DNA of 64,000 nucleotides from Actinomyces mediterranea (GTDB lineage: Bacteria; Actinomycetota; Actinomycetes; Actinomycetales; Actinomycetaceae). The notes below the pieces were generated by a model. That model saw only the letters and a program-made list of their open reading frames with translations. It was not told the DNA's origin and made no database searches. Within the stretch, counting starts at the first letter, position 1. The number at the start of each line of letters is the position of its first letter. A program made the position numbers and the translations under genes. The stretch covers positions 186,001-250,000 of the forward strand of contig NZ_FTPB01000003.1 in NCBI RefSeq assembly GCF_900155595.1, in the 5' to 3' direction. Shown here piece after piece: positions 1 through 64,000 of this stretch.

Positions 1-12
1 TCACCCGCCCCC

Positions 13-435
13 TCACCTGTAGTAGCAGTACGAGTGCTTTGGACACTCCGTCTTAAAGCCGTGGCTCCATCCTTGGTACCCCGCCCAGCCAACGGGACCA
101 AGTCCATTTGCGTACGCAAGTAAAGCCCATCCCCACTGTCCCTCCCACATGCTCCATGTCACTTGGCCTGTGGCAGCACGGGCAACGCCATCGTTGTACG
201 CCCACTTGTAACCACCCGCCAGGACAGCAAAGACGACAGTGACGGCTACGCCTACTCTTCTCGGCGACTCGGGTTCAGATTCTCTTTCAAATGTCGTACT
301 CTCGACCGTGACAGACACGCTATCACGGTCTTGCATTGTGACAGTATCAGTGGAGCCGTACGCGACTCCAGCGCCACTGAGTACGAGCGCACACGAAGTC
401 AGTGCACTGATCACAGTCCTCTTCAACGTCGTCAT
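13..435 (-). CDS. small secreted Trp/Gly-rich protein (bacteriocin-like, unassigned)
   Basis: 140 residues. The ATG at 435 is chosen over an upstream start at 489 because AAAGGAG lies 7 nt before it. Residues 1-28 form a Sec signal peptide (two basic residues, a hydrophobic core, AYGS end). An acidic Ser/Thr/Glu stretch follows, then a hydrophobic segment ending LAGGYKW, then a C-terminal half rich in Trp, Gly and Tyr that ends with two cysteines in CPKHSYC. I do not recognise the family. Size, export signal and closeness to a two-component system resemble bacteriocins or peptide-regulated secreted proteins, but no lactococcin-972 or lantibiotic signature is visible. It has its own promoter region, with a motif shared with the two-component operon upstream. 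Function is inferred from context only. Confidence 0.6.
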   Translation of the reverse strand: MTTLKRTVISALTSCALVLSGAGVAYGSTDTVTMQDRDSVSVTVESTTFERESEPESPRRVGVAVTVVFAVLAGGYKWAYNDGVARAATGQVTWSMWEGQWGWALLAYANGLGPVGWAGYQGWSHGFKTECPKHSYCYYR

Positions 436-487
436 TGTTGTCTCCTTTGAGACAAAGCTGCTTGAGTGATTGTTGGCCGACGTTGTC

Positions 488-528
488 ATTTTATGATTTG
501 CGACTCGTCCTCTTCTATCGAGGAATGT
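488..528 (-). promoter_or_regulatory. candidate promoter and operator of the secreted-protein gene
   Basis: Read on the minus strand, ACATTCCTCGATAG (528-515) is followed after exactly 21 nt by TAAAAT (493-488), a good -10 box. There is no recognisable -35 where the motif lies, as expected for an activator-dependent promoter. The same 14-mer occurs at 3183-3170 in front of the two-component operon, again with a -10-like TTGAAT 21 nt away. The likely binder is the NarL-type regulator encoded at 1091-1789; this is inference. Confidence 0.45.
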
Positions 529-1073
529 TAATGATTGTTGGGATGGTGCCTGTCTCGGCGTTCATCGCCAGATAGCATCCGACCGAAGACGCACGGCATA
601 CCCCGCTTCCACGACACGTGGTACGGCACAGACGCGTGAAACACGTTGAGTACGAGAATCTGGGCCTTTGCAGGTGAGGATGGAGGTCGTGGGGTGGGAC
701 TGGGTGGTGGTGGGGGTTGAGGTCTCTCGGTGATGGGAGTTCTTACACGACCTGTCAGAGAGGCCTGGGCGTGTGTCACGTTACCGGCAGTCTTGCTGAT
801 CTCACTGCTTTCTTGTCCCTGGATCGGCTCGGTCTACGAGCGCTGTGGCAGCAACTCAACGAGCAGCCCACCGTCATCGAGTGTGCCGTCATCGAGTTGT
901 ATCCGTGGTGTTTTGCTCGTGGTGGCCGGGAGTCTGTAACCCCGACAACAACCGCCTCAGAATACTCCTCAACGGCGGCGGCCCACACACCTACCCCACG
1001 CTCAAATACGAAGAGCCGGTTGGAGTCCCCACGCAAAGGATCGATGGCGCAACCCTATTTCCGGGACCGTCGC
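529..1073. other. intergenic stretch without a supported gene
   Basis: About 545 bases between the response regulator and the secreted-protein promoter. Several short open frames exist on both strands, but none combines a ribosome binding site with sensible composition. One frame on the minus strand is mostly Pro/Ser, and one on the plus strand (730-939) has a hydrophobic start but no Shine-Dalgarno sequence. It may hold a decayed peptide gene, because a third copy of the regulatory motif lies at its upstream edge (1074-1090). Confidence 0.4.
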
Positions 1074-1090
1074 CCCTCGATCGAGGAAAG
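1074..1090. promoter_or_regulatory. third copy of the TTCCTCGAT motif, palindromic
   Basis: On the minus strand ACTTTCCTCGATCG matches ACATTCCTCGATAG at 12 of 14 positions. It contains the perfect 12-bp palindrome CCTCGATCGAGG (1076-1087). It starts right at the response regulator stop codon. A TAGGGT hexamer, acceptable as an actinobacterial -10, follows at about 20 nt. No convincing gene lies downstream. Confidence 0.3.
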
Positions 1091-1789
1091 TCAACAACCC
1101 GGAGTCGACCCGATCCGAGCGGCGCGAACGGCGAGTTCGGTCCGTGAGGTGCAGCCGAAGCAGTCGAGCAGTTGTGTGACATAGGTACGCACCGTCCCCT
1201 CCGAGTAGCCAACCTGCTCTGCGATCTCCCGATTCGTCACGCCTTGTATCAGGCACTCGTAAACAGCCCTCTGGCCTGTCGACAGTGAGTCGACGATCCG
1301 TTCCCACCGTTCAACCGCCTCGTGCCGTTCTCCGAAGGATCTCAACACATTGACGGCGGCATCCATCACTCGCGGCGAGAAGACATGCCTCCCTGAGACG
1401 ACGCGCACGAGGGAGTCCACGATTTCATCGATCGGCAGATCCTTCGTAAGGAAGGAGCAGGCTCCCGCAGCCATTGCCTCGGCGAGGCGATGCTGGACCT
1501 CGAAGGCCGTGAGCATCACGACTCTCACCGATGAGTGCTGCTCAGACATGATCCGAGTAGTCTCCACTCCGTCAAGCACGGGCATCTCAACATCCATCAG
1601 AACGATGTCGGCAGGGCGGTGTTTCACAAGCGCGAGGACCTCGCGCCCATCAGCAGCGGTCCCGACAATGCTGATGCGAGGATCCAGACCCAGAAGGGAG
1701 GCGAGGCCGTCGCGCAGATCAGGATCGTCATCCGCCAAGATCACCCGGATGGGGCGGATATGATCGTACGGCGACATGGGGTCGATCAT
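1091..1789 (-). CDS. NarL/FixJ-family response regulator
   Basis: 232 residues. The N-terminal receiver domain shows the acidic triplet DDD at 20-22, the phosphoacceptor Asp66 in VLMDVEMP, a conserved Thr in MLTAF and Lys in LTKDLP. The C-terminal LuxR-type helix-turn-helix lies around residues 165-225 (LIQGVTNREIAEQVGYSEGTVRTYV). Its start codon overlaps the kinase stop as ATGA (1786-1789), so the two are translationally coupled. It probably binds the TTCCTCGAT motifs found on both sides of the operon. The signal is unknown, but a peptide ORF directly upstream of the kinase suggests peptide sensing. Confidence 0.9.
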   Translation of the reverse strand: MIDPMSPYDHIRPIRVILADDDPDLRDGLASLLGLDPRISIVGTAADGREVLALVKHRPADIVLMDVEMPVLDGVETTRIMSEQHSSVRVVMLTAFEVQHRLAEAMAAGACSFLTKDLPIDEIVDSLVRVVSGRHVFSPRVMDAAVNVLRSFGERHEAVERWERIVDSLSTGQRAVYECLIQGVTNREIAEQVGYSEGTVRTYVTQLLDCFGCTSRTELAVRAARIGSTPGC

Positions 1790-2940
1790 TCCATTTCCTC
1801 ATTTCGGGCAGTATCAATCGGCATGACGAGAGATATCATCCAGCGCCGGAGCACCGCGCCGAAATAAACATCGCCGCCGAGCGCCTGTGCCCGGCTCTGC
1901 AGACTGACGATTCCCAGTCCGGACGACAATTCGAGTTGAAGATCCGGTTCTCCCTTCGAAAGATCCGATACGACGGTGACTTCCACGCCGAGATCCGACA
2001 CATCTGCCGATACATTGACAATCGAGTCAACTGGCGCATATTTTACGCAGTTCATCAATGATTCTTTGAGGAATATGACTAGGAATCGGAGTCGCGCGGC
2101 TCCCAGAAGCATTGACAACTCATGTTCGTCGGGAAGGGCGCTGTGCAATCGTCGGTGTCCCATGCGAAGCATCCGGGCGGCATCATCGAGTGCGTGCGAC
2201 ACCGACTCATTCATCGGATCGTTGCTGGGTTGCAGCATGGTCACTGTATGACGCAATTGAGTGATGGCACGCGCTACTGATTGTTCAATGTCGGCAAGCG
2301 CGTGCGAAGGTTGATCCCGTTTGGGCATTTGAAGGGAGCGGACCATGATGAGCGCCCTGGTCAGATCCGTGACGACCGTGTCGTGAAGCGTCACGGCGAG
2401 CTCTGCATTCGTCCTATGGGCGAGGTACTCCACCTCCTGTTTTAGCAGTTCAATTTGCTTACTACTTGTCAGCATGACTAGACCAAGTGGTACGGCGATG
2501 ACCGCTTGCAGGAGAATCGCCCAGACGTAAGTCGTCATCGATCTCACTGTTGGATCCAAGTAATACGCGAATGCCACAAGAATCCCACAGCACACAGCGA
2601 TGAGCCGGCGGCGACGTGAGATCAACTCTGCAACTGCGAGAACGACGAGAAAAGGGGTCATAAGAGAAGCGAGGGCGTCGGACGGCGAGATGATGACCAG
2701 GCAACTCACGATAATAACCGTCAGACTCGCAGGAGTAGAAAACCAAGCAGCTGCTCCAGTAGCCACTGCGATTGACATTGATGCCGCCAATTCGAGCCAC
2801 GTCAAAGGCCTTCCAAGCAGTGCGACTGAGCAATCGAGTCCGAGGAATACCAGTGCGACCATTGGGTATGCGAAGCGCTTTCCCGCGTCCTGAATCCAGC
2901 GAAGAGGGCGGCGAACGCGCTGCAGGAGCCTTTCGTTCAC
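1786..2940 (-). CDS. NarL-type sensor histidine kinase with multi-spanning N-terminus
   Basis: 384 residues from the GTG at 2940; an in-frame GTG at 2955 is the alternative. The 2940 start is preferred because it overlaps the stop of the upstream peptide ORF as GTGA. Five or six membrane segments fill roughly residues 25-160. A HisKA_3 dimerisation helix follows, with the phospho-His in TLHDTVVTDL. The C-terminal ATPase domain has an N-box (ESLMNCVKYA) and a G-box (SGLGIVSLQSRAQALGG). It should autophosphorylate and pass phosphate to Asp66 of the regulator at 1091-1789. A short-looped polytopic sensor without an extracellular domain is typical of kinases that sense peptides or membrane stress. 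Confidence 0.88.
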   Translation of the reverse strand: MNERLLQRVRRPLRWIQDAGKRFAYPMVALVFLGLDCSVALLGRPLTWLELAASMSIAVATGAAAWFSTPASLTVIIVSCLVIISPSDALASLMTPFLVVLAVAELISRRRRLIAVCCGILVAFAYYLDPTVRSMTTYVWAILLQAVIAVPLGLVMLTSSKQIELLKQEVEYLAHRTNAELAVTLHDTVVTDLTRALIMVRSLQMPKRDQPSHALADIEQSVARAITQLRHTVTMLQPSNDPMNESVSHALDDAARMLRMGHRRLHSALPDEHELSMLLGAARLRFLVIFLKESLMNCVKYAPVDSIVNVSADVSDLGVEVTVVSDLSKGEPDLQLELSSGLGIVSLQSRAQALGGDVYFGAVLRRWMISLVMPIDTARNEEME

Positions 2941-3101
2941 ACGCGACCCCGGCACAACTCACTGTTCGGAAAAACCAAACAGAAGAGTTCCACGGGAGAA
3001 TACTGAACAGTCGCATCGGGGCGCTCAACGGAGACCACGGGCATGACGAGCCCCATCATCATGGACATCACCGCCATCATTCCAAGCACTCGACGAATCA
3101 C
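2937..3101 (-). CDS. small exported peptide ORF upstream of the kinase (candidate signal peptide)
   Basis: A 54-codon ORF starting at GTG 3101, with GGAGG six bases upstream. The product begins MIRRVLGMMAVMSMMMGL, a basic start followed by a Met/Val-rich hydrophobic core, then PVVSVE as a plausible signal-peptidase region. The short mature part holds two cysteines in FCLVFPNSELC. The stop TGA (2939-2937) overlaps the kinase GTG, so the ORF is the first gene of the two-component operon. I know no family for it. Ribosome binding site, signal peptide and coupling together support a real gene; a role as autoinducing or bacteriocin-like peptide is inference. Confidence 0.55.
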   Translation of the reverse strand: MIRRVLGMMAVMSMMMGLVMPVVSVERPDATVQYSPVELFCLVFPNSELCRGRV

Positions 3102-3169
3102 AGTTGACCTCCACTGGTGTCGCTGGACAGACTCCCGTATCCATTCAACACCAATGAGGGCATCCGCGA

Positions 3170-3183
3170 CTATCGAGGAATGT
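3170..3183 (-). promoter_or_regulatory. candidate operator of the two-component operon
   Basis: ACATTCCTCGATAG on the minus strand is identical to the site at 528-515. A -10-like TTGAAT follows 21 nt downstream, the same geometry as in the secreted-protein promoter. The peptide ORF starts about 70 nt further on. This suggests autoregulation by the NarL-type regulator. Confidence 0.42.
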
Positions 3184-3294
3184 CGCTCTCTTCCCCGCCG
3201 CCTCTCCCCGCATCAGCCGAACGCCCAACGCCAGCCACGTCATGAGCAGGGCGAATACGCTACAACAACCCGGCCCCGGACATGTAGTGACACA

Positions 3295-3328
3295 GTGGGG
3301 TCGGGGAGCATGCGCTCCCCGGCCCCAC
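3295..3328 (-). terminator. terminator of pnp
   Basis: A 15-bp stem with one mismatch and the short loop ATGC (GTGGGGTCGGGGAGC paired with GCTCCCCGGCCCCAC), starting 36 bases after the pnp stop. GC-rich and without a long U tract, as is common in actinobacteria. Confidence 0.7.
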
Positions 3329-3363
3329 CCATCAGCCGATGAATGACACCGCCTTAACGAAGA

Positions 3364-5733
3364 TCACTCCTCGGTGATCTCCTCGACCGCATCATCATCG
3401 CGGGTGCGACGCGTGCGGGTACGGGGACGGCGCTCACGACGCTCGGAACGATCACGACGCTCGCGGCGCTCCGCACGCTCGGAGAACTCAGCCATCTTCT
3501 CCCCCTCAACGCGCGCCTGCTCGGCAGCCAGCGCATCATCGTCGAGGACGGCGTGCAGGCTGAGCTTGCCACGGTCACCGATACTCTCGATCTCGACCTC
3601 GACCTGCTGGCCCACCTGGAGGACATCGTCGACGGAGTCGATCCGCTTCCCACCGACGAGGCGGCGCACCTGCGAAATGTGCAGCAGGCCGTCCTTGCCG
3701 GGGGTGAGGGACACGAAGGCGCCGAAGGAGGTGGTCTTGACGACCGTGCCGACGAAACGCTCGCCGACCTCAGGCATCTGCGGGTTCGCGATCTGGTTGA
3801 TCATCTGACGCGCGGCCTCGGCCGAGTCGCCCGACGCGGAGGCTATGTACACGGTACCGTCATCCTCAATGGTCACATCGGCGCCGGTGTCCTCCTGGAT
3901 CTGGTTGATCATCTTGCCCTTGGGACCGATGACCTCACCGATCTTGTCGACCGGGACCTGGACGGTGATGATGCGAGGAGCATTCGGGCTCATCTCATCG
4001 GGACCGTCGATCGCCTTGTTGATGAGGTCGAGGATCGCGAGACGGGCGTCGCGCGCCTGGGCGAGGGCTCCTCGCAGGACCTGCGAGTCGATGCCGTCGA
4101 GCTTCGTGTCGAGCTGAAGGGCGGTGATGAAGTCCGCCGTGCCCGCGACCTTGAAGTCCATGTCGCCGAAGCCGTCCTCGGCGCCGAGGATGTCGGTGAG
4201 GGTGACGGCCTTTTTCACGCCGTCAACCTCGCCGGTCATCAGGCCCATCGCGATGCCGGCGACGGGGGCGCGCAGCGGCACGCCCGCCTGCAGCAGAGAC
4301 AGGGTCGACGCACACACCGACCCCATGGAGGACGAGCCATTCGAACCCATCGTCTCAGAAACCTGGCGGATCGCGTAAGGGAACTCCTCGCGGGTCGGCA
4401 GCACCGGGACAAGGGCGCGCTCGGCGAGATCGCCGTGGCCGATCTCGCGGCGCTTGGGGGCGCCGACGCGGCCGACCTCACCCGTCGAGAAAGGCGCGAA
4501 GTTGTACTGATGCATGTAGCGCTTGGAGCTCACCGGAGACAGGTTGTCAAGCTGCTGCTCCATGCGGAGCATCGCCAGCGTCGTCACACCAAGGATCTGG
4601 GTCTCGCCGCGCTGGAACAAGGCGGAGCCGTGGACGCGAGGAAGCACCTCGACCTCGGCTGACAGGGAGCGGATCTGGCGGGGAGTACGGCCGTCCATGC
4701 GGATCTCGTCGCGCAGGGTGCGCTGACGGATCGTGTACTTCTCGAGGGAGCGGAACGCGGCCTTGAGGTCCTTCTCGGCCTCGGGGAAGCGCTCGGCGAG
4801 AGCGGCGAGCATCTCGGCCTTCACAGCGTCAACGGCCTCGTCGCGGGCGAGCTTGCCCTCGGTGAGCAGAGCAGTGGCGAGCTTGTCACCGACGAACTCC
4901 TCGACCGCCTGGTACTCCTCGTCCGTGTAGTCGATGAACAGGGGGAACTCAGCGGTCTCCTTGGAGGCGTGCTTCGCGACCTCGATCTGGGCCTCGCACA
5001 GCGCCTTGATGAAGGGCTTGGCGGCCTCAAGACCATCGGCGACGACATCCTCGGTCGGGGCAACGGCGCCGGACTGGATGAGGTCCCACTGGTTGGCGCC
5101 GCCACCGGCCTCGACCATCATGATGGCGACGTCTTCGGAGCCGTCGTCAGCGGTGACGATACGGCCCGCGACGACGATGTTGAAGACGGAGCGCTCCAAC
5201 TCCGACCAGCGCGGGAAGGCGACCCACTGCCCGTCGATAAGGGCGAGGCGGGTGCCGCCGATCGGGCCGGTGAAGGGCAGGCCGGCGATCTGGGTGGACA
5301 TGGATGCCGCGTTGATCGCGAGGACATCGTAGGCGTCGTCGGGGTGGGCGGTGAGGATGGTCTCGACGACCTGGACCTCATTGCGCAGGCCCTTGATGAA
5401 TCCGGGGCGCAGCGGACGGTCGATGAGGCGCGCGGCGAGGATCGCCTCGGTGCCGGCGCGACCCTCGCGGCGGAAGAAGGAACCGGGGATGCGTCCGGCG
5501 GCGTAAGCGCGCTCTTCGACATCGACGGTCAGCGGGAAGAAGTCGAACTGGTCCTTGGGGGACTTTCCGACGGTGGTGGCGGACAAGACGGTGGTCTCGT
5601 CGTCGAGATAGGCTAGGGCGGAGCCGGCGGCCTGCTTGGCGAGGCGGCCGGTCTCGAAACGGACGACGCGCGTGCCGAAACGGCCGTTGTCGATGACCGC
5701 CTCTGCGGCGGTGATGTCAGAGCCTTCCATCAT
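3364..5733 (-). CDS. pnp: polyribonucleotide nucleotidyltransferase (PNPase)
   Basis: 789 residues from the ATG at 5733, which has AAGGAG 9-10 bases upstream; the frame stays open further 5' but without homology. It degrades RNA 3' to 5' by phosphorolysis and can also add tails, acting in the cytoplasm. Two RNase PH-like halves are visible (for example [12 protein letters not shown] and GDLAERAL), then a KH domain ([19 protein letters not shown]) and an S1 domain ([15 protein letters not shown]). The tail is strongly charged, rich in Arg and Asp/Glu, as in actinobacterial PNPases. It follows rpsO, the usual order in bacteria. Confidence 0.96.
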
Positions 5734-5759
5734 GAGGGCATCTCTCCTTGAATAAATTT

Positions 5760-5807
5760 CGATTCGAATCGAGTGGATGCGCGCAATGCTTCGGCCTTCG
5801 ATCGAAG
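5760..5807. promoter_or_regulatory. palindromes in the pnp leader
   Basis: CGATTCGAATCG (5760-5771) and CTTCGATCGAAG (5796-5807) are perfect 12-bp palindromes in the 5' leader of pnp. In other bacteria pnp is autoregulated through leader structures, so these could form a stem or dimeric protein sites. Function is not shown by the sequence. Confidence 0.3.
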
Positions 5808-5927
5808 CCCACGGCCTGCACCCCCGCCTGCGGGGCGGAGCGATCCGTAAGCCACTGTCGAAAACCGGCGGCACCTGCGCGCCTCGTCTCAACGGTTGTC
5901 CAGGAAAAGGCTCCTGAACGCAGTGAA

Positions 5928-5957
5928 CCGGCCCGGTCCCTCACGGGATCGGGCCGG
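5928..5957 (-). terminator. terminator of rpsO
   Basis: A 13-bp stem with one mismatch (CCGGCCCGGTCCC against GGGATCGGGCCGG), six bases beyond the rpsO stop. It separates rpsO from pnp, although readthrough into pnp is common in this pair. Confidence 0.7.
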
Positions 5958-5963
5958 AATCAG

Positions 5964-6233
5964 TCAGCGACGCAAGCCCAGACGAGCGACGATGGAGCGG
6001 TAGCGCTCGATGTCGATCGAGGCGAGGTAGCCGAGGAGTCGGCGACGACGGCCGACCAGGAGGAGCAGACCACGACGTGAGTGGTGATCGTGCGTGTGAG
6101 TCTTGAAGTGCTCGGTAAGATCCTTGATGCGCTGGGTGAGCAGTGCGATCTGAACCTCGGGGGAACCGGTATCGCCCTCGTGGGTCGCATACTCGGCGAT
6201 GATCTGATCCTTGACGTCCTTGCTCAGGGGCAC
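5964..6233 (-). CDS. rpsO: 30S ribosomal protein S15
   Basis: 89 residues, the standard family length, starting at GTG 6233 with AGGAG six bases upstream. Typical S15 motifs are present: [36 protein letters not shown] and RRRRLLGYL. It binds 16S rRNA helices 20-22 early in assembly of the 30S platform. It lies between ribF and pnp. A longer open frame upstream of the GTG has no homology. Confidence 0.97.
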
Positions 6234-6387
6234 GGGCTTCTCCTCATTGTCTTGTTGCGCGGAGCACGAGGGCCTCTCCCCCGAGCATCCGATCCGCGGC
6301 CGATCCAACGGCCCGTCCAGACTAGCATGCGCCGCACACCCTCCCCCGGTGAGATAACCCCCTCACGCACCCGCAAACCTGTGGGAT

Positions 6388-7377
6388 TCAGCACGCGGTG
6401 ACAGAGTTCGGATCGACTCGGGTGGGCACCCCGATGCCGAGGATGAAAGCCGTCTGACGCAGATCGTCATCCATCTGCACGAGAAGATCATCGACGGAAT
6501 CGAAGGACAGCATCGGCCGGATGCGGGACACGAATGTGACCGCAACCTTCTCCCCGTACAGATTGAGGTCCGAGCGTCCCAGCACATGCGCCTCGACGGT
6601 GCGCGACTCGGCCTCGAACTGCGGATTCGTGCCCACTGAGATCGCTGCGGGCAAGAACTCCGCGGACTGGGTGCCCGGCACGGTGCGAACGAGCCACCCG
6701 GCGTAAACGCCGTCTCCAGGGACGACTCCCTCAATGTCTTGGCTCAGGTTCGCCGTCGGGAAGCCCAACAGCCTGCCCCTCTTGAAGCCGTGCTCCACGG
6801 TACCGCGGATGCGGTGCAGATGCCCCAGCACCCTGGCCGCGCTCGTCACATCGCCCGCGGCGAGCAATTCGCGCACCCACGACGAACTCCAGCGCCTGCC
6901 CTCGGGGGCTTCGATGTCCGTCACCATGACGACGTCGAAGCCGTGACACCGCCCCAACTCGCGCAGAGTGTCGATCGTCCCGGCGTTGCCCCGTCCGAAG
7001 CGGAAATCCTCGCCGACGACGACCTCGATCGCGCCGAGCCTCTCGACGAGGAACTCGACGACGAATTCCTCTGGTTCGAGGGTGTACACGGAGGCGTCAT
7101 AGTGGACGACGAGCGTCGCGTCGAGCCCCGTCGCCCCCATCGCGTCGAGGCGATCGCGGAGCGGCGAGATCAACTGCAACTCCACTTCGGGATGGTGGAC
7201 CTGGATGGGATGAGGATCAAAAGTGACGGCAACGGCGTCCACTCCCCTCTTGCGGGCGCGCTCCACACATGAGGAGATGACCTTCTTGTGACCATTGTGC
7301 ATGCCGTCGAAGTTGCCGATGGTGACGACGCACTTCTCATCGCCGGGAACGTCCGCGAGTTCAGTCCAGATTCTCAT
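6388..7377 (-). CDS. ribF: bifunctional riboflavin kinase / FAD synthetase
   Basis: 329 residues. The N-terminal FAD synthetase (nucleotidyltransferase) domain has TIGNFDGMHNGHKKV and the later SSSWVRELLAAGDV. The C-terminal riboflavin kinase domain has GRLLGFPTANL and VGTNPQFE. It turns riboflavin into FMN and then FAD with ATP. It overlaps truB by 4 bases (ATGA), so the two are coupled in the infB-rbfA-truB-ribF operon. Confidence 0.96.
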   Translation of the reverse strand: MRIWTELADVPGDEKCVVTIGNFDGMHNGHKKVISSCVERARKRGVDAVAVTFDPHPIQVHHPEVELQLISPLRDRLDAMGATGLDATLVVHYDASVYTLEPEEFVVEFLVERLGAIEVVVGEDFRFGRGNAGTIDTLRELGRCHGFDVVMVTDIEAPEGRRWSSSWVRELLAAGDVTSAARVLGHLHRIRGTVEHGFKRGRLLGFPTANLSQDIEGVVPGDGVYAGWLVRTVPGTQSAEFLPAAISVGTNPQFEAESRTVEAHVLGRSDLNLYGEKVAVTFVSRIRPMLSFDSVDDLLVQMDDDLRQTAFILGIGVPTRVDPNSVTAC

Positions 7378-8381
7378 GTATTGGCTCCTGTGAAGACACA
7401 GACGGTGATCAGGCGATTCTCCTTGAACCGCACGAGTCCAAGGGCGCGCCCCTGCGGCGACAATGCGGCGATGGGCCCGCAGGAGCCGCCGGACGAGACC
7501 TCGTCGCGGCGGCGCGCGGGAGGGACTCCGTGGGCGAAACGGGCAGTCTCTTCCGGAGTGAGCGGGATCGACGGGAATAGCGCGCGAACGGCGTCGTCGA
7601 GGCTGATGAGCCCTGGAGCGGCACGGCCGCCGCCGCCTTCGACTGCGGGCACCGCCTCTTCCAGATCACTAAGAGAACGCGCATCGTCCAGCGTGAACGC
7701 CCCCACCCGGGTTCGGCGCAGCGCGGTCAGGTGAGCCCCGACTCCCAGCGCCCGACCGAGGTCGCGGGCAAGCGCGCGGATGTAGGTCCCCGACGAGCAG
7801 TCGACGCTGACGTCGACATCAACAACGCGAATGCTCCGTGACGCGCGGGCGCCGCCCCCGTCGACAGACTCCACCTGCGCTACACCGACTCGCGGCCGCG
7901 ATGTGCGTTCAAAGCGGTGGATGGTGACGGGGCGGGCGGTGAGGGCGACATCCTCCCCCCTTCGGGCGAGGGCATAGGCACGCTCACCGTGAACCTTGAT
8001 CGCCGAGACTGTTGACGGCACCTGCATGATCTCTCCGCGCAACTCAGTAATCGCAGCATCAATGGCGGCACAGCCGAGGGTGTCACAGCCGCGGATGTCT
8101 ACGGCCTCCCCCTCGGCGTCGTCAGTCGTGGTGGAAAAACCGAAGCGGATCGACGCATCGTAGGACTTCGAGTCGCCGCTGACGTAAGTGAGCAGGCGTG
8201 TCGCCGCTCCAATGCCGACGACGAGGAGTCCAGTCGCCATCGGGTCGAGGGTGCCGCCGTGACCGACCTTGCGGGTGTGGGCGAGGCGGCGCATCCTGGC
8301 GACGACATCGTGACTCGTCATTCCCCGGGGCTTGTCGACGATGACGAGACCTGGGACCGAGGTGTCGGGGCGCTTCGCCAT
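7374..8381 (-). CDS. truB: tRNA pseudouridine(55) synthase
   Basis: 335 residues. The catalytic Asp46 sits in GHGGTLDPMATGLL, preceded by the family start GLVIVDKPRGMTSHDVV. It isomerises U55 in the T-loop of tRNAs. The C-terminal part carries a Gly/Ala-rich insertion (PAVEGGGGRAAPGL) before a PUA-like end. It starts two bases after the rbfA stop. Confidence 0.95.
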   Translation of the reverse strand: MAKRPDTSVPGLVIVDKPRGMTSHDVVARMRRLAHTRKVGHGGTLDPMATGLLVVGIGAATRLLTYVSGDSKSYDASIRFGFSTTTDDAEGEAVDIRGCDTLGCAAIDAAITELRGEIMQVPSTVSAIKVHGERAYALARRGEDVALTARPVTIHRFERTSRPRVGVAQVESVDGGGARASRSIRVVDVDVSVDCSSGTYIRALARDLGRALGVGAHLTALRRTRVGAFTLDDARSLSDLEEAVPAVEGGGGRAAPGLISLDDAVRALFPSIPLTPEETARFAHGVPPARRRDEVSSGGSCGPIAALSPQGRALGLVRFKENRLITVCVFTGANT

Positions 8382-8383
8382 TG

Positions 8384-8821
8384 TCAGTCGAGGCCCTCGT
8401 CGTCCTCATCGTGACGGTAGGGATCGGCATCTCCGGCGTAGGAGGCGCCCTCCGCCTGTTTCGCGATCTCCTCGTCGCGGATCTTTGCCGCGGCAAGCGC
8501 ATCTTCGAGCGCAGCCGCAGACTCGGGAAGCGCATCGAGGATGAACTCCAGGGTCGGGGTGAGGCGGATACCCAGGGCCTTGCCCACTGCGGAGCGGAGG
8601 ATGCCCGTCGCCGATTCGAATGCGTCGGCGGCGTTTTTTCGGTCCGAGTCGTCGCCGAGAACGGTGTAGAACACGGAGGCGTGCTGCAAGTCGCCGGTCA
8701 CGCGCACATCGGTAATGGTGACGAATCCCAGGCGCGGGTCCTTGATGCGATGGGCCAGCATCCGCGCGACGGTCTGCTGGATGCGGTCCTGCACTTTGCG
8801 GACGCGCGATTCGTCGGCCAT
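8384..8821 (-). CDS. rbfA: 30S ribosome-binding factor A
   Basis: 145 residues from the ATG at 8821 (GGAG upstream); a longer frame reaching 8863 is not favoured. The KH-like fold is recognisable from [33 protein letters not shown]-type features, seen as [14 protein letters not shown] and [14 protein letters not shown]. The acidic tail after residue 110 is common in actinobacteria. It assists late 16S processing and cold-shock adaptation, next to infB as usual. Confidence 0.93.
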
Positions 8822-9085
8822 TGTTTCTCCTTCACTGTGCGGCGGCGGGTCCGCCTTCGTCAATACTCAGGACATCAATGGTACGGGGCGCAGACGCGGA
8901 GCGACGAGTCCGCCGGGTGAGAGCCGCACCTCGTCGGGCGAAAGTGTCGTTTCAGGGGTACAACACTGACAAGGCGGGGCGAATGCACACACTCATGCTG
9001 CAGTGCCGCATGCCCGAGCAGCACGACCTGCGGTTTCACCCCCGATCTGCGGCGAACGGGGCCAGGAGTGTGTGCAATTGGGATG

Positions 9086-9131
9086 GGAATGCCAGGGGGC
9101 GGGTGCTTGAGCACCCGCCCCCTGGCATTCC
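9086..9131 (-). terminator. long hairpin downstream of infB
   Basis: A perfect 21-bp stem with the loop TTGA, GC-rich, located 44 bases after the infB stop and in front of rbfA. It is an efficient terminator or processing site that would separate nusA-infB from rbfA-truB-ribF expression. The remaining 260 bases up to rbfA show no gene. Confidence 0.7.
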
Positions 9132-9174
9132 GAGAACAGTCCGGACCGCTCGGCGGACCAGAATCAGACCACGG

Positions 9175-11958
9175 TCAGTCGCGAGCCTTCTCGCGCATCT
9201 CCCAGGTCTCGATGACGTCGCCTTCGGCAATGTCTTTGTACCCGAGGGTGATGCCGCACTCGTAGCCCTCGCGGACCTCGGTGACATCATCCTTTTCACG
9301 CCGCAGCGACGCGATCTCAAGATCGTCGGCAACGACCACACCGTCTCGGACCAAGCGCGCCTTAGTGCCGCGTTTAATTGTGCCGGACCGGACGATCGAA
9401 CCCGCGATGTTGCCGAACCTGCCGGAGCGGAACACCTGGCGGATCTCGGCGCTGCCCAGCGAGATCTCTTCGTAGATCGGCTTGAGCATGCCCTTAAGAG
9501 CCGCTTCAACATCGTCGAGGGCCGAGTAGATCACGTTGTAGTACTTGATCTCCACGCCTTCGGCGTCGGCGAGTTCCTGCACGCGCTCTGCGGGGCGCAC
9601 ATTGAAGCCGATGATGACAGCGTTGTCGACGGTCGCAAGGTTGACGTCGTTCTGCGTGATCGCACCGACACCGCGGTGGATGATGCGCAGCTGAACCTCT
9701 TCGCCGACATCGATGCGCAGCAGCGAATCCTCCAGCGCCTCAACGGCGCCCGAGACGTCGCCCTTGATGACCAGGTTGAGAGTGTCGACCTCGCCCTCCT
9801 TGAGTACCTTGTCGAAGTCCTCGAGGGAGACGCGCTTGCGACGCTTGGCCAGCATCGCCTGACGCTCCGCCGCCTCACGCTTATCGGCGATCTGACGGGC
9901 GGTCCGATCATCAGCGGCAACCAGGAAGGAATCGCCAGCTCGCGGCACCGACGTCAAACCGAGGACCGCCACAGGACGGGACGGGCCCGCCTCGAGAACG
10001 TCATTGCCCGTGTCGTCGAACATGGCGCGGACGCGGCCGTGCGACGAGCCCACGACAATGGCGTCGCCGACTCGCAGGGTGCCGCGCTGGACGAGCATCG
10101 TCGCCACCGCGCCGCGACCCTTGTCGAGGTTCGCCTCAATGGCGACGCCTCGGGCGGCCGTATTCGGATTCGCCTCCAGGACGAGGGCAGCGTCCGCTGT
10201 CAACAGCACCGCCTCAAGGAGTTCGCGAATACCGGTGCGCTGCTTGGCGGAGATGTCGACGAACATGACGTCGCCGCCGTACTCCTCGGCGACCAAGCCG
10301 TATTCGGTGAGCTGACCGCGGATCTTATCCGGGCTGGCGTCTTCTTTATCGACCTTGTTGACGGCCACGACGATCGGCACATTCGCCGCCTGCGCGTGGT
10401 TGATCGCTTCAACAGTCTGCGGCATAACGCCGTCATCTGCTGCAACCACGAGGATCGCGATATCGGTGACCTGCGCGCCGCGGGCGCGCATAGCGGTGAA
10501 CGCCTCGTGGCCGGGAGTGTCGATGAAGGTGATGGGGCGGGTGACGCCCTCATGCTCAACATTGACCTGGTAGGCGCCGATGTGCTGGGTGATGCCGCCG
10601 TGCTCTGATTCGACGACGTCCGTATGGCGGATTGCGTCGAGGAGCTTCGTCTTACCGTGGTCGACGTGGCCCATGACGGTGACGACCGGCGGACGTGCCT
10701 GCATATTCTCCGCATCGTCGAGCTCTTCGGCTTCGAGGTCGATGTCGAAGGACTCGAGGAGTTCGCGGTCCTCATCCTCAGGGGAGACGACCTTCACGTC
10801 GTAGCCGAGTTCGGCGCCGAGCGCTTCGAAAGTGTCCTGGTCGAGGGACTGCGTCGCCGTCGCCATCTCACCGAGGTGGAAGAGGACGGTGACGAGCGCT
10901 GCGGGATTGACGTCGATCTTGTCCGCGAAGTCCGCGAGGGACGCGCCCTGACGGATGCGGATGACCTGTCCATTACCGCGGGGGATGGACACGCCGCCGA
11001 TGACCGGAGCATTCTGCTGCTCGAACTCTTGACGTTTCGCGCGCTTCGACTTTCGTCCGCGCTGGTTGCGACCGCCCGCTCCCCTGCCGAATGCGCCGGG
11101 GGTCGCGCCGCGCCCACCGCGGCCCCCGCCGCGGGGAGCACCGAAACCGCCGCCGGCCTGTGCGCCGGTTCCCGCGCCTGCGCCGACACCGGGGCGTCCG
11201 CCTCGGCCTCCGCGTCCACCACGCGTGGGACGATCAGTGGTCGAACCCGATGCATTGCGGGCGAAGTTCGCCTGTCCGGGCATCATCGCCGGATTCGGCC
11301 GAGGGCCAGAACCCGCGCGGGGCGCCGGACGACCGGAACCTGCGGGACGCGGGGCGCCGGAGCGCTGACCCGCGCCACCGGGGCGGGGGGCACCAGGACG
11401 CGGAGCGCCGGAGCGCTGCGGGCGCTCACCCTGGCCGCCCTGCGGGCCGGGACGGCCTTGTGAGCGCGGGCCAGGGCGGGGGCCACCGGTCCCACCGGGA
11501 CGGGGCATGCCCTGGCTCGACGCATAGGGATTGTTACCCGGGCGCGGACCAGCCGCGCGCGGTCCGGGACGCGGAGCCGTCGGACGCGGGGCTGCGGGCT
11601 CGTCCTTCGCCGACGTCTTCGCATCAGCGGTGCGCGGCGCTGCGGGCTTCGGGGACGCGGATGCGTCGCTGAATGCGGGGGCCTGCGGTGCGAGCGCCTC
11701 TTCCTTCGCCGTCGGCGCCTTGGGCGCGGCGGGCTTGGGCGCTGACGGCTTCTTCGCGGGTGCGGGCTTCTTCGCCTCGGCCTGGGGCGCTGGGGCGCCC
11801 GTCGACCTGTAGTGCTCGCGCACTGCTCGGACCACGGGCGGTTCAAGGCCGGAGGAGGCCCCCTTCACCCATTCGCCACTGTCCTTGAGGTGCGCGAGAA
11901 GTTCTTTGCTGGTGATTCCGAGCTCTTTCGCGAGCTCGCTAACACGCAACTTTGCCAC
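9175..11958 (-). CDS. infB: translation initiation factor IF-2
   Basis: 927 residues starting at GTG 11958 (AGGAG five bases upstream; product starts [14 protein letters not shown]). Residues 1-50 are the IF2 N-terminal fold. Residues of roughly 55-330 form a low-complexity Ala/Pro/Lys then Gly/Arg/Pro linker, longer than in proteobacteria and usual for actinobacteria. The GTPase domain has G1 GHVDHGKT, G3 DTPGHEAF and G4 NKVD. Domains II, III and IV follow and bind initiator fMet-tRNA. It delivers the initiator tRNA to the 30S subunit and promotes 50S joining. Confidence 0.97.
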
Positions 11959-12065
11959 TGTTCTCCTGTCCGGAAGCGTCTCCGGACGGAGACGCACTAC
12001 TTGTATTGCTGGCAGCTCATCGCTGGGTACTCATCGGGTGCCCATCGGCTTCCAACCCGCTTCCA

Positions 12066-12392
12066 TTACTCGATGTGGGGCGCTGTCGACGCCCGGGATT
12101 GAACAATCAGGCCGAGTTCGTCCCACATGTCATCCGAAGGCATTTCAGATACACGCAGTGAACGCTCGATCGTCCGCCGCTGGCGGGCTCGTTCCACGCA
12201 ACGCGGATCCGGATGGATCCACGCGCCGCGACCCGGCTGGTTGCAGTGCGGATCCGCCGTTGCAGACCCGCCTCGGGGCGCCGCTATACGGATGAGATCC
12301 GAACGCGGCGCGCGCTTCGCGCATCCGACGCATGTACGCACGGGTCCTGCATCGCGAGATGCAGTTCCCGGGTCCTGCGCTGAATGCGGCAC
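12066..12392 (-). CDS. ylxR: YlxR-family RNA-binding protein
   Basis: 108 residues. The family motif RTCVGCAKRAPRSDLIR and the later GRGAWIHPDPRCVERA identify the YlxR (DUF448) fold, found between nusA and infB in many bacteria. The GTG at 12392 lies nine bases after the nusA stop but has no clear ribosome binding site; an internal GTG just before RTCVGC is an alternative start. Structural work on relatives suggests RNA binding, and a role in regulating RNase P has been proposed. Confidence 0.88.
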   Translation of the reverse strand: MPHSAQDPGTASRDAGPVRTCVGCAKRAPRSDLIRIAAPRGGSATADPHCNQPGRGAWIHPDPRCVERARQRRTIERSLRVSEMPSDDMWDELGLIVQSRASTAPHIE

Positions 12393-12401
12393 ACGGCCAG
12401 T

Positions 12402-13463
12402 CTAGTCGAGGGCGCCGGGGGCGCCGTCCTCGTCTAGTGAGCGAATGGTCACGTCATCGGGGGCCGAGGTGCGCGAGGCGATGGGCTCGTCGCCGGATTC
12501 GGTATCCGCATGAATATCGATATGGAAATCGGTCAGTCGCGCCGCCAGGCGAGCATTCTGCCCCTCCTTGCCGATCGCCAGTGACAGTTGGAAGTCCGGG
12601 ACGACCGCCGTCGCCGTGCGATTGTCGACCGAATGGACGACGACGCGGGAGACGCGAGCCGGGGACAGGGCGTTGGCGACGAAACGGCCCGGATCGGCGG
12701 ACCAGTCGACGATGTCAATCTTCTCGCCGCCCAGCTCGGTCATCACAGCGCGCACGCGCGCACCCATCGGGCCGATGCACGCGCCCTTGGCGTTGATACC
12801 GTCGCGCGTCGCAGCGACAGCGATCTTCGTGCGATGGCCGGCCTCGCGGGCGATCGCCTTGATCTTGACAAGCCCCTGCTGGATCTCAGGAACCTCCCGC
12901 TCGAAGAGGCGCTCCACGAGGCCAGGGTGGGTGCGCGACAGGGTGATGCGCGGGCCCTTATCCGTGATCTCAACATTGACGACGAAAGCGCGGATGCGGT
13001 CACCGTGGCGGTACACCTCGCCGGGAACCTTCTCCGAGTCCGGCAGCACAGCCTCGAAGTCGTCACCGATCTTCACGATCGTGATGCGGCCGTCGTGCGG
13101 CTGGTCGACGATGCCGGTGACGATCTGTCCGCGCTGCTGCGCGAAGCCACCGAGGACCTTCTGATTGTCGGCGTCGCGCAGCCTCTGCATGATGATGGAG
13201 CGCGCCGTCGACTGGGCGATGCGACCGAAGTTCTTCGGAGTGTCGTCGAACTCCCCGATCGGGTTGCCGTCGTCGTCCTCTTCGGTGGCCATGACGGTGA
13301 CACGCCCGGTCTTCTTGTCGATTTCAATACGGGCCTGGGAGATCGCGCCGGGAATATTGTGGTACGCCTTAAGAAGAGCCTCTTCAATGGCATCGACGAG
13401 CCTTTCGAGGGACACGCCCTTTTCCTGCTCCACCATGCGCAGTGCAGTCATGTCGATTTCCAT
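12402..13463 (-). CDS. nusA: transcription termination/antitermination factor NusA
   Basis: 353 residues from the ATG at 13463; an ATG nine codons... further upstream (13472 region) overlaps rimP and sits too close to the GGAGG to be used well. The N-terminal RNA polymerase-binding domain, the S1 domain (GQIVTGIVDQPHDGRITIV), KH1 (GINAKGACIGPMGARVRAV) and KH2 (SLAIGKEGQNARLAARL) are all present. It lacks the C-terminal acidic repeats of E. coli NusA, as expected in actinobacteria. It modulates pausing and termination. Confidence 0.95.
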   Translation of the reverse strand: MEIDMTALRMVEQEKGVSLERLVDAIEEALLKAYHNIPGAISQARIEIDKKTGRVTVMATEEDDDGNPIGEFDDTPKNFGRIAQSTARSIIMQRLRDADNQKVLGGFAQQRGQIVTGIVDQPHDGRITIVKIGDDFEAVLPDSEKVPGEVYRHGDRIRAFVVNVEITDKGPRITLSRTHPGLVERLFEREVPEIQQGLVKIKAIAREAGHRTKIAVAATRDGINAKGACIGPMGARVRAVMTELGGEKIDIVDWSADPGRFVANALSPARVSRVVVHSVDNRTATAVVPDFQLSLAIGKEGQNARLAARLTDFHIDIHADTESGDEPIASRTSAPDDVTIRSLDEDGAPGALD

Positions 13464-13468
13464 GCGTC

Positions 13469-13939
13469 TCATTCCTCCATACCGAATTCGACGCAAGCAC
13501 GCGCCTTCTTCATCTGTGTGTAGTCGATGGTAGTCGCCTCGCCGTCAACAATCAGCGTCACCTGCTCATCGGTGGCGGATTCCACGCGCCCGACGAGGGC
13601 GGTCTTGTCGCGGAGTTTGACGCTTGTCAGGCGCCCAACCTGCTTGAGCCAATGCCGCGGTTCGGTCAGCTCCCGCTCAGCGCCGGGGGTGGACACCTCC
13701 AACAGGTACTCCCCCTCCTCCGGGTCGACGTCGTCGAGGATCTTCGACACCGCGCGCGACACGTCGGCGAGCGCATCCGAATCGATGCCGTCGATGCCGA
13801 TCGGAGCGTCCACGGTGACACGGATCACCGGAGTCCCCGACTGGTTCGCCCTCACGACGGAGTCGAGTTCCAGTTCGAACCCCTGCACTGTCGAGCGCAG
13901 CAGTTCTTCAAGATCGCTGAGGCGTTGGGACTGGGACAC
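13469..13939 (-). CDS. rimP: ribosome maturation factor RimP
   Basis: 156 residues from GTG 13939 with AGGAGG directly upstream. Family features: VRVTVDAPIGIDGIDSDALADVS in the N-terminal domain, and EYLLEVSTPGAERELTEPRHW at the domain junction. It binds the 30S subunit and helps early assembly. First gene of the rimP-nusA-ylxR-infB operon; its stop lies five bases before the nusA start. Confidence 0.94.
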   Translation of the reverse strand: MSQSQRLSDLEELLRSTVQGFELELDSVVRANQSGTPVIRVTVDAPIGIDGIDSDALADVSRAVSKILDDVDPEEGEYLLEVSTPGAERELTEPRHWLKQVGRLTSVKLRDKTALVGRVESATDEQVTLIVDGEATTIDYTQMKKARACVEFGMEE

Positions 13940-14093
13940 GAAACCTCCTGGGTATGCGACACGTCGTCGCCCTCCATCGTACCCATCTGCAAGACGTGGG
14001 ATGATTTCTCACGTGCTTATTGACCGCTCATCCACACGAAGTTTACAGCCCCGCGCGACGCGGAGCACCGCCGCCTGGCGCCGTCGAAACGCG

Positions 14094-15137
14094 ATGCGGG
14101 CGCGCTCGTGGGGTGCGGCGGCACTGGCAACAGCGGCCCTGGCGTCGTTGAGCGCCTGCTCGCCCGCCGACATCCGGCGGGAGCATGCTGCCCTGTCCAT
14201 CCCTGAACTCACCGGCATTGAAGCCGCTCGCGATAGGGCCGCCCGCACTGAGGCCGCCGCCGCGCAACGGGCCGAGATACTCGCACGGAATGCGTCCTCG
14301 TGCCCGCAGTGCGCAGATGCACTCGCAAAGCTCGTCCAGGATTCGTCGACTCGGCTCGACGCCGTCGGCGGAGTGTGGGACCCGTGGCAGAGCAACGCCC
14401 CCGACAATGCGGACAACGTTCCGCCCCTCACGGAGGCGCCGGTCACCGTCGAGGGGCTCACGTCGTGGCTAGCGCAGACCGCGACGCGGGACCTCGCAAT
14501 CGCCGCCGACCCTCTGCAGACCTCCGTTGCGGACTCGCGCGCCTTCGCGGGCATCGCCCTCGGGCGCTATCAGTCGGCGCTACAACTCGCCAACGCCTAC
14601 GGCATCTCCCTCAACTCTGATTCGCAGAGGGTGACCGACCTCGCTGACCGCCTCGAACACATCGCGGGCAGCGGGTCGCGCGCCGCACTGGTCACCTGGG
14701 GGCTCGACTCACAGACTCTCGCGAACGCTCCCCTGCTCGCCGCCCCGGACCTTACACAAGACGCCGAGGCCGTCGCCCAATCCGCCGAATTGTCCGACGC
14801 GGTGTCGGCATGGGACTGCGCCGCCCAGTCCCTGCCCGCAGCGCAACTCGTATCGGGCTCGGTCGCTGACGCATCGGCTCTCGCCGATCGCCTCCTCACC
14901 AAAGTCGACTCCTATCTCGCGGCGGGGGTCCCAGACACCAGGTCACTACGCTGTACGATCGACTCCTCTTCCACGACGGCGATCGCCTCCGCCCTCGTTA
15001 GGGCCGATGTGCGGGCACTGTCATCCGACAATGCCCAGATCCGCCTCGTCGGCGCGGCAGAGGCGCTGGCCGACCTCGACACGTGGGTTCCCCGGTCGGC
15101 GGATCTCGGCGCACTCGGCCCCTTCACCTCGAACTAA
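14094..15137 (+). CDS. putative lipoprotein, DUF4439-like
   Basis: 347 residues from the ATG at 14094. An in-frame GTG at 14013 would add 27 Arg-rich residues. Residues 1-21 form a lipoprotein signal peptide and Cys22 sits in the lipobox LSAC. The rest is Ala-rich and helical, with no catalytic motif I can name. A ferritin-like DUF4439 protein is commonly found divergent from rimP in actinobacteria, and the helical repeats around RAFAGIALGRYQSAL fit that, but I cannot confirm it. It is followed after 13 bases by a second plus-strand gene. Confidence 0.7.
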   Translation: MRARSWGAAALATAALASLSACSPADIRREHAALSIPELTGIEAARDRAARTEAAAAQRAEILARNASSCPQCADALAKLVQDSSTRLDAVGGVWDPWQSNAPDNADNVPPLTEAPVTVEGLTSWLAQTATRDLAIAADPLQTSVADSRAFAGIALGRYQSALQLANAYGISLNSDSQRVTDLADRLEHIAGSGSRAALVTWGLDSQTLANAPLLAAPDLTQDAEAVAQSAELSDAVSAWDCAAQSLPAAQLVSGSVADASALADRLLTKVDSYLAAGVPDTRSLRCTIDSSSTTAIASALVRADVRALSSDNAQIRLVGAAEALADLDTWVPRSADLGALGPFTSN

Positions 15138-15150
15138 CCCCAGGAGCACC

Positions 15151-15636
15151 ATGATGGCCAGGCTTCCCTCCGCCCTCGTCGCATTCATCCCCGCCTCGGA
15201 TGCCGACTGCCTCGCAGAACCCCTCGCAGATGGGCGCTGGATCATCGCGGGGACCTACGCGCTCATCCTCGTCGGCGAGGACGGAGTCGAAGACTCCGGC
15301 ATGTGGTACGAAATCGCTTCGGCGAAGTTCACCGGCGTAGAGCGCGCCCTCACAGTCGAATGGATGGATCCGGCCAGGGCAGCTCTCAGCGCCGTCATGG
15401 AATCTGGCGACCCGCACGTTCTCATGCGCCGCATCGCCGACCGCGTCAACCACTCGATCATCATCCACAAAACGACGAGGCTCCACAATGGCACGACCAT
15501 CGCGGCGTGGGTGAGGCGCCGAGAGGACGACCGACTGTTCTCCGCTCTCGTCGCCTACGGTCCGCTGGATGAGCGGGCCAAGCGCGAGGCGGAGAGGTTC
15601 GAGGCGGTCCTGCGCGAGGGCGTCGGACTCGACTGA
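15151..15636 (+). CDS. conserved hypothetical protein
   Basis: 161 residues, ATG 15151 (a second ATG follows at once), with AGGAG just upstream. No signal peptide. The sequence is well-structured (LADGRWIIAGTYALILVGEDG, DRVNHSIIIHKTTRLHNGTTIAAWVRR, LFSALVAYGPLDE). It is probably cotranscribed with the lipoprotein. Similar small cytosolic proteins accompany the rimP-divergent lipoprotein in Actinomycetaceae as far as I recall, but no function is known to me. Confidence 0.75.
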   Translation: MMARLPSALVAFIPASDADCLAEPLADGRWIIAGTYALILVGEDGVEDSGMWYEIASAKFTGVERALTVEWMDPARAALSAVMESGDPHVLMRRIADRVNHSIIIHKTTRLHNGTTIAAWVRRREDDRLFSALVAYGPLDERAKREAERFEAVLREGVGLD

Positions 15637-15718
15637 CGCCCCCGCCCCAACTCAGCCGCCCCCTACCAGCGCATCGACCAAGGCCGGAGCTGTTCGGCTG
15701 GGCGCTCCCCCGCCTGGC

Positions 15719-16198
15719 TCAGTCGTCGAGGAACACCCTTTGGAACGGGTCGATGGAGAATCTCCTGTCGAGGATCGTCCGGCACCATTCGCGCGCGGCG
15801 AACAGCGAATGGTCCCGATAGTTGCCGCACGAGTAGGCGTCCGTGCCGGGTACGTCCTCCCAGGTCGCGTCCTCGGCGATGACGCGCAGTGACTCTACGA
15901 GGGCCCGGGTCACCGCCTCGACGCTCGGCGTCCCCCACGTGATGAGGTGGAAGCCGGTTCGGCAGCCGAAGGGCGAGCAGTCGATGACGCCGTCCATGCG
16001 GTCGCGCAGCAGGGATGCGAGGAGGTGCTCGATGGTGTGCAGGCCGCCAGTGGGGATCGCGGACTCATTGGGCTGGATGAGACGCAGGTCGAAGTTAGAG
16101 ATCTCATCGCCCTTGGGACCTGTTTCGACGCTGATGAGGCGCACGTAGGGGGCTTTCACCGCAGTGTGATCGAGGGTGAAGCTCTCAACATCGGCCAT
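15719..16198 (-). CDS. luxS: S-ribosylhomocysteine lyase (LuxS)
   Basis: 159 residues. Metal ligands are in the HTIEH motif (His54, Glu57, His58), with a third ligand Cys124 in [10 protein letters not shown]; the catalytic Cys79 lies in PFGCRTGF. It cleaves S-ribosylhomocysteine to homocysteine and 4,5-dihydroxy-2,3-pentanedione, the precursor of autoinducer AI-2, within methyl-cycle recycling. GGAAGGA precedes the ATG by seven bases. It lies 21 bases downstream of dnaG, so it may be cotranscribed with it. Confidence 0.95.
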
Positions 16199-16219
16199 GG
16201 GAGTGTCCTTCCGGTGGGG

Positions 16220-18196
16220 TCAGAAACGCTCGTTGCGTTCTTTGAGTCGTTGTTTGCGCTGTTCGAGGAGGATGAGAGCGCGGAAGGCGTCCTGGTAGTC
16301 GGGATCGTCCTCGTCCATGCGCTGTAGGCGGGAACGCGCCTCCCCCATCTTCCTCGTCAAGTCCATGCGGACGAGGGCGGCCATCACCCCCCGGCAGTAG
16401 GAGCGCATCTTGTCATCCCTGTCCTGCGGCAGTGGGGCGACGGCGAGCTGGGTGACTGCCTCCGCGAGGACATCGCCCGCCTGATCGCGGATCAGGTCGA
16501 GGAAGCGCCTAGTCGCCGCCTCCTGCGCATGCGCTCCCGTGCCCCAGTGCTCCTCGGCTTGCCGCAGAAGCTGTGCGAAGGCGTCGAGTCCGCCGATTGC
16601 GCGGATCGCGTCGTGGACGGCGCGGTAGGTCGGGACCTGGAAGGAGGAGCCGTCGAGGTCCTCGAAACCCGAGCCGATGAGATGCATCGGGTGCTGCAGG
16701 AGCGCTTCGAGGGCGAGGCGCTCGACCTTCGAGATCGTGTCCTCAGGGCCCTGCCGCACCGGTGGAGCGGGCCGTCCGGCGTACGCCATGTCGGTACGGG
16801 GCTCTCCGGAGCGGGCGTCTGCCGCATGTGAGCGCGGCGCTCGGCGCACCTCCTGCGTCACCTGGCGGATGTCCATGCCGAGCCAGCCCGCCAGGGAGCG
16901 CGTGTACTCCATGCGCAGTGCCTGGTCCTTGATGTCGGCGACGATCGGCGCGGACGCCGCGAGGGCGCGCACCCGCCCCTCCGCGGTCGACAGGTCGACG
17001 GCGTTAATGACGGAGCGGATGACGAATTCAAAGAGAGGAGTGCGCGAGCGGACGAGGTCGAGGACGGCGCCATTGCCCCGCGCCATACGCAACTCGCACG
17101 GGTCCATTCCGCTGGCCTCCACGGCGACGAAGGTCTGGGAGGCGAAGTTCTGATCCTCACCGAAGGCCCTCAGTGCGGCTTTGCGGCCCGCTTCATCCCC
17201 ATCGAAGGTGAAGATCACCTCTGAGCCACGTGCCCGACCGCTCGACAAGACGACTCCCGCTGCGGGGTCGGCATGGTCTCCGAGCAGACGCCGCACGATC
17301 TTGACGTGTTCGGCTCCGAATGCGGTGCCGCAGGTGGCGACGGCGCAGGGCTCACCGGCGACGTGAGCGGCCATGACATCCGTGTACCCCTCGACGATGA
17401 CGATCCTGCGGTTCTGGGCGATCGCCTTCTTCGCCAGATCAAGGCCGTAGAGGAGCTGGGACTTCTTGTAGATCGGCGTCTCCGGGGTGTTGAGGTACTT
17501 CGGGGATTCCTTGTCCGAGTCGTCCAGCCTCCTCGCCCCGAAACCGACTGTCTGACCGGTGATGTCTCGGATGGGCCACATGAGTCGCCCTCTGAATCGG
17601 TCGTAGACGCCGCGGTTGCTCTGCGAGACGAGTCCTGCGACAGTGAGTTCCTTATCGGTGAAGCCCCGCGAGCGCAGGTGGCGCGTCAAGCAGTCCCACG
17701 CTTGCGGGGAGTATCCGACGCCGAAGTGCGAGCACATGCGCTCGTCGAAGCCCCGTTCGGCGAGGAAAGTCCGGCCCGCGTGCGCTTCCGGGGAGGCGAG
17801 TTGGCCGCGGTAGAACTCTTCTGCCGCCTGGTGGGCCTCGAGGAGGCGCTGGCGCTTGCCGGGCTCTTCGGAGCGGACGTGGGCGCCACCCTCTTCGTAG
17901 TGGAGGGTGATGCCGGTGCGCTGGGCGAGGAATTCGACGGCCTCGGTGAAGGACAGGTGGTCGATCTTCTGGACGAAGGAGATGACGTCCCCGCCCTCGG
18001 AGCATCCGAAGCAGTGCCACATGCCCAGGTGGGGGCGGACGTGGAAGCTGGGCGTGCGCTCATCGTGAAAGGGACACAGTCCTTTGAGGGAGCCGACTCC
18101 GGCGGGGCGCAGCGAGACGTGCTCGGACACGATCTCTTCGATACGCGCGGCCTCACGCACTGCAGCGATGTCGTCTTTGCGGATGAGGCCGGTCAT
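16220..18196 (-). CDS. dnaG: DNA primase
   Basis: 658 residues. The zinc-binding domain has Cys41, His44, Cys62 and Cys65 (CPFHDERTPSFHV, HCFGC). The RNA polymerase/Toprim core includes VGFGARRLDD, IVIVEGYTDVMAAHVAG and IFTFDGDEAGRKAA. The C-terminal domain that would contact DnaB starts near residue 480. It makes RNA primers for the replisome. It is downstream of dgt, an arrangement seen across actinobacteria. Confidence 0.96.
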   Translation of the reverse strand: MTGLIRKDDIAAVREAARIEEIVSEHVSLRPAGVGSLKGLCPFHDERTPSFHVRPHLGMWHCFGCSEGGDVISFVQKIDHLSFTEAVEFLAQRTGITLHYEEGGAHVRSEEPGKRQRLLEAHQAAEEFYRGQLASPEAHAGRTFLAERGFDERMCSHFGVGYSPQAWDCLTRHLRSRGFTDKELTVAGLVSQSNRGVYDRFRGRLMWPIRDITGQTVGFGARRLDDSDKESPKYLNTPETPIYKKSQLLYGLDLAKKAIAQNRRIVIVEGYTDVMAAHVAGEPCAVATCGTAFGAEHVKIVRRLLGDHADPAAGVVLSSGRARGSEVIFTFDGDEAGRKAALRAFGEDQNFASQTFVAVEASGMDPCELRMARGNGAVLDLVRSRTPLFEFVIRSVINAVDLSTAEGRVRALAASAPIVADIKDQALRMEYTRSLAGWLGMDIRQVTQEVRRAPRSHAADARSGEPRTDMAYAGRPAPPVRQGPEDTISKVERLALEALLQHPMHLIGSGFEDLDGSSFQVPTYRAVHDAIRAIGGLDAFAQLLRQAEEHWGTGAHAQEAATRRFLDLIRDQAGDVLAEAVTQLAVAPLPQDRDDKMRSYCRGVMAALVRMDLTRKMGEARSRLQRMDEDDPDYQDAFRALILLEQRKQRLKERNERF

Positions 18197-18249
18197 GGGG
18201 GCAGTCTACCCGTTGCCCTCCCCGCCCACGGCATAGGGCAGCGGTCGGG

Positions 18250-19554
18250 TTACAGCTGCGTGGAGAGCATTCCGCACAGGCGGGCGTGCCACTGCGATGC
18301 GGAGGCGTCGGTGAGGGAAGCGACCTGGTCGATGACGGCGCGGATGCGCTGGTCTTCGGTGTCGGCGTCGCGCCATTCGTCGGCGAACATCGGCTCCAGG
18401 GCGTCGGGCCCGGCGTCGAGGAGCGCATCGACGAGGTCGGCGAGGAGTGTGCGCTGCTGGAAGTAGAGGGGCTCGGTTTCACGCGGGCTCATCACATAGT
18501 GGACGGCGAGCCCCTTGAGGACCTGGATCTCAGCGCGCGCCGAAGGCGGCACGATGAGGTCGGCGCGGTAGCGGCCCAGCGGCCCCGCACCGCATTCGAC
18601 GCGCGTCGCGTGGACCGCGGCGGAGCAGAATCGTCCGATGAGTTCACTGGTGAGGTCTTTGAGACGGGCGAGGTCGGCGTAGGAGCCGTCGAAGGAGCCC
18701 ATCCACTCATTCATGCGCATGAGCCGCTCGATCGCCGTTTCGAGGTCGGCGCGAGCGACGCCGGGACCGTACCAGTCGAGGGTCGAGTCGATGACTGCGC
18801 TGATCGTGTCATCGTCGCTGAGGCGGGCGAGGTCGCATTTGCCGGTGGCGACGGCATCCTCGACGTCATGCACGCTGTAGGCGATGTCGTCGGACAGGTC
18901 CATGATCTGTGCTTCGAGGCAACGCCGATATTCTGGGGCGCCCTCGCGCATCCAGTGGAAGGCGGCGGCATCGTCGTCGTAGACGGAGTACTTGCGCCAG
19001 GATTTCGCTTCGTCAACGCCCTGTCCGCGCATCCACGGGTATTTGCAGATCGCGTCGAGGGTGGCGCGAGTGAGGTTGAGGCCAGCGGGGGCGCCCTCGT
19101 CGGACAGGACTTTCGGTTCGAGTCGGGACACGAGACGCAGCGTCTGCGCATTGCCCTCGAATCCGCCGCATCCTTGAGCGAGATCGTCGAGGACGCGCTC
19201 CCCGTTGTGGCCGAATGGCGGGTGGCCGAGGTCGTGGCTGAGGCAGGCGGCGTCGACGACGTCGGGGTTGGCGCCGAGTTCCTTGCCGAGTTCGCGGCCC
19301 ACCTGGGCGACTTCGAGGGAGTGGGTGAGGCGGGTGCGCACAAAATCGTCGGTTGCGGGACCGAGAACCTGCGTCTTCTCCCCGAGCCTGCGCAGCCCCG
19401 AGGAGTGGAGGATGCGGGCGCGATCGCGCTCGAAAGCGGTGCGCATCGCAGACTTCGGGCTTTCGGCGACCATGCGCGACTGGTCGGCCTCGGAGTAGAC
19501 GGGGACGAGGCCAAGGTCCGACGGGTGTCGTTGCAGTCGAGCGGTCACGGCCAC
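18250..19554 (-). CDS. dgt: dGTPase-like HD-domain triphosphohydrolase
   Basis: 434 residues. The HD-domain metal ligands are His78 (RTRLTHSLEVAQ) and His107-Asp108 with His111 (LSHDLGHPPFGHNGE); a further Asp lies in MDLSDDIAYSVHD. It hydrolyses dNTPs to deoxynucleoside and triphosphate, controlling the nucleotide pool. It is followed by dnaG after about 50 bases. The start at 19554 faces the divergent gene at 19696, with a shared 141-base promoter region. Confidence 0.93.
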   Translation of the reverse strand: MAVTARLQRHPSDLGLVPVYSEADQSRMVAESPKSAMRTAFERDRARILHSSGLRRLGEKTQVLGPATDDFVRTRLTHSLEVAQVGRELGKELGANPDVVDAACLSHDLGHPPFGHNGERVLDDLAQGCGGFEGNAQTLRLVSRLEPKVLSDEGAPAGLNLTRATLDAICKYPWMRGQGVDEAKSWRKYSVYDDDAAAFHWMREGAPEYRRCLEAQIMDLSDDIAYSVHDVEDAVATGKCDLARLSDDDTISAVIDSTLDWYGPGVARADLETAIERLMRMNEWMGSFDGSYADLARLKDLTSELIGRFCSAAVHATRVECGAGPLGRYRADLIVPPSARAEIQVLKGLAVHYVMSPRETEPLYFQQRTLLADLVDALLDAGPDALEPMFADEWRDADTEDQRIRAVIDQVASLTDASASQWHARLCGMLSTQL

Positions 19555-19695
19555 AGTCTAGCCGCCGCCCCACCCGAGGGCTCCCGCAGCCGCGTACCGC
19601 CCTCCCTTAGAGGATTCTCATCTCCAGGGGGTGGCCATCTGGCGAATCATCGGGTTCACTGGAGGGGAACACCCGGCGAGGGGAAGGAGTCGCTC

Positions 19696-20040
19696 ATGGA
19701 ATCGTCACTACGCCGGCTCGCCGCCGCCCTCGTCCTCCTCACCGCCCTGGCCCTTGGAGTCGTATGGTGGCTCGCATCCGTGTTCACTTCTGTGGCGAAT
19801 GACGTCGTCTCCCCCGGGATCGTCATGTCCGGGAGCGAGGGCGCCCAGTCGGCGCAATCGGGCACCCCGGCCGGAGCACAGTCCGGGCAGGAGGGGGCGC
19901 AGTTGTCCTCGTCGCCCGATTCGGGGGGAGCGGCGCCCGTTGGGACTCCGACCCCGATCACCCCGGCCCCGCCGATCGACCTCGATGATGACGACGATGA
20001 CGACGACGGTGACATCGACGACGACCGGGATGACGACTAG
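19696..20040 (+). CDS. small single-pass membrane protein with an Asp-rich tail
   Basis: 114 residues from ATG 19696, with GAAGGAG seven bases upstream. One N-terminal membrane segment (LAAALVLLTALALGVVWWLA) is followed by a Ser/Gly/Gln/Pro-rich linker and a C-terminus of almost pure Asp (about 16 of the last 21 residues). The tail probably lies outside the cell and could bind divalent cations. The stop codon overlaps the convergent response regulator gene by 4 bases. No family recognised; pairing with the adjacent two-component system is suggested by position only. Confidence 0.65.
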   Translation: MESSLRRLAAALVLLTALALGVVWWLASVFTSVANDVVSPGIVMSGSEGAQSAQSGTPAGAQSGQEGAQLSSSPDSGGAAPVGTPTPITPAPPIDLDDDDDDDDGDIDDDRDDD

Positions 20041-20708
20041 CGCAGCTTGTAGCCCATTCCCCTCACCGTTTCGAAGTGTTCCTTGCCGAGTTTCGAACGC
20101 AGGTAGGACATATACACATCGACGACATTGGACCCCGGGTCGAAGTCCATCCCCCACACTGCGGATAAGAGCTGTTCGCGGCTGAGCACCTGGCGGGGGT
20201 TGCGCAAGAACATCTCCGCGAGTGCGAACTCCCTGGCGGACAGGTCGACGACGCGCCCATCGACCGTCATCTGCCTCGTCCGATAGTCGAGGGTGAGGTT
20301 CGCGTGGGACACAGTGGTCGCAGCCGCGCCCGCCTGGGCGGCGGGGATGGAGTCCCTCAGGCGCAGGCGGATCCTCGCGAGGAGCTCCTCGTAGGAGAAG
20401 GGCTTGGACATGTAATCATCCGCCCCACTCTCCAACCCGGCGACGCGGTCCACGACTGATGAGCGTGCGGTCAGCATAATGATCGGTGCCGCCACTCCCT
20501 GGCCGCGCAGTTCGTCGAGTACCTCGAATCCGTCGACGTCGGGCAGTCCCACGTCGAGGATGATGAGATCGAATTCGCCCGTCAGGCCGAATCGGATCGC
20601 CTCTGCGCCCGAGCCGGTGATCGTGGGAGTGAATCCGGCGGCCTTGAGGCCCTTGGCGATGAAGGACGCGATCCGCTCCTCGTCCTCGACGATCAGGATC
20701 GTGCTCAT
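20037..20708 (-). CDS. OmpR/PhoB-family response regulator
   Basis: 223 residues. Receiver domain with acidic pocket Glu8-Asp9, phosphoacceptor Asp52 (IILDVGLPDVDG), conserved Thr/Ser in MLTARSS and Lys in MSKPFSYEEL. The C-terminal winged helix includes LSAREFALAEMFLRNPRQVLSREQLLSAVWG and YLRSKLGKEHFETVRGMGYKLR. It overlaps its kinase by 4 bases (ATGA). Closest in style to the PhoP/MprA group of actinobacteria. Its target genes are not evident. Confidence 0.93.
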   Translation of the reverse strand: MSTILIVEDEERIASFIAKGLKAAGFTPTITGSGAEAIRFGLTGEFDLIILDVGLPDVDGFEVLDELRGQGVAAPIIMLTARSSVVDRVAGLESGADDYMSKPFSYEELLARIRLRLRDSIPAAQAGAAATTVSHANLTLDYRTRQMTVDGRVVDLSAREFALAEMFLRNPRQVLSREQLLSAVWGMDFDPGSNVVDVYMSYLRSKLGKEHFETVRGMGYKLR

Positions 20709-22132
20709 GTTCCGTTCTCCTCAGTCGTGGCGTGAAGTGGCAGCCGCAGGGAAATAACGGACCCGAATCCGCTCCGCGAAAAGATGTCCAGCCTCCCCGA
20801 ATGGGCGCGGACGATCGAGTCCACGATGGAGAGCCCCAGCCCGGATCCTGGGGCGGTGCGCTGTGCTTGCAAGGTGCGTGAGAATCGCTGCGTCACCCGC
20901 TCCACGTCCTCAGGGGCGATGCCGATCCCCTCGTCTTGCACCCACAGGACGAGTTCGCCGCCCTCGACGCGCGATCCGAGGGCGATGCGCGAGCCCTCGG
21001 CGGAGTATTTGATGGCGTTGTCCACGAGTTGGAGCCACGCCTGCGTGATCCTGTCAGAGTCGAGGACGGCGTCGACGTCTGCGACTTCTCCGAGCTGCCA
21101 GGTGCGCTCCCCGAGCAGGCGAACTTTGTCGAACACCCGATCGGTGAGGTCGGCGACTCGGATCGGGGCGAGATGCAGAAAGTCTGTCTGCTGTGCTCGG
21201 GCGAGCAGCAGAATGTCCTCAATGAGCAGGCCCATCCGCTCGGTCTCGTCGAGTAGGAGGCTCCTCGTGACGCGAACGTCTTCCGGATCCGCAGGATCGA
21301 GGACTTCGAGGTGTCCGTGCAGGATCGTCACCGGTGTGCGAAGTTCGTGACCGACGTCGTCGAGGAGCCTCAGCTGGTTCGTGTGGGAGGCCTCGACCCG
21401 GTCGAGCATGCGGTTGAAGGAGCGTGCGAGCGCTGCGAGGTCATCCCCTCCGCGCGCCTCCACCCGCGATGTGAGGTCATCCTCGCCGATGGCCTCCGTG
21501 GCCAATCTGAGTTCGCCGATGGGCCGTAGGAGACGGCGCACGGCGAAGTATGCGAGCGCCGTCACGAAAGCGAGTGTGCAGGCGCCGACGACGATGGAGG
21601 TCCCCATGATGGAGGTGAGACTGCGGATCCGACTGCGGATGTCGATGATGTGGACGAGCGTGGCGGTATCGACCCTGGTGCGCACGGGCGCGACGAGCAC
21701 CCGGTAGTCGCCCTCGCCGGTCGACACCGTCGTGATAATGCTGGACTCGCCGCCGATCCACGGTTGGACGGCGGCGACGAGTTCGGCATCGTTCTCGGGG
21801 CGCAGTTCCACGTCGGCGGGCGCGAGCCAGCGCAGATGCGCTCCGTGATAGGCGATATACGATTCGCCGGTCGACAAGAGCGTGCTCTCGAGGTAGGTCT
21901 GCACCATCCTCTCGGCGCTCGCGTAGGCGCTCCCCGTCAGCGGATCGATCCCCGTGTCGGATAGGAGGCGCAATTCGTTGTCGATGTGCCCGAGGTCCTG
22001 TGTCATCGACGTGTAGGCGTGGCGGTAGTGGAGCACGGCGACGAGGGTCTGCGTGACCGTCAGTGTCGCGAGGGCGACGACCATGATCGCGGCGAGGATT
22101 CTGACTCGGATCGTCGCGTGTCTGAGTCTCAT
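20705..22132 (-). CDS. sensor histidine kinase of the OmpR-type system
   Basis: 475 residues from the ATG at 22132; an in-frame start 12 codons upstream is less likely. Two membrane segments (about 10-30 and 165-185) enclose an extracytoplasmic sensor domain of some 130 residues. A HAMP domain (LLRPIGELRLATEAIGEDDL) follows, then HisKA with the phospho-His in GHELRTPVTIL, and an ATPase domain with VDNAIKYSAEG and GSGLGLSIV. It phosphorylates the regulator at 20037-20708. Confidence 0.93.
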   Translation of the reverse strand: MRLRHATIRVRILAAIMVVALATLTVTQTLVAVLHYRHAYTSMTQDLGHIDNELRLLSDTGIDPLTGSAYASAERMVQTYLESTLLSTGESYIAYHGAHLRWLAPADVELRPENDAELVAAVQPWIGGESSIITTVSTGEGDYRVLVAPVRTRVDTATLVHIIDIRSRIRSLTSIMGTSIVVGACTLAFVTALAYFAVRRLLRPIGELRLATEAIGEDDLTSRVEARGGDDLAALARSFNRMLDRVEASHTNQLRLLDDVGHELRTPVTILHGHLEVLDPADPEDVRVTRSLLLDETERMGLLIEDILLLARAQQTDFLHLAPIRVADLTDRVFDKVRLLGERTWQLGEVADVDAVLDSDRITQAWLQLVDNAIKYSAEGSRIALGSRVEGGELVLWVQDEGIGIAPEDVERVTQRFSRTLQAQRTAPGSGLGLSIVDSIVRAHSGRLDIFSRSGFGSVISLRLPLHATTEENGT

Positions 22133-22211
22133 ACACCTATTGTGGCGGGTCACCCGCCGAGGCGTCACTGCTCCACCCCTCTATTCTCACGGTTCGGCCG
22201 CACTGGCGCCC

Positions 22212-23525
22212 TCAGCGCCCCATCCCCCTCGCGTCCCATCCTGCGTCGCGCCACCGCTGTAGGTCGAGAACATTGCGGGCATCGAGGATGCGACGCGATG
22301 CCACCGTCCGGGAGAGCACAGCGGGATCCGCACGCACGTACTGGGGCCATTCGGTCGCGAGGACCACGATATCCGCCCCCGTCACGGCCGCTTCCTCGTC
22401 CTCTTCGACGCGCAGATGCGGGAACGAGCGTCGGACGTGGTCGAGTGCCCGGGGGTCAGTCACGGTGACGACCGCGCCGAGGCGGTGGAGCCTATTGGCG
22501 AGATCCACCGCGGGAGAATCTCGGATGTCGTCGCTATTCGGTTTGAATGCCGCGCCAAGGACGCTCACCCTCACCCCAGTCGGGTCCGATCCGCACATGC
22601 GTATAACGAGGTCGACGGCACGGTCGCGGCATCGCATGTTGATGGCATCGACTTCTTCGAGAAACGCCAGGGAGTGCGCTGAGCCGATCTCCTCGGCGCG
22701 GGCGCAGAAGGCCCGGATGTCCTTGGAGAGGCAGCCCCCTCCGAATCCGATCCCCGCATTGAGGAACCGCCGCCCGATTCTCGGGTCGTATCCAATCGCG
22801 TCGGCGAGGACCGTGACATCGGCTCCCACCTTGTCGCAGATCTCCGCCATTGCATTGATGAAACTGATCTTGGTGGCGAGGAACGAGTTCGCGGCAACTT
22901 TCACCAATTCCGCCGTCGCTAAGTCGGTGACGAAGCGGGGTGCGCCCGCGCGCAGGATCGGCTCATACGCGGAGTCGAGGGCACGCTTCGCGCGTTCAGC
23001 GGATTCCGGGTCCTCGGATAAGCCGTAGACGATCCGGTCGGGGCGGAGAGTGTCCGCGATGGCGTACCCCTCGCGGAGGAACTCCGGGTTCCACGCGACG
23101 CTCATCCCCATGGGGGAGAATCGGCGGGCGACGAGTTCCGCAGTGCCGACGGGGACCGTCGACTTGCCGACGATGACCGCCCGATGCATCCCGTGGGCGG
23201 TCAAAGACTCCACCGCCTCCCACAGGAAGTGCAGGTCCGCTGTCCCGGACTCGTCGAGTTCGGGGGTGCCCACGGTGAGGAAGTGGATATCGACATCAAC
23301 AGCGTCCTCGCGGGACAGGGCGTCGGTAAATGTCAGACGACCTGCGGTGACTTGCTCGTCCAGCAGGGCGTCGAATCCCGGCTCGTGGAAGGGCGCCCTC
23401 CCCTTCGTCAGGGCGGCGAGACGCACCGGGTTCGTTTCGACGCCGATGACGCTGTGGCCCAGGGAGCTCATACATGCGGCGTGAACGGCGCCGAGGTATC
23501 CGCATCCGATGACACTGATCTTCAT
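22212..23525 (-). CDS. UDP-glucose 6-dehydrogenase family enzyme
   Basis: 437 residues. The NAD-binding Rossmann start is MKISVIGCGYLGAVHAACM. The active-site Cys lies in GFGGGCLSKDIRAF, with KSTVPVGTAE and the Lys in VKVAANSFLATKISFINA. It oxidises a nucleotide sugar, most likely UDP-glucose to UDP-glucuronate, using 2 NAD+. GDP-mannose or UDP-ManNAc as substrate cannot be excluded. It is the last gene of a seven-gene coupled operon and supplies an acidic sugar donor to the upstream glycosyltransferases. Confidence 0.92.
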   Translation of the reverse strand: MKISVIGCGYLGAVHAACMSSLGHSVIGVETNPVRLAALTKGRAPFHEPGFDALLDEQVTAGRLTFTDALSREDAVDVDIHFLTVGTPELDESGTADLHFLWEAVESLTAHGMHRAVIVGKSTVPVGTAELVARRFSPMGMSVAWNPEFLREGYAIADTLRPDRIVYGLSEDPESAERAKRALDSAYEPILRAGAPRFVTDLATAELVKVAANSFLATKISFINAMAEICDKVGADVTVLADAIGYDPRIGRRFLNAGIGFGGGCLSKDIRAFCARAEEIGSAHSLAFLEEVDAINMRCRDRAVDLVIRMCGSDPTGVRVSVLGAAFKPNSDDIRDSPAVDLANRLHRLGAVVTVTDPRALDHVRRSFPHLRVEEDEEAAVTGADIVVLATEWPQYVRADPAVLSRTVASRRILDARNVLDLQRWRDAGWDARGMGR

Positions 23526-24538
23526 GATTCCTCACCACATGGTGGCAGTGACGTGGACGGTGAAGCCGACAGGGCGTATTCGATCCAGGCAGGAAGCCAC
23601 GGAGTCGAGGCAGGGCGGAAGGCGTGGACGCAGCCGAGGCGCAGCCGCGCAGAGGCGAGATGAGTCGCGAGCCTGTGATCCGACACGGGCAGGCACCCGG
23701 CGACCTCGTCGAAGAGGTGCAGCCGCGATACTGCGGTTGCAGCGTCGAGGGTTCCGCGGACAAAGGACAGTTGCGTGTGTGCGATGAGATTCGCCAGGTC
23801 GAGGGCGCCCTCAGCCTGCGACGCCGTGTCGAGGTCGATGAGCGCGAGGCGGTCGCCGTCCCACAGCAATTGCTTTTCGTGCAGATCCCGGTGGGATGTG
23901 ACGAGAGGGTCAGAGTGCTCCCTGAGGTCGCGGCTGAGGGCCGCAGCGAGGCTCCCCGCCGCTGCGGCATCGGGCAGGAGACGATGGATGAGGGCCCGGG
24001 TCACCCACCTCGTCAGGGTGAGCGCTTCAAGTTCGCCGCTGTGAACGGGCAGCGGCGCCGAGCATCCGGCGAATCGCGGCCACACGGCGGCGAACGCCTC
24101 CCACGCCTCGTACGGGGCTCGCGCATCACTGAGGTTCTCGCCATCGAGGTACTCGTTGTCGAGCACGTGAGGATCGGCCGACACGATCCGGGCGAGGACG
24201 AGTCCGGCCGCCTCGGCCGCCGGCCCGAGGGCGTCGTGCCGGTCGACGAGGTCGGCCGTTCGGCCTCGCCGCAGGTGCTTGCGGACGATGCCGTTACCGA
24301 TCTGGACCGCCCTGCGACCCCAGCGGTGAACGACCAGTGCGAGATGATCGGGGCGCAGTGTGGGAAGCGCGGGGTCGCTCGCGTAGGGCAGGGGGCTCAC
24401 CCGCGTGTCGGAGTCAATACGGATGGCGCGCAGCCGCCCGTCCTCGTCGACTCTTTCGCATGTGACGGCACCGTCGGCGGCGGGCCACACCCGTGTGATC
24501 CCCGACAGGGACCATGCTGTCGATATCGCTGTTGTCAT
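23522..24538 (-). CDS. APH-fold phosphotransferase B of the glycan operon
   Basis: 338 residues from the ATG at 24538, which overlaps the upstream stop as ATGA. The kinase-like core shows the catalytic loop SHRDLHEKQLLWDG and the metal-binding ALIDLDTASQAEGALDLANL. The usual HxDxxxxN ends in Gln here. The N-terminal lobe lacks clear nucleotide-loop motifs. Aminoglycoside-phosphotransferase-fold enzymes phosphorylate small molecules such as sugars, choline or antibiotics. In this operon a sugar or lipid-linked glycan intermediate is the most natural substrate, but this is inference. Confidence 0.8.
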   Translation of the reverse strand: MTTAISTAWSLSGITRVWPAADGAVTCERVDEDGRLRAIRIDSDTRVSPLPYASDPALPTLRPDHLALVVHRWGRRAVQIGNGIVRKHLRRGRTADLVDRHDALGPAAEAAGLVLARIVSADPHVLDNEYLDGENLSDARAPYEAWEAFAAVWPRFAGCSAPLPVHSGELEALTLTRWVTRALIHRLLPDAAAAGSLAAALSRDLREHSDPLVTSHRDLHEKQLLWDGDRLALIDLDTASQAEGALDLANLIAHTQLSFVRGTLDAATAVSRLHLFDEVAGCLPVSDHRLATHLASARLRLGCVHAFRPASTPWLPAWIEYALSASPSTSLPPCGEES

Positions 24539-25626
24539 GGCATGAGCCTTTCGAGGCGTTCGAGTGAGGCCGCGACGTTGCGCCTCCACGTGGGCCGCGC
24601 GTCCCTCAACGGGTCGAGGAGGCGTTCGACGATGGCGACGATGCTCCCCCAACGCAATTCATCCGGTGTCGGCATCCGTCCGCCCGCAGCGCGATACCCC
24701 GAAAGGAGCGCGTCGGCCTGTTGTGGGGTGGAGCAGTGGGAGTAGGAGGCGAGGTCGAGACTGCGCGGAGCACAACAGGCGCGATCGAAGTCGGTGATCC
24801 ACACCCGTCCGCGCCCGTCTAGGAGGAACTGGTCGGGTGAGGCGTCCCCATGGCTGAGGACGGTGTCGTCGCCCGGCCCGCGGGGTGTGGGGTCGAGTGC
24901 ATTGAGGCGTTGGGCGAGGTCCGGGGCGAGGGCGCGAAGGACGGCGCAGTGGTTGTCGAGGGTGTCGATGAGTGTTCGCCTGGGTCTTCGGGCGGCTCTC
25001 GGTGCTTCGTGGCGGTGGATGCGTGCGAGGACTTCCCCCGCCTGTTGGTGGGCAGCCAGCGGCGCTTGAGATGACAGGTCGCTCCCGTCAACGAGTTCGC
25101 GCCTGGACACGTGGACCGCCCGTCGGTTGTTCAGCACGGCCTCATATGAGGGCAGCGGCAGGTCGGCGAGCTCCTGTTCGATGGCGATGAGCGTGTTGTG
25201 GGCTGCTGCGCTGATCCGCACGATCACCGCCCCGTCTGCTGCGATGGCCCTGCGGAGCGGGTTGTGGCGCAACCATGTGGCTTCGGGACTCAGTGCGGCT
25301 GTGGCGATGTGGCGGGCCAGTCGGGGATCCGTCGCTAGGGGCCCGGCTTGGAAGAGCAGGCCTGCGGGCAGTTCGCGCTCGACGAGGTCGAGGCGGGTCG
25401 CCCGTGCTGCGGCTCGAGCGCGACGGGCCTTGGCGCGGCTCGTCGGCCAGAGGATCCTCGCCCACCCGAAGTTCTCCTCCCTGCCCGTCCCGAAGCGGAT
25501 CGCGGCGGTCAGACTCGTGTGCGCCTTGACTCGGATACGGGTCGCACGAGCGGGACATCCGACGAGATCGGACAACTCATCCGCTGATATGAGGGCATCA
25601 ACCCAGGAGGATGTTGACCCGGTCAT
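24535..25626 (-). CDS. APH-fold phosphotransferase A of the glycan operon
   Basis: 363 residues from the ATG at 25626 (ATGA overlap with the ABC exporter stop; GGAAGG seven bases upstream). Catalytic loop LSHGDASPDQFLLDG and metal site VWITDFDRACCAPRSLDLASY identify an aminoglycoside-phosphotransferase-like kinase, again with Gln where Asn is usual. The first 150 residues are Arg/Ala-rich and unlike kinase B, so the pair are not simple duplicates. Presumably cytosolic and acting on a sugar-containing substrate. Confidence 0.8.
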   Translation of the reverse strand: MTGSTSSWVDALISADELSDLVGCPARATRIRVKAHTSLTAAIRFGTGREENFGWARILWPTSRAKARRARAAARATRLDLVERELPAGLLFQAGPLATDPRLARHIATAALSPEATWLRHNPLRRAIAADGAVIVRISAAAHNTLIAIEQELADLPLPSYEAVLNNRRAVHVSRRELVDGSDLSSQAPLAAHQQAGEVLARIHRHEAPRAARRPRRTLIDTLDNHCAVLRALAPDLAQRLNALDPTPRGPGDDTVLSHGDASPDQFLLDGRGRVWITDFDRACCAPRSLDLASYSHCSTPQQADALLSGYRAAGGRMPTPDELRWGSIVAIVERLLDPLRDARPTWRRNVAASLERLERLMP

Positions 25627-27413
25627 TGCCGTGCCTTCCCCGAATCGGAGTCCGACATGCGCACCCACTCGCGGAATAGCGCGGACTCTTCCATCAACTC
25701 GTCGGGGCTCGCGTCGAGGAGGATGCGGCCTTCATCGATCCACAGGACACGGTCGGCTCGCAGCGCCGCTTGGTAATGGTGTGTGACGGTGATCGTCGTG
25801 CGCCCTCGTGCCAAGACATCAACGGAATCAAGGACCAGGCGTGCTGCCTGCGGGTCCAGGCCGGTCGTCGCCTCGTCGAGGAGGACGACAGGAGTGTCGC
25901 GCAGCAGTGCGCGAGCGATGGCGATGCGCTGCTTCTGCCCTCCCGAGAGGGTGGTTCCGCGTTCGCCGACCCTGGTGTCGTATCCGTCGGGCTGTTCGCA
26001 GATGAAGTCGTGGGCGTTCGCGGCCTTGGCCGCAGCTTCGATCTGTTCATCGGAGGCGTCCAAACGCCCCAATGCGATGTTCTCCCTGATGGTTCCCGCG
26101 AGGATGACGGCGTCTTGGTGCAGCACGGTGACGCATGAGCGCAGGTCCGCCAGGTCGAGACTCGTCAGCGGGATGCCGTCGAGGAGGACCCGCCCCTCGA
26201 CGGGATCGAGTTCGCGGATGATGAGGGAGATGAGGGTCGATTTGCCCGCACCGGAGGGGCCGATGACGGCGACGTGCTCACCGGGCGCGATCGTCAGGGT
26301 GATCTTGTGGAGGATCTCCGCGTCCTCGTAGCGAGTGACGACCCCTTCGAATTCGATCTGTCCGCTCACGCGCTCGATCCGAATGGGATGCTCAGGGGTG
26401 ACGATATCGGGCTGGATGGTCAGGAGTGCCGCGACTCTTTCTCCCGAGGCGTTCGCCCGCGAGATGCGCCCGGTGTATTTCGCCATGTCGCGCAACGGTT
26501 TCATGGCGGTGCGCAGGTAGGAGACGAAGAGGACGAGGTCGCCGACGGTGATCGCGCCGTGGAGTACCCGGTATCCCCCGATCACCATGACGGTGGCGAC
26601 GGCGAGCCCGATGATGATGTCGGTTCCGCGTTCGAGGCGGGCGGCGAGTCGCAGCGCGGCGACGCCCTCTTTGAGGGAGGTCGTGTTCGCGCCGGTGAAG
26701 CGTTCCTCCATGAATGACTCCAGCGTGTACGCCTGCACCGCTTTGATGGAGATCAGCGACTCCTGGGCGGTGTTCGCCAGCTTCCCCTCCCCCGCCCTGG
26801 TGCGCCTGGATGCCTGGGTGATCCTCTGGGAGGTCCCCGTTGTCGTAGAGGCGAAGAGGAGGATCGCGGCGACGACAACGAGGGCGAGGAGCGGGTCGAG
26901 GACCGTCATGATGACGATCATTGCGGCAAGGGTCGCGAGATTCGCGCTCAGAGGAAGCCCCGCGGTTACCGCCACCTCTTGCATGCGCCCGACATCGGAG
27001 ACGATTCTCTGCACCGTGTCGGCGCTGCGGTTGCGCGCATGGAATTGGAGCGAGAGGCCCTGGACATGGTGGAAGAGGTGCGCGCGAAGCGCCGTCGCCG
27101 CACGCGAACCTGCGAGTGCGAAGCTCACGGTCGCCAGGTAGTTGCACGCCGCCCTCCCCGCAACGATGACGATATGAAGGACCCCCAGGACGATCAGCAT
27201 CGCCACAGCCGGGAGTGGCATCTGTGCAGCGGGGTCTTTCGGCGACAGCACCGCGTCGAGGATGATCTTCAGGGGCCAGGGCTCCGTCACTCTGAAGAGC
27301 ACTTCGAGCAGCAGCGCTGCCGTTCCCCCTGCAAGCAACCCCTTATGCGGGGCGATATGCGGCAGCAATACGCGCAGCGTCGTTCGCGTCGCTCCGGAGG
27401 TGTTCTCAGACAT
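25623..27413 (-). CDS. ABC exporter, fused membrane and ATPase domains
   Basis: 596 residues from the ATG at 27413 (product starts MSENTSGATRTTLRVLL), overlapping the upstream glycosyltransferase by 8 bases; the open frame extends further 5' without homology. Six membrane helices in residues 20-300 form a type IV (exporter) transmembrane domain. The ATPase domain has Walker A GPSGAGKSTLIS, signature LSGGQKQRIAIARAL and Walker B VVLLDEATTGLD. A half-transporter, so it should work as a homodimer, flipping or exporting a glycolipid or glycan made by the neighbouring enzymes. Confidence 0.92.
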   Translation of the reverse strand: MSENTSGATRTTLRVLLPHIAPHKGLLAGGTAALLLEVLFRVTEPWPLKIILDAVLSPKDPAAQMPLPAVAMLIVLGVLHIVIVAGRAACNYLATVSFALAGSRAATALRAHLFHHVQGLSLQFHARNRSADTVQRIVSDVGRMQEVAVTAGLPLSANLATLAAMIVIMTVLDPLLALVVVAAILLFASTTTGTSQRITQASRRTRAGEGKLANTAQESLISIKAVQAYTLESFMEERFTGANTTSLKEGVAALRLAARLERGTDIIIGLAVATVMVIGGYRVLHGAITVGDLVLFVSYLRTAMKPLRDMAKYTGRISRANASGERVAALLTIQPDIVTPEHPIRIERVSGQIEFEGVVTRYEDAEILHKITLTIAPGEHVAVIGPSGAGKSTLISLIIRELDPVEGRVLLDGIPLTSLDLADLRSCVTVLHQDAVILAGTIRENIALGRLDASDEQIEAAAKAANAHDFICEQPDGYDTRVGERGTTLSGGQKQRIAIARALLRDTPVVLLDEATTGLDPQAARLVLDSVDVLARGRTTITVTHHYQAALRADRVLWIDEGRILLDASPDELMEESALFREWVRMSDSDSGKARQ

Positions 27414-28527
27414 GGTCGGCCTCGACGCGGGTGAGGATACGGGTGACGACGCGCTCCCATGAGTGCTCTCTTTCGGCACGGAGGCGAGCGGCCCTGCCCA
27501 GGGCGCGTCTCCTGGCGGGGTCCGCCACCAGGGAGTCGAGGGCGCGAGCGAGCAGGTCCGGCCGAGACGGCGGGACGAGGACGCCCACGGACTCGAGGAC
27601 GCTGCGCGCCTGACCGATGTCGGAGGCAATGATGGGAAGGCCAGCGGCCATGTACTCGTAGATCTTGAGGGGCGAGAAGTAGGACTGGGCGTCCTCGACC
27701 AGCGGATAGGGAGCGACTGCTATGGCCGTTCCCGTCAGGTGTTCCATGATCTGCGAGTGGGCGACCGCTCCTCTGAAGTCCACATCGACTCCGAGGAAAC
27801 GCGCATAGGACTCGAGGGGTTTTCGCAGCGGCCCATCGCCGATGATACGGAGTGTGAATATCGTCCGGCATGCGGCTGCTGCGGCGATGAGGTCGTTGAC
27901 GCCGTGCCATGGTTTGAGGGAGCCGACGAATGTGACGATCGTGGCATCGGGATCCTCTACGACGGGTTGGATCCGGTGGATGTCGACTCCATTGGGCACT
28001 GTGGTGATCCTCCCGGAGTTCGTGTGGGACTCGACCCACGTGGCGACTTCCTCCGACACGCACACGGTTGTGCTGGCGGCTTCTACTTGCGCGGCGAGAG
28101 CGGTGAGTGCTTCGCCGTGGTGGACGAGTTCGCGGTGGATCCGCTGTTCGTCGATCAGTGGGGCATTCACTTCGAGGACGGAGGGGATCCGCCGCATGGT
28201 CGATACGACTGCTATGACCCTGGAGAACAGGGAGTAACGTTCGTAGATGAAGTCCACGGGTTGGGAGATCAGGGCGCGGGCTATGCGGGTGGAGACGCTC
28301 ATCTGGGCAAGCTCACGGGCGGCGACGTCGGCCTCGTCGATGGGGTATTCGATGACGCGAAGATCGGCCAGATCGTCGGGGACGTGTTCTCCGCGTCGGA
28401 TCGCGTGAATGGTGACGTCGTGTCCGCGTCGGCACAATTCGCGTACGACTCCCTGAATGTGGATGCTCGCGCCCTTCGTCCCGAACACGGGGATCCCCGG
28501 ATCGCAGCAGATGTAGGCGATCCTCAT
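27406..28527 (-). CDS. GT4-type glycosyltransferase
   Basis: 373 residues from the ATG at 28527, coupled by ATGA to the gene upstream. GT-B fold with the N-terminal Gly-rich loop (FGTKGASIHIQGVV) and a C-terminal donor-binding region with VTFVGSLKPWHGVNDLI, IIGDGPLRKPLE and KIYEYMAAGLPIIASDIGQ. No membrane segment. Likely transfers a sugar from a nucleotide donor to a growing lipid-linked or secreted glycan. Confidence 0.9.
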   Translation of the reverse strand: MRIAYICCDPGIPVFGTKGASIHIQGVVRELCRRGHDVTIHAIRRGEHVPDDLADLRVIEYPIDEADVAARELAQMSVSTRIARALISQPVDFIYERYSLFSRVIAVVSTMRRIPSVLEVNAPLIDEQRIHRELVHHGEALTALAAQVEAASTTVCVSEEVATWVESHTNSGRITTVPNGVDIHRIQPVVEDPDATIVTFVGSLKPWHGVNDLIAAAAACRTIFTLRIIGDGPLRKPLESYARFLGVDVDFRGAVAHSQIMEHLTGTAIAVAPYPLVEDAQSYFSPLKIYEYMAAGLPIIASDIGQARSVLESVGVLVPPSRPDLLARALDSLVADPARRRALGRAARLRAEREHSWERVVTRILTRVEADHV

Positions 28528-29738
28528 CGTCGTCCCCTCCCCTCGCCTGCCTCCCAAGCGGACAGGCGACGAGCTTGATGATGCGAGTCGAAGAATTCGT
28601 CAATGAGAGCGCGGGCGCGCTCCGCCATGCACTCACGGTCGAGCCGCCCGTTCATGACGTCGATGAGCGCCTCGGCGAGGAGGTCCGCGCGCCCTGGGTC
28701 GAGGAGGATCCCCGTGTCCATGTTGCGCACGACCTCCGGAAGGCCGGTCACGGCTGTGGCGATGACCGGTGTTCCCGTGGCCATGGCTTCGAGGACGACC
28801 GTGGGCAGCCCGTCCATGTTGCCGTCCTCTGCGATGCGGCACGGGGCGACGAACACGTGCGCCTTCGTCAAGAGCGTGCGGATCTGAGTCTGGGTCTGTG
28901 CCCCGATGAGGCGGATCATTTGTGCAAGGCCGAGGTCTTCAATGCGCTGGGCGAGGTGGTCGTGGAGTTCCCCCTCCCCTGCGATGTCGATGGATGCGTC
29001 GTATCCGCGCTGCCGGAGGAGGTCGGCTGCGTCGAGCAGGTCATCGAAGCCTTTCTTGGGGACGAGCCTGCCGACTGCGAGAATCCTCAGCGGCATCGCA
29101 AGTGGTGCGGCCGATTTGAAGGGGAAGCGGGATAATTCGATGCCGTTACGCAGCAGGCGGATGCGGGCGCCGCTGCCCTCGAGGACCTCGGTGAGGTAGT
29201 CCTCGTTGAAGCGGCTGATTGCGATGACCCGTTCGGCGTCGGCGCTGATCCTGCGCAGCCACTGCATGTCGACTGACTCGTGGAAGATGTCCTTCGCGTG
29301 CGTCGTCACCGTGTAGGGGATGCCGGCGAGTTGTGAGGCGGCCCAGGTGACCCGCCCGGCGAGTGAAGCGAAGTGCGCGTGCAAGTGGGTGATCCCTCCG
29401 GCTCGGGCGGCTCGGGCGAGACCGACCGCTTGGACGGCCTCGTCAGCAGGCAGTTCGGCGAGGACCGGCAGGATCTGGGCGAAGCGTCGGCGCATGTCGT
29501 CATCTAAGAGTCCGCCCGCTAGGTGCTTCCACTGCTCGCTCCCCTTGTAGGGCAGGGGGATCCACTGCACTGGGGCGGCGACTCTGGCAATCTCGGAGTG
29601 GAATCGAGTGTCGCTGGTGTGGCGCAGCGCGAAGATCATCAACTCGTCGCCGATCGCTTCACGCGCGAGGATTTCCGTGACGATGAAGGTCTCGGAGAAG
29701 CGCGGATAGACTTTGAGGACGTATCCGATGCGGCTCAT
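28524..29738 (-). CDS. GT4-type glycosyltransferase
   Basis: 404 residues from the ATG at 29738 (AGGAGCCTGAC upstream, ATGA overlap with the preceding stop). A longer upstream frame belongs to the shadow of the previous gene. GT-B fold: N-terminal YVLKVYPRFSETFIVTEI and HLHAHFASLAGRVTW; C-terminal ILAVGRLVPKKGFDDLL, IAGEGELHDHL and DGLPTVVLEAMATGTPVIA. The 'YPRFSETFI' start is characteristic of glycosyltransferases of exopolysaccharide clusters (colanic acid WcaL-like). Confidence 0.9.
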   Translation of the reverse strand: MSRIGYVLKVYPRFSETFIVTEILAREAIGDELMIFALRHTSDTRFHSEIARVAAPVQWIPLPYKGSEQWKHLAGGLLDDDMRRRFAQILPVLAELPADEAVQAVGLARAARAGGITHLHAHFASLAGRVTWAASQLAGIPYTVTTHAKDIFHESVDMQWLRRISADAERVIAISRFNEDYLTEVLEGSGARIRLLRNGIELSRFPFKSAAPLAMPLRILAVGRLVPKKGFDDLLDAADLLRQRGYDASIDIAGEGELHDHLAQRIEDLGLAQMIRLIGAQTQTQIRTLLTKAHVFVAPCRIAEDGNMDGLPTVVLEAMATGTPVIATAVTGLPEVVRNMDTGILLDPGRADLLAEALIDVMNGRLDRECMAERARALIDEFFDSHHQARRLSAWEAGEGRGRR

Positions 29739-30922
29739 GTCAGGCTCCTTCGAGGCAGAGCGTCGGCGTCGGCGAGAAGGCTCGCTGCCCTCGCCCCCGC
29801 CTCGTCCAGTCCGTTGAGGGCGAGGCGCGAGCGGTCGACACGCCGGGTGATCGCCGTATTCGCCCATGCGTACAGCACATGCGGGCTTGGGTTCTCCTCG
29901 CGCAGCACATCGACTGCGCCAACTCTGTCGAGCGCGAGGGCGCGGATGAGTTGTTCCGTGCGGGGCCGCCGCCTGGGGATGACGAGGGCGGGAACACTGG
30001 TGGCGAGGATTTCCGCAATGGTGTTGTATCCGCCCATGGCGATCACTGCGGAGGCGTTCGCAATCCACGTGCCCAGGCCCGGGACCGCTGACACGATGCG
30101 CGTCCGCTCGGGCTCTCTCACTGCGAACCCGAGGCTTCCACCATCTGCTGCTTGCGGGCCCGTGACGATGATGTGGCGGTATCCGGTGGGGATGGGCATC
30201 TGCGCGGCGGCGCGGACGATATCGTGTCCGTCGCGTCCCCCTCCGACGCACGTGAGAATGTAGGGGCCATCCGGTGCGGCGACATCATCGTCGATTCGCC
30301 GTCCGTGGGCGAGATAGCCGATGCAGTGGGCGTTGCGCGCCAGTTCTGCGGGGATCTCCCCACTCGTCCGGGCGTCGTGGACGCTGGGGTCCCCGTAGAT
30401 CCACGCGTCGTCAACCAGTCGAATCAGGGCGCCGATGGGGCCGAGTCCGGCCCATTCCCTCCGGCATGCGGCGGGTGCGTCGAGTACATCGCGAAGTCCG
30501 AGCACGACCCGTGCCCGTGGCCGCTCGCGGCGCAATCGGTCGAGGGGCACCCTGAGTTCGCGGTTAATGCCGTAGATGTGGCGGTCGATGATGACGAGGT
30601 CGGGGGCGAATGATGCGAATGCTGCGCCTATGACGACGCTGCGGATACGAATCGTCTCCTCCAGGGTGATGTTCAGTCTCCTGGCACGGTAGCCGTCGTC
30701 TCCTTTGGAGATTCCAGGCAGTACCAGCCAGTCGAAGTCTTCAGGGATGGGGAAGCCGCATGAGGGCTCGATCCCGCAGATGAGCATGCCTGTGATGTTG
30801 CGCCCCGTCAGTCGGGGGATGGCGGTCGACAGGCGGTGGGCGAGGGTGAGGTTGCGCCGAAGATGCCCGAGTCCGAGCGAGTCGTGGCTGTATAAGGCGA
30901 CGCGGAACGGGGGTGCCGCCAT
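29735..30922 (-). CDS. GT28-like (MurG-fold) glycosyltransferase, first gene of the glycan operon
   Basis: 395 residues. The start has SHDSLGLGHLRRNLTLAHRL, the Gly/His-rich acceptor loop of this predicted glycosyltransferase group. The C-terminal half shows TCVGGGRDGHDIV, SAVIAMGGYNTIAEILA and PALVIPRRRPRTEQLIRA, as in MurG-type donor sites. GAAGGAGG precedes the ATG by nine bases. It opens seven genes that overlap each other by 4-8 bases, all on the minus strand. Substrate unknown. Confidence 0.85.
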   Translation of the reverse strand: MAAPPFRVALYSHDSLGLGHLRRNLTLAHRLSTAIPRLTGRNITGMLICGIEPSCGFPIPEDFDWLVLPGISKGDDGYRARRLNITLEETIRIRSVVIGAAFASFAPDLVIIDRHIYGINRELRVPLDRLRRERPRARVVLGLRDVLDAPAACRREWAGLGPIGALIRLVDDAWIYGDPSVHDARTSGEIPAELARNAHCIGYLAHGRRIDDDVAAPDGPYILTCVGGGRDGHDIVRAAAQMPIPTGYRHIIVTGPQAADGGSLGFAVREPERTRIVSAVPGLGTWIANASAVIAMGGYNTIAEILATSVPALVIPRRRPRTEQLIRALALDRVGAVDVLREENPSPHVLYAWANTAITRRVDRSRLALNGLDEAGARAASLLADADALPRRSLT

Positions 30923-30936
30923 GGGTGATCGCCTCC

Positions 30937-30961
30937 TTCATACCGGTGCGGCGGGTATGAA
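30937..30961. promoter_or_regulatory. inverted repeat in the leader of the glycan operon
   Basis: TTCATACC and GGTATGAA are separated by nine bases, and one arm overlaps the Shine-Dalgarno region of the first gene. It could be a protein operator or an RNA hairpin that masks the ribosome binding site. Confidence 0.35.
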
Positions 30962-31064
30962 AGAAGCGTGTCAAAGGATCATTGGAAGGCGGTTAAGCCC
31001 TCAATGAGAGACCTCTAAGGATGCGGTGATGGCTTCGTTCTCTTCAGCTCACCCACCGTATTAG

Positions 31065-31172
31065 GGCAGGTGGCGCCATGAAGGCTGGTGGCGGCATCAG
31101 GGCACGTGACGCCCTCAGGACGAGTGACGACCTGAAGGCACGTGATGCCATGATGGCAAGTGACAGCGCACC
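31065..31172. repeat. 18-bp tandem repeat, six imperfect units
   Basis: Units begin at 31065, 31083, 31101, 31119, 31137 and 31155, with consensus close to GGCACGTGACGCCATGAA. On the minus strand they keep a 77-codon frame (31015-31248) open, encoding hexapeptides such as VTCPDA, ATSLHG and VTRPEG. I see no ribosome binding site for that frame, so coding use is doubtful. The repeat lies between the glycan operon promoter and a transporter pseudogene. Confidence 0.7.
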
Positions 31173-31244
31173 ACAAGCGCATGTCTTCCGCGCCCCGTCC
31201 TCGTCTCGAGCACGCGCCGCTCGCTCTGCCTCGAACACAGGCGC

Positions 31245-31840
31245 TCAAATCTCTTCGAGCAAAGCCCCTTTCGTCTCTTTCGCAAAGAGGTAGAAGATCC
31301 CACCGACGAAGAGCAGAGCTGCGAAGAGGATGAAGGCCGGGAAAACCGCGCGAAGCGTGACCTCCTGTTGGAGGGCACTGCCGCCGATCATGACCCCCAT
31401 GATGAGCGGGCCGATGATCTTCGCGCTCGCGCCAATGCCGTAGCCCAAGCCGAGGCCAGTGCCGCGCGCCTCATTGGGGAATTGTTCACCACCGAAAGCG
31501 TTGAGGATCCCGAAGGCGCCATCGCCAAATGCCATTGCGATAAGGATGCCCGCGAAGAAGACCATCCACGAGCCGGACTCCCCGTCCTTGCGGAGAAGGC
31601 GACGATGAGCGCTCCGATGGCGCCGATAAGGGTTCCGAGCCCCGAACAGGCGAGGATGATGCCCGTTTGAGTGCCGGAGAGGTTCCAGGGCTTGGACAGC
31701 GAAGAGACGACGAAGCCGATGAAGAACATGTCGAAGAACTCGGAGATGTTCAAAACGATGACGAGGGCGATGAGGCTCTTGTGGTGTCAGCTCAGCGGAT
31801 GCGAGTCGATCTGTTCGAGCGCGCTCGGCCTTAGCTCATG
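31245..31840 (-). pseudogene. MFS transporter remnant with internal deletion, frameshift and stop
   Basis: On the minus strand the start region ALEQIDSHPLS is followed by an in-frame TGA, then HHKSLIALVIVLNISEFFDMFFIGFVV and GTLIGAIGALIVAFSA, matching the first helices of a sugar or aromatic-acid MFS transporter. The frame then shifts and resumes at KDGESGSWMVFFAGILIAMAFGDG, which corresponds to the last helices, ending in LFAKETKGALLEEI. Most of the 12-helix core is therefore missing. It lies downstream of aroD copy 1, so the intact ancestor may have imported quinate or shikimate. That link is inference. Confidence 0.8.
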
Positions 31841-31888
31841 AATCGCTATTGTCCCCGGTTCTCGGTCGTGCGGTGGGCCCGTGATCCG

Positions 31889-32049
31889 CGTGGCTCTCTC
31901 AGCCTTTTGGCTCTTTCAGCCGTGTGTCCTCCGCTTTTCGACTGGGTTCTCCTCTTCGGCTGGCTTCCTTTTCAGCGGCCACTCGCTTTGTCGACTGTCT
32001 CTTCTTCCTCGGCTGGCATCCCCTTCTCAGCGGCCCCTCACTCTATCGA
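31889..32049. repeat. 53-55-bp tandem repeat, three units plus a partial
   Basis: Units 31889-31941, 31942-31994 and 31995-32049 share a pattern of pyrimidine-rich sequence, CGGCTGGC, CAGCGGCC and a TTTTCGA/CTATCGA end. A fourth partial unit runs into aroD copy 1. The last units supply the stop codon and the C-terminal tail of that aroD copy. Confidence 0.6.
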
Positions 32050-33109
32050 CTGCCTTCTCCTCCTCGAGTGTCCTCCCCTTCTCCACGAGGTCGAGGCCAC
32101 TCCTCGTCTCTTCGACGGTGAACTGGCCGGGAGCCGAAGAGACGCCGACAGAAGCGAAAGTGGCTGCTGAGAAGAGGGGGGCACCTGCGATCCGCGTGAT
32201 CGCCCCCGCTTCTCCCATGCCGATGCCGATGATGGGACGGCGGTGCTCGCGGTGGGCGCCGATCTGGGCGGCGAGGACGCGCAGGGCATCCTCGGGAGTG
32301 GTGACGCGGCACGCGACTTTGAGGACATCGGCGCCCGCTTCGGCCATCTGCGCGTAAAGGGCAGCGAGGGTGTCATCGGGCGGAGTCTCGTTGAAATCGT
32401 GGAAGGAGGCGATAACTGCGGCTCCGGCCTGGTGGGCACGAAGGATGAGGGCGCAAGACTCGGCCCTGGCGATCTCCACGTCGACCGCGTCCGCGAGGCC
32501 TGCGAGCAGCGCCACGAGTTCGGTGTACTCGTTTGCGCTCAGTTCTGCCGCACCGCCCTCGGCTGTTGTGCGGATCGTCGCGAGGACGGGGAGGGGAGCC
32601 TGTGAGACCGCCTCTTCCCAGGCCTCATTGATGGCAGCGCGCCTGTCAGAAGCGGGCTCGAGTGCGGCGAGGAGCGGGTCGACTCTCCATTCGACGAGGT
32701 CGACCGCTTGACTGGCCACAGCTTCGATTTCGGCGCTGAGGAGTGCGGGAGTCGTTCCCATGAGGGGCGTGATAATGCGAGTCGGCCCGCCGAGCACGAC
32801 AGCGGGACGAGGCGAGGAGCCGCGTCCGATCCTCACCTCGATCTGCTCGGAATCCGAACGCACGGCGCTATTCATGCCTGCCCCGGTCGGGAGGACGCTA
32901 TTCGCCTCTACCCCGGCTAGGAATGCACTGTTCTTGCCTGCTCCGGGCGGGAAGGCACTGCACTCGGATTCAGCCCGAGGGGCAGCGCCCTCGCCTCCCC
33001 CGGTCGGGAGGACGCTATTCACCCCTGCCCCGACTGGAAAGAGGTCGTGCTCGCCTCCCCCAGGTGGGAACGCACTGTACTGAGGATTATGGGAATCCAC
33101 GTCTCTCAT
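32027..33109 (-). CDS. aroD: 3-dehydroquinate dehydratase type I, copy 1, with repeat-derived extensions
   Basis: 360 residues from ATG 33109, or 357 from GTG 33100, which has better spacing from GGAGG. The catalytic core begins near residue 105: the Schiff-base Lys is in ADVLKVACRVT, the general-base His in ASFHDFNETPPDD, and SSAPGQFTVEE closes the barrel. It converts 3-dehydroquinate to 3-dehydroshikimate in the shikimate or quinate pathway. The first 85 residues are seven decapeptide repeats (NSVLPTGAGM type) absent from copy 2. The C-terminus GRTLEEEKAVDRVRGR is also extra. Both extensions derive from tandem DNA repeats. Core residues are intact, so activity is possible. Confidence 0.82.
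   Translation of the reverse strand: MRDVDSHNPQYSAFPPGGGEHDLFPVGAGVNSVLPTGGGEGAAPRAESECSAFPPGAGKNSAFLAGVEANSVLPTGAGMNSAVRSDSEQIEVRIGRGSSPRPAVVLGGPTRIITPLMGTTPALLSAEIEAVASQAVDLVEWRVDPLLAALEPASDRRAAINEAWEEAVSQAPLPVLATIRTTAEGGAAELSANEYTELVALLAGLADAVDVEIARAESCALILRAHQAGAAVIASFHDFNETPPDDTLAALYAQMAEAGADVLKVACRVTTPEDALRVLAAQIGAHREHRRPIIGIGMGEAGAITRIAGAPLFSAATFASVGVSSAPGQFTVEETRSGLDLVEKGRTLEEEKAVDRVRGR
32866..33083. repeat. 30-bp tandem repeat inside aroD copy 1
   Basis: About seven imperfect 30-bp units (one of 27 bp), for example starting CGCTATTC at 32866 and at 32896. Each encodes ten residues in the aroD frame, roughly N-S-(A/V)-(F/L)-P-(P/T)-G-(A/G)-G-x. Because the units are multiples of three, copy-number change keeps the frame. 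aroD copy 2 has nothing at this position. Confidence 0.75.
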
Positions 33110-34364
33110 CCTCCGTTCGCGCCATCTTCAGCAAGGTGGAGATTCGCCCGCTCTGCGTCAGTAAGGAAAGGAGAGTCGAGCCATCCTTCGGGAAGGTGCG
33201 GCGTCTTCTCCCCTCCTGCGCGCCCTCGCGGCCCCAGCCCAGCCTTCGGGAACTCCTGGTCGAGGTCGAGGCCGTGGAGGAGTTCGTGAAGCTCTTCGAG
33301 GGTCGACACCATTGCGAGGGCATGCCGAGTCGTCCCGCCAACGGAGAATCCGCGCAGGTACCAGCCGAGGTGCTTGCGCATTTCACGCATCGCCCGCCCC
33401 TCGTCTCCCTGGTCCTCGACAACCCAGCGCGCGTGCTTTTCAATAATGGAAGCGATCTCGCCAAGCCCTGGATCGTGGAAGACGGGGCCAGCGTTGAGGG
33501 TTGAGACGATGTCTGTGAAGAGCCAGGGCCGTCCTTGGCATCCGCGGCCCACGACGACCGCGTCGCACCCCGTTTCTTGCATCATCTGCTGTGCATCAGC
33601 GCCGGAGAAGACATCACCATTGCCGAGCACCGGGACGGGGATCGTGTCCTTGAGACGGGCGATCGTCTCCCAGCGAGCCCTCCCCGAGTAGTGCTGCGTC
33701 TGGGTGCGCGCGTGGAGCGCAACCGCCGCGACTCCACGATTGACGGCCGTGCGCGCGGCGTCGAGGTAGGTGATGTGCTCGTCATCAATGCCGATGCGCA
33801 TTTTCACGGTCACGGGAACCTCTTTGCCGGTCCTGCTCCCCGCCCTTTCGGCGGCAGCGACGACCGCGTGAAGGAGATCGTCGAAGAGGTCCTTCTTCCA
33901 CGGCAGGGCCGCTCCCCCGCCCTTGCGGGTCACTTTGGGAACTGGACACCCGAAGTTGAGGTCAAGGTGATCGACGAGCTCACAGTCGATAAGGATCTCG
34001 GTCGCCTTCGCCATTGTCACCGGATCCACGCCGTAGAGCTGGATCGAGCGGACTCTCTCCGAAGGATCTGGACGGACCATGTCGAGGGTGCGGCGGTTCC
34101 CTTCGACGAGGGCGCGCGAGGTCACCATCTCCATGACGTATAGGCCCGCGAGGGCGTCAACGCCGGGGGTCGCTTCACGCTCACAGGCCGGGTCGCCCGG
34201 GGCGAGGCGGGGTGGGAGCCCCTTTTCGCCGAGTTCTCGGCAGAGTCTGCGGAAGGGCGCATCGGTCACTCCCGCCATCGGTGCGAGGACGACGGGAGAC
34301 CATATGCGCAGCGGCCCGATCTCCAGGGGGAAACCGGACCGTGCGCGGGTGATTCCAAGGCCAC
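33106..34364 (-). pseudogene. dusB: dusB copy 1, tRNA-dihydrouridine synthase with a frameshifted start
   Basis: Compared with the intact copy at 46798-48057, the start GTG at 34364 is conserved, directly after the glyS TAA. One base is missing in the tract CCAGGGGGAAACC (34323-34335; copy 2 has CCAACGGGGAAACC). The frame beginning LEIGPLRIWSPVVLAP therefore no longer connects to the start. An internal ATG at 34278 (MAGVTDAPFRRL) could still give 390 residues lacking the first strand of the FMN barrel. The rest is intact, with LNFGCPVPKVTRKGGGAAL including the catalytic Cys, ALHARTQTQHYSG and VVVGRGCQGRPW. Product activity is doubtful. Confidence 0.75.
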
Positions 34365-35756
34365 TTAGCAGGCGCCGAGCTTGTCGATGAGCCAGCTCTT
34401 GACTTCGGCGAGCGGGATGCGCTCTTGAGCCATGGTGTCGCGGTCGCGCACGGTCACCGCCTGGTCCTCGACGGAATCGAAGTCGTAGGTCACACAGTAC
34501 GGGGTGCCGATTTCGTCCTGGCGGCGGTAGCGGCGGCCAACAGCTCCGGCATCGTCGTATTCGACGTTCCAGATCTGACGGAGCTGCGCGGCGAGCTCCT
34601 TCGCGGGCCCCGTGAGCTGTTCCTTGCGCGAGAGCGGGAAGACGGCGACCTTGACGGGTGAGAGGCGCGGATCGAGTTTGAGGACGACGCGCTTGTCGAC
34701 TCCGCCCTTCGTGTTGGGAGCCTCGTCCTCGTGGTAGGCCTCGATGAGGAAAGCCATGAGGGAACGGGTCAGGCCCGCAGAAGGTTCGATGACGTAGGGG
34801 GTCCAGCGTTCGCCGCTTTGCTGATCGAAGTAGTCGAGCTTCGATCCGGAGTGCTCGGAGTGAGTGGAAAGGTCGAAGTCGGTACGGTTGGCGATGCCTT
34901 CAAGCTCGCCCCACTCGCTGCCCTGGAAACCGAAACGGTATTCGATGTCGACGGTGCGCTTCGAATAGTGCGAGAGCTTCTCTTGGGGGTGCTCGTAGAA
35001 ACGCAGGTTATCAGGATCGATGCCGAGCCCGACGTACCAGTCGCGGCGGTAGTCGATCCAGTACTGGTGCCATTCCTCATCCGTGCCGGGGGCGCAGAAG
35101 AACTCGAGTTCCATCTGCTCGAATTCGCGGGTGCGGAAGATGAAGTTGCCGGGCGTGATCTCGTTGCGGAAGGACTTGCCGATCTGGCCGATGCCGAAGG
35201 GCGGCTTCTTGCGTGAGGCGGCAGCGACGTTCCCGTAGTTCACGAAGATGCCCTGCGCGGTCTCGGGGCGCAGATAGTGCAGGCCCGCTTCGTCATCAAC
35301 GGGGCCGAGATAGGTTTTGAGCAGGCCAGAGAAGGAGCGAGGCTCGGTCCAGGCGCCGGGCTGGCCGGTCACCGGGTCGGGCACCATGTCGAGGGTGACG
35401 GTGTCGGGATCAAGGCCCTTGCGCTCCGCATACTCTTCAATGAGTTGGTCGGCGCGGTAGCGCTTGTGGGTGTGCAGCGATTCGACAAGGGGGTCGGTGA
35501 AGGCTTTGACGTGGCCGGAGGCGACCCAGGTTTCACGCGGGAGGATGACTGAGGAGTCCAAGCCGACGACGTCTTCGCGTCCTCGGACCATGTACTGCCA
35601 CCACTGCTTCTTGATGTTCTCTTTCAGTTCGACGCCGAGCGGGCCGTAGTCCCATGCTGAGCGGGTGCCTCCGTAGATCTCTCCGCAGGGGAAGACGAAG
35701 CCGCGGCGCTTCGCGAGGCTGATGACGGACTCGAGGCGAGAGGGGCCCTGTGCCAC
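34365..35756 (-). CDS. glyS: glycyl-tRNA synthetase (single-chain type), copy 1
   Basis: 463 residues from GTG 35756, with AAGGAG six bases upstream. Class II synthetase of the alpha-2 type: [24 protein letters not shown], motif 2 [25 protein letters not shown], motif 3 [14 protein letters not shown], and a C-terminal anticodon-binding domain. It charges tRNA-Gly. It differs from copy 2 at about 20 of 463 positions by my eye count, all outside the core motifs. Having two synthetases of the same type 13.7 kb apart is unusual. Confidence 0.95.
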
Positions 35757-35910
35757 TTGATGCTCCTTGCACATAATGGCCGCACCTGGCAGGGGCGGCA
35801 TTGACCTCCTGATCCTATCGAAGATTAGAAAGAGCCCCGCATCCCGGCTCCGTAATTCGGTGAGGCTGAGAGTGCGTGGATGATCACTGCACCAGAAGTC
35901 TCAGGGGCAC

Positions 35911-38900
35911 TCAGTTCACAGGAGGCTCGTGGGACACACTGGGAATGACGGGGCGGCTCACGCGACTGTTTTCATTGAGAATCCACAGCCTACGCCATGC
36001 GCCCCCTTCGACCACGTCGATCATGGGAAGGCCTGGACGCCATGAGGCGAAGCCAGCCGGATACCCTGGCTCACTCCGCGTCTGAACGGCCGTCCTCAGC
36101 AGCTTCCTATTCTTTGCGTCCCACACACGAACAGACCCATCCCACCCCCCGGCTACCACACGCGAACCATCAACCGACCCCGCGACCGATCCGACGGCTG
36201 CAGTATGGCCCTCCAGCACACTCACAGTCTCGCCAGAATCCACATCCCACACACGAACAGACCCATCCCATCCCCCGGCTACCACACGCGAACCATCAAG
36301 CGACCCCGCGACCGAGACGACGGCTGCAGTATGGCCCTCCAGCACACTCACAGTCTCGCCAGAATCCACATCCCACACACGAACAGACCCATCCCACCCC
36401 CCGGCGACCACACGCGAACCATCAGCCGACCACGCGACCGATCCGACGGGGGACGTGTGGCCCTCCAGCACACTCACAGTCTCGCCAGAATCCACATCCC
36501 ACACACGAACAGACCCATCCTTCCCCCCGGCTGCCACACGAGAACCATCAGCCGACACAGCAAGTGAGACGACGGGGGATGTCTGCCCCTCCAGCACACT
36601 CAGCACACTCACAGTTTCGCCAGAATCCACATCCCACACACGAACAGACCCATCCCACGCCCCGGCGACCACACGCGAACCAACAGCCGACCACGCGACC
36701 GATTCGACCTGGGATGTATGGCCCTCCAGCACACTCACAGTCTCGCCAGAATCCACATCCCACACACGAACAGACCCATCCTCCCCCCCGGCTACCACAC
36801 GCGAACCAACAGCCGACCACGCGACCGATCCGACGGCTGCAGTATGGCCCTCCAGCACACTCACAGTCTCGCCAGAATCCACATCCCACACACGAACAGA
36901 CCCATCCCACCCCCCGGTGACCACACGCGAACCAACAGCCGACCACGCGACCGAGACGACGGCTGCAGTATGGCCCTCCAGCACACTCACAGTCTCGCCA
37001 GAATCCACATCCCACACACGAACAGACCCATCCCACCCCCCGGCGACCACACGAGAACCATCAGCCGACCACGCGACCGAGACGACGCGGGACGTATGGC
37101 CCTCCAGCACACTCAGCACACTCACAGTTTCGCCAGAATCCACATCCCACACACGAACAGACCCATCCCACCCCCCGGCTGCCACACGCGAACCATCAGC
37201 CGATAAGGCCAGCTCTCCAGAGCCGAGCGCTGGGAGGATGATCTGCCCGTGTTGATGCACACTCTTCATTTCCTTCTCCATAGATGCCCACGTGGCCCCT
37301 GAATGCCCCGACGGCCACAACGCGCCTTTACTGCGGGTGTTGGTGAAGGTCGCCTGGGTCAAACGAGCATCCGTGAAGTCAGCGTGGTTCAGATTCACCT
37401 CCTGAAAGACGGCTCGCCTTAGGGAACAGCCCACGAAGCTGGAGCTCGTGAGGTCGAGTTGCCTACTGGCGCTTCCCTGAATCACAATCTCATCGAGCTG
37501 AGCGCCATCAAGTTTGATCCCCCGCAGAAGGGGCATTGGGAGCCCCTGTCGATGAGCGTGAAGGGCGTAGGCAAGGAGAAGCTCACTCACCTGTGGCCGA
37601 TAGCTGGTCCGCCAACGCGTGAGGTGTTGAAGGGCATCGGAATACTCTGTTTGGAACAGTTCACCGAGGAAGGTGAGCGTCTCACGGCTGGGCACGGGAA
37701 TCCTCCAGCCTTCACACGCATTCCGCTTTACACTCTCGGCGAGGTGCCGGGCGAGGAAATACTCAAACAGGGAGGTGTGGGCGAATCTGAAGCCGGCACT
37801 AGGCGCATCTTCACGACTGAGAAAAGTGGCGGTTCTGAGATCCTCTTCGAGACGTTCAAGGTCGGCGTTTGAATAGCGTCTCTGGAACCGAGCTTCGCTG
37901 GCCACCCATTCATGGAACCAGTCGTGCAGCTCTGAGACCGGGAGCAGACTCGTCCCAGAGCGCCACAAGTGTGCGGCTAGAGCCATCACCAAGAGCGGCT
38001 TATGTTCGCGCGAAATGTAGTGCTTCAGGTCATCACGATCAAGCCATTCCTCTGTCATCAGTTCGTAGAGGGTGACTCCCGATACTGCCTCTCCAGAAGC
38101 ACGCCTATCCTCGAGTTCTGGAATCTGTTTCGAAATGAGTTTGAGCGTGTACGGCCGCTCCGAGAGCTCGCTAAGATTGTGGACATTTCTAATGGTTTCC
38201 ATCACCACATCAACCGGGATAGATGGAACTGCGGCTTCCAGGTACTTTCGCACCTGTTTTTCAGTCAGCGGCAACAAAGTCATTGCCCGATAACTCTGCG
38301 CAGTAAGGTCGGTCCTGTTCCGCAGAAGAAAGTGATTCTGCTGAGCCCTGAGAGTAGGGAAGTACTGCGTCCGACAGGTGAGCATGACTTTGGTTTGCGA
38401 TCTCAGTTCTGAAGGCACAACGTCGATTACGCCGAGGAGCTGCTGCGTGAAAGCCAGTCCCGTCCTTTCATTGAACTTGACCAGCAATTCATCGAGCCCA
38501 TCGAAAATCACCAGACAAGGCGAGTCGCTCAACCATGCGACAAATCGATCCCAAGTGTAGTGCTTCGACTCCTTGGGGAGCCAGCCATCGCGCATACAAA
38601 CTTCCACGGTCGCTCTCAGCGAGGAAGCTTCGTCTGCTCTGACGATCTTCTTAAGATCGAAGTAGAGGGGGATGGGAAGGGTCGGATCATTTTCTCGTCG
38701 TTTCTCCAGCTCTTTGGCAAGACGTTGGGAGGTCACCGTTTTTCCCATGCCGTACTCGCCAAGTAGAGCGAAGAACTGTTCCCCCTTCGGATCTGACACC
38801 CATTCGAGCAGGGCTTCCAGAATTGGCCGTCCGGATTCATCAATGGGAGTCGATTCCCACTTGTCCAAACTCACAGGCATCGCTCGAGGATCTTCAATGA

Positions 38901-40104
38901 AACCACCGCCCGCGAAGACGGGATCAAAATCTCCCATTGTGGCGACACTCGGACTTAAATTCACAGGGCGGCGCGCCGGTAAATCGGTTGTCCCTCTTTC
39001 AATGATGGCATGAACAACCTTTGCAGCTTGCTCGGCTGCAATTTTCTGGTCTCGTTCCTTATGCGGATTATTCTTCTCTTCCGCCCAGTCGCAGATCCCT
39101 TTAACCAGCAACCAGCGAGTTTTTTCCCGACATGCTCGCTCGATGCCGGAGCCCTCCATTTCTCCGCCAACAATCCTTACATGTCTCGCCCTGAGCTCAT
39201 CCCGATATTCCTTATTGTCTACCAGGGCATCGCCACTCAGCACGAGGCCTTGATGAATTCTCGGCCACCCCTCCTGTCCCCTGCGAGCATGCTCCAGCTC
39301 CCGCACCCTTGACAGAAGAACGTCTGATGCGGGCCTGGGAAATCCTCGTTGCGTATCATGGCCGTTGGGCTCGACCCGGACATGCATATAGTTGAGGATC
39401 GCTTCACTCACGAGAACATCACCGATTTGTTGCTCCCCAGGCTCAACACCAAAGGCAATCCCCACAGCGTAGACCTCAGTCGGGTTCCAATTCTGTACCG
39501 CCTCTATGGCTGAGTACTGCGCTTCCCCAGTCGTTTGTCCCGAGATCGCGTGAATGATTCGCATTCCGCTGATGTCAGCGAGGTGATAGTAGCTCCGTTC
39601 TCCACGGACCACGCGACGGTCCGGTTCTTTCTCGCTACCCCTGAACTCTTTCCATACTGCCCGAGTTTCATTCGGATTGAATGTCAGCAGCACGACCGTC
39701 GGCACCCCACTCTCAACAGCCCGCTGCTCTGCGAGTTGGTCCTCAGGAATCGCCCTCAGGACGTCCGCATCAAATTGGGGACTCTCCAACTCAGGCCCCT
39801 CGAACCACACCCATCGAGAGCTAGCTCCTCCGCGCTTGCTAGGAGTGATGCACATACTGAAGGCCAGCCCCTGCTCTTCGGCAACCTTGTTCACAGCCAT
39901 CATGAGACGGTTGAGATTCCGATTCCGGTTCGCAGTCTTGTCTTCATAGGGGTAGAGCATCTCAAACAGCTCAGAAACCAGGACACGACCTTCCGCGTCG
40001 AGCATGCCGACGACGACCCCTAGGGCCTTTGAGTTGGCGGATGAGAGACCCTCAAGCCTCTGAATGGCACCCCTAGCGCTGACGAAATCTAAGACTCTCA
40101 CCAC
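35911..40104 (-). CDS. NLR-like STAND ATPase: nucleoside phosphorylase, NACHT, pentapeptide and WD40 domains
   Basis: 1397 residues, GTG 40104 with AAGGA seven bases upstream. Residues 1-110: small unassigned helical/winged-helix-like domain. About 135-370: purine nucleoside phosphorylase/MTA-nucleosidase fold (VVLLTFNPNETRAV, VYAVGIAFGV, GEMEG at 314-318, LLVKGICDWAEEK). About 445-780: NACHT ATPase with Walker A GEYGMGKT (449-456) and Walker B LVIFDGLDEL (531-540). About 875-935: pentapeptide repeats. 961-1329: nine WD40 blades. Such proteins resemble eukaryotic NLRs and bacterial antiphage STAND ATPases: repeats sense, NACHT oligomerises, and the N-terminal enzyme is the effector. Here that would be cleavage of purine nucleosides or related nucleotides. 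No partner gene is adjacent. Defence is inferred, not shown. Confidence 0.85.
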   Translation of the reverse strand: MVRVLDFVSARGAIQRLEGLSSANSKALGVVVGMLDAEGRVLVSELFEMLYPYEDKTANRNRNLNRLMMAVNKVAEEQGLAFSMCITPSKRGGASSRWVWFEGPELESPQFDADVLRAIPEDQLAEQRAVESGVPTVVLLTFNPNETRAVWKEFRGSEKEPDRRVVRGERSYYHLADISGMRIIHAISGQTTGEAQYSAIEAVQNWNPTEVYAVGIAFGVEPGEQQIGDVLVSEAILNYMHVRVEPNGHDTQRGFPRPASDVLLSRVRELEHARRGQEGWPRIHQGLVLSGDALVDNKEYRDELRARHVRIVGGEMEGSGIERACREKTRWLLVKGICDWAEEKNNPHKERDQKIAAEQAAKVVHAIIERGTTDLPARRPVNLSPSVATMGDFDPVFAGGGFIEDPRAMPVSLDKWESTPIDESGRPILEALLEWVSDPKGEQFFALLGEYGMGKTVTSQRLAKELEKRRENDPTLPIPLYFDLKKIVRADEASSLRATVEVCMRDGWLPKESKHYTWDRFVAWLSDSPCLVIFDGLDELLVKFNERTGLAFTQQLLGVIDVVPSELRSQTKVMLTCRTQYFPTLRAQQNHFLLRNRTDLTAQSYRAMTLLPLTEKQVRKYLEAAVPSIPVDVVMETIRNVHNLSELSERPYTLKLISKQIPELEDRRASGEAVSGVTLYELMTEEWLDRDDLKHYISREHKPLLVMALAAHLWRSGTSLLPVSELHDWFHEWVASEARFQRRYSNADLERLEEDLRTATFLSREDAPSAGFRFAHTSLFEYFLARHLAESVKRNACEGWRIPVPSRETLTFLGELFQTEYSDALQHLTRWRTSYRPQVSELLLAYALHAHRQGLPMPLLRGIKLDGAQLDEIVIQGSASRQLDLTSSSFVGCSLRRAVFQEVNLNHADFTDARLTQATFTNTRSKGALWPSGHSGATWASMEKEMKSVHQHGQIILPALGSGELALSADGSRVAAGGWDGSVRVWDVDSGETVSVLSVLEGHTSRVVSVAWSADGSRVVAGGWDGSVRVWDVDSGETVSVLEGHTAAVVSVAWSAVGSRVVTGGWDGSVRVWDVDSGETVSVLEGHTAAVGSVAWSAVGSRVVAGGEDGSVRVWDVDSGETVSVLEGHTSQVESVAWSAVGSRVVAGAWDGSVRVWDVDSGETVSVLSVLEGQTSPVVSLAVSADGSRVAAGGKDGSVRVWDVDSGETVSVLEGHTSPVGSVAWSADGSRVVAGGWDGSVRVWDVDSGETVSVLEGHTAAVVSVAGSLDGSRVVAGGWDGSVRVWDVDSGETVSVLEGHTAAVGSVAGSVDGSRVVAGGWDGSVRVWDAKNRKLLRTAVQTRSEPGYPAGFASWRPGLPMIDVVEGGAWRRLWILNENSRVSRPVIPSVSHEPPVN
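36118..37224. repeat. nine near-identical WD40-encoding repeats
   Basis: Seven internal units of 126 bp and two of 135 bp or more (first and fifth, which carry SVLSVLEG in place of SVLEG). The sequence DGSVRVWDVDSGETVSVL is identical in eight units. Variation concentrates at a few codons: AGG(W/E/K)DG, EG(H/Q)T(S/A)(R/A/Q/P)V(V/G/E)S, VA(W/V/G)S(A/L/V)(D/V)GS. Such DNA similarity implies recent amplification or gene conversion. Confidence 0.92.
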
Positions 40105-40873
40105 GACACCGTCCTTCCAACAGTGCCATACTAGCAGGAAGACGGCGCCAACATGTCTGAATTGACTGAATACAGTCCGAATAGAATGCTCCTCGAATCT
40201 GTCGTCTCGCCTCTATGGCCCTGTGAACCACTGCAGCCATATGCCAATGAGACTCCATGCGCCCACTCTCCCGCCCTACACGCAGGCTGCGATCGACCGC
40301 ACCCACACCCCCACGCTGACACCTGCGAGACTGCCCGGCGGCGTGCACTCACCCCTCACACACCCGAGCCCTCCGCCCAAGCTCACCCTCTTCTCATTCA
40401 CGGAGCACAACCCTTCGTTTACGTCCACGCGAGCACTCGACTCCCACAACACTCTCGCCCCCTCCTCAGTGAGCAGGAGCAGACACCCTCTACTCCCCCT
40501 GAAGGATGAGACGACGGCCAAGGAATAGGAATCGGGGTGTCGTGGATTGATGCGAGCCGAGGCGAAGAGGGGTGCCTTGAGCCCATTGTTGAGGGACCTC
40601 TTCAGGTGGCCGGATGCCGCGTTCGCAGCGCACTCACAGCCCCATTAGCCCCTGAAAATGTTCGGAGCGGCCACAAGCCGCAGGGAGCCTTGAACGACAT
40701 GAGCCGACGCTGATTGTGGTGGAGTTTCCATCTGGCGCAGGTGGTGCGCCCTCGTTCGTGGAATCTGTTGCGCCCGGACTGTGGTGAACGAAGGAGAGAG
40801 TACTCAAAACCGACGCTCGATTTCGCTCCACAGGAGCCAGTAGCCCCGCACTATTCCGGAGTGCTGCCACCCC
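40105..40873. other. intergenic stretch without a supported gene
   Basis: About 770 bases between the NLR-like gene and the AraC-type gene. Base composition differs along it (C-rich on the plus strand around 40250-40500). Short open frames on both strands lack ribosome binding sites and recognisable products. It presumably holds the promoter of the NLR-like gene at its left edge; no clear promoter could be assigned. Confidence 0.4.
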
Positions 40874-41716
40874 CTACATTTTCTCGATGGGTACCCACAG
40901 CTCCATCTCATAGTCGGTCGCACGCATGTCCCCGGGGCCGTAGGCCTCAAAGTCCGGAGCGCCCGAGTGGCGATACCCGTGCTCGGGAAGGAACGATTCC
41001 ATCACGTACCTCCATCCTCGGTGGATGCACTCGGGGACCGGGCCCTCAAGCCTGACGATCGCGTACTCGTTCTCAGGGACTTCGACGACGTCAAGCCCCA
41101 GCTCTCGCGCCGCCTGGCCATCCGAGGCGTCATAGCCCGCTAGGTAGTTGATCGTTCCCGGGTCCTCGACGTCGAAGCACATCCCAAAACACTGTCCACT
41201 TCCGAGCGCACAGAGTGTCCCCTCGTCCCAAGCCGCATGAAGTGCCTGCCAAGTAGCGGGGCACTGAGAGTTCTCGATGGACTCTCGCATGAGCCCGGCC
41301 ACCACGAAGGCAGGCTTCTTCTGGATGCTCACTCTCATTTCATCTCCTCCTGTGACGCTGAGTGTCAGCCGTAGTTTGGACATGACCCGGAAGGGCTTTC
41401 CGTCCTTGACCTCGGAGGGGGTGCAGCCGTGGAAGTCCTTGAATGCTGCGGAAAAAGAATCCGGCGAGCCGAAACCGTACTGCAGTGCCACGTCGATGAC
41501 CCGCCTGTCAGACGAGCGCAGTTCGAATGCGGCCTCGGTGAGTTTGCGCCCACGGATGTACTCCGACAGCGTCATCCCCGTGAAGATGGAGAAGACTCTG
41601 GCGAACATCGCGCGGGAGTACCCCGATAGGCGGCGTATCTCCGCATCATCCGTGCCCTCGAGCAAGTTCTCGTCAATGTGGCCCACCGTCTGATTGAAGT
41701 TCTCCATGATGCTCAT
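40874..41716 (-). CDS. AraC-family regulator with GyrI-like effector domain
   Basis: 280 residues from the ATG at 41716 (AAGGAGG seven bases upstream; product starts MSIMENFNQTVGHIDENL). The N-terminal part is the double helix-turn-helix DNA-binding domain (LSGYSRAMFARVFSIFTGMTLSEYIRGRKL, VIDVALQYGFGSPDSFSAAFKDFHGCTPSEV). The C-terminal half resembles the GyrI/Rob-type small-molecule-binding domain (FVVAGLMRES, GYDASD, WRYVMESFLPEHGY). This combination is common in Firmicutes and in mobile DNA. Target and ligand unknown. The next gene is divergent in content and separated by more than 400 bases. Confidence 0.88.
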   Translation of the reverse strand: MSIMENFNQTVGHIDENLLEGTDDAEIRRLSGYSRAMFARVFSIFTGMTLSEYIRGRKLTEAAFELRSSDRRVIDVALQYGFGSPDSFSAAFKDFHGCTPSEVKDGKPFRVMSKLRLTLSVTGGDEMRVSIQKKPAFVVAGLMRESIENSQCPATWQALHAAWDEGTLCALGSGQCFGMCFDVEDPGTINYLAGYDASDGQAARELGLDVVEVPENEYAIVRLEGPVPECIHRGWRYVMESFLPEHGYRHSGAPDFEAYGPGDMRATDYEMELWVPIEKM

Positions 41717-42093
41717 CTCGCACCTCCTTGCAACGAATGTACGTGCGTCGATCACTGCCGTCCCGAGCCATTCGGTACGAATCGCATGGGGTGCGAATGG
41801 GTGCGCCCCCGCTGGACAGTCCGTCGTTCCCATTGTTCTCAATCTCCATCTTCTTCTCCGCCCCCTCACCCCTGAGCGTCTTCGATGGAGTCATTCCCGC
41901 TGTCCGCTTGGGCTCACCTCCCAGAGCAATCGCCTCCACTCTCACAACAGCAGACACATCCACTCGGGAAAGGAACACCCGTGGCTCCGCCGGGCCTACG
42001 AGCGCATCGCGGCGACACCTTCACTGGGGGAAAGGAATACCCAAGAGAAGGGAAGGCAGCGGGGTGCTCGGCATCCCCACGCATGGTGAGAAG
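41717..42093. other. intergenic stretch without a supported gene
   Basis: About 380 bases upstream of the AraC-type gene. It contains two similar short segments, GGGAAAGGAACACCC near 41967 and GGGGAAAGGAATACCC near 42037. Otherwise no coding signal with a ribosome binding site is visible. Confidence 0.35.
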
Positions 42094-42141
42094 CCAGCGA
42101 GTCCATGTGCATGCAAGCGCAAAGGCACATGGACTCGCTGG
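42094..42141 (-). terminator. hairpin downstream of the XRE regulator gene
   Basis: A perfect 17-bp inverted repeat (CCAGCGAGTCCATGTGC and its complement) with a 14-base loop, nine bases beyond the stop codon at 42151. No U tract is present. Confidence 0.6.
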
Positions 42142-42150
42142 GTGCCATCA

Positions 42151-43050
42151 CTACTGGAGCGCGGCTGATGCGAGGCTCGGCATGTCGATGACCAGTTCAC
42201 TTGTGATCCCGTTGAACTCGATGTAGTTCTCGGCATCATCCTTCGAGAAGTTATCGGCGGGCTTGCCGTCACATTCATAGGAGATCGACGTCGCGATGCC
42301 TTTGCGCACGGCCCTGAACCCGTAGCCGGAGGGAAGGAGAATGCGCGAGGTGGCGGAGACCTGGTTAATCTCGATGCCTCCCTCGTGCGACATGACTCGC
42401 ACGATCATGTCCAGATTCGAATCAATCTCGAACACTCCCCTGTTGTCCTGCACAACGATTTCGGAGATTTTGCCTCCCAGCTCAACCTTGTCGCTGTCGA
42501 TTCCATTGACCTGGACTTTTCCCGCGTTCACGGCTAGCTCAATGTTCCCGGCATATTTCTGCGGGATGAGGATCTGGATCGTGAGCCCCTCCTTCGCCTG
42601 AGCCTCGCTCGCACCTTTGAGACGCACGAGGTCAATATCGATGCCCCTCTTGTTGTCGTCGATTTTGACCTTGTAGTCCTCTTGAATGCCCCGCAGGACG
42701 TTCGACAGGAGCGACACCTGGACCTTCTCCCCCTCGTAGGAGCTCATCGTCACCGTATGGGCTCCGCCCAGGTTGATATCGAAGTCCTTCACACCATCGA
42801 GGTCGTACTCGGTTCTGCTCTCGAAAAGGTAGTCGCTCTGCTTCCTCTCACGCTTTTCTCCGGAGAGCAGCTCATCGAGGGACACCTGGAACAGCTCGGC
42901 GATGGCGATCAGGTTGGACACGTCGGGCACGCCCGTGCCGTTCTCCCATTTCGTAATGGCCTGTCTGGAGACGCCGATCCTTTCGCCCATGCTCTCCTGC
43001 GACATGCCGGACTGCTTCCTCAGATTCTTGATTCGCGCTTCGAGGCTCAT
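42151..43050 (-). CDS. XRE-family regulator with adhesin-like beta C-terminus
   Basis: 299 residues. Residues 1-65 are a Cro/C1-type helix-turn-helix (ARIKNLRKQSGMSQESMGERIGVSRQAITKWENG). Residues 90-290 consist of short beta strands with regular Val/Ile/Asp/Gly spacing (GGAHTVTMSSYEGEKVQV, ELAVNAGKVQVNG, VRVMSHEGGIEINQV), as in DUF4097-type putative adhesin domains. Such fusions are common in Firmicutes; Lys/Asn/Ile content is higher here than in neighbours, suggesting transfer. A sensor role for the beta domain is inference. An inverted repeat pair lies upstream of the start. Confidence 0.85.
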   Translation of the reverse strand: MSLEARIKNLRKQSGMSQESMGERIGVSRQAITKWENGTGVPDVSNLIAIAELFQVSLDELLSGEKRERKQSDYLFESRTEYDLDGVKDFDINLGGAHTVTMSSYEGEKVQVSLLSNVLRGIQEDYKVKIDDNKRGIDIDLVRLKGASEAQAKEGLTIQILIPQKYAGNIELAVNAGKVQVNGIDSDKVELGGKISEIVVQDNRGVFEIDSNLDMIVRVMSHEGGIEINQVSATSRILLPSGYGFRAVRKGIATSISYECDGKPADNFSKDDAENYIEFNGITSELVIDMPSLASAALQ

Positions 43051-43122
43051 TGTTCTTCTCCTTCGTCCTGGTCAGATTCGTCATAGTCGGATGAGTCATC
43101 GTCGGCAATGTTCGTCAAACAG

Positions 43123-43182
43123 TGCTTGCGAAACAAGCAACTCTGGCTGACATCAGCCCGAATTTTCGCTACTTTCCGTAGC
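43123..43182. promoter_or_regulatory. two inverted repeats upstream of the XRE gene
   Basis: TGCTTG-CGAAA-CAAGCA (43123-43139) and GCTAC-TTTCC-GTAGC (43168-43182) both have 5-base spacers and lie 73 and 118 bases upstream of the XRE start. They are candidate autoregulatory operators. Confidence 0.35.
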
Positions 43183-43341
43183 ATTTGCCCCTGAGTTCTC
43201 CTCCTCGGCTCCGGCCTCGCCCTCGTCCCGTTCGCGCCTCAGTCTCAAGTTCCCGCGTCTTCGCCCCTTCCCAAAGCTTGAGCAGGAAATTCCTTGAATG
43301 AACAGTTGATCAGCGAGAGCAATGCAACACCCCTCGCCTTT

Positions 43342-43356
43342 TGACAACGATTCCCA
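43342..43356 (+). promoter_or_regulatory. Zur-like box at the island znuA promoter
   Basis: TGACAACGATTCCCA fits the 7-1-7 Fur-family pattern loosely. It overlaps a -35-like TTGACA (43341-43346) and lies 20 bases before the znuA start, as expected for a zinc-repressed promoter. A related site precedes the second znuA at 60059. Confidence 0.5.
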
Positions 43357-43375
43357 TTAATAAGAAACTGGTGGC

Positions 43376-44386
43376 ATGAATATCAGACGCTCCCTCGCGC
43401 TCGCCACGGCCGCCCTCGCCGCAGCCTCCCTCACCGCATGCTCTCAGCCCACAGCTTCCACCCCCTCCGATTCAACGGCGCAGACCGGCGGCCAACTCAA
43501 AGTGATGGCCTCCTTCTACCCGCTCAAGTACCTGACTGAACAGATCGGCGGCGAGCTCACCTCCGTCACCTCACTCACCCCAGACGGTGCCGAGCCGCAC
43601 GATCTCGAACTCTCCCCCGCCAGCGTCGATCAGCTCGGCAAAGCCGATGCCGTCGTCTACCTCAAGGGCTTCCAGAGTGCCGTCGACGAGGCCGTCGAGC
43701 ACAACGCCCCTAAGACCGTCATTGATGTTGCGCCGGCTGTTCAACTCGTCAAGGTCTCCGACTCGGGGAACCACGTCAATGATCACGACCACGATGCAGA
43801 TCACGATCACGAGGCCGACCACGACCACGATCACAAGGCCGATCACGACCACGATCACGACCACGACATGTCGACCGACCCGCACTTCTGGCTCGACCCG
43901 GAGCGCATGAGCCAGGCCGCCACCCTGATCGGACAAGCCCTCGCCGACGCCGACCCGAAGAACGCACAGACCTACACCTCGAACGCCGCGAATGTCGCGC
44001 ACTCGATGAAAGACCTCGGAACCGAACTCGTCTCCGGCACCGCGACCTGCGAACACACAACCTTCGTCACCGCTCACGCCGCCTTCGGCTACCTCGCCGA
44101 CCGCACAGGCCTGACCCAAGTGGGAATCTCCGGCCTCGACCCTGATTCCTCCCCCTCCCCCGCTCGCCTGCAAGAGATCTCCGAACTCGTGAAAGCCCAG
44201 GGCGTCTCCACCATCTTCACCGAGGCCCTCATCGACCCGAAGGTCGCAGAAACCCTCGCAAAAGACCTCGGAATCGAAACCGCCGTCCTCGACCCGATTG
44301 AGAGCCAAGTGAACCCGAACGAGGATTACGCGGCAGCCATGCGCAACAACATCACCGCACTTCGCAAGGCCCTGCACTGCAAGTGA
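43376..44386 (+). CDS. znuA: zinc-binding lipoprotein ZnuA, island copy
   Basis: 336 residues, with a lipoprotein signal peptide (Cys22 in SLTAC). The cluster A-I metal-binding fold is clear: VMASFYPLKYLTEQIGG, the ligand His in DGAEPHDLEL, a His/Asp-rich loop at about 135-172 (HDHDADHDHEADHDHDHK), DPHFWLDPERM, TAHAAFGYLADRTGL and IFTEALIDPK. It captures zinc outside the membrane. About three quarters identical to the protein at 60073-61110. Its stop overlaps the start of the ZnuC-SorC chimera as GTGA. No ZnuB follows. Confidence 0.93.
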   Translation: MNIRRSLALATAALAAASLTACSQPTASTPSDSTAQTGGQLKVMASFYPLKYLTEQIGGELTSVTSLTPDGAEPHDLELSPASVDQLGKADAVVYLKGFQSAVDEAVEHNAPKTVIDVAPAVQLVKVSDSGNHVNDHDHDADHDHEADHDHDHKADHDHDHDHDMSTDPHFWLDPERMSQAATLIGQALADADPKNAQTYTSNAANVAHSMKDLGTELVSGTATCEHTTFVTAHAAFGYLADRTGLTQVGISGLDPDSSPSPARLQEISELVKAQGVSTIFTEALIDPKVAETLAKDLGIETAVLDPIESQVNPNEDYAAAMRNNITALRKALHCK

Positions 44387-45987
44387 CGAACAATTCACTC
44401 ACAGCACCGGCGGGTGCCCCAGCCTTGGGGGCACCCGCTGACATCGTCGATATTCACGATCTCCACGTCGCCTGGGACACCCACCTAGTCCTGCACGGCA
44501 TCTCATTGAGCATCCCCAGAGGCCAGACGGTCGCCCTCACCGGAGCGAATGGTTCGGGAAAATCCACCCTCCTGCACGCTCTGCTCGCAACCGCCCCCAT
44601 CACTCGAGGCTCGGTCCGCCTCTTCGGCGTGGACAACCAGGATTCGCGAGCCATCCCGTGGAAGCGCATCGGCTACGTGCCCCAGCGCATCAGCCTCGGA
44701 GGCCCCATTTCGGCCAGCTCCCTCGAAGTCGTCATGTCCGGACTGCTCGGCCGCCGCAAATGGTGGAACTCTCCTGGAGACAAGGACAAAGCGATGGCCG
44801 CACTCAAAAGGGTCGGCCTCGCGCACCGAGCGAAGGACCCACTTGCGATCCTCTCAGGAGGCCAAGCTCAGCGAGTCCTCATCGCCCGGGCTCTCGTACG
44901 AGATCCAGAGCTTCTCATCATGGACGAGCCGATGGCCGGAATCGACCAGGCCTCCAGGGAAAGACTCGCCCAGATCGTCTCAGAATCGAAAAACGCCACA
45001 ACCACGATCCTCGTCGTCCTCCACGAGCTCGGCGAACTCGGCCCCCTCCTGGACCGAGAGCTCCACATCGGATCGGGACACATCAGCTACGACGGCGCAC
45101 CCCACGTCCTCGACGATCATGAGCAGCACGCAGACGAAGGCGTCATCACCTTCACCGTCGGCCACCCCCTCGAAAGGGCGATTGAGCTCGAAAACACTCT
45201 CGTATCCGCATTCGGATTGACCAGTGCCCGCGTATCCCTCTCCGACCCGACCGTCTCCATCCGCGAAGTCACCCGTCTGGGCGCAGATCTACTCGAAGAA
45301 CTCCTCGACGACGACTCCGTCCTCGCCGTCACCAATGGCCGTACCGTTGCCGAAGTCGCCCAATCGCTGCCGCGCAGGCGGCGTCCGAATATGACCGTCG
45401 TCCAAGCACTCGGGGTCATCGCACACGACAACCACCTCATCGACTCGCACGAGATCTGCCAACAATTCGCCTCCTCCCTCGGAGCGCCCTACCACACCCT
45501 CCCCGCGCCGCTGGTCGTCTCAAGTCAGCAGATGGCCCAGGCACTGCACCGCGAGGGGAGGGTCGCCACTTCCTTGGCAATGGCGTCGCACGCCGATGTC
45601 CTCATCACGGGAATCGGAGCGACGACTGCCACCACAGACGGTGCGATCTTCAACAACTACGTCAGCGCCGACGAGCACAATGAACTCCTCCGCTCGGGCG
45701 CCGTCGGTCATATCGGCGCCCACCACATCAATGCGAGGGGCCAACACATCGATCTCGGTTTCTGTCAACGACTCATCGCCGTCCCCTTCGACAGGCTGCG
45801 CGAAATAAACAATGTTGTCGCCATCGCGTGGGGCGCAGAAAAGGTCCCGGCGATCCGCGCGGCTCTCCTGTCAGGGGTGGTCGATCACTTCGTCACCGAC
45901 GCTGCCACTGCTGATCTTCTCTTCGAGCCCTCACTCACGTCCAACGCTCCTGTGCCGCGACGACGCGGCGCGGTGTCGTCAGGCTGA
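44383..45987 (+). CDS. chimera of ZnuC ATPase and SorC-family effector domain
   Basis: 534 residues. Residues 1-250 match ZnuC at 61107-61937: Walker A TGANGSGKST, signature LSGGQAQRVLIARAL, Walker B LLIMDEP, H-loop VVLHELGE, through to DDHEQHAD. From about residue 253 (VITFTVGHPLERAIELENTLVSAFGL) the sequence is the sugar-phosphate-binding domain of SorC-type regulators, including VLAVTNGRTVAEV, YHTLPAPLVVSS, VLITGIGAT, EKVPAIRAALLSG and VDHFVTDAATADLL. The SorC helix-turn-helix is missing. The join is in frame, so one polypeptide is predicted. It may arise from a deletion, or be an allosterically controlled transporter ATPase. The permease would have to come from 61934-62857. Confidence 0.85.
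   Translation: MTNNSLTAPAGAPALGAPADIVDIHDLHVAWDTHLVLHGISLSIPRGQTVALTGANGSGKSTLLHALLATAPITRGSVRLFGVDNQDSRAIPWKRIGYVPQRISLGGPISASSLEVVMSGLLGRRKWWNSPGDKDKAMAALKRVGLAHRAKDPLAILSGGQAQRVLIARALVRDPELLIMDEPMAGIDQASRERLAQIVSESKNATTTILVVLHELGELGPLLDRELHIGSGHISYDGAPHVLDDHEQHADEGVITFTVGHPLERAIELENTLVSAFGLTSARVSLSDPTVSIREVTRLGADLLEELLDDDSVLAVTNGRTVAEVAQSLPRRRRPNMTVVQALGVIAHDNHLIDSHEICQQFASSLGAPYHTLPAPLVVSSQQMAQALHREGRVATSLAMASHADVLITGIGATTATTDGAIFNNYVSADEHNELLRSGAVGHIGAHHINARGQHIDLGFCQRLIAVPFDRLREINNVVAIAWGAEKVPAIRAALLSGVVDHFVTDAATADLLFEPSLTSNAPVPRRRGAVSSG
44408..44440 (+). promoter_or_regulatory. hairpin at the znuA/znuC junction, island copy
   Basis: CGGGTGCCCC (44411-44420) pairs with GGGGCACCCG (44428-44437), extendable to 13 bp, loop of 7. 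It begins 22 bases after the znuA stop, within the first codons of the downstream frame. The other zinc locus has an equivalent hairpin at 61130-61166 although surrounding codons differ. Confidence 0.6.
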
Positions 45988-46010
45988 TCGCCGAAGAAGG
46001 CTGTCCCCTT

Positions 46011-46796
46011 TCAGTCGCCCCTCAGTCCCCGCTCAACGAGGTCGAGGATCGTCCTCGTCTCCTCGACGGTGAACTGCCCGGGTGCCGAGGATGCGCCGAT
46101 GGTTGCGAAAGTGGCGGCTGAGAAGAGAACGGACCCGCCGATGCGGGTGAGCGTCCCTGCGTCGCCCATGCCGATGCCGATGACGGGGCGGTGGTGGGCG
46201 CGGTGCGCGGCGATCTGCGCGCTAAGGACTTGCACCGCCTCCTCCGCGGTGGTGACGCGGCATGCGACTTTGAGAACATCGGCTCCCGCGTCGGCCATAT
46301 CCGTGTAGAGGGCGCCGAGCGCATCATCGGGCGGAGTCTCGTTGAAATCGTGGAAGGAAGCGACCACTGCGGCCCCGGCCTCGTGGGCACGAAGGATGAG
46401 GGCGCGGGCACCCGTCCTCGCGATCTCCACGTCGACGGCGTCCGCGAAGCGCGCGAGGAGGGCGACGAGGCGGACGTAGTCGCCGTCCTCCACATCAGCG
46501 TTTCCGCCCTCGGCACTGGTGCGGATCGTCGCGAGGACGGGAACCGGCGACTGTGACACGGCCTGTTCCCACGCCGATTCAATGGCGGTGGCAGCTGTGG
46601 CGAGATCCTCCAGGGCACCGAGGAGTGGGTCGATGCGCCATTCGACGAGGTCGAGCGGGTGCGCGTCGAGCGCGGCGATCTCATCTGCGAGCGCCTGCGG
46701 CGTTCGACCCATGATGGGCGCGATGATGCGCGTCGGCCCGTCCAGAGTGCACTCCCCGCGCCGGTCGCTCCGGCCGATTCGAACGATTCGATTCAT
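46011..46796 (-). CDS. aroD: 3-dehydroquinate dehydratase type I, copy 2
   Basis: 261 residues from the ATG at 46796 (GGAGG five bases upstream), close to normal type I length. Catalytic features: Schiff-base Lys in ADVLKVACRVTT, His in ASFHDFNETPPDD, Arg in VEWRIDPLL and the closing SSAPGQFTVEETR. It performs the third step of the shikimate pathway. It follows dusB copy 2 with its start just beyond the dusB stop, and lacks the repeat extensions of copy 1, so it is probably the functional ancestor-like version. Confidence 0.93.
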   Translation of the reverse strand: MNRIVRIGRSDRRGECTLDGPTRIIAPIMGRTPQALADEIAALDAHPLDLVEWRIDPLLGALEDLATAATAIESAWEQAVSQSPVPVLATIRTSAEGGNADVEDGDYVRLVALLARFADAVDVEIARTGARALILRAHEAGAAVVASFHDFNETPPDDALGALYTDMADAGADVLKVACRVTTAEEAVQVLSAQIAAHRAHHRPVIGIGMGDAGTLTRIGGSVLFSAATFATIGASSAPGQFTVEETRTILDLVERGLRGD

Positions 46797-46797
46797 C

Positions 46798-48057
46798 TCA
46801 TCCTCCATTCGCTCCGTTTTCGGCGAGGCGGAGCAGGTCCCGCTCGGCATCGGTGAGGACATCCGAGCAGAGCCAGCCGTCGGGCAGATGCGGGGTCTTC
46901 TCCCCGCCTGCGCGGCCGCGTTTGCCGGTGGCCGCCTGCGGGTAGGGCTGATCGAGGTCGAGACCCGCGAGCATGTCGGACAGCTCGGCGAGGCTCGACA
47001 CCATGGACAGGGCGTGGCGGGTGGGCCCGCCGACAGCGAACCCTCGCAGATACCAGCCGATGTGTTTGCGCATCTCACGCATCGCACGAGCCTCATCCCC
47101 CTGGTCTACGACAACCCACCTCGCGTGCTTCTCGATGATGGCGACGATGTCGCGAAGCGGCGGGTCGGCGAAATCCGGGCCTCCCATCAGGGTCGACACG
47201 AGGTCGGTGAAAAGCCAGGGGCGCCCCTGGCAGCCCCGTCCGACGACGACGGCGTCACAGCCGGTCTGGTTCATCATGGCGGCTCCATCCGCGCCGCTGA
47301 ACACGTCCCCATTGCCCAGGACCGGTACCGTCGCCTCCTCTTTGAGGCGGGCGATGGCCTCCCACCGGGCGGTCCCCGAGTAGTGCTGGGTCTGTGTGCG
47401 CGCGTGCAGCGCGATCGCGGCGACGCCGCGTCGCTCGGCCGTCCGGGCGGCGTCGAGGTAGGTGACATGGTCGTCGTCGATGCCGATGCGCATCTTGATG
47501 GTGACGGGGACATCGCGCCCGACCGTCCTGCCCGCGTGATCGGCGGCGGAGACGACCGCGTGGATGAGGTCGTCGAAGAGGTCCTTCTTCCACGGCAGTG
47601 CCGCTCCCCCGCCCTTGCGGGTCACTTTGGGGACCGGGCAACCGAAGTTGAGGTCGATGTGGTCGGCGAGCCCGCGGTCGATGAGGATACTCGTCGCCCT
47701 CGCCATCGTCTGAGGGTCGACGCCGTAGAGCTGAACGGAGCGGACTCTCTCGGCGGGGTCGGGGCGCACCATGTCGAGGGTCCGCGCATTGCCCTCCACG
47801 AGGGCGCGCGATGTCACCATCTCCATGACGTAGAGCCCGGCGAGGGCGTCGATACCCGCGACCGGTTCGACCCGGCAGTCGGGGTCGCCGGGGCGCAGCC
47901 ATGACGGCAGTCCCTTTTCGCCGAGTTCACGGCACAATCTGCGGAAGGGCGCGTCGGTGACTCCCGCCATCGGCGCGAGGACGACGGGAGACCAGACGCG
48001 CAGCGGCCCGATCTCCAACGGGGAAACCGGGCCGTGCGCGAGTGACTCGGACACCAC
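46798..48057 (-). CDS. dusB: tRNA-dihydrouridine synthase, copy 2 (intact)
   Basis: 419 residues from GTG 48057, immediately after the glyS TAA. FMN-binding TIM barrel: LRVWSPVVLAPMAGVTDAPFRRL, LNFGCPVPKVTRKGGGAAL with the catalytic Cys, VTIKMRIGIDDDHVTY, ALHARTQTQHYSG, VLGNGDVFSG and VVVGRGCQGRPWLF. It reduces specific uridines in tRNA D-loops with NADPH. Insertions of 20-30 residues after RELGEKGLP (rich in Pro/Asp) are shared with copy 1. Confidence 0.93.
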   Translation of the reverse strand: MVSESLAHGPVSPLEIGPLRVWSPVVLAPMAGVTDAPFRRLCRELGEKGLPSWLRPGDPDCRVEPVAGIDALAGLYVMEMVTSRALVEGNARTLDMVRPDPAERVRSVQLYGVDPQTMARATSILIDRGLADHIDLNFGCPVPKVTRKGGGAALPWKKDLFDDLIHAVVSAADHAGRTVGRDVPVTIKMRIGIDDDHVTYLDAARTAERRGVAAIALHARTQTQHYSGTARWEAIARLKEEATVPVLGNGDVFSGADGAAMMNQTGCDAVVVGRGCQGRPWLFTDLVSTLMGGPDFADPPLRDIVAIIEKHARWVVVDQGDEARAMREMRKHIGWYLRGFAVGGPTRHALSMVSSLAELSDMLAGLDLDQPYPQAATGKRGRAGGEKTPHLPDGWLCSDVLTDAERDLLRLAENGANGG

Positions 48058-49449
48058 TTAGCAGGCTCCGAGATGCTCGATCAGCCAGGTCTTGACCTCA
48101 GCGAGCGGGATGCGCTCCTGAGTCATCGTGTCGCGATCGCGCACTGTGACGGCCTGATCTTCAACGGAATCGAAATCGTAGGTGACGCAGTAGGGGGTGC
48201 CGATCTCATCCTGACGGCGGTAGCGCCGTCCGACTGCTCCGGCGTCGTCGTATTCGACGTTCCAGATGCCGCGCAGCTCTTGAGCGAGCTCCTTCGCCGG
48301 TCCCGTCAGCTGCTCCTTGCGCGACAGCGGGAATACGGCAACCTTGACCGGGGACAGGCGCGGGTCGAGCGTGAGAACCGTGCGCTTGTCGACGCCGCCC
48401 TTCGTGTTCGGCGCCTCGTCCTCGTGGTAGGCCTCAATGAGGAACGCCATGAGCGACCGGGTCAGACCTGCGGAGGGCTCGATGACGTAGGGGGTCCAGC
48501 GCTCCCCCGTGGCCTGGTCGAAATAGTCGAGTTTGGCGCCCGAATGCTCCGAGTGGGTGGACAGGTCGAAGTCGGTGCGGTTCGCGATGCCCTCGAGTTC
48601 ACCCCACTCGCCGCCCTGGAATCCGAAGCGGTACTCGATGTCCACGGTGCGCTTGGAGTAGTGGGACAGCTTTTCTTGCGGGTGCTCGTAGAAACGCAGG
48701 TTATCAGGATCGATGCCGAGCCCGACGTACCAGTCGCGGCGGTAGTCGATCCAGTACTGGTGCCATTCCTCATCCGTGCCGGGCGCGCAGAAGAACTCAA
48801 GCTCCATCTGCTCGAACTCGCGGGTCCGGAAGATGAAGTTGCCCGGCGTGATCTCGTTGCGGAAGGACTTGCCGATCTGACCGATGCCGAACGGCGGCTT
48901 CTTACGCGAAGCGGCGGCGACATTCGCGTAGTTGATGAAGATGCCCTGCGCGGTTTCGGGGCGCAGGTAGTGCAGGCCGGCCTCGTCATCGACGGGACCG
49001 AGGAATGTCTTGAGGAGGCCAGAGAAGGAGCGAGGCTCGGTCCACGCGCCGGGCTGACCGGTAACGGGATCGGGCACCTGGTCGAGGGTCACGGTATCCG
49101 GGTCGAGGCCCTTACGCTCAGCATAGGCCTCGATGAGTTCATCGGCGCGGTAGCGCTTGTGGGTGTGCAGCGATTCGACGAGGGGATCGGTGAAGGCTTT
49201 GACATGGCCGGAGGCGACCCAGGTTTCACGCGGCAGGATGACCGAGGAGTCCAAGCCGACGACGTCTTCGCGTCCTCGGACCATGTACTGCCACCACTGC
49301 TTCTTGATGTTCTCCTTGAGTTCGACGCCGAGCGGACCGTAGTCCCATGCTGAGCGGGTGCCGCCGTAAATGTCACCGCAGGGGAAAACGAAACCGCGGC
49401 GCTTCGCGAGACTGATGACGGACTCGAGGCGAGAAGGGCCCTGTGCCAC
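48058..49449 (-). CDS. glyS: glycyl-tRNA synthetase (single-chain type), copy 2
   Basis: 463 residues from GTG 49449 (AAGGAG six bases upstream). Class II motifs are the same as in copy 1 ([51 protein letters not shown]). About 96% identical to copy 1 by eye count. It heads the glyS-dusB-aroD operon. Which of the two copies supplies most activity cannot be read from sequence, but the intact downstream genes favour this one. Confidence 0.95.
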
Positions 49450-49675
49450 TTGATGCTCCTTGCACATAATGGCCGCACCTGGCAGGGGCGGCATCGACCC
49501 CCTGATCCTATCGAAGATTGCACTCAGCCTTGCATCCCGCCTGTACCCGTGGGCTTTGGTGGGGTTCGGACTTCGTATCGATGCTCGTGCGCCTTACCGA
49601 CGGGGAGGGGTGTCCTCCTTCACGGTCTCGTCGTGGTGTGGGTGGATATGATCGTGTGTGGTTATGTGTGTCTGA

Positions 49676-52600
49676 GTGTTGGGGGCTTTTGTGGGCGTTC
49701 ACTCTTTGGATGATCTGAATGCTTCTGTGGATGTGGTGTGGGATTTTGGTGTGAGCGCGGATTTGGCGGCGAAGCTTGATGCGGCTGCTGGTGAGGTCGA
49801 GGGGCAGGTCGGGCGGAGGAGTTCGCGCAAGACCACGTATGGTGCGCATTTCGCTGGCTATTACGCCAGGTTGTGGGCGTATAACGTGGAGACCGCGAAT
49901 CGGGATGCCGTGTTGCTGGCGGGATCCTTGCGCAACGTCGCCCAGGGTGTGCGTGATTTGGAGGCTGACGCACGGGCCGAACAGGCGCGTATTGACGCGG
50001 CCAGGGAGTGGAAGCGTCAGCGGGATGCGCGTTTGGGGTGGGAGAAGTTTGGGGAGACGATCGATGTCTTCCATTTGTTCCATGGTGATGCGGCGCCGCC
50101 CAGGGCGGACCCGATCCCGCAAATACACAAGATGTATGATCCTCCGGCACAGGAGGCTCGCAAGCCTTTTGAAGGCAGTAGCGGCGAAGATGTGAGTTCT
50201 GCTCTGCCTGATGATCTTCGATCTTTTACTTCGGACGAGCGCGGCGCGAACGACCTGATCCGCAACACGCCTTCCACCCTGTGGGGACTGCTTGAGGATT
50301 TCGCTTCGAAGTGCAAGTGGGGCAGCGTGGATGCGGGGGGCGTGATCACCGCTTTCGGGACGTACATCACGTCCAATGACGCTGACTGTGTTCGGTTGGA
50401 TGCTGTTGCCTCAGCTTTTGAGGCGGCAGGCGGGGCCGGGGTTGTGTCGACGGTCGCAAACTCGGCGATTGCGGCGAGTGTGGCGGCTAGGGGGTGTCTG
50501 AGCAGCGTCAAGAGCTTGAGGTGCCGACGGTGCAGGCTATTGGCAGCCCGCCGACCTCGGGGTATTCCAATGATCCGGTCAACACTGCTACCGGCAATTT
50601 CGTGGAGAACGAGGAGGATCTGCGTTTTTTGGGGGGCGAGCAGTCTGCTGGGGTGGGCGCGTTCGTACTCCTCGCTCGGTGTGAAGGTGGGTGGGCACGG
50701 CCCCGGCTGGTCTTCTTTCGCTGATTCGTGTGTGCGAGTGTCGGACGAGGGCGCGACGTGGACGCAGGTGGATGGTCGTGAGGTTTTCTTCCCGCGCGTG
50801 GGTGAGGGTTTTGGTCGCGCCGAGCATGAGAACTACTGGCTGGAAAGTGGCGGCGCAGGGTTTGTGGTGGTGAACAATGCGGGTGCGCGTTGGGAGTTCA
50901 CTCCCGGTGGGCAGCCGACCTCGTTCACTCTGAGTGAGGGCGCGACGATCTTTTTCGATTATGAGGGCGGCCGCTTGGCGCATATTCGTCACGTGCGTGG
51001 TCGTCGGATTAATGTCGAGTGGGATGGGGACCTGATTTGCGCGGTGTGCTCTGATGATGGGCGCCGCATTGAGTACGCGTACGAGGATGGCCGCCTCGTG
51101 GCTGCTGGTGGTCCGGCTGGGACGCGGCGCTATGAGTGGGGCGAGCAGGGGTTGATCTGCGCGGTCATTGATGCCGATGGTGTGGTCGAGGCCCGCAACA
51201 CTTATGACAGTGAAGGCCGCGTGGTCACTCAGTTGTCGCCGTTTGGGCGCCTGACACGGTTCGCGTACCTGCCGGGGCGTGTGAGCGCCATCTCGGATGC
51301 GGATGGGTCGCGGTCGAACACGTGGGTGGCTGATGAGCGTGGTCGCCTCGTCGCTGTCACTGACACTGACACTGATGGGAACACGACGAGGCTGTCGTGG
51401 GACAGGTGGGGCAACCAGGTGATGGCCCTCGACGCCCAAGGGCGTCGCACCGTGCGCGAGTTCGATGAGCGTGGCCGAATGGTCACCGAGATGCTGCCCA
51501 GCGGCGCCATGACCCGCTTGTCGTATGACGAGTTGGATCGTTTGACCTCGACCGTGTCGGTGGAAAATGGTCGTGAGGTGTCGCGGACCACCGTGTCGTA
51601 CGAGGCCGACCAGTGTCAGCCCAGTGAGATCGTTGATGGCGAGGGCGGGATTACCCGCATGGTGTGGGACGCTGGCTTGTTGGTGGAGGCCACTGACCCG
51701 ACGGGCGTGCGAGTGTCCTTCGAGTACGACCGCCACGGTGACTTGATCGCCTCGACGGACGGGGCGGGCAATGTCACTCGCGTCGTGCGCGATGAGTATG
51801 GGCGGCCCGTGCAGACCGTGACGCCGTTGGGGGCTAGGACCTGCTTTGAGTACGACGAGGCTGACCAGGTGGTCGCGCGCGTGGATCCGGACGGAGGCAG
51901 GTGGGCGTACGAGTACTCTGCGGGCGGGCGCCTACGCGCGATTGTCAACCCGTTGGGGGCGCGCACAACTGTGGAGTTCGGCCCCCAGGGCGAACTGTCG
52001 GCGACGGTGGATCCGCTGGGCCGTAGGGTCACCCAGGAGTTCGACGACCTGGGTAACGTGTCGCGGGTGAGGCTTCCTGACGGCGCCGTGTGGGAGTTCA
52101 CCCATGACGCGATGAGCCGCCTGACTCAGACGGTGGATCCCAGCGGTGGGGTGTGGACCCGCGCCTACGACCAGGTGGGCCGCTTGACGCAAATCGCGGA
52201 CCCCGTTGGCCGACACACCACCTACCACCACGACTCAGCTGCTGGTGAGGTTGAGGTTGGTGACCTGCGTTCGACGAGCGTGGCGCGCATGGACCGGTGG
52301 GGCCGACACGTAGCCACCGTGTTACCGGATGGGTCGACGGTGAGCGTCGTCTACGACCGTGCGGGCAGGCCGATCGAATACGTGGATGCCGGAGGCGGGC
52401 GCACGACGGTGGAGCGTGATGCGGCGGGGCGTCCCACGCGAGTGCGCAGGCCCACAGGGGCGTCGGTGCGTTACGACTACGACGAGTGTGGGCGCCTGGC
52501 AGGTATCACCAACGCTCTGGGGTTCCGGACCGCTCTGGTCTATGACGAGGACTCGCGAGTGGTCGAACGCATCTGGCCCACCGCCGATCGCGAGTGGTTC

Positions 52601-53095
52601 CGGTACGACCAGTGCGGGCGCGTCACCGCCCATCACCAGCCGGGTGCGGGAACATGGCGGTGGGAGTACGACAAGGCCCGGCGCATCACTCAGACAAAGG
52701 ACCCCCAGTGGGGGCTGCGTCGCTTCCGCTACGACGAGGCCGACCAGCTCACCGGCGTGACGGGCGGCACCGGCGGGGTCACCTCTTTCGGCTACGACGC
52801 CAACGGCCGCGCCACCACCGTCATCGACCCCATGGGGGGAGTGACCCGCCAAACCTTCGACGCGATGGACCGGTGCACATCCGTCACCGACCCCCTGGGC
52901 AACACCATGCGCGCCTCCTACGACGCAGCAGGCCGCCTGACACGCAATGTCGACGCCGACGAGCACACGATCGACATCACCTACGAAGGCGACGATTCGA
53001 AGACGATCAGCGTTGACGGGCGCCTCTTCTCACGCACCCGCCGCGATGCTGCGGCTCGCACGAGGACGATCGAAGACTTCTCCGACCCGGACTGA
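49676..53095 (+). pseudogene. RHS/YD-repeat polymorphic toxin gene, two frameshifts and IS truncation
   Basis: The open frame codes for 1139 residues. The first 270 form a helical WXG/ESX-like export domain. Around 50495-50636 the true RHS sequence (VPTVQAIGSPPTSGYSNDPV, NTATGNFVENEEDLRFLG) is in another frame: one G is lacking in the G5 tract at 50490-50494 and one is extra in the G6 tract at 50631-50636. The correct frame resumes at ASSLLGWARSYSSLGV and GHGPGWSSFADS. About 25 YD repeats follow (GRLVAVTDTDTDGNTTRL, YDEADQLTGVTGGTGG). The frame ends on TGA supplied by the IS end at 53093. The RHS core end and toxin domain are absent. The start is uncertain (GTG 49676 or 49691). Confidence 0.82.
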
Positions 53096-53122
53096 AGCGC
53101 CCCAGGTTTTGTTCCGCTTCTT

Positions 53123-54034
53123 TTAGTGGGTGGTCACCGGTGTTGGTGTCCGGCGTTGATTGTAGGTGTGGATGACCTCTTCGGGCGTCTGGTAGCCCAG
53201 TGCCTGATGGAGGCGAGCGGTGTTCCACCAGTGCACCCACGACAAGGTCGCAAATTCCACCTCGGCCAGGGACTCCCACTGCCCGGTGTAGATGAGCTCG
53301 GTCTTGTACAAGCCGTTGACGGTCTCGGCGAGCGCATTGTCGTAGGAATCCCCCACGGTCCCCGTCGACGCCTTGATCCCCAGGCCCGTGAGCGTGTCGT
53401 TGTAGACAATCGAGACGTACTGGGAGCCGTGGTCACTGTGATGCACGAGCCCTTCCAGGTTGCCCCGAGCCTGCGCGATCGCTTGATCGAGAGCTTCGAG
53501 CGGTAACGCTTCGGTCTTCATGGACGAGCGTGTCGACCAGCCGACGATCTTGCGGGAGAACACGTCGGTGACGAAGGCCGTGTACACGAACCCGACCTTC
53601 GTTCGAACGTAGGTCATGTCGGCGACCCACAGTTGGTTGGGCCGATCAGCCGTGAACTGGCGTTCGACCAGATCTGGGCGCGTGTCTGCCTGCCTGCCCT
53701 TGCGGGTGGTGATGGGGGTCCGGCCTCTGCGAACACCACAAATCCCCGCCGTCCGCATGAGCCGGGCGACCTGCTCGCGTCCGACACTCCAACCGGAGCG
53801 TTTGAGGGCATGCCACATCTTGCGCACCCCATACACCCTGTAGTTCGCCTCGAAAATCGTGGCGATCTCCCCGATGAGGACGGCATCATTGAGCGAGCGT
53901 ACCGACGGGGGCCGAGTTTTCGCCGCCCGGTAGCCCCGCGAGGACAGGAACCCGCCGGCGCGTTCACGGTTCAACGTCTGACAGATGAACTCGACAGAAA
54001 AACGATCACGATAAGCGTCGATGAAGGCGATCAT
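53123..54034 (-). CDS. IS3-family transposase OrfB (DDE integrase)
   Basis: 303 residues. DDE motif: Asp in NQLWVADMTYV, Asp in AFVTDVFSRKIVGW, Glu in DSYDNALAETVNGLYKTELI. The region before the core (VYGVRKMWHALKRSGWSVGREQVARLMR) is the HTH_21 segment. The start ATG at 54034 overlaps the OrfA stop as ATGA. In IS3 elements the active enzyme is usually an OrfA-OrfB fusion made by frameshifting. I see no obvious slippery heptamer, so coupling by overlap is equally possible. Confidence 0.93.
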   Translation of the reverse strand: MIAFIDAYRDRFSVEFICQTLNRERAGGFLSSRGYRAAKTRPPSVRSLNDAVLIGEIATIFEANYRVYGVRKMWHALKRSGWSVGREQVARLMRTAGICGVRRGRTPITTRKGRQADTRPDLVERQFTADRPNQLWVADMTYVRTKVGFVYTAFVTDVFSRKIVGWSTRSSMKTEALPLEALDQAIAQARGNLEGLVHHSDHGSQYVSIVYNDTLTGLGIKASTGTVGDSYDNALAETVNGLYKTELIYTGQWESLAEVEFATLSWVHWWNTARLHQALGYQTPEEVIHTYNQRRTPTPVTTH

Positions 54035-54351
54035 TTCCGACGTTGGGGGTCGAGTTCCGATGCGAAAAAAGCCGACGCCAACTTCAAGATCTCATTCGTG
54101 CGCCGCAGCTCCGCGTTCTCCTTGCGCAGCCGGCGAATCTCTTCACTCTCCGACGTTGACACTCCCGGGCGCGTTCCAGAATCCACTCGGGATTGGACCA
54201 CCCAGCGCCGAAGAGATTCCCTCGATGTCCCCAGCTTCATCGCGGTATCAGCGATCACGCTCGTCTCAGACGCTCCAGGATCATCCCGAAGACGATCCTC
54301 CACAAGGCGCACAGCCCGATCCTGAAACTCTCTCGGATAGTTCCTTGGCAT
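54031..54351 (-). CDS. IS3-family transposase OrfA
   Basis: 106 residues from the ATG at 54351 (product starts MPRNYPREFQDRAVRLVEDRL). Helix-turn-helix in IADTAMKLGTSRESLRRWVVQ, then a leucine-zipper-like coiled coil in SESEEIRRLRKENAELRRTNEILKLA, typical of OrfA. It binds the inverted repeats. Upstream codons in the same frame lie inside the inverted repeat and are not coding. Confidence 0.92.
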   Translation of the reverse strand: MPRNYPREFQDRAVRLVEDRLRDDPGASETSVIADTAMKLGTSRESLRRWVVQSRVDSGTRPGVSTSESEEIRRLRKENAELRRTNEILKLASAFFASELDPQRRK

Positions 54352-54398
54352 GCGAAATCCTCTCACAACAACCGCGGAACAAAACCTGGGGCGCTTCA

Positions 54399-54903
54399 AA
54401 CGCTGTTCCCGGAACAACTCCTCGTTGGGAATACTGGCTGTCTCAGTACTCCTATCTCCGGCCGCGAACGTCAGGCGGCCTATTCAACTACGCCGTACCG
54501 AACACAGCAGCACTGCATCGATCTGCAGGCGCTGGAACAGTGGTGGGAATTGTCACGGAAACCGGCAATGACGCCCTCGCGACCCTGCTGCTCGGCGACC
54601 TGCGACTGTCTGTGCATATGCGCCCAGCGCTGGCCAGTTCGCAGAGTCTCAGAAGACCGCCCTCATAAAAGGCAACTAACTCCGTAGCGAGTGAGCAGTT
54701 GGCGCGCAACGATGTGCGGCTACACGCCGTCCGACACCACTCGCTTCAGTTCGACACCGACGCCTGCGAACGTGCACGCCGCAACGACTCGTCCGACTGC
54801 ATCGTCCATAGAGATACTCGTCGAATCCGCCAGTGTTTCAAGTCTCTCCCGAATTCCTTTCAGCGGTGACGACCACCCGTGATGAAAGGCGAGTGAATAT
54901 CGC
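54399..54903. other. remnant DNA between the IS and the mal operon
   Basis: About 500 bases with no intact gene. A plus-strand frame starting at the IS border (NAVPGTTPRWEYWLSQYSYL) runs to 54668 and could be the tail of the interrupted RHS region, but I do not recognise it. A minus-strand frame ending at 54720 (LKGIRERLETLADSTSISMDDAVGRVV) looks protein-like and may be a gene fragment. Both lack starts with ribosome binding sites. Confidence 0.4.
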
Positions 54904-54936
54904 GGTGGGCGGGCGCGCCATGCGCACCCGCCCACC
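54904..54936 (-). terminator. terminator of the mal operon
   Basis: A 14-bp stem with one mismatch (GGTGGGCGGGCGCG against CGCACCCGCCCACC), located 28 bases beyond the malG stop. Confidence 0.7.
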
Positions 54937-54963
54937 CGATCACCACAGCCAGGTCTGTGGAGC

Positions 54964-55857
54964 TCAACCCTTGACGGCGCCCGCCGTCAAGCCGGACACG
55001 ATGTACTTCTGCAAATACTGGAACAGGGCGATGACCGGGACCGCCGCGACGACCGCTCCTGCGGCGAATACGCCCCACGGCGCGGTTCTCGCGTCAGCGA
55101 CCCAGTTGTACATGCCCACCGCGAGGGTGAATTGCTCGGGCTGCTGAAGGACCACCTTCGCGATGACGAAGTCGCCGAAGCTGGAGATGAAACTCAGCAG
55201 GGAGACGACGGCGAGGACGGGCAGCACTAGCGGCATGATGATCGTCCAGAAGGTCTGGGCGTGGGAGCATCCGTCGATCTCCGCAGCCTCGTCGAGTTCG
55301 CGGGGGATCGAGTTGAAGAAGCCGTACAGGAGGAAGGTATTCGACCCGAGGGCGCCACCCAGGTAGACGGCGACCAGGCCAAGCTTCGAGTTGAGCCCGA
55401 TGATCGGGAAGACGTCCTGAATGCCCAAGAGTAGCAGATAGAGCGCCACGAAGGCGAGCATCTGCGGGAACATCTGGACAAGGAGGAGGAAGGTGAGGGT
55501 TCCCCGCCGCCCCTTGAAGCGGTAGCGGCTGAAGGCGTAGGCCGCCGCCGCTCCCATGAGGACCGTACCGATCGCGGTGATGGACGAGACGATGAGGGAG
55601 TTGACGATCCAACTCCAGTACGGGGTATCGGCGAGCGACGTGTAGTTGTCGAACGAGACAGTGCGGAACAGCTGATTCGACCCGGTGAGCGTCGCATTGG
55701 GCACGAGCGACACCGACAACACGTACGCGAGGGGGATCACGCAGTAGATGATGACGAGGACGCCGACGACATGGCGCCAACCGACCTCAGCGATCCACCG
55801 CCACCCGGTGAGGGAGGTGTGGAGCTTCGCTTTCTTATTCGTTGCAGGAGCAGACAT
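54964..55857 (-). CDS. malG: maltose-type ABC transporter permease MalG
   Basis: 297 residues from the ATG at 55857 (GGAGG seven bases upstream, overlapping the malF stop by one base). Six membrane helices. The EAA loop is ELDEAAEIDGCSHAQTFWTIIMPLVLP, which docks the ATPase. The end, LFQYLQKYIVSGLTAGAVKG, is the MalG signature. It pairs with MalF to import malto-oligosaccharides or a similar sugar. No ATPase gene lies in the operon, so a shared MsiK-type ATPase encoded elsewhere is expected, as in many actinobacteria. Confidence 0.94.
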   Translation of the reverse strand: MSAPATNKKAKLHTSLTGWRWIAEVGWRHVVGVLVIIYCVIPLAYVLSVSLVPNATLTGSNQLFRTVSFDNYTSLADTPYWSWIVNSLIVSSITAIGTVLMGAAAAYAFSRYRFKGRRGTLTFLLLVQMFPQMLAFVALYLLLLGIQDVFPIIGLNSKLGLVAVYLGGALGSNTFLLYGFFNSIPRELDEAAEIDGCSHAQTFWTIIMPLVLPVLAVVSLLSFISSFGDFVIAKVVLQQPEQFTLAVGMYNWVADARTAPWGVFAAGAVVAAVPVIALFQYLQKYIVSGLTAGAVKG

Positions 55858-57452
55858 CACAGTTCCTCCAATGCCTTGGTCTGACGGAAGCCGAGCCATG
55901 CGATGACGCCGACGACGATGAAGATGACGATCGACATGGCGGATGCGAGGCCGTAGTCGGGCCTACCCCCCGCGAACGCGATCTTGTACACCATCGAGAT
56001 GAGGATGTCCGTCTCACCGACGGGCACCGACAGGCCCGGATAGTTGGGGCCTCCGCCCGTCAGCATGTAGATGAGGGAGAAGTTGTTGAAGTTGAACGCG
56101 AAGGAGGCGATGAGTAGGGGAACCGTCGATTGGAGGACCAGTGGCAGTTTCACCGACCAGACGGTGCGCAGCGGGCCCGCACCGTCGATCTTCGCCGCTT
56201 CCATACAGTCGCTCGGCAGCGACTGGAGCGCCCCCATGCACACGAGGAACATATAGGGGAAGCCGAGCCACAGATTGACTCCGAGGATTGCGATTTTCGC
56301 GAGGAATCCGTCGGTGAGCCATGGGATCTGCGCCCCGCCGAGGATCACCTGGTTGAGGAAGCCGTAGTCCTCGTTGAGCATGCCCCGCCACACGAGAGTC
56401 GCAAGGAAGGCCGGGAAGGCGTAGGGCAGGATGAGCAGGGACTGGTAGATCCTGCGGCCCTTGACGCGCGTGTCCGCGAAGACGAGAGCGAGGAAGAGGC
56501 CGAAGACGAAGGTCGTCAGAACGGAGAGCACCGCGAAGGCGAAGGACCACGCGAGTGCTTTGACGAAGGGGCCTGCGAGGTCGGCACTGGTTAAAATATT
56601 GGCGTAATTCGCCCCTCCGATGAACACGCGCCAGCCGGGGGCGAGTTCCTCACCCGCGTCGGAGACGAAGACTCCCTTGTCCTCCGCTGCGGTGTAGACG
56701 ACGCCGGTCTCGGTGTTCGTCATCGTGTCGGCGGCCTCATCGTAGACGAGGATGGATTTTGCGGCGTATCCGCGTGATCCGTCAGGGGTCACGTAGAAGC
56801 CGTCATTGGGATCGTCTGAGATGTGGACCGCGAGTGCGGCCACTTCGCTCTGGCGTGCGACGAGCCCCGCGAAGTCGAGGATCGTCTCGCCGGGTATCTC
56901 GGTGATGGCGGTCGACGTCGCTTTCGCGCCCTTCACCTTTTCGAGAGGGGTGTCCCCATCGCCGACGAGGACGTCGCCGCTAGCGGGGTCGACGATGGCG
57001 AGGGCGAGTTCGTGTCCGCGGTCGAGGACGGCGACGGGAACGTCGACGGCTCCCTCCGCCCTCGTCTGGTTCTGCATGAGGATCGCCTCAATGGCGTCGG
57101 ACTTCGTCGAATTGTGGCCCTGTCCGTAGTTCGTCATGGACACATATCCGGTGTATCCCATGACGAAGACTTGGTAGATGAGGAGGAAGACCATGCCGGG
57201 GACGAGGTACTTGGCGGGGATCATCCGCTTTGAGAAGTACACGTAGTTGACCGCGACGAGGAGGACGGCCAGGACGGCGACGCTCACCCAGGAGCGGACG
57301 AGGAGGGCAGTGACGATGCCATAGATGCCGAGGGCGTCGATGAGCATCATGAGCACGAGCTTGATGACGAAACCGGGTCGGGTGACGTCTCGCGCGTGTG
57401 ATGGACGGTAGGTCGGTTGTTCATCCGCTTGGGCGGAGGATGTGGGACTCAT
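55857..57452 (-). CDS. malF: maltose-type ABC transporter permease MalF
   Basis: 531 residues, larger than many MalF proteins because, as in enterobacteria, a long periplasm-type P2 loop (about residues 110-285) lies after the third helix. The EAA loop is CMEAAKIDGAGPLRTVWSVKLPLVL. The C-terminal helix pair includes FAFNFNNFSLIYMLTGGGP. It partners MalG. It lies 130 bases downstream of malE, behind an intercistronic hairpin. Confidence 0.93.
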   Translation of the reverse strand: MSPTSSAQADEQPTYRPSHARDVTRPGFVIKLVLMMLIDALGIYGIVTALLVRSWVSVAVLAVLLVAVNYVYFSKRMIPAKYLVPGMVFLLIYQVFVMGYTGYVSMTNYGQGHNSTKSDAIEAILMQNQTRAEGAVDVPVAVLDRGHELALAIVDPASGDVLVGDGDTPLEKVKGAKATSTAITEIPGETILDFAGLVARQSEVAALAVHISDDPNDGFYVTPDGSRGYAAKSILVYDEAADTMTNTETGVVYTAAEDKGVFVSDAGEELAPGWRVFIGGANYANILTSADLAGPFVKALAWSFAFAVLSVLTTFVFGLFLALVFADTRVKGRRIYQSLLILPYAFPAFLATLVWRGMLNEDYGFLNQVILGGAQIPWLTDGFLAKIAILGVNLWLGFPYMFLVCMGALQSLPSDCMEAAKIDGAGPLRTVWSVKLPLVLQSTVPLLIASFAFNFNNFSLIYMLTGGGPNYPGLSVPVGETDILISMVYKIAFAGGRPDYGLASAMSIVIFIVVGVIAWLGFRQTKALEEL

Positions 57453-57533
57453 ACGATCACTTCAACAATCTTCGAGGAGGGTTCGTGCGGTGCTGCGGAA
57501 CCGGTCCGCCTGATGACGACCCGGGTGTACAGA

Positions 57534-57563
57534 GTCCCGGACGCGTGTGGATGCGCCCGGGAC
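57534..57563 (-). promoter_or_regulatory. intercistronic hairpin between malE and malF
   Basis: GTCCCGG (57534-57540) pairs with CCGGGAC (57557-57563), with further GCG/CGC pairing inside. It starts 20 bases after the malE stop. Hairpins here typically stabilise malE mRNA or cut readthrough, giving more binding protein than permease. Confidence 0.45.
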
Positions 57564-57582
57564 GCCGACATGCAGGCTCAGA

Positions 57583-58824
57583 TCACTTATTGATCGCCTT
57601 GTCGATATTGGACACCATGGTGGCCCAGCCTTCAGCGGGGGCCTCCTTACCGGTGACGATATTGCCCTCGGTGGCGCCCCAGAACTCCCACACGGAGCCC
57701 ATCTCGGGGATCGCGGGCATCGGGACGCCTCTGCCGGCGACCTCAGCGATGCCCCGGATGGTCGGGTTGTCGATCGCTTCAGCGACCTTGGTCATCGCGG
57801 GGACGCGGCCGCCGAGCTCGTAGAGCTTCTGCTGGCCTTCTTCAGAGCCGACGTACTTCATGAACTCGTTGACGAGCAGCTGGTTCTGAGTCTTCGCGGA
57901 GGGGAAGAACGCCTGGACACCGACGAAGGGCTGAGCCTCCTGGCCGCCTGCGGAGGGGATCGGGAGGATTTCGACATCCATGCCCGCTTCTTCGAAGGCG
58001 GTGATATTCCAGGGGCCGGTCACCATGTAGGCTGCTTTGCCGTCGAGGAAGGTCTGCTTGGCGATATCAGCGGTGACGGACATGTCAAGGACGCCCGCAT
58101 CCCCCTGAGCCTTGAGCCATTCCGCAAACTTGGTGCCGTTGTCGCCGCCGAGCGCGAGTTCCTTGGTGTAGGAGCCGTCCGCCTCCTGCTTGAAGACGGG
58201 TGCTCCGAAGGAGGTCTGGAAGGCGTACATGTGGTACGGGTCGAGCTGGCCGTTCTCGCCGGCCTGGACGATGAATGGGCGCTCAGCGCCCGATGCTTTG
58301 CCCGAGGCGATCATCTCGTCGAAGGTCGTCGGGGTGTCAGTGGTGAGGGCATTGTTGCGAATGAGCGCAACGGATTCGATGGCGTAGGGCATGCCGTAGG
58401 TCTGGCCGCCGTAGGTGATGCCCTGAACGGCGGACTCGGAGAGCAGACCCTTGGATGCACCCAGGTCGACGGTTCCGACGACGCCATTGGCGATGAGGCC
58501 GCCGAGGCGGTCGTGTGCGGTGATCATGACGTCAGGACCGTTGCCGGTCGGCACCTGGGTGATGAACTCCTCGTTCATGTCGGCTTCGGACTTCTGGACG
58601 ACATTGAGGTCGATCTTGGTCGCCGCGGTAAAGTCCTTGGCGAGGTCCTGCATCTGGGAGTAGCGGGTGTCGTCCGCCCAGATTGTCAAGGTGCCGACCG
58701 CATCCGCAACGGCGGTATCGGTTGCGCTGGATTCTGTCTTGGTGGAGGCATTCTGGGTGCCGCCGCAGGCTGCAAGGGTGGCAGCGAGGGTCAGTGCGCC
58801 GAATGCTGCAATGCCACGTCGCAT
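57583..58824 (-). CDS. malE: maltose/maltodextrin-binding lipoprotein MalE
   Basis: 413 residues from the ATG at 58824 (CAGGAG six bases upstream) rather than the TTG two codons earlier. Signal peptide with lipobox LAAC (Cys20). Cluster D solute-binding fold: LTIWADDTRYSQMQDLAKDF, GPDVMITAHDRLGGL, YGMPYAIESVALIRN, YMVTGPWNITAFE and LVNEFMKYVGSEEGQQKLYELGGRVPA. It captures the sugar outside the membrane for MalFG. It is divergent from a LacI-type regulator. Confidence 0.93.
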   Translation of the reverse strand: MRRGIAAFGALTLAATLAACGGTQNASTKTESSATDTAVADAVGTLTIWADDTRYSQMQDLAKDFTAATKIDLNVVQKSEADMNEEFITQVPTGNGPDVMITAHDRLGGLIANGVVGTVDLGASKGLLSESAVQGITYGGQTYGMPYAIESVALIRNNALTTDTPTTFDEMIASGKASGAERPFIVQAGENGQLDPYHMYAFQTSFGAPVFKQEADGSYTKELALGGDNGTKFAEWLKAQGDAGVLDMSVTADIAKQTFLDGKAAYMVTGPWNITAFEEAGMDVEILPIPSAGGQEAQPFVGVQAFFPSAKTQNQLLVNEFMKYVGSEEGQQKLYELGGRVPAMTKVAEAIDNPTIRGIAEVAGRGVPMPAIPEMGSVWEFWGATEGNIVTGKEAPAEGWATMVSNIDKAINK

Positions 58825-58894
58825 GTTCAACTCCTGGTTGTTGAGGGGACCCGTTCGCCGTCATCGGCGATCGGCTTGCCGTCACTGTAGACGG

Positions 58895-58913
58895 TTGCCG
58901 ATAATTTCTGCAA
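58895..58913. promoter_or_regulatory. candidate LacI-type operator between malE and lacI
   Basis: TTGCCGATAATTTCTGCAA is an imperfect palindrome with TTGC/GCAA ends, in the malE-lacI divergent region. On the minus strand TTGCAG followed after 17 bases by CTACAG could be the malE promoter. The central CG of classic sites is missing, so the call is tentative. Confidence 0.35.
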
Positions 58914-58998
58914 TGGGTTTCAGAGGATTTCAAAAAAGTGTTACCTTTGTGACCGTCAGCGAGCGTCTGATCTCCCACATGCTTCGGAGGTTGTTTCG

Positions 58999-60021
58999 GT
59001 GTCAACGCACAGGACACGAATGGCCGACATCGCGGCGCACGCAGGCGTCTCGACCGCGACTGTTTCACGGGTGTTCAACGGCGTCGGGCAGGTGTCGAAG
59101 GAGACGAAGCTGCGTGTGCTCACAGCGATCGACCAGCTCGGCTACGAGCGCCCTTCCCCCGAGATGCACGACGCCAAACCGGTCATCGGGATCATCCTTC
59201 CCGAGTTGACGAATCCCATTTTCGCCTCCTATGCGCACGCGTTCCACACGGAGATTTCGCATGCGGGCGGCGTCGCGCACATCGCCTCACAGACTCCGGG
59301 AACAGCCTCGGAGGACGCCCACATCGCAGCATTCATCAACCGCGGCGTCTCCGGCCTCGTCTTCATCTCGGGGCGCCATGCCGACTATCAGGCGGACCTC
59401 AGCCGCTACCACGAGTTGACCCGGCGCTCAGTCCCGTTCGTCACAATCAACGGCGCCCGCCCTGAGATCGCCGCCCCGGATTTCTCGACGGGGGACGACA
59501 TCGGCATCCGCGTCGCCGTCAGCCACCTGCGCGCCCTCGGGCATACGCGCATCGCCCTCTTGGGGGGACAGACCCACCTCGTCCCGGCGCGCCGCAAGGC
59601 CGACGCCTTCCGGTCGGTCATGATGAGCGAGTATTCCACCGCCGCCCCCACTGTCGTCGAGACGTTCTACACCTACGAGGCGGCGGCATCGGCGGCGCGT
59701 GCACTCCTCGCGTCGGGGGCGACCGCGATCATCGCCGGTTCCGACATCCAAGCGCTCGGGGCGATCCAGACGATCTCCTTCACGGGGCTGACCGTACCCG
59801 GCGACGTCTCCGTCGTCGGCTTCGACGACTCGGTGCTCATGAGCCACCTCGCCCCCCCGCTCACAACGATCCACCAGCCCGTTCAGGCGATCACCGCCGC
59901 CGCGGTCCAGTCGCTGATGAGTTCCATCACGACGAAGGCACCACAGGAACATGTGGACTACGTGTACACGCCGGATCTCGTGGTTCGCGCCTCCACGGGG
60001 CCCGTCCATGATCAGAGTTGA
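58999..60021 (+). CDS. LacI-family transcriptional regulator (MalR-like)
   Basis: 340 residues from GTG 58999 (GGAGG eight bases upstream). N-terminal helix-turn-helix RMADIAAHAGVSTATVSRVFNG and hinge, then the periplasmic-binding-like effector domain (VIGIILPELTNPIFASY, GVSGLVFISGRHADY, GHTRIALLGG, IIAGSDIQALGAI, VSVVGFDDSVLMSHLAPPLTTIHQP). Divergent position makes it the likely repressor of malEFG, released by a malto-oligosaccharide. Confidence 0.92.
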   Translation: MSTHRTRMADIAAHAGVSTATVSRVFNGVGQVSKETKLRVLTAIDQLGYERPSPEMHDAKPVIGIILPELTNPIFASYAHAFHTEISHAGGVAHIASQTPGTASEDAHIAAFINRGVSGLVFISGRHADYQADLSRYHELTRRSVPFVTINGARPEIAAPDFSTGDDIGIRVAVSHLRALGHTRIALLGGQTHLVPARRKADAFRSVMMSEYSTAAPTVVETFYTYEAAASAARALLASGATAIIAGSDIQALGAIQTISFTGLTVPGDVSVVGFDDSVLMSHLAPPLTTIHQPVQAITAAAVQSLMSSITTKAPQEHVDYVYTPDLVVRASTGPVHDQS

Positions 60022-60035
60022 CGTTCGTCGACGGA

Positions 60036-60073
60036 TTGACAATCGCCTCCCAACTATTTGAGAATGGTTCGCA
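60036..60073 (+). promoter_or_regulatory. promoter and Zur-like box of the main znu operon
   Basis: TTGACA (60036-60041) is followed after about 18 bases by GAGAAT as -10. The overlapping TGAGAATGGTTCGCA (60059-60073) fits the Fur/Zur 7-1-7 consensus (TGAnAATnnTTnnCA) well and reaches the znuA start codon. Zinc-bound Zur from 62920-63312 would block transcription. Confidence 0.55.
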
Positions 60074-61110
60074 TGAAGACGTCACCCCTCCTCCCTGCGC
60101 TCATCGCCACTTCGACCCTGGCTCTCGCCGCTTGCACGCAGGGCGCCGCACCGGAGCAGTCGGTCTCCCAGACCGGCGGCGTGCTCCACGTCGCAGCCTC
60201 GTTCTACCCCCTCAAATACCTCACCGAGTCCATCGGCTCCGACCTCGTGGAAGTCACCTCTCTGACCCCTGATGGCGCTGAACCGCACGATCTCGAACTC
60301 TCCCCCTCCGCCGTGGCCTCCCTGGGAACGACCGACGCAGTCGTCTACCTCGCCGGCTTCCAAAAGGCCGTTGACGACGCCATCGCTCAGAACTCTCCGA
60401 AGACCGTCATCGATGTCTCCTCAGCGGTCCAGCTCGTTGACGCGCATGACGCCGGGAATCATCAGCACGACGCTCATGAAGACGGGGACGACCACGGCCA
60501 CGAGACCCAGTCGGGCGCACACACGGATGAACACGCCGATAAGCACGACCACGCCGCCGAATCGGACGAGCGTGCCGACCACCACCACGATATGGCGACG
60601 GACCCCCACTTCTGGCTCGACCCCAAACGCATGGGACAGGCGGCGACCGTTATCGGCCAGGCCCTCGCCAAAGCCGATCCTGCCAATGCGCAGACCTACA
60701 CCGCGAATGCCGCAGTGGTCGCGAAGTCGATGGATGATCTGTCGACCGAACTCGTCTCCGGTACTGCGACATGCGAACACACAACATTCGTCACCGCCCA
60801 TGCTGCTTTCGGGTATCTCGCAGACCGCACCGGCCTCACACAGGTGGGGATCTCCGGCCTCGACCCCGACTCCTCTCCCTCTCCCGCGCGCCTCAAAGAA
60901 ATCTCGGATCTCGTCAAGGCTAAAGGACTGACAACAATTTTCACCGAGGCTCTCATCGATCCGAAAGTCGAGAAGACCCTCGCTGACGACCTGGGGATCA
61001 CCACGGCCGTCCTCGATCCGATCGAAAGCCAGGTCGATCCTGAGAAGGACTACGCTGCAGTCATGAGAGATAACATCGCAGCATTGCGAACGGCGCTGAA
61101 CTGCAAGTGA
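60073..61110 (+). CDS. znuA: zinc-binding lipoprotein ZnuA, main locus
   Basis: 345 residues from the ATG at 60073; in-frame starts at 60058 and 60064 fall inside the promoter/Zur site. Lipobox LAAC with Cys21. Metal-site residues as in the island copy: DGAEPHDLEL, TDPHFWLDPKRM, TAHAAFGYLADRTG, FTEALIDPKVE. The His/Asp/Glu-rich loop (about 135-178) is longer but less regular. First gene of znuA-znuC-znuB-zur. Its stop overlaps the znuC frame as GTGA. Confidence 0.94.
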   Translation: MKTSPLLPALIATSTLALAACTQGAAPEQSVSQTGGVLHVAASFYPLKYLTESIGSDLVEVTSLTPDGAEPHDLELSPSAVASLGTTDAVVYLAGFQKAVDDAIAQNSPKTVIDVSSAVQLVDAHDAGNHQHDAHEDGDDHGHETQSGAHTDEHADKHDHAAESDERADHHHDMATDPHFWLDPKRMGQAATVIGQALAKADPANAQTYTANAAVVAKSMDDLSTELVSGTATCEHTTFVTAHAAFGYLADRTGLTQVGISGLDPDSSPSPARLKEISDLVKAKGLTTIFTEALIDPKVEKTLADDLGITTAVLDPIESQVDPEKDYAAVMRDNIAALRTALNCK

Positions 61111-61937
61111 GCAGCGCCCTCGAATACTCGGCAGCGGGTACCCCTGGGGTGGGGGTACCCGCTGCCGTCGTGCGTTTGAATGATCTGCACGTCGCCTGGG
61201 ATACGACCCTCATCCTTCACGGCATCACCCTCGATATCCCCAGAGGGCAGACGGTCGCCCTCACGGGCGCCAACGGCTCCGGAAAATCAACCCTCCTCCA
61301 CGCGGTCCTCGGCACTGCGCCGATCACTCGGGGCACGGCCAGCCTCTTCGGCGTCGACAACGCCGATCGGGCGCGGGTGCCCTGGTCGCGCATTGGCTAT
61401 GTGCCCCAGCGCATCAGCGCCTCGGGAGCCGTCACTTCCAGTGCCCTCGAAGTCGTCCGCTCGGGGCTGCTCGGCCCGCACAAATGGTGGGCGTCCCGCT
61501 CGGACAGCTCCCGTGCCATGGCCGCCCTCGCCCGCGTCGGCCTCGCACACAGGGCGAAAGAGCCCATGTCGATCCTGTCGGGCGGGCAGCGCCAACGGGT
61601 CCTCATTGCGCGCGCGCTCGTGCGCACCCCCGATCTGCTCATCATGGATGAGCCCATGGCGGGGATTGACGCCGCCTCGCGCCGACGTCTCGCCGATATC
61701 CTCGCCGAGGCGAAGGATTCGGGAACGACGACCCTGCTCGTCCTCCACGAACTCGGGGAACTCGGCCCACACCTCGACCGCGAGCTCCACATCTCCTCCG
61801 GTCACCTCTCCTACGACGGCGCACCGCATATCGAGGACGATCACGAGCAGCATTCGGACGTCAGCGGGCACCACCACGCCCCTGCGACCCGCCAGGCGCC
61901 TCCCCTCGTCGACGACATCTTAAGAGGCGCACAATGA
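61107..61937 (+). CDS. znuC: zinc ABC transporter ATPase ZnuC
   Basis: 276 residues. Walker A TGANGSGKSTLLHAVL, signature LSGGQRQRVLIARAL, Walker B LLIMDEPMAGID, H-loop LVLHELGELG. The C-terminus is His-rich (DDHEQHSDVSGHHHAPA). The frame opens at GTG 61107, but homology starts at about residue 21 (VVRLNDLHVAWD), after a strong mRNA hairpin, so the true start could be a GTG near 61170. It overlaps znuB by 4 bases. Confidence 0.93.
   Translation: MSSALEYSAAGTPGVGVPAAVVRLNDLHVAWDTTLILHGITLDIPRGQTVALTGANGSGKSTLLHAVLGTAPITRGTASLFGVDNADRARVPWSRIGYVPQRISASGAVTSSALEVVRSGLLGPHKWWASRSDSSRAMAALARVGLAHRAKEPMSILSGGQRQRVLIARALVRTPDLLIMDEPMAGIDAASRRRLADILAEAKDSGTTTLLVLHELGELGPHLDRELHISSGHLSYDGAPHIEDDHEQHSDVSGHHHAPATRQAPPLVDDILRGAQ
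61130..61166 (+). promoter_or_regulatory. hairpin at the znuA/znuC junction, main locus
   Basis: A perfect 15-bp stem (GGCAGCGGGTACCCC and its complement) with the loop TGGGGTG, 20 bases after the znuA stop. Shape and position match the hairpin of the island locus. It may protect znuA mRNA, attenuate transcription or hide a znuC start. Confidence 0.65.
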
Positions 61938-62857
61938 CCACGATCCTCGACGGGCTCTTCTCCCTCGTCTCTTCGAACCTCATGCAGCGCTCGCTGCTTG
62001 CGGCCCTCCTCGTAGGCCTGTCCGCCCCGGTCGTGGGCACGTACCTCGTGCACCGCAGACTCGCAATGCTCGGAGACGGCATCGGCCACATCTCCTTGAC
62101 CGGCGTCGCGCTCGGCTGGCTCGCCGGCACCTTCGCGAATGCGAGCCCGCACGACGCATGGGCCGTACCCGGAGCAATGATCGTCTCCCTCCTGGGCGCC
62201 GTGACCATCGAATTGATACGCCAATCGGGGCGCACCTCTGCGGACGTGGCGCTCGCCATGCTGTTCTACGGCGGCATCGCTGGCGGCGTCCTCCTCATCG
62301 GGATAGCGGGCGGCACTTCCGCGCAACTCAACAGCTATCTCTTCGGGTCGATCGCCACCGTCAGCTGGACCGACATCATCACGATCTCCGTGCTATCCGC
62401 ACTCATCCTCCTCGTCGGCGTGGGCATCGCTCCCGCGCTCTTCTCGGTCACGAATGACGAGGACTTCGCCCGTTCGACGGGCCTTCCCGTCAATGCGCTG
62501 TCGATGGTCATCGCAGTCCTGTCGGCGCTCACCGTCGCGGTGGCGATGCGAGTCGTCGGGGCACTCCTCGTCTCCGCCCTCATGATCATCCCCGTCGCCA
62601 TCGCGCAACTCGCTGCGAAGTCCTTCCGCTCCACGATGGCAGCGGCGATGGTCATCGGGGCAATCATCTGCATGATCGGATTGTCGGCGACCTATTTCAT
62701 CGATTTGTCGCCCGGTGCGACCATCGTCGTCCTCGCGATCACGGTCTACGCAATCGGCTTTGTCATCCGGGGGATATGGGAAGGGCGCAGGCGGGCTTCG
62801 CGGATGCGGATCACCGCTGCCCGTGTCGAACATCCGGAACGGCTTACCACCGAGTAG
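61934..62857 (+). CDS. znuB: zinc ABC transporter permease ZnuB
   Basis: 307 residues, eight to nine membrane helices, ABC-3 permease family: LLVGLSAPVVGTYLVHRRLAMLGDGIGHISL near the N-terminus is the signature, followed by YLFGSIATVSWTD and MRVVGALLVSALMIIPVAIAQLAAKSF. It forms the zinc channel with ZnuC. It is the only ZnuB in the window, so the island ZnuA/ZnuC pair would have to share it. Confidence 0.94.
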   Translation: MTTILDGLFSLVSSNLMQRSLLAALLVGLSAPVVGTYLVHRRLAMLGDGIGHISLTGVALGWLAGTFANASPHDAWAVPGAMIVSLLGAVTIELIRQSGRTSADVALAMLFYGGIAGGVLLIGIAGGTSAQLNSYLFGSIATVSWTDIITISVLSALILLVGVGIAPALFSVTNDEDFARSTGLPVNALSMVIAVLSALTVAVAMRVVGALLVSALMIIPVAIAQLAAKSFRSTMAAAMVIGAIICMIGLSATYFIDLSPGATIVVLAITVYAIGFVIRGIWEGRRRASRMRITAARVEHPERLTTE

Positions 62858-62919
62858 GCCACTTGAGTATGCTCACCTCATCTGCACTTTTGTTGAAGGA
62901 TGAAGGAATAGGCACCCCC

Positions 62920-63312
62920 ATGCAACGTATGACGAAACAACGCCAGGCGGTCTTCGCCGAACTATCCCGCGTCGTCGACTTCCGCAGTGCGCAGCAGATT
63001 TATGAAGACCTCCACACGCAGGGAGAACGCGTGGGGCTGGCCACTGTGTACCGCAATCTTCAATCCCTCTCCGAAGACTCTCAGGTCGACGTGCTGCGCA
63101 ATGGGGACGGCGAATCCCTCTACCGCCTGTGCAAGTCGAAGACCCACCACCACCACCTCGTATGCCGCAACTGCGGGCACGCCGAGGAGATCGCCAAAAA
63201 CGACATCGAATCGTGGGTATCCGACGTCGCCTCTTCACATGGATTCACAGATGTGGAACACTCGATGGAGTTGTTCGGACTATGTAAGAAATGTGCAGGT
63301 AGCGATTCGTGA
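62920..63312 (+). CDS. zur: Fur-family zinc regulator (Zur)
   Basis: 130 residues from the ATG at 62920; the frame extends upstream but the family starts here (MQRMTKQRQAVFAEL). Winged helix (SAQQIYEDL, GLATVYRNLQSL) followed by the metal sites: HHHHLVCRNCGHAEE and LFGLCKKCAG supply the structural Cys4 zinc site and the His/Cys/Glu regulatory site. Adjacent to znuACB and with matching boxes, zinc is the expected co-repressor. Confidence 0.92.
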   Translation: MQRMTKQRQAVFAELSRVVDFRSAQQIYEDLHTQGERVGLATVYRNLQSLSEDSQVDVLRNGDGESLYRLCKSKTHHHHLVCRNCGHAEEIAKNDIESWVSDVASSHGFTDVEHSMELFGLCKKCAGSDS

Positions 63313-63821
63313 TTCCCACCTGGGCGCAACAGGGCCCGCTGCTCATCATCTTCCTCTTCTTCGTCGTCTTCTTCCGTGCACAGGGGACGTACTGGTTGGG
63401 GCGCCTCACGGCGAAGGGTGCGCTGAGGGCCACTGATCGCCCGGGAATCATCGGCTCCATCGCACGTTGGTTCGATGGACCAATCCCCCGTAAAGGGGCT
63501 GCACTCCTCGATCACTGGGGACTCGTCATCATCCCCCTGTGCTTCCTCACCGTCGGCGTCCAGACGGCGGTCAATGCCGCCGCCGGAGTGGTGCGTCTCA
63601 AGTGGCGCACCTATACCCTCGCGATGCTGCCGGGATGCGTGTTGTGGGCGTTCATGTACGGCTTCGGGCTTCTTGCCGTGTGGATCGCGGCAGTGACCGC
63701 CGTCGCGGGCTCGCCGTGGGGCTGGTTCGGGATCGGTATCCTCCTGATTGTCGCGACCGGCTACCTGTGGTGGAGGCGCGCATCATCGAAGCGGACGGCA
63801 CGGATCCGCACCTCGGACTGA
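63309..63821 (+). CDS. DedA/VTT-family membrane protein
   Basis: 170 residues from GTG 63309, overlapping the zur stop. Four membrane helices. DedA-type features include FFRAQGTYWLGRL, FDGPIPRKGAALLDHWGLVIIPLCFLTVGVQTAVNAAAGV and MLPGCVLWAFMYGFGL. Relatives are undecaprenyl-phosphate or phospholipid flippases and are needed for envelope homeostasis. The adjacent uppS makes the same lipid carrier, which fits a role in C55-P recycling. It is shorter than typical DedA (about 200). Confidence 0.8.
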   Translation: MIPTWAQQGPLLIIFLFFVVFFRAQGTYWLGRLTAKGALRATDRPGIIGSIARWFDGPIPRKGAALLDHWGLVIIPLCFLTVGVQTAVNAAAGVVRLKWRTYTLAMLPGCVLWAFMYGFGLLAVWIAAVTAVAGSPWGWFGIGILLIVATGYLWWRRASSKRTARIRTSD

Positions 63822-63832
63822 GCCAGTCGCCG

Positions 63833-64000
63833 CTACCTGTGGACTGCGTCGATTGCTCCGCCGAATCGGCGTTCGCGCCCGGCGTATTGCAGCAGGCAAT
63901 CCCACAGCGCCTCGCGGTCGAAAGCGGGCCACGGGGTATCGACGAACATCATCTCCGCGTAGGCGAGCTGCCACAGCAGATAGTTCGAGATGCGCTGCTC
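63833..64000 (-). CDS. uppS: isoprenyl (undecaprenyl) diphosphate synthase, 3' end only
   Basis: The last 55 codons, running off the right edge. The minus-strand product [20 protein letters not shown], followed by PWPAF and [21 protein letters not shown], is the conserved C-terminus of cis-prenyltransferases (RxSxxLxWQxxYxE). It condenses isopentenyl diphosphate units to the lipid carrier for cell-wall synthesis. It converges with the DedA-like gene; 11 bases separate the stops. Confidence 0.9.

What the first reader, a model, noticed from the sequence alone, without database searches (positions are those of the whole stretch)
13..3183. Possible peptide-controlled regulon built around a NarL-type two-component system
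A secreted small protein, a response regulator, a polytopic kinase and an exported peptide ORF lie together. ACATTCCTCGATAG occurs unchanged upstream of both transcription units, each time 21 nt before a -10-like hexamer. Identical motif and identical spacing are unlikely by chance. The pattern matches quorum-regulated bacteriocin or secreted-effector loci, but none of the small proteins belongs to a family I know.
Basis: partly seen in the sequence, partly recalled or inferred. Interest (0 to 1): 0.7.

Follow-up and report, generated by a model that had tools for sequence, protein, structure and literature searches.

The report
Peptide-signalled regulon for secreted proteins
An actinobacterium carries a gene unit that looks like a small looped signal peptide, its sensor and regulator, and secreted toxin-like proteins under one shared switch, and many relatives carry variants of the same unit, which is apparently undescribed.

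Summary
The 14-mer occurs 3 times in the 2.4-Mb genome (about 0.01 expected), all within 4.6 kb; the third copy lies just outside the window, before a duplicate of the secreted gene, so only two of the three are independent. The unit is: site, exported peptide, histidine kinase, NarL-type regulator, site, exported protein plus small membrane protein (genus Schaalia, by its named relatives). Of 77 related kinases in the family, 55 have directly upstream an exported ORF ending in a two-cysteine loop, C-x8-C in 42 (controls: 2 of 77; 27 of 1050). A matching operator, ACATTCGTCGGTAT, lies upstream of 32 of 76 kinases (2.4% of shuffles), and 23 of 31 sites have a -10-like hexamer 20-21 nt behind them. 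In eight genomes a second site precedes an exported protein of varying family. Sensor parts diverge faster than catalytic parts in the closest kinase pairs. Best reading: a peptide pheromone system, not found in the papers searched, that controls exchangeable, probably bacteriocin-like secreted effectors. Signalling, DNA binding and killing are inferred, not shown. Many loci lack a recognisable site, and most homologues of the window's effector lack the system.

The parts
3170..3183 (-). regulator site ACATTCCTCGATAG of the peptide-kinase-regulator operon
   Evidence: exact copy; also exact at the orthologous place in G009, variant ACATTCGTCGATGG in G007
3143..3148 (-). -10-like hexamer TTGAAT, 21 nt after the site
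   Evidence: spacing of 20 or 21 nt in 23 of 31 sites
2937..3101 (-). exported 54-aa peptide precursor (GTG start behind GGAGG), ending ...YSPVELFCLVFPNSELCRGRV; proposed pheromone
   Evidence: 55 of 77 related kinases have a comparable ORF
1786..2955 (-). membrane histidine kinase with LHDTVVTDL phosphoacceptor motif; overlaps the peptide gene
   Evidence: HisKA_3 E 4e-4, just under its cut-off; invariant H191, E298, N302, G348 in 14 homologues; 4 hydrophobic segments by a simple hydropathy scan
1091..1789 (-). NarL/LuxR-type response regulator (receiver + GerE)
   Evidence: Response_reg 3.8e-25, GerE 3e-11; receiver residues present
1078..1091 (-). degenerate site (2 mismatches) at the regulator's stop codon, role unknown
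   Evidence: conserved in G009
515..528 (-). regulator site ACATTCCTCGATAG of secreted cassette 1
   Evidence: exact at the orthologous place in G009
488..493 (-). -10-like hexamer TAAAAT, 21 nt after the site
13..435 (-). exported 140-aa effector: signal peptide, acidic disordered propeptide, helical C-terminal part with two cysteines
   Evidence: no Pfam, NCBIfam or PDB relative
1..4 (-). first bases of a small hydrophobic, immunity-like ORF (C1:186004-185747); the rest lies outside the window, as does cassette 2 (site C1:184603-184590, effector and second small ORF)

Best explanation
This is an autoinducing peptide-pheromone regulon. The 54-aa ORF is exported by a Sec-type signal and trimmed to a short C-terminal peptide closed by a disulphide between two cysteines (inferred). 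The peptide is sensed by the transmembrane kinase, which phosphorylates the NarL-type regulator (inferred from gene order, overlap and divergence pattern). The phosphorylated regulator binds ACATTCSTCGRT-like sites that stand where a -35 box would be, 20-21 nt before the -10 (site and spacing shown by sequence; binding inferred), and so raises its own operon and one or more cassettes for a secreted effector with a small membrane partner, most likely a bacteriocin and its immunity protein (effector export and partner seen in sequence; killing inferred). Across the family the module is kept while peptide, sensor part and effector are exchanged.
For: Exact 14-mer 3 times in the genome, all at the locus. 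In 35 congeneric genomes ACATTCSTCGATRG matches exactly 7 times, all at this locus: G000 3, G009 2, G007 2. 55 of 77 related kinases have an exported two-Cys ORF directly upstream, versus 2 of 77 antisense and 27 of 1050 background windows; loop length 8 in 42 of 55. ACATTCSTCGRT exact upstream of 11 of 76 and within 1 mismatch of 17 of 76 kinases, 0 of 760 shuffles. -10-like hexamer at 20 or 21 nt in 23 of 31 sites, 0-6 of 31 at offset pairs not touching 20 or 21. Second site before an exported ORF in G000, G009, G007, G351, G352, G358, G087 and G338. In 8 whole genomes 14 of 18 exact 12-mers lie at the module. In the 7 kinase pairs with catalytic identity of at least 0.80, sensor identity is 0.57-0.75 and peptide identity 0.41-0.89. 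In G007 and G013 different exported proteins and membrane partners stand beside the orthologous module, which has the same flanking genes.
Against: 22 of 77 kinases lack the peptide by the rule (one of these, G009, has it by eye), three of them standing beside large lipoprotein genes instead. 44 of 76 upstream regions lack a site of 11 bits or more. In 18 of 25 loci read at length no second site precedes an effector; in G358 and G087 the effector site is present but no site within 1 mismatch precedes the peptide. Only 2 of the 7 genomes with the window's effector family have the system beside it. No processing or export gene for the peptide lies at the window locus. One kinase pair (L130/L135) shows the opposite divergence (catalytic 0.67, sensor 0.75). 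No binding, induction or killing data exist.
Confidence: 0.7

Rival explanations
1. The two-cysteine peptide is not a diffusible signal but a small membrane or extracytoplasmic accessory that tunes its own kinase, which senses envelope stress (LiaFSR-like logic, recalled); the effectors are stress proteins.
For: Peptide and kinase genes overlap or adjoin. The kinase has no large extracellular domain by sequence. Two effectors, in G358 and G087, carry a peptidoglycan-binding domain.
Against: The C-terminal loop varies strongly between kinases with nearly identical catalytic parts (L130/L136: catalytic 0.98, sensor 0.66, peptide 0.41), which suits a specificity-changing ligand better than a structural subunit. 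Cells do not need exchangeable exported effectors for envelope stress.
Confidence: 0.15
2. The two-cysteine peptide is itself a bacteriocin, and the two-component system is induced by it, as with self-inducing lantibiotics (recalled); the larger exported proteins are additional weapons.
For: The peptide is exported, short and hypervariable, and bacteriocin-like effectors stand in the same regulon.
Against: No separate small immunity gene follows the peptide: the kinase gene overlaps or adjoins it. The loop is kept at 8 residues with Pro in most copies, and peptide and sensor identity rise together (r 0.64 for sensor, 0.54 for catalytic part, 276 non-independent pairs).
Confidence: 0.1
3. Motif, peptide and system are unrelated: the 14-mers are copies left by duplication and the small ORFs are chance frames.
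For: Two of the three exact sites are a duplication of 86% over 621 nt. My peptide rule was made after seeing examples.
Against: The flanks of the operon site and of the cassette site do not resemble each other. Sites recur in other genera with the same spacing. Control windows give 2-3% peptide-like ORFs against 55 of 77.
Confidence: 0.03

Closest known systems
Peptide-pheromone bacteriocin regulons of streptococci and lactobacilli (ComCDE, Blp, Pln; recalled)
   Same: peptide gene, kinase and regulator in one operon; same operator before the operon and before bacteriocin-like cassettes; exchangeable effectors with small membrane partners; receptor and peptide diverge together
   Different: no double-glycine leader or dedicated ABC exporter at the window locus; the regulator has a GerE (NarL) domain rather than LytTR; the kinase is HisKA_3-like; the peptide has a conserved two-Cys loop
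Agr-type cyclic peptide systems (recalled)
   Same: short cyclic signal inferred, polytopic kinase, specificity groups
   Different: two cysteines rather than one linked to the C-terminus; no AgrB-like membrane protease found among the ORFs of the locus; NarL-type rather than LytTR regulator
Actifensin clusters of Actinomyces (PMC6989792, passages read)
   Same: same bacterial family; bacteriocin cluster with a LuxR family factor
   Different: the passages name no kinase, response regulator or quorum sensing (0 occurrences); structural peptide and cluster are different
PloS/PloR of Trueperella pyogenes (named in PMC9692790, passages read)
   Same: a two-component system in the same bacterial family (family placement recalled)
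   Different: homology not tested here; known in that paper for biofilm regulation

Membership tests
peptide-pheromone two-component regulon (general kind) | exported peptide gene next to kinase and response regulator | tested here: met
   window locus; 55 of 77 kinases
peptide-pheromone two-component regulon (general kind) | shared operator before the signal operon and before target genes | tested here: met
   met in sequence, binding not shown
peptide-pheromone two-component regulon (general kind) | extracellular peptide induces the regulon | not testable with these tools
   needs synthetic peptide or supernatant
ComCDE/Blp/Pln class | LytTR-type regulator | tested here: not met
   regulator matches Response_reg + GerE
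ComCDE/Blp/Pln class | double-glycine leader and dedicated ABC exporter | tested here: not met
   hydrophobic Sec-like N-terminus; no ABC transporter among the ORFs of the locus, by reading only; exporters elsewhere in the genome were not searched
Agr class | AgrB protease and single-Cys thiolactone peptide | tested here: not met
   two invariant Cys in the 13 aligned peptides; no AgrB-like ORF noticed at the locus, not searched genome-wide
bacteriocin plus immunity cassette | small exported protein followed by a small membrane protein | tested here: met
   both cassettes of G000; small hydrophobic ORF also beside the homologue in G028, G030, G032 and G003, read by eye
bacteriocin plus immunity cassette | antimicrobial activity, protection by partner | not testable with these tools
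   no assay
known bacteriocin families | match to a curated profile | tested here: not met
   no Pfam match at E below 0.01 for the window effector, no NCBIfam match; none for the L026 and L056 ORFs, which I had taken for lactococcin-972-like by eye

The most novel reading that the evidence does not exclude
A family-wide, previously undescribed class of peptide pheromone (exported precursor with C-terminal CxxFPxLPxC-type disulphide loop) with its own kinase and NarL-type regulator lineage, one shared operator across several genera, strain- or species-specific pherotypes, and exchangeable antagonistic effectors under its control in Actinomycetaceae.
Probability: 0.6. Interest if true: 0.85.

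Novelty: new variant of a known kind. Interest (0 to 1): 0.72.

Why it matters
Peptide quorum sensing is well known in Firmicutes, while little of it is described for actinobacteria (recalled; nine searches of the held library found no such peptide family). If true, dozens of predicted signal peptides become directly testable by synthesis, the operator gives a way to list regulons by sequence, and new families of secreted, possibly antimicrobial proteins come with it.

Tried and rejected
Lactococcin 972: the exported ORF behind the one-mismatch site at C1:419858 looked like this family by eye; Pfam and NCBIfam give no match for it, and the ABC ATPase of its operon matches the lactococcin-972 ABC model only far below its cut-off (127 against 254.85 bits), so the name was dropped.

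Peptide profile at order level: 75 of 297 genomes matched at E up to 0.05, but most matches cover only the signal-peptide part; among the 30 loci fetched only the window's own and G087's (L095) show both the loop and an adjoining kinase, so I make no claim beyond the family.

Fold of the effector: AlphaFold2 gives a disordered first 57 residues and a helical 58-139, mean pLDDT 64 from 5 sequences; Foldseek against the PDB gave no match better than E 6.7.

Repeats shared between the promoter and the rest of 25 loci were mostly GC-rich chance matches; only the L199 and L200 findings were followed up.

One-mismatch hits of ACATTCSTCGATRG are spread over 30 of 35 genomes and are mostly chance.
Full report
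Where it is. The window is bases 186001-250000 of contig 1 of a 2.4-Mb actinobacterial genome in 4 contigs. Schaalia belongs to the Actinomycetaceae.

The observation. The two 14-mers and their 21-nt spacing are exact. Genome-wide there are 3 exact copies where about 0.01 is expected. The third copy lies 1.9 kb further left, before a second secreted gene. The two cassettes are 86% identical over 621 nt, so the independent evidence is one cassette site plus the operon site, whose flanks differ.

The locus. On the minus strand: site, peptide ORF (GTG 3101, GGAGG), kinase overlapping its end, regulator overlapping the kinase's end, site, exported 140-aa protein, small hydrophobic ORF; then site, exported paralogue and a second small ORF outside the window. 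The regulator is a standard NarL type. The kinase matches HisKA_3 only just under Pfam's cut-off and shows no ATPase-domain match, but its H, E, N and G residues are invariant in 14 homologues. The exported protein has no Pfam, NCBIfam or PDB relative. Between the two cassettes lie genes on the other strand, one with a ribbon-helix-helix domain.

The same unit in relatives. S. cardiffensis (G009) has the whole unit with exact sites before both the peptide and the effector. G007 and G013 have the orthologous peptide, kinase and regulator at the same place (beside the same flanking genes) but other exported proteins and other membrane partners; G007 has two sites, ACATTCGTCGATGG before the peptide and ACATTCGTCGATAG before an exported protein. 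In 35 congeneric genomes ACATTCSTCGATRG matches exactly 7 times, all at this locus in G000, G009 and G007; the S and R letters were taken from these same sites.

The peptide. A kinase search of the genus gave 18 places in 11 of 35 genomes; 13 of the 18 have, just upstream, an exported ORF ending in two cysteines. A profile search of 213 family genomes gave matches in 83. I examined 77 kinases: all 18 places and 59 taken by rank; five places of 155 bits or more (G384, G440, G383, one of G014, one of G087) and the lower ranks were left out. By a rule fixed after seeing examples, 55 of 77 have an exported ORF with C-x(4-10)-C near its end directly upstream; 2 of 77 antisense windows and 27 of 1050 background windows pass. 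The loop is 8 residues in 42 of 55, and 49 of 55 have a proline 3-5 residues after the first cysteine. Some loci are close relatives, so counts are not independent. G009's peptide fails the rule but is there by eye. Three kinases of G002 and G001 lack it, two of them standing behind lipoprotein-like genes. The window genome's other related kinase (C3:1428346) has a different exported ORF upstream, without the loop.

The operator. ACATTCSTCGRT was read from G000, G009, G007, G351 and G478. On the coding strand within 600 nt upstream it is exact for 11 of 76 kinases (6 of them new) and within one mismatch for 17 of 76; none of 760 dinucleotide shuffles reached one mismatch. A weight matrix trained on these regions, consensus ACATTCGTCGGTAT, reaches 11 bits in 32 of 76 regions on either strand and in 18 of 760 shuffles; the training is circular for the 32. 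At 31 sites (23 peptide, 8 effector) a -10-like hexamer begins 20 or 21 nt after the 14-mer in 23; other offset pairs not touching these give 0-6. In 8 whole genomes chosen for having a site, 14 of 18 exact 12-mers lie at the module; none of the other four precedes an exported protein that I could recognise.

Targets. In 25 loci read at length there are 25 sites within one mismatch: 9 before the peptide, 8 before an exported protein and 8 elsewhere, two of these in reverse in a peptide promoter. The eight effector sites lie in 7 of the 25 loci; G338 adds an eighth genome. The effectors differ: the window's family (G000 twice, G009), a protein with a hydrophobic C-terminus (G007), a 112-aa protein followed by an ABC ATPase and permease (G351), a 205-aa hydrophobic type (G352, G338), and exported proteins with a PG_binding_1 domain (G358, G087). 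In G000 an unlinked one-mismatch site, ATATTCCTCGATAG at C1:419858, stands before an exported 109-aa ORF and an operon with lipoprotein-like, peptidoglycan-binding/adaptor-like and ABC genes. This is a candidate second target; no site within one mismatch was seen at such a place in G009.

Specificity. Among 24 full kinases with peptides, the 7 pairs with catalytic identity of at least 0.80 have sensor identity 0.57-0.75 and peptide identity 0.41-0.89; the pair L130/L136 is 0.98, 0.66 and 0.41. The pair L130/L135 goes the other way (0.67, 0.75, 0.59). Peptide identity correlates a little better with sensor than with catalytic identity (0.64 against 0.54, 276 non-independent pairs). Membrane parts often diverge faster in any case, so this is supportive only.

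What counts against. 44 of 76 upstream regions lack a clear site, 18 of 25 loci show no effector site, and of the 7 of 58 genomes with the window's effector family only two have the module beside it. So effector and regulator come together and part in evolution, and other subfamilies may use other operators.

Mechanism and rivals. Shown by sequence: gene order, exported precursors, conserved loop, shared sites, kept spacing. Inferred: export and trimming, disulphide closure, sensing, phosphotransfer, binding, activation, antagonism. The rivals, an accessory subunit of an envelope-stress sensor or a self-inducing bacteriocin, are not excluded.

Known or new. Nine searches of the held library found no description of such a peptide family; two papers were read in passages, the others seen as listings only, and subscription journals are mostly not held. 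It works like streptococcal peptide-pheromone regulons but meets neither their regulator class nor their leader and exporter, so I call it a new variant of a known kind.

Noticed in passing
G000 C1:419858 downwards (L026 7859-3950, minus strand), outside the window: One-mismatch site before an exported 109-aa ORF, then lipoprotein-like, adaptor-like and ABC transporter genes: candidate unlinked target of the same regulator.
   Followed up: partly
G000 C3:1428346-1429422 (L048): A second related kinase of the window genome has a different exported ORF upstream, ending DFGWLRKWYRIMRGGRW, and a site-like ACTTTCGTCGGTAT further upstream on the other strand.
   Followed up: partly
L025 10539-11161 (+), between the two cassettes, outside the window: Two small genes on the opposite strand, one with a ribbon-helix-helix domain; could be a toxin-antitoxin-like pair.
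   Followed up: partly
window 1078-1091: Degenerate site at the regulator's stop codon, conserved in S. cardiffensis, followed by a stretch of about 550 nt before cassette 1 in which I recognised no exported ORF.
   Followed up: no
L053, L054, L055 (G002, G001): Related kinase-regulator pairs without the looped peptide, with large lipoprotein-like genes beside them, in L054 and L055 also adaptor-like and ABC-type genes.
   Followed up: no
L200 about -393 to -350 from the kinase; L204 -441 and -408: The site also occurs as an inverted pair in some peptide promoters, as expected for a dimeric NarL-type regulator.
   Followed up: no
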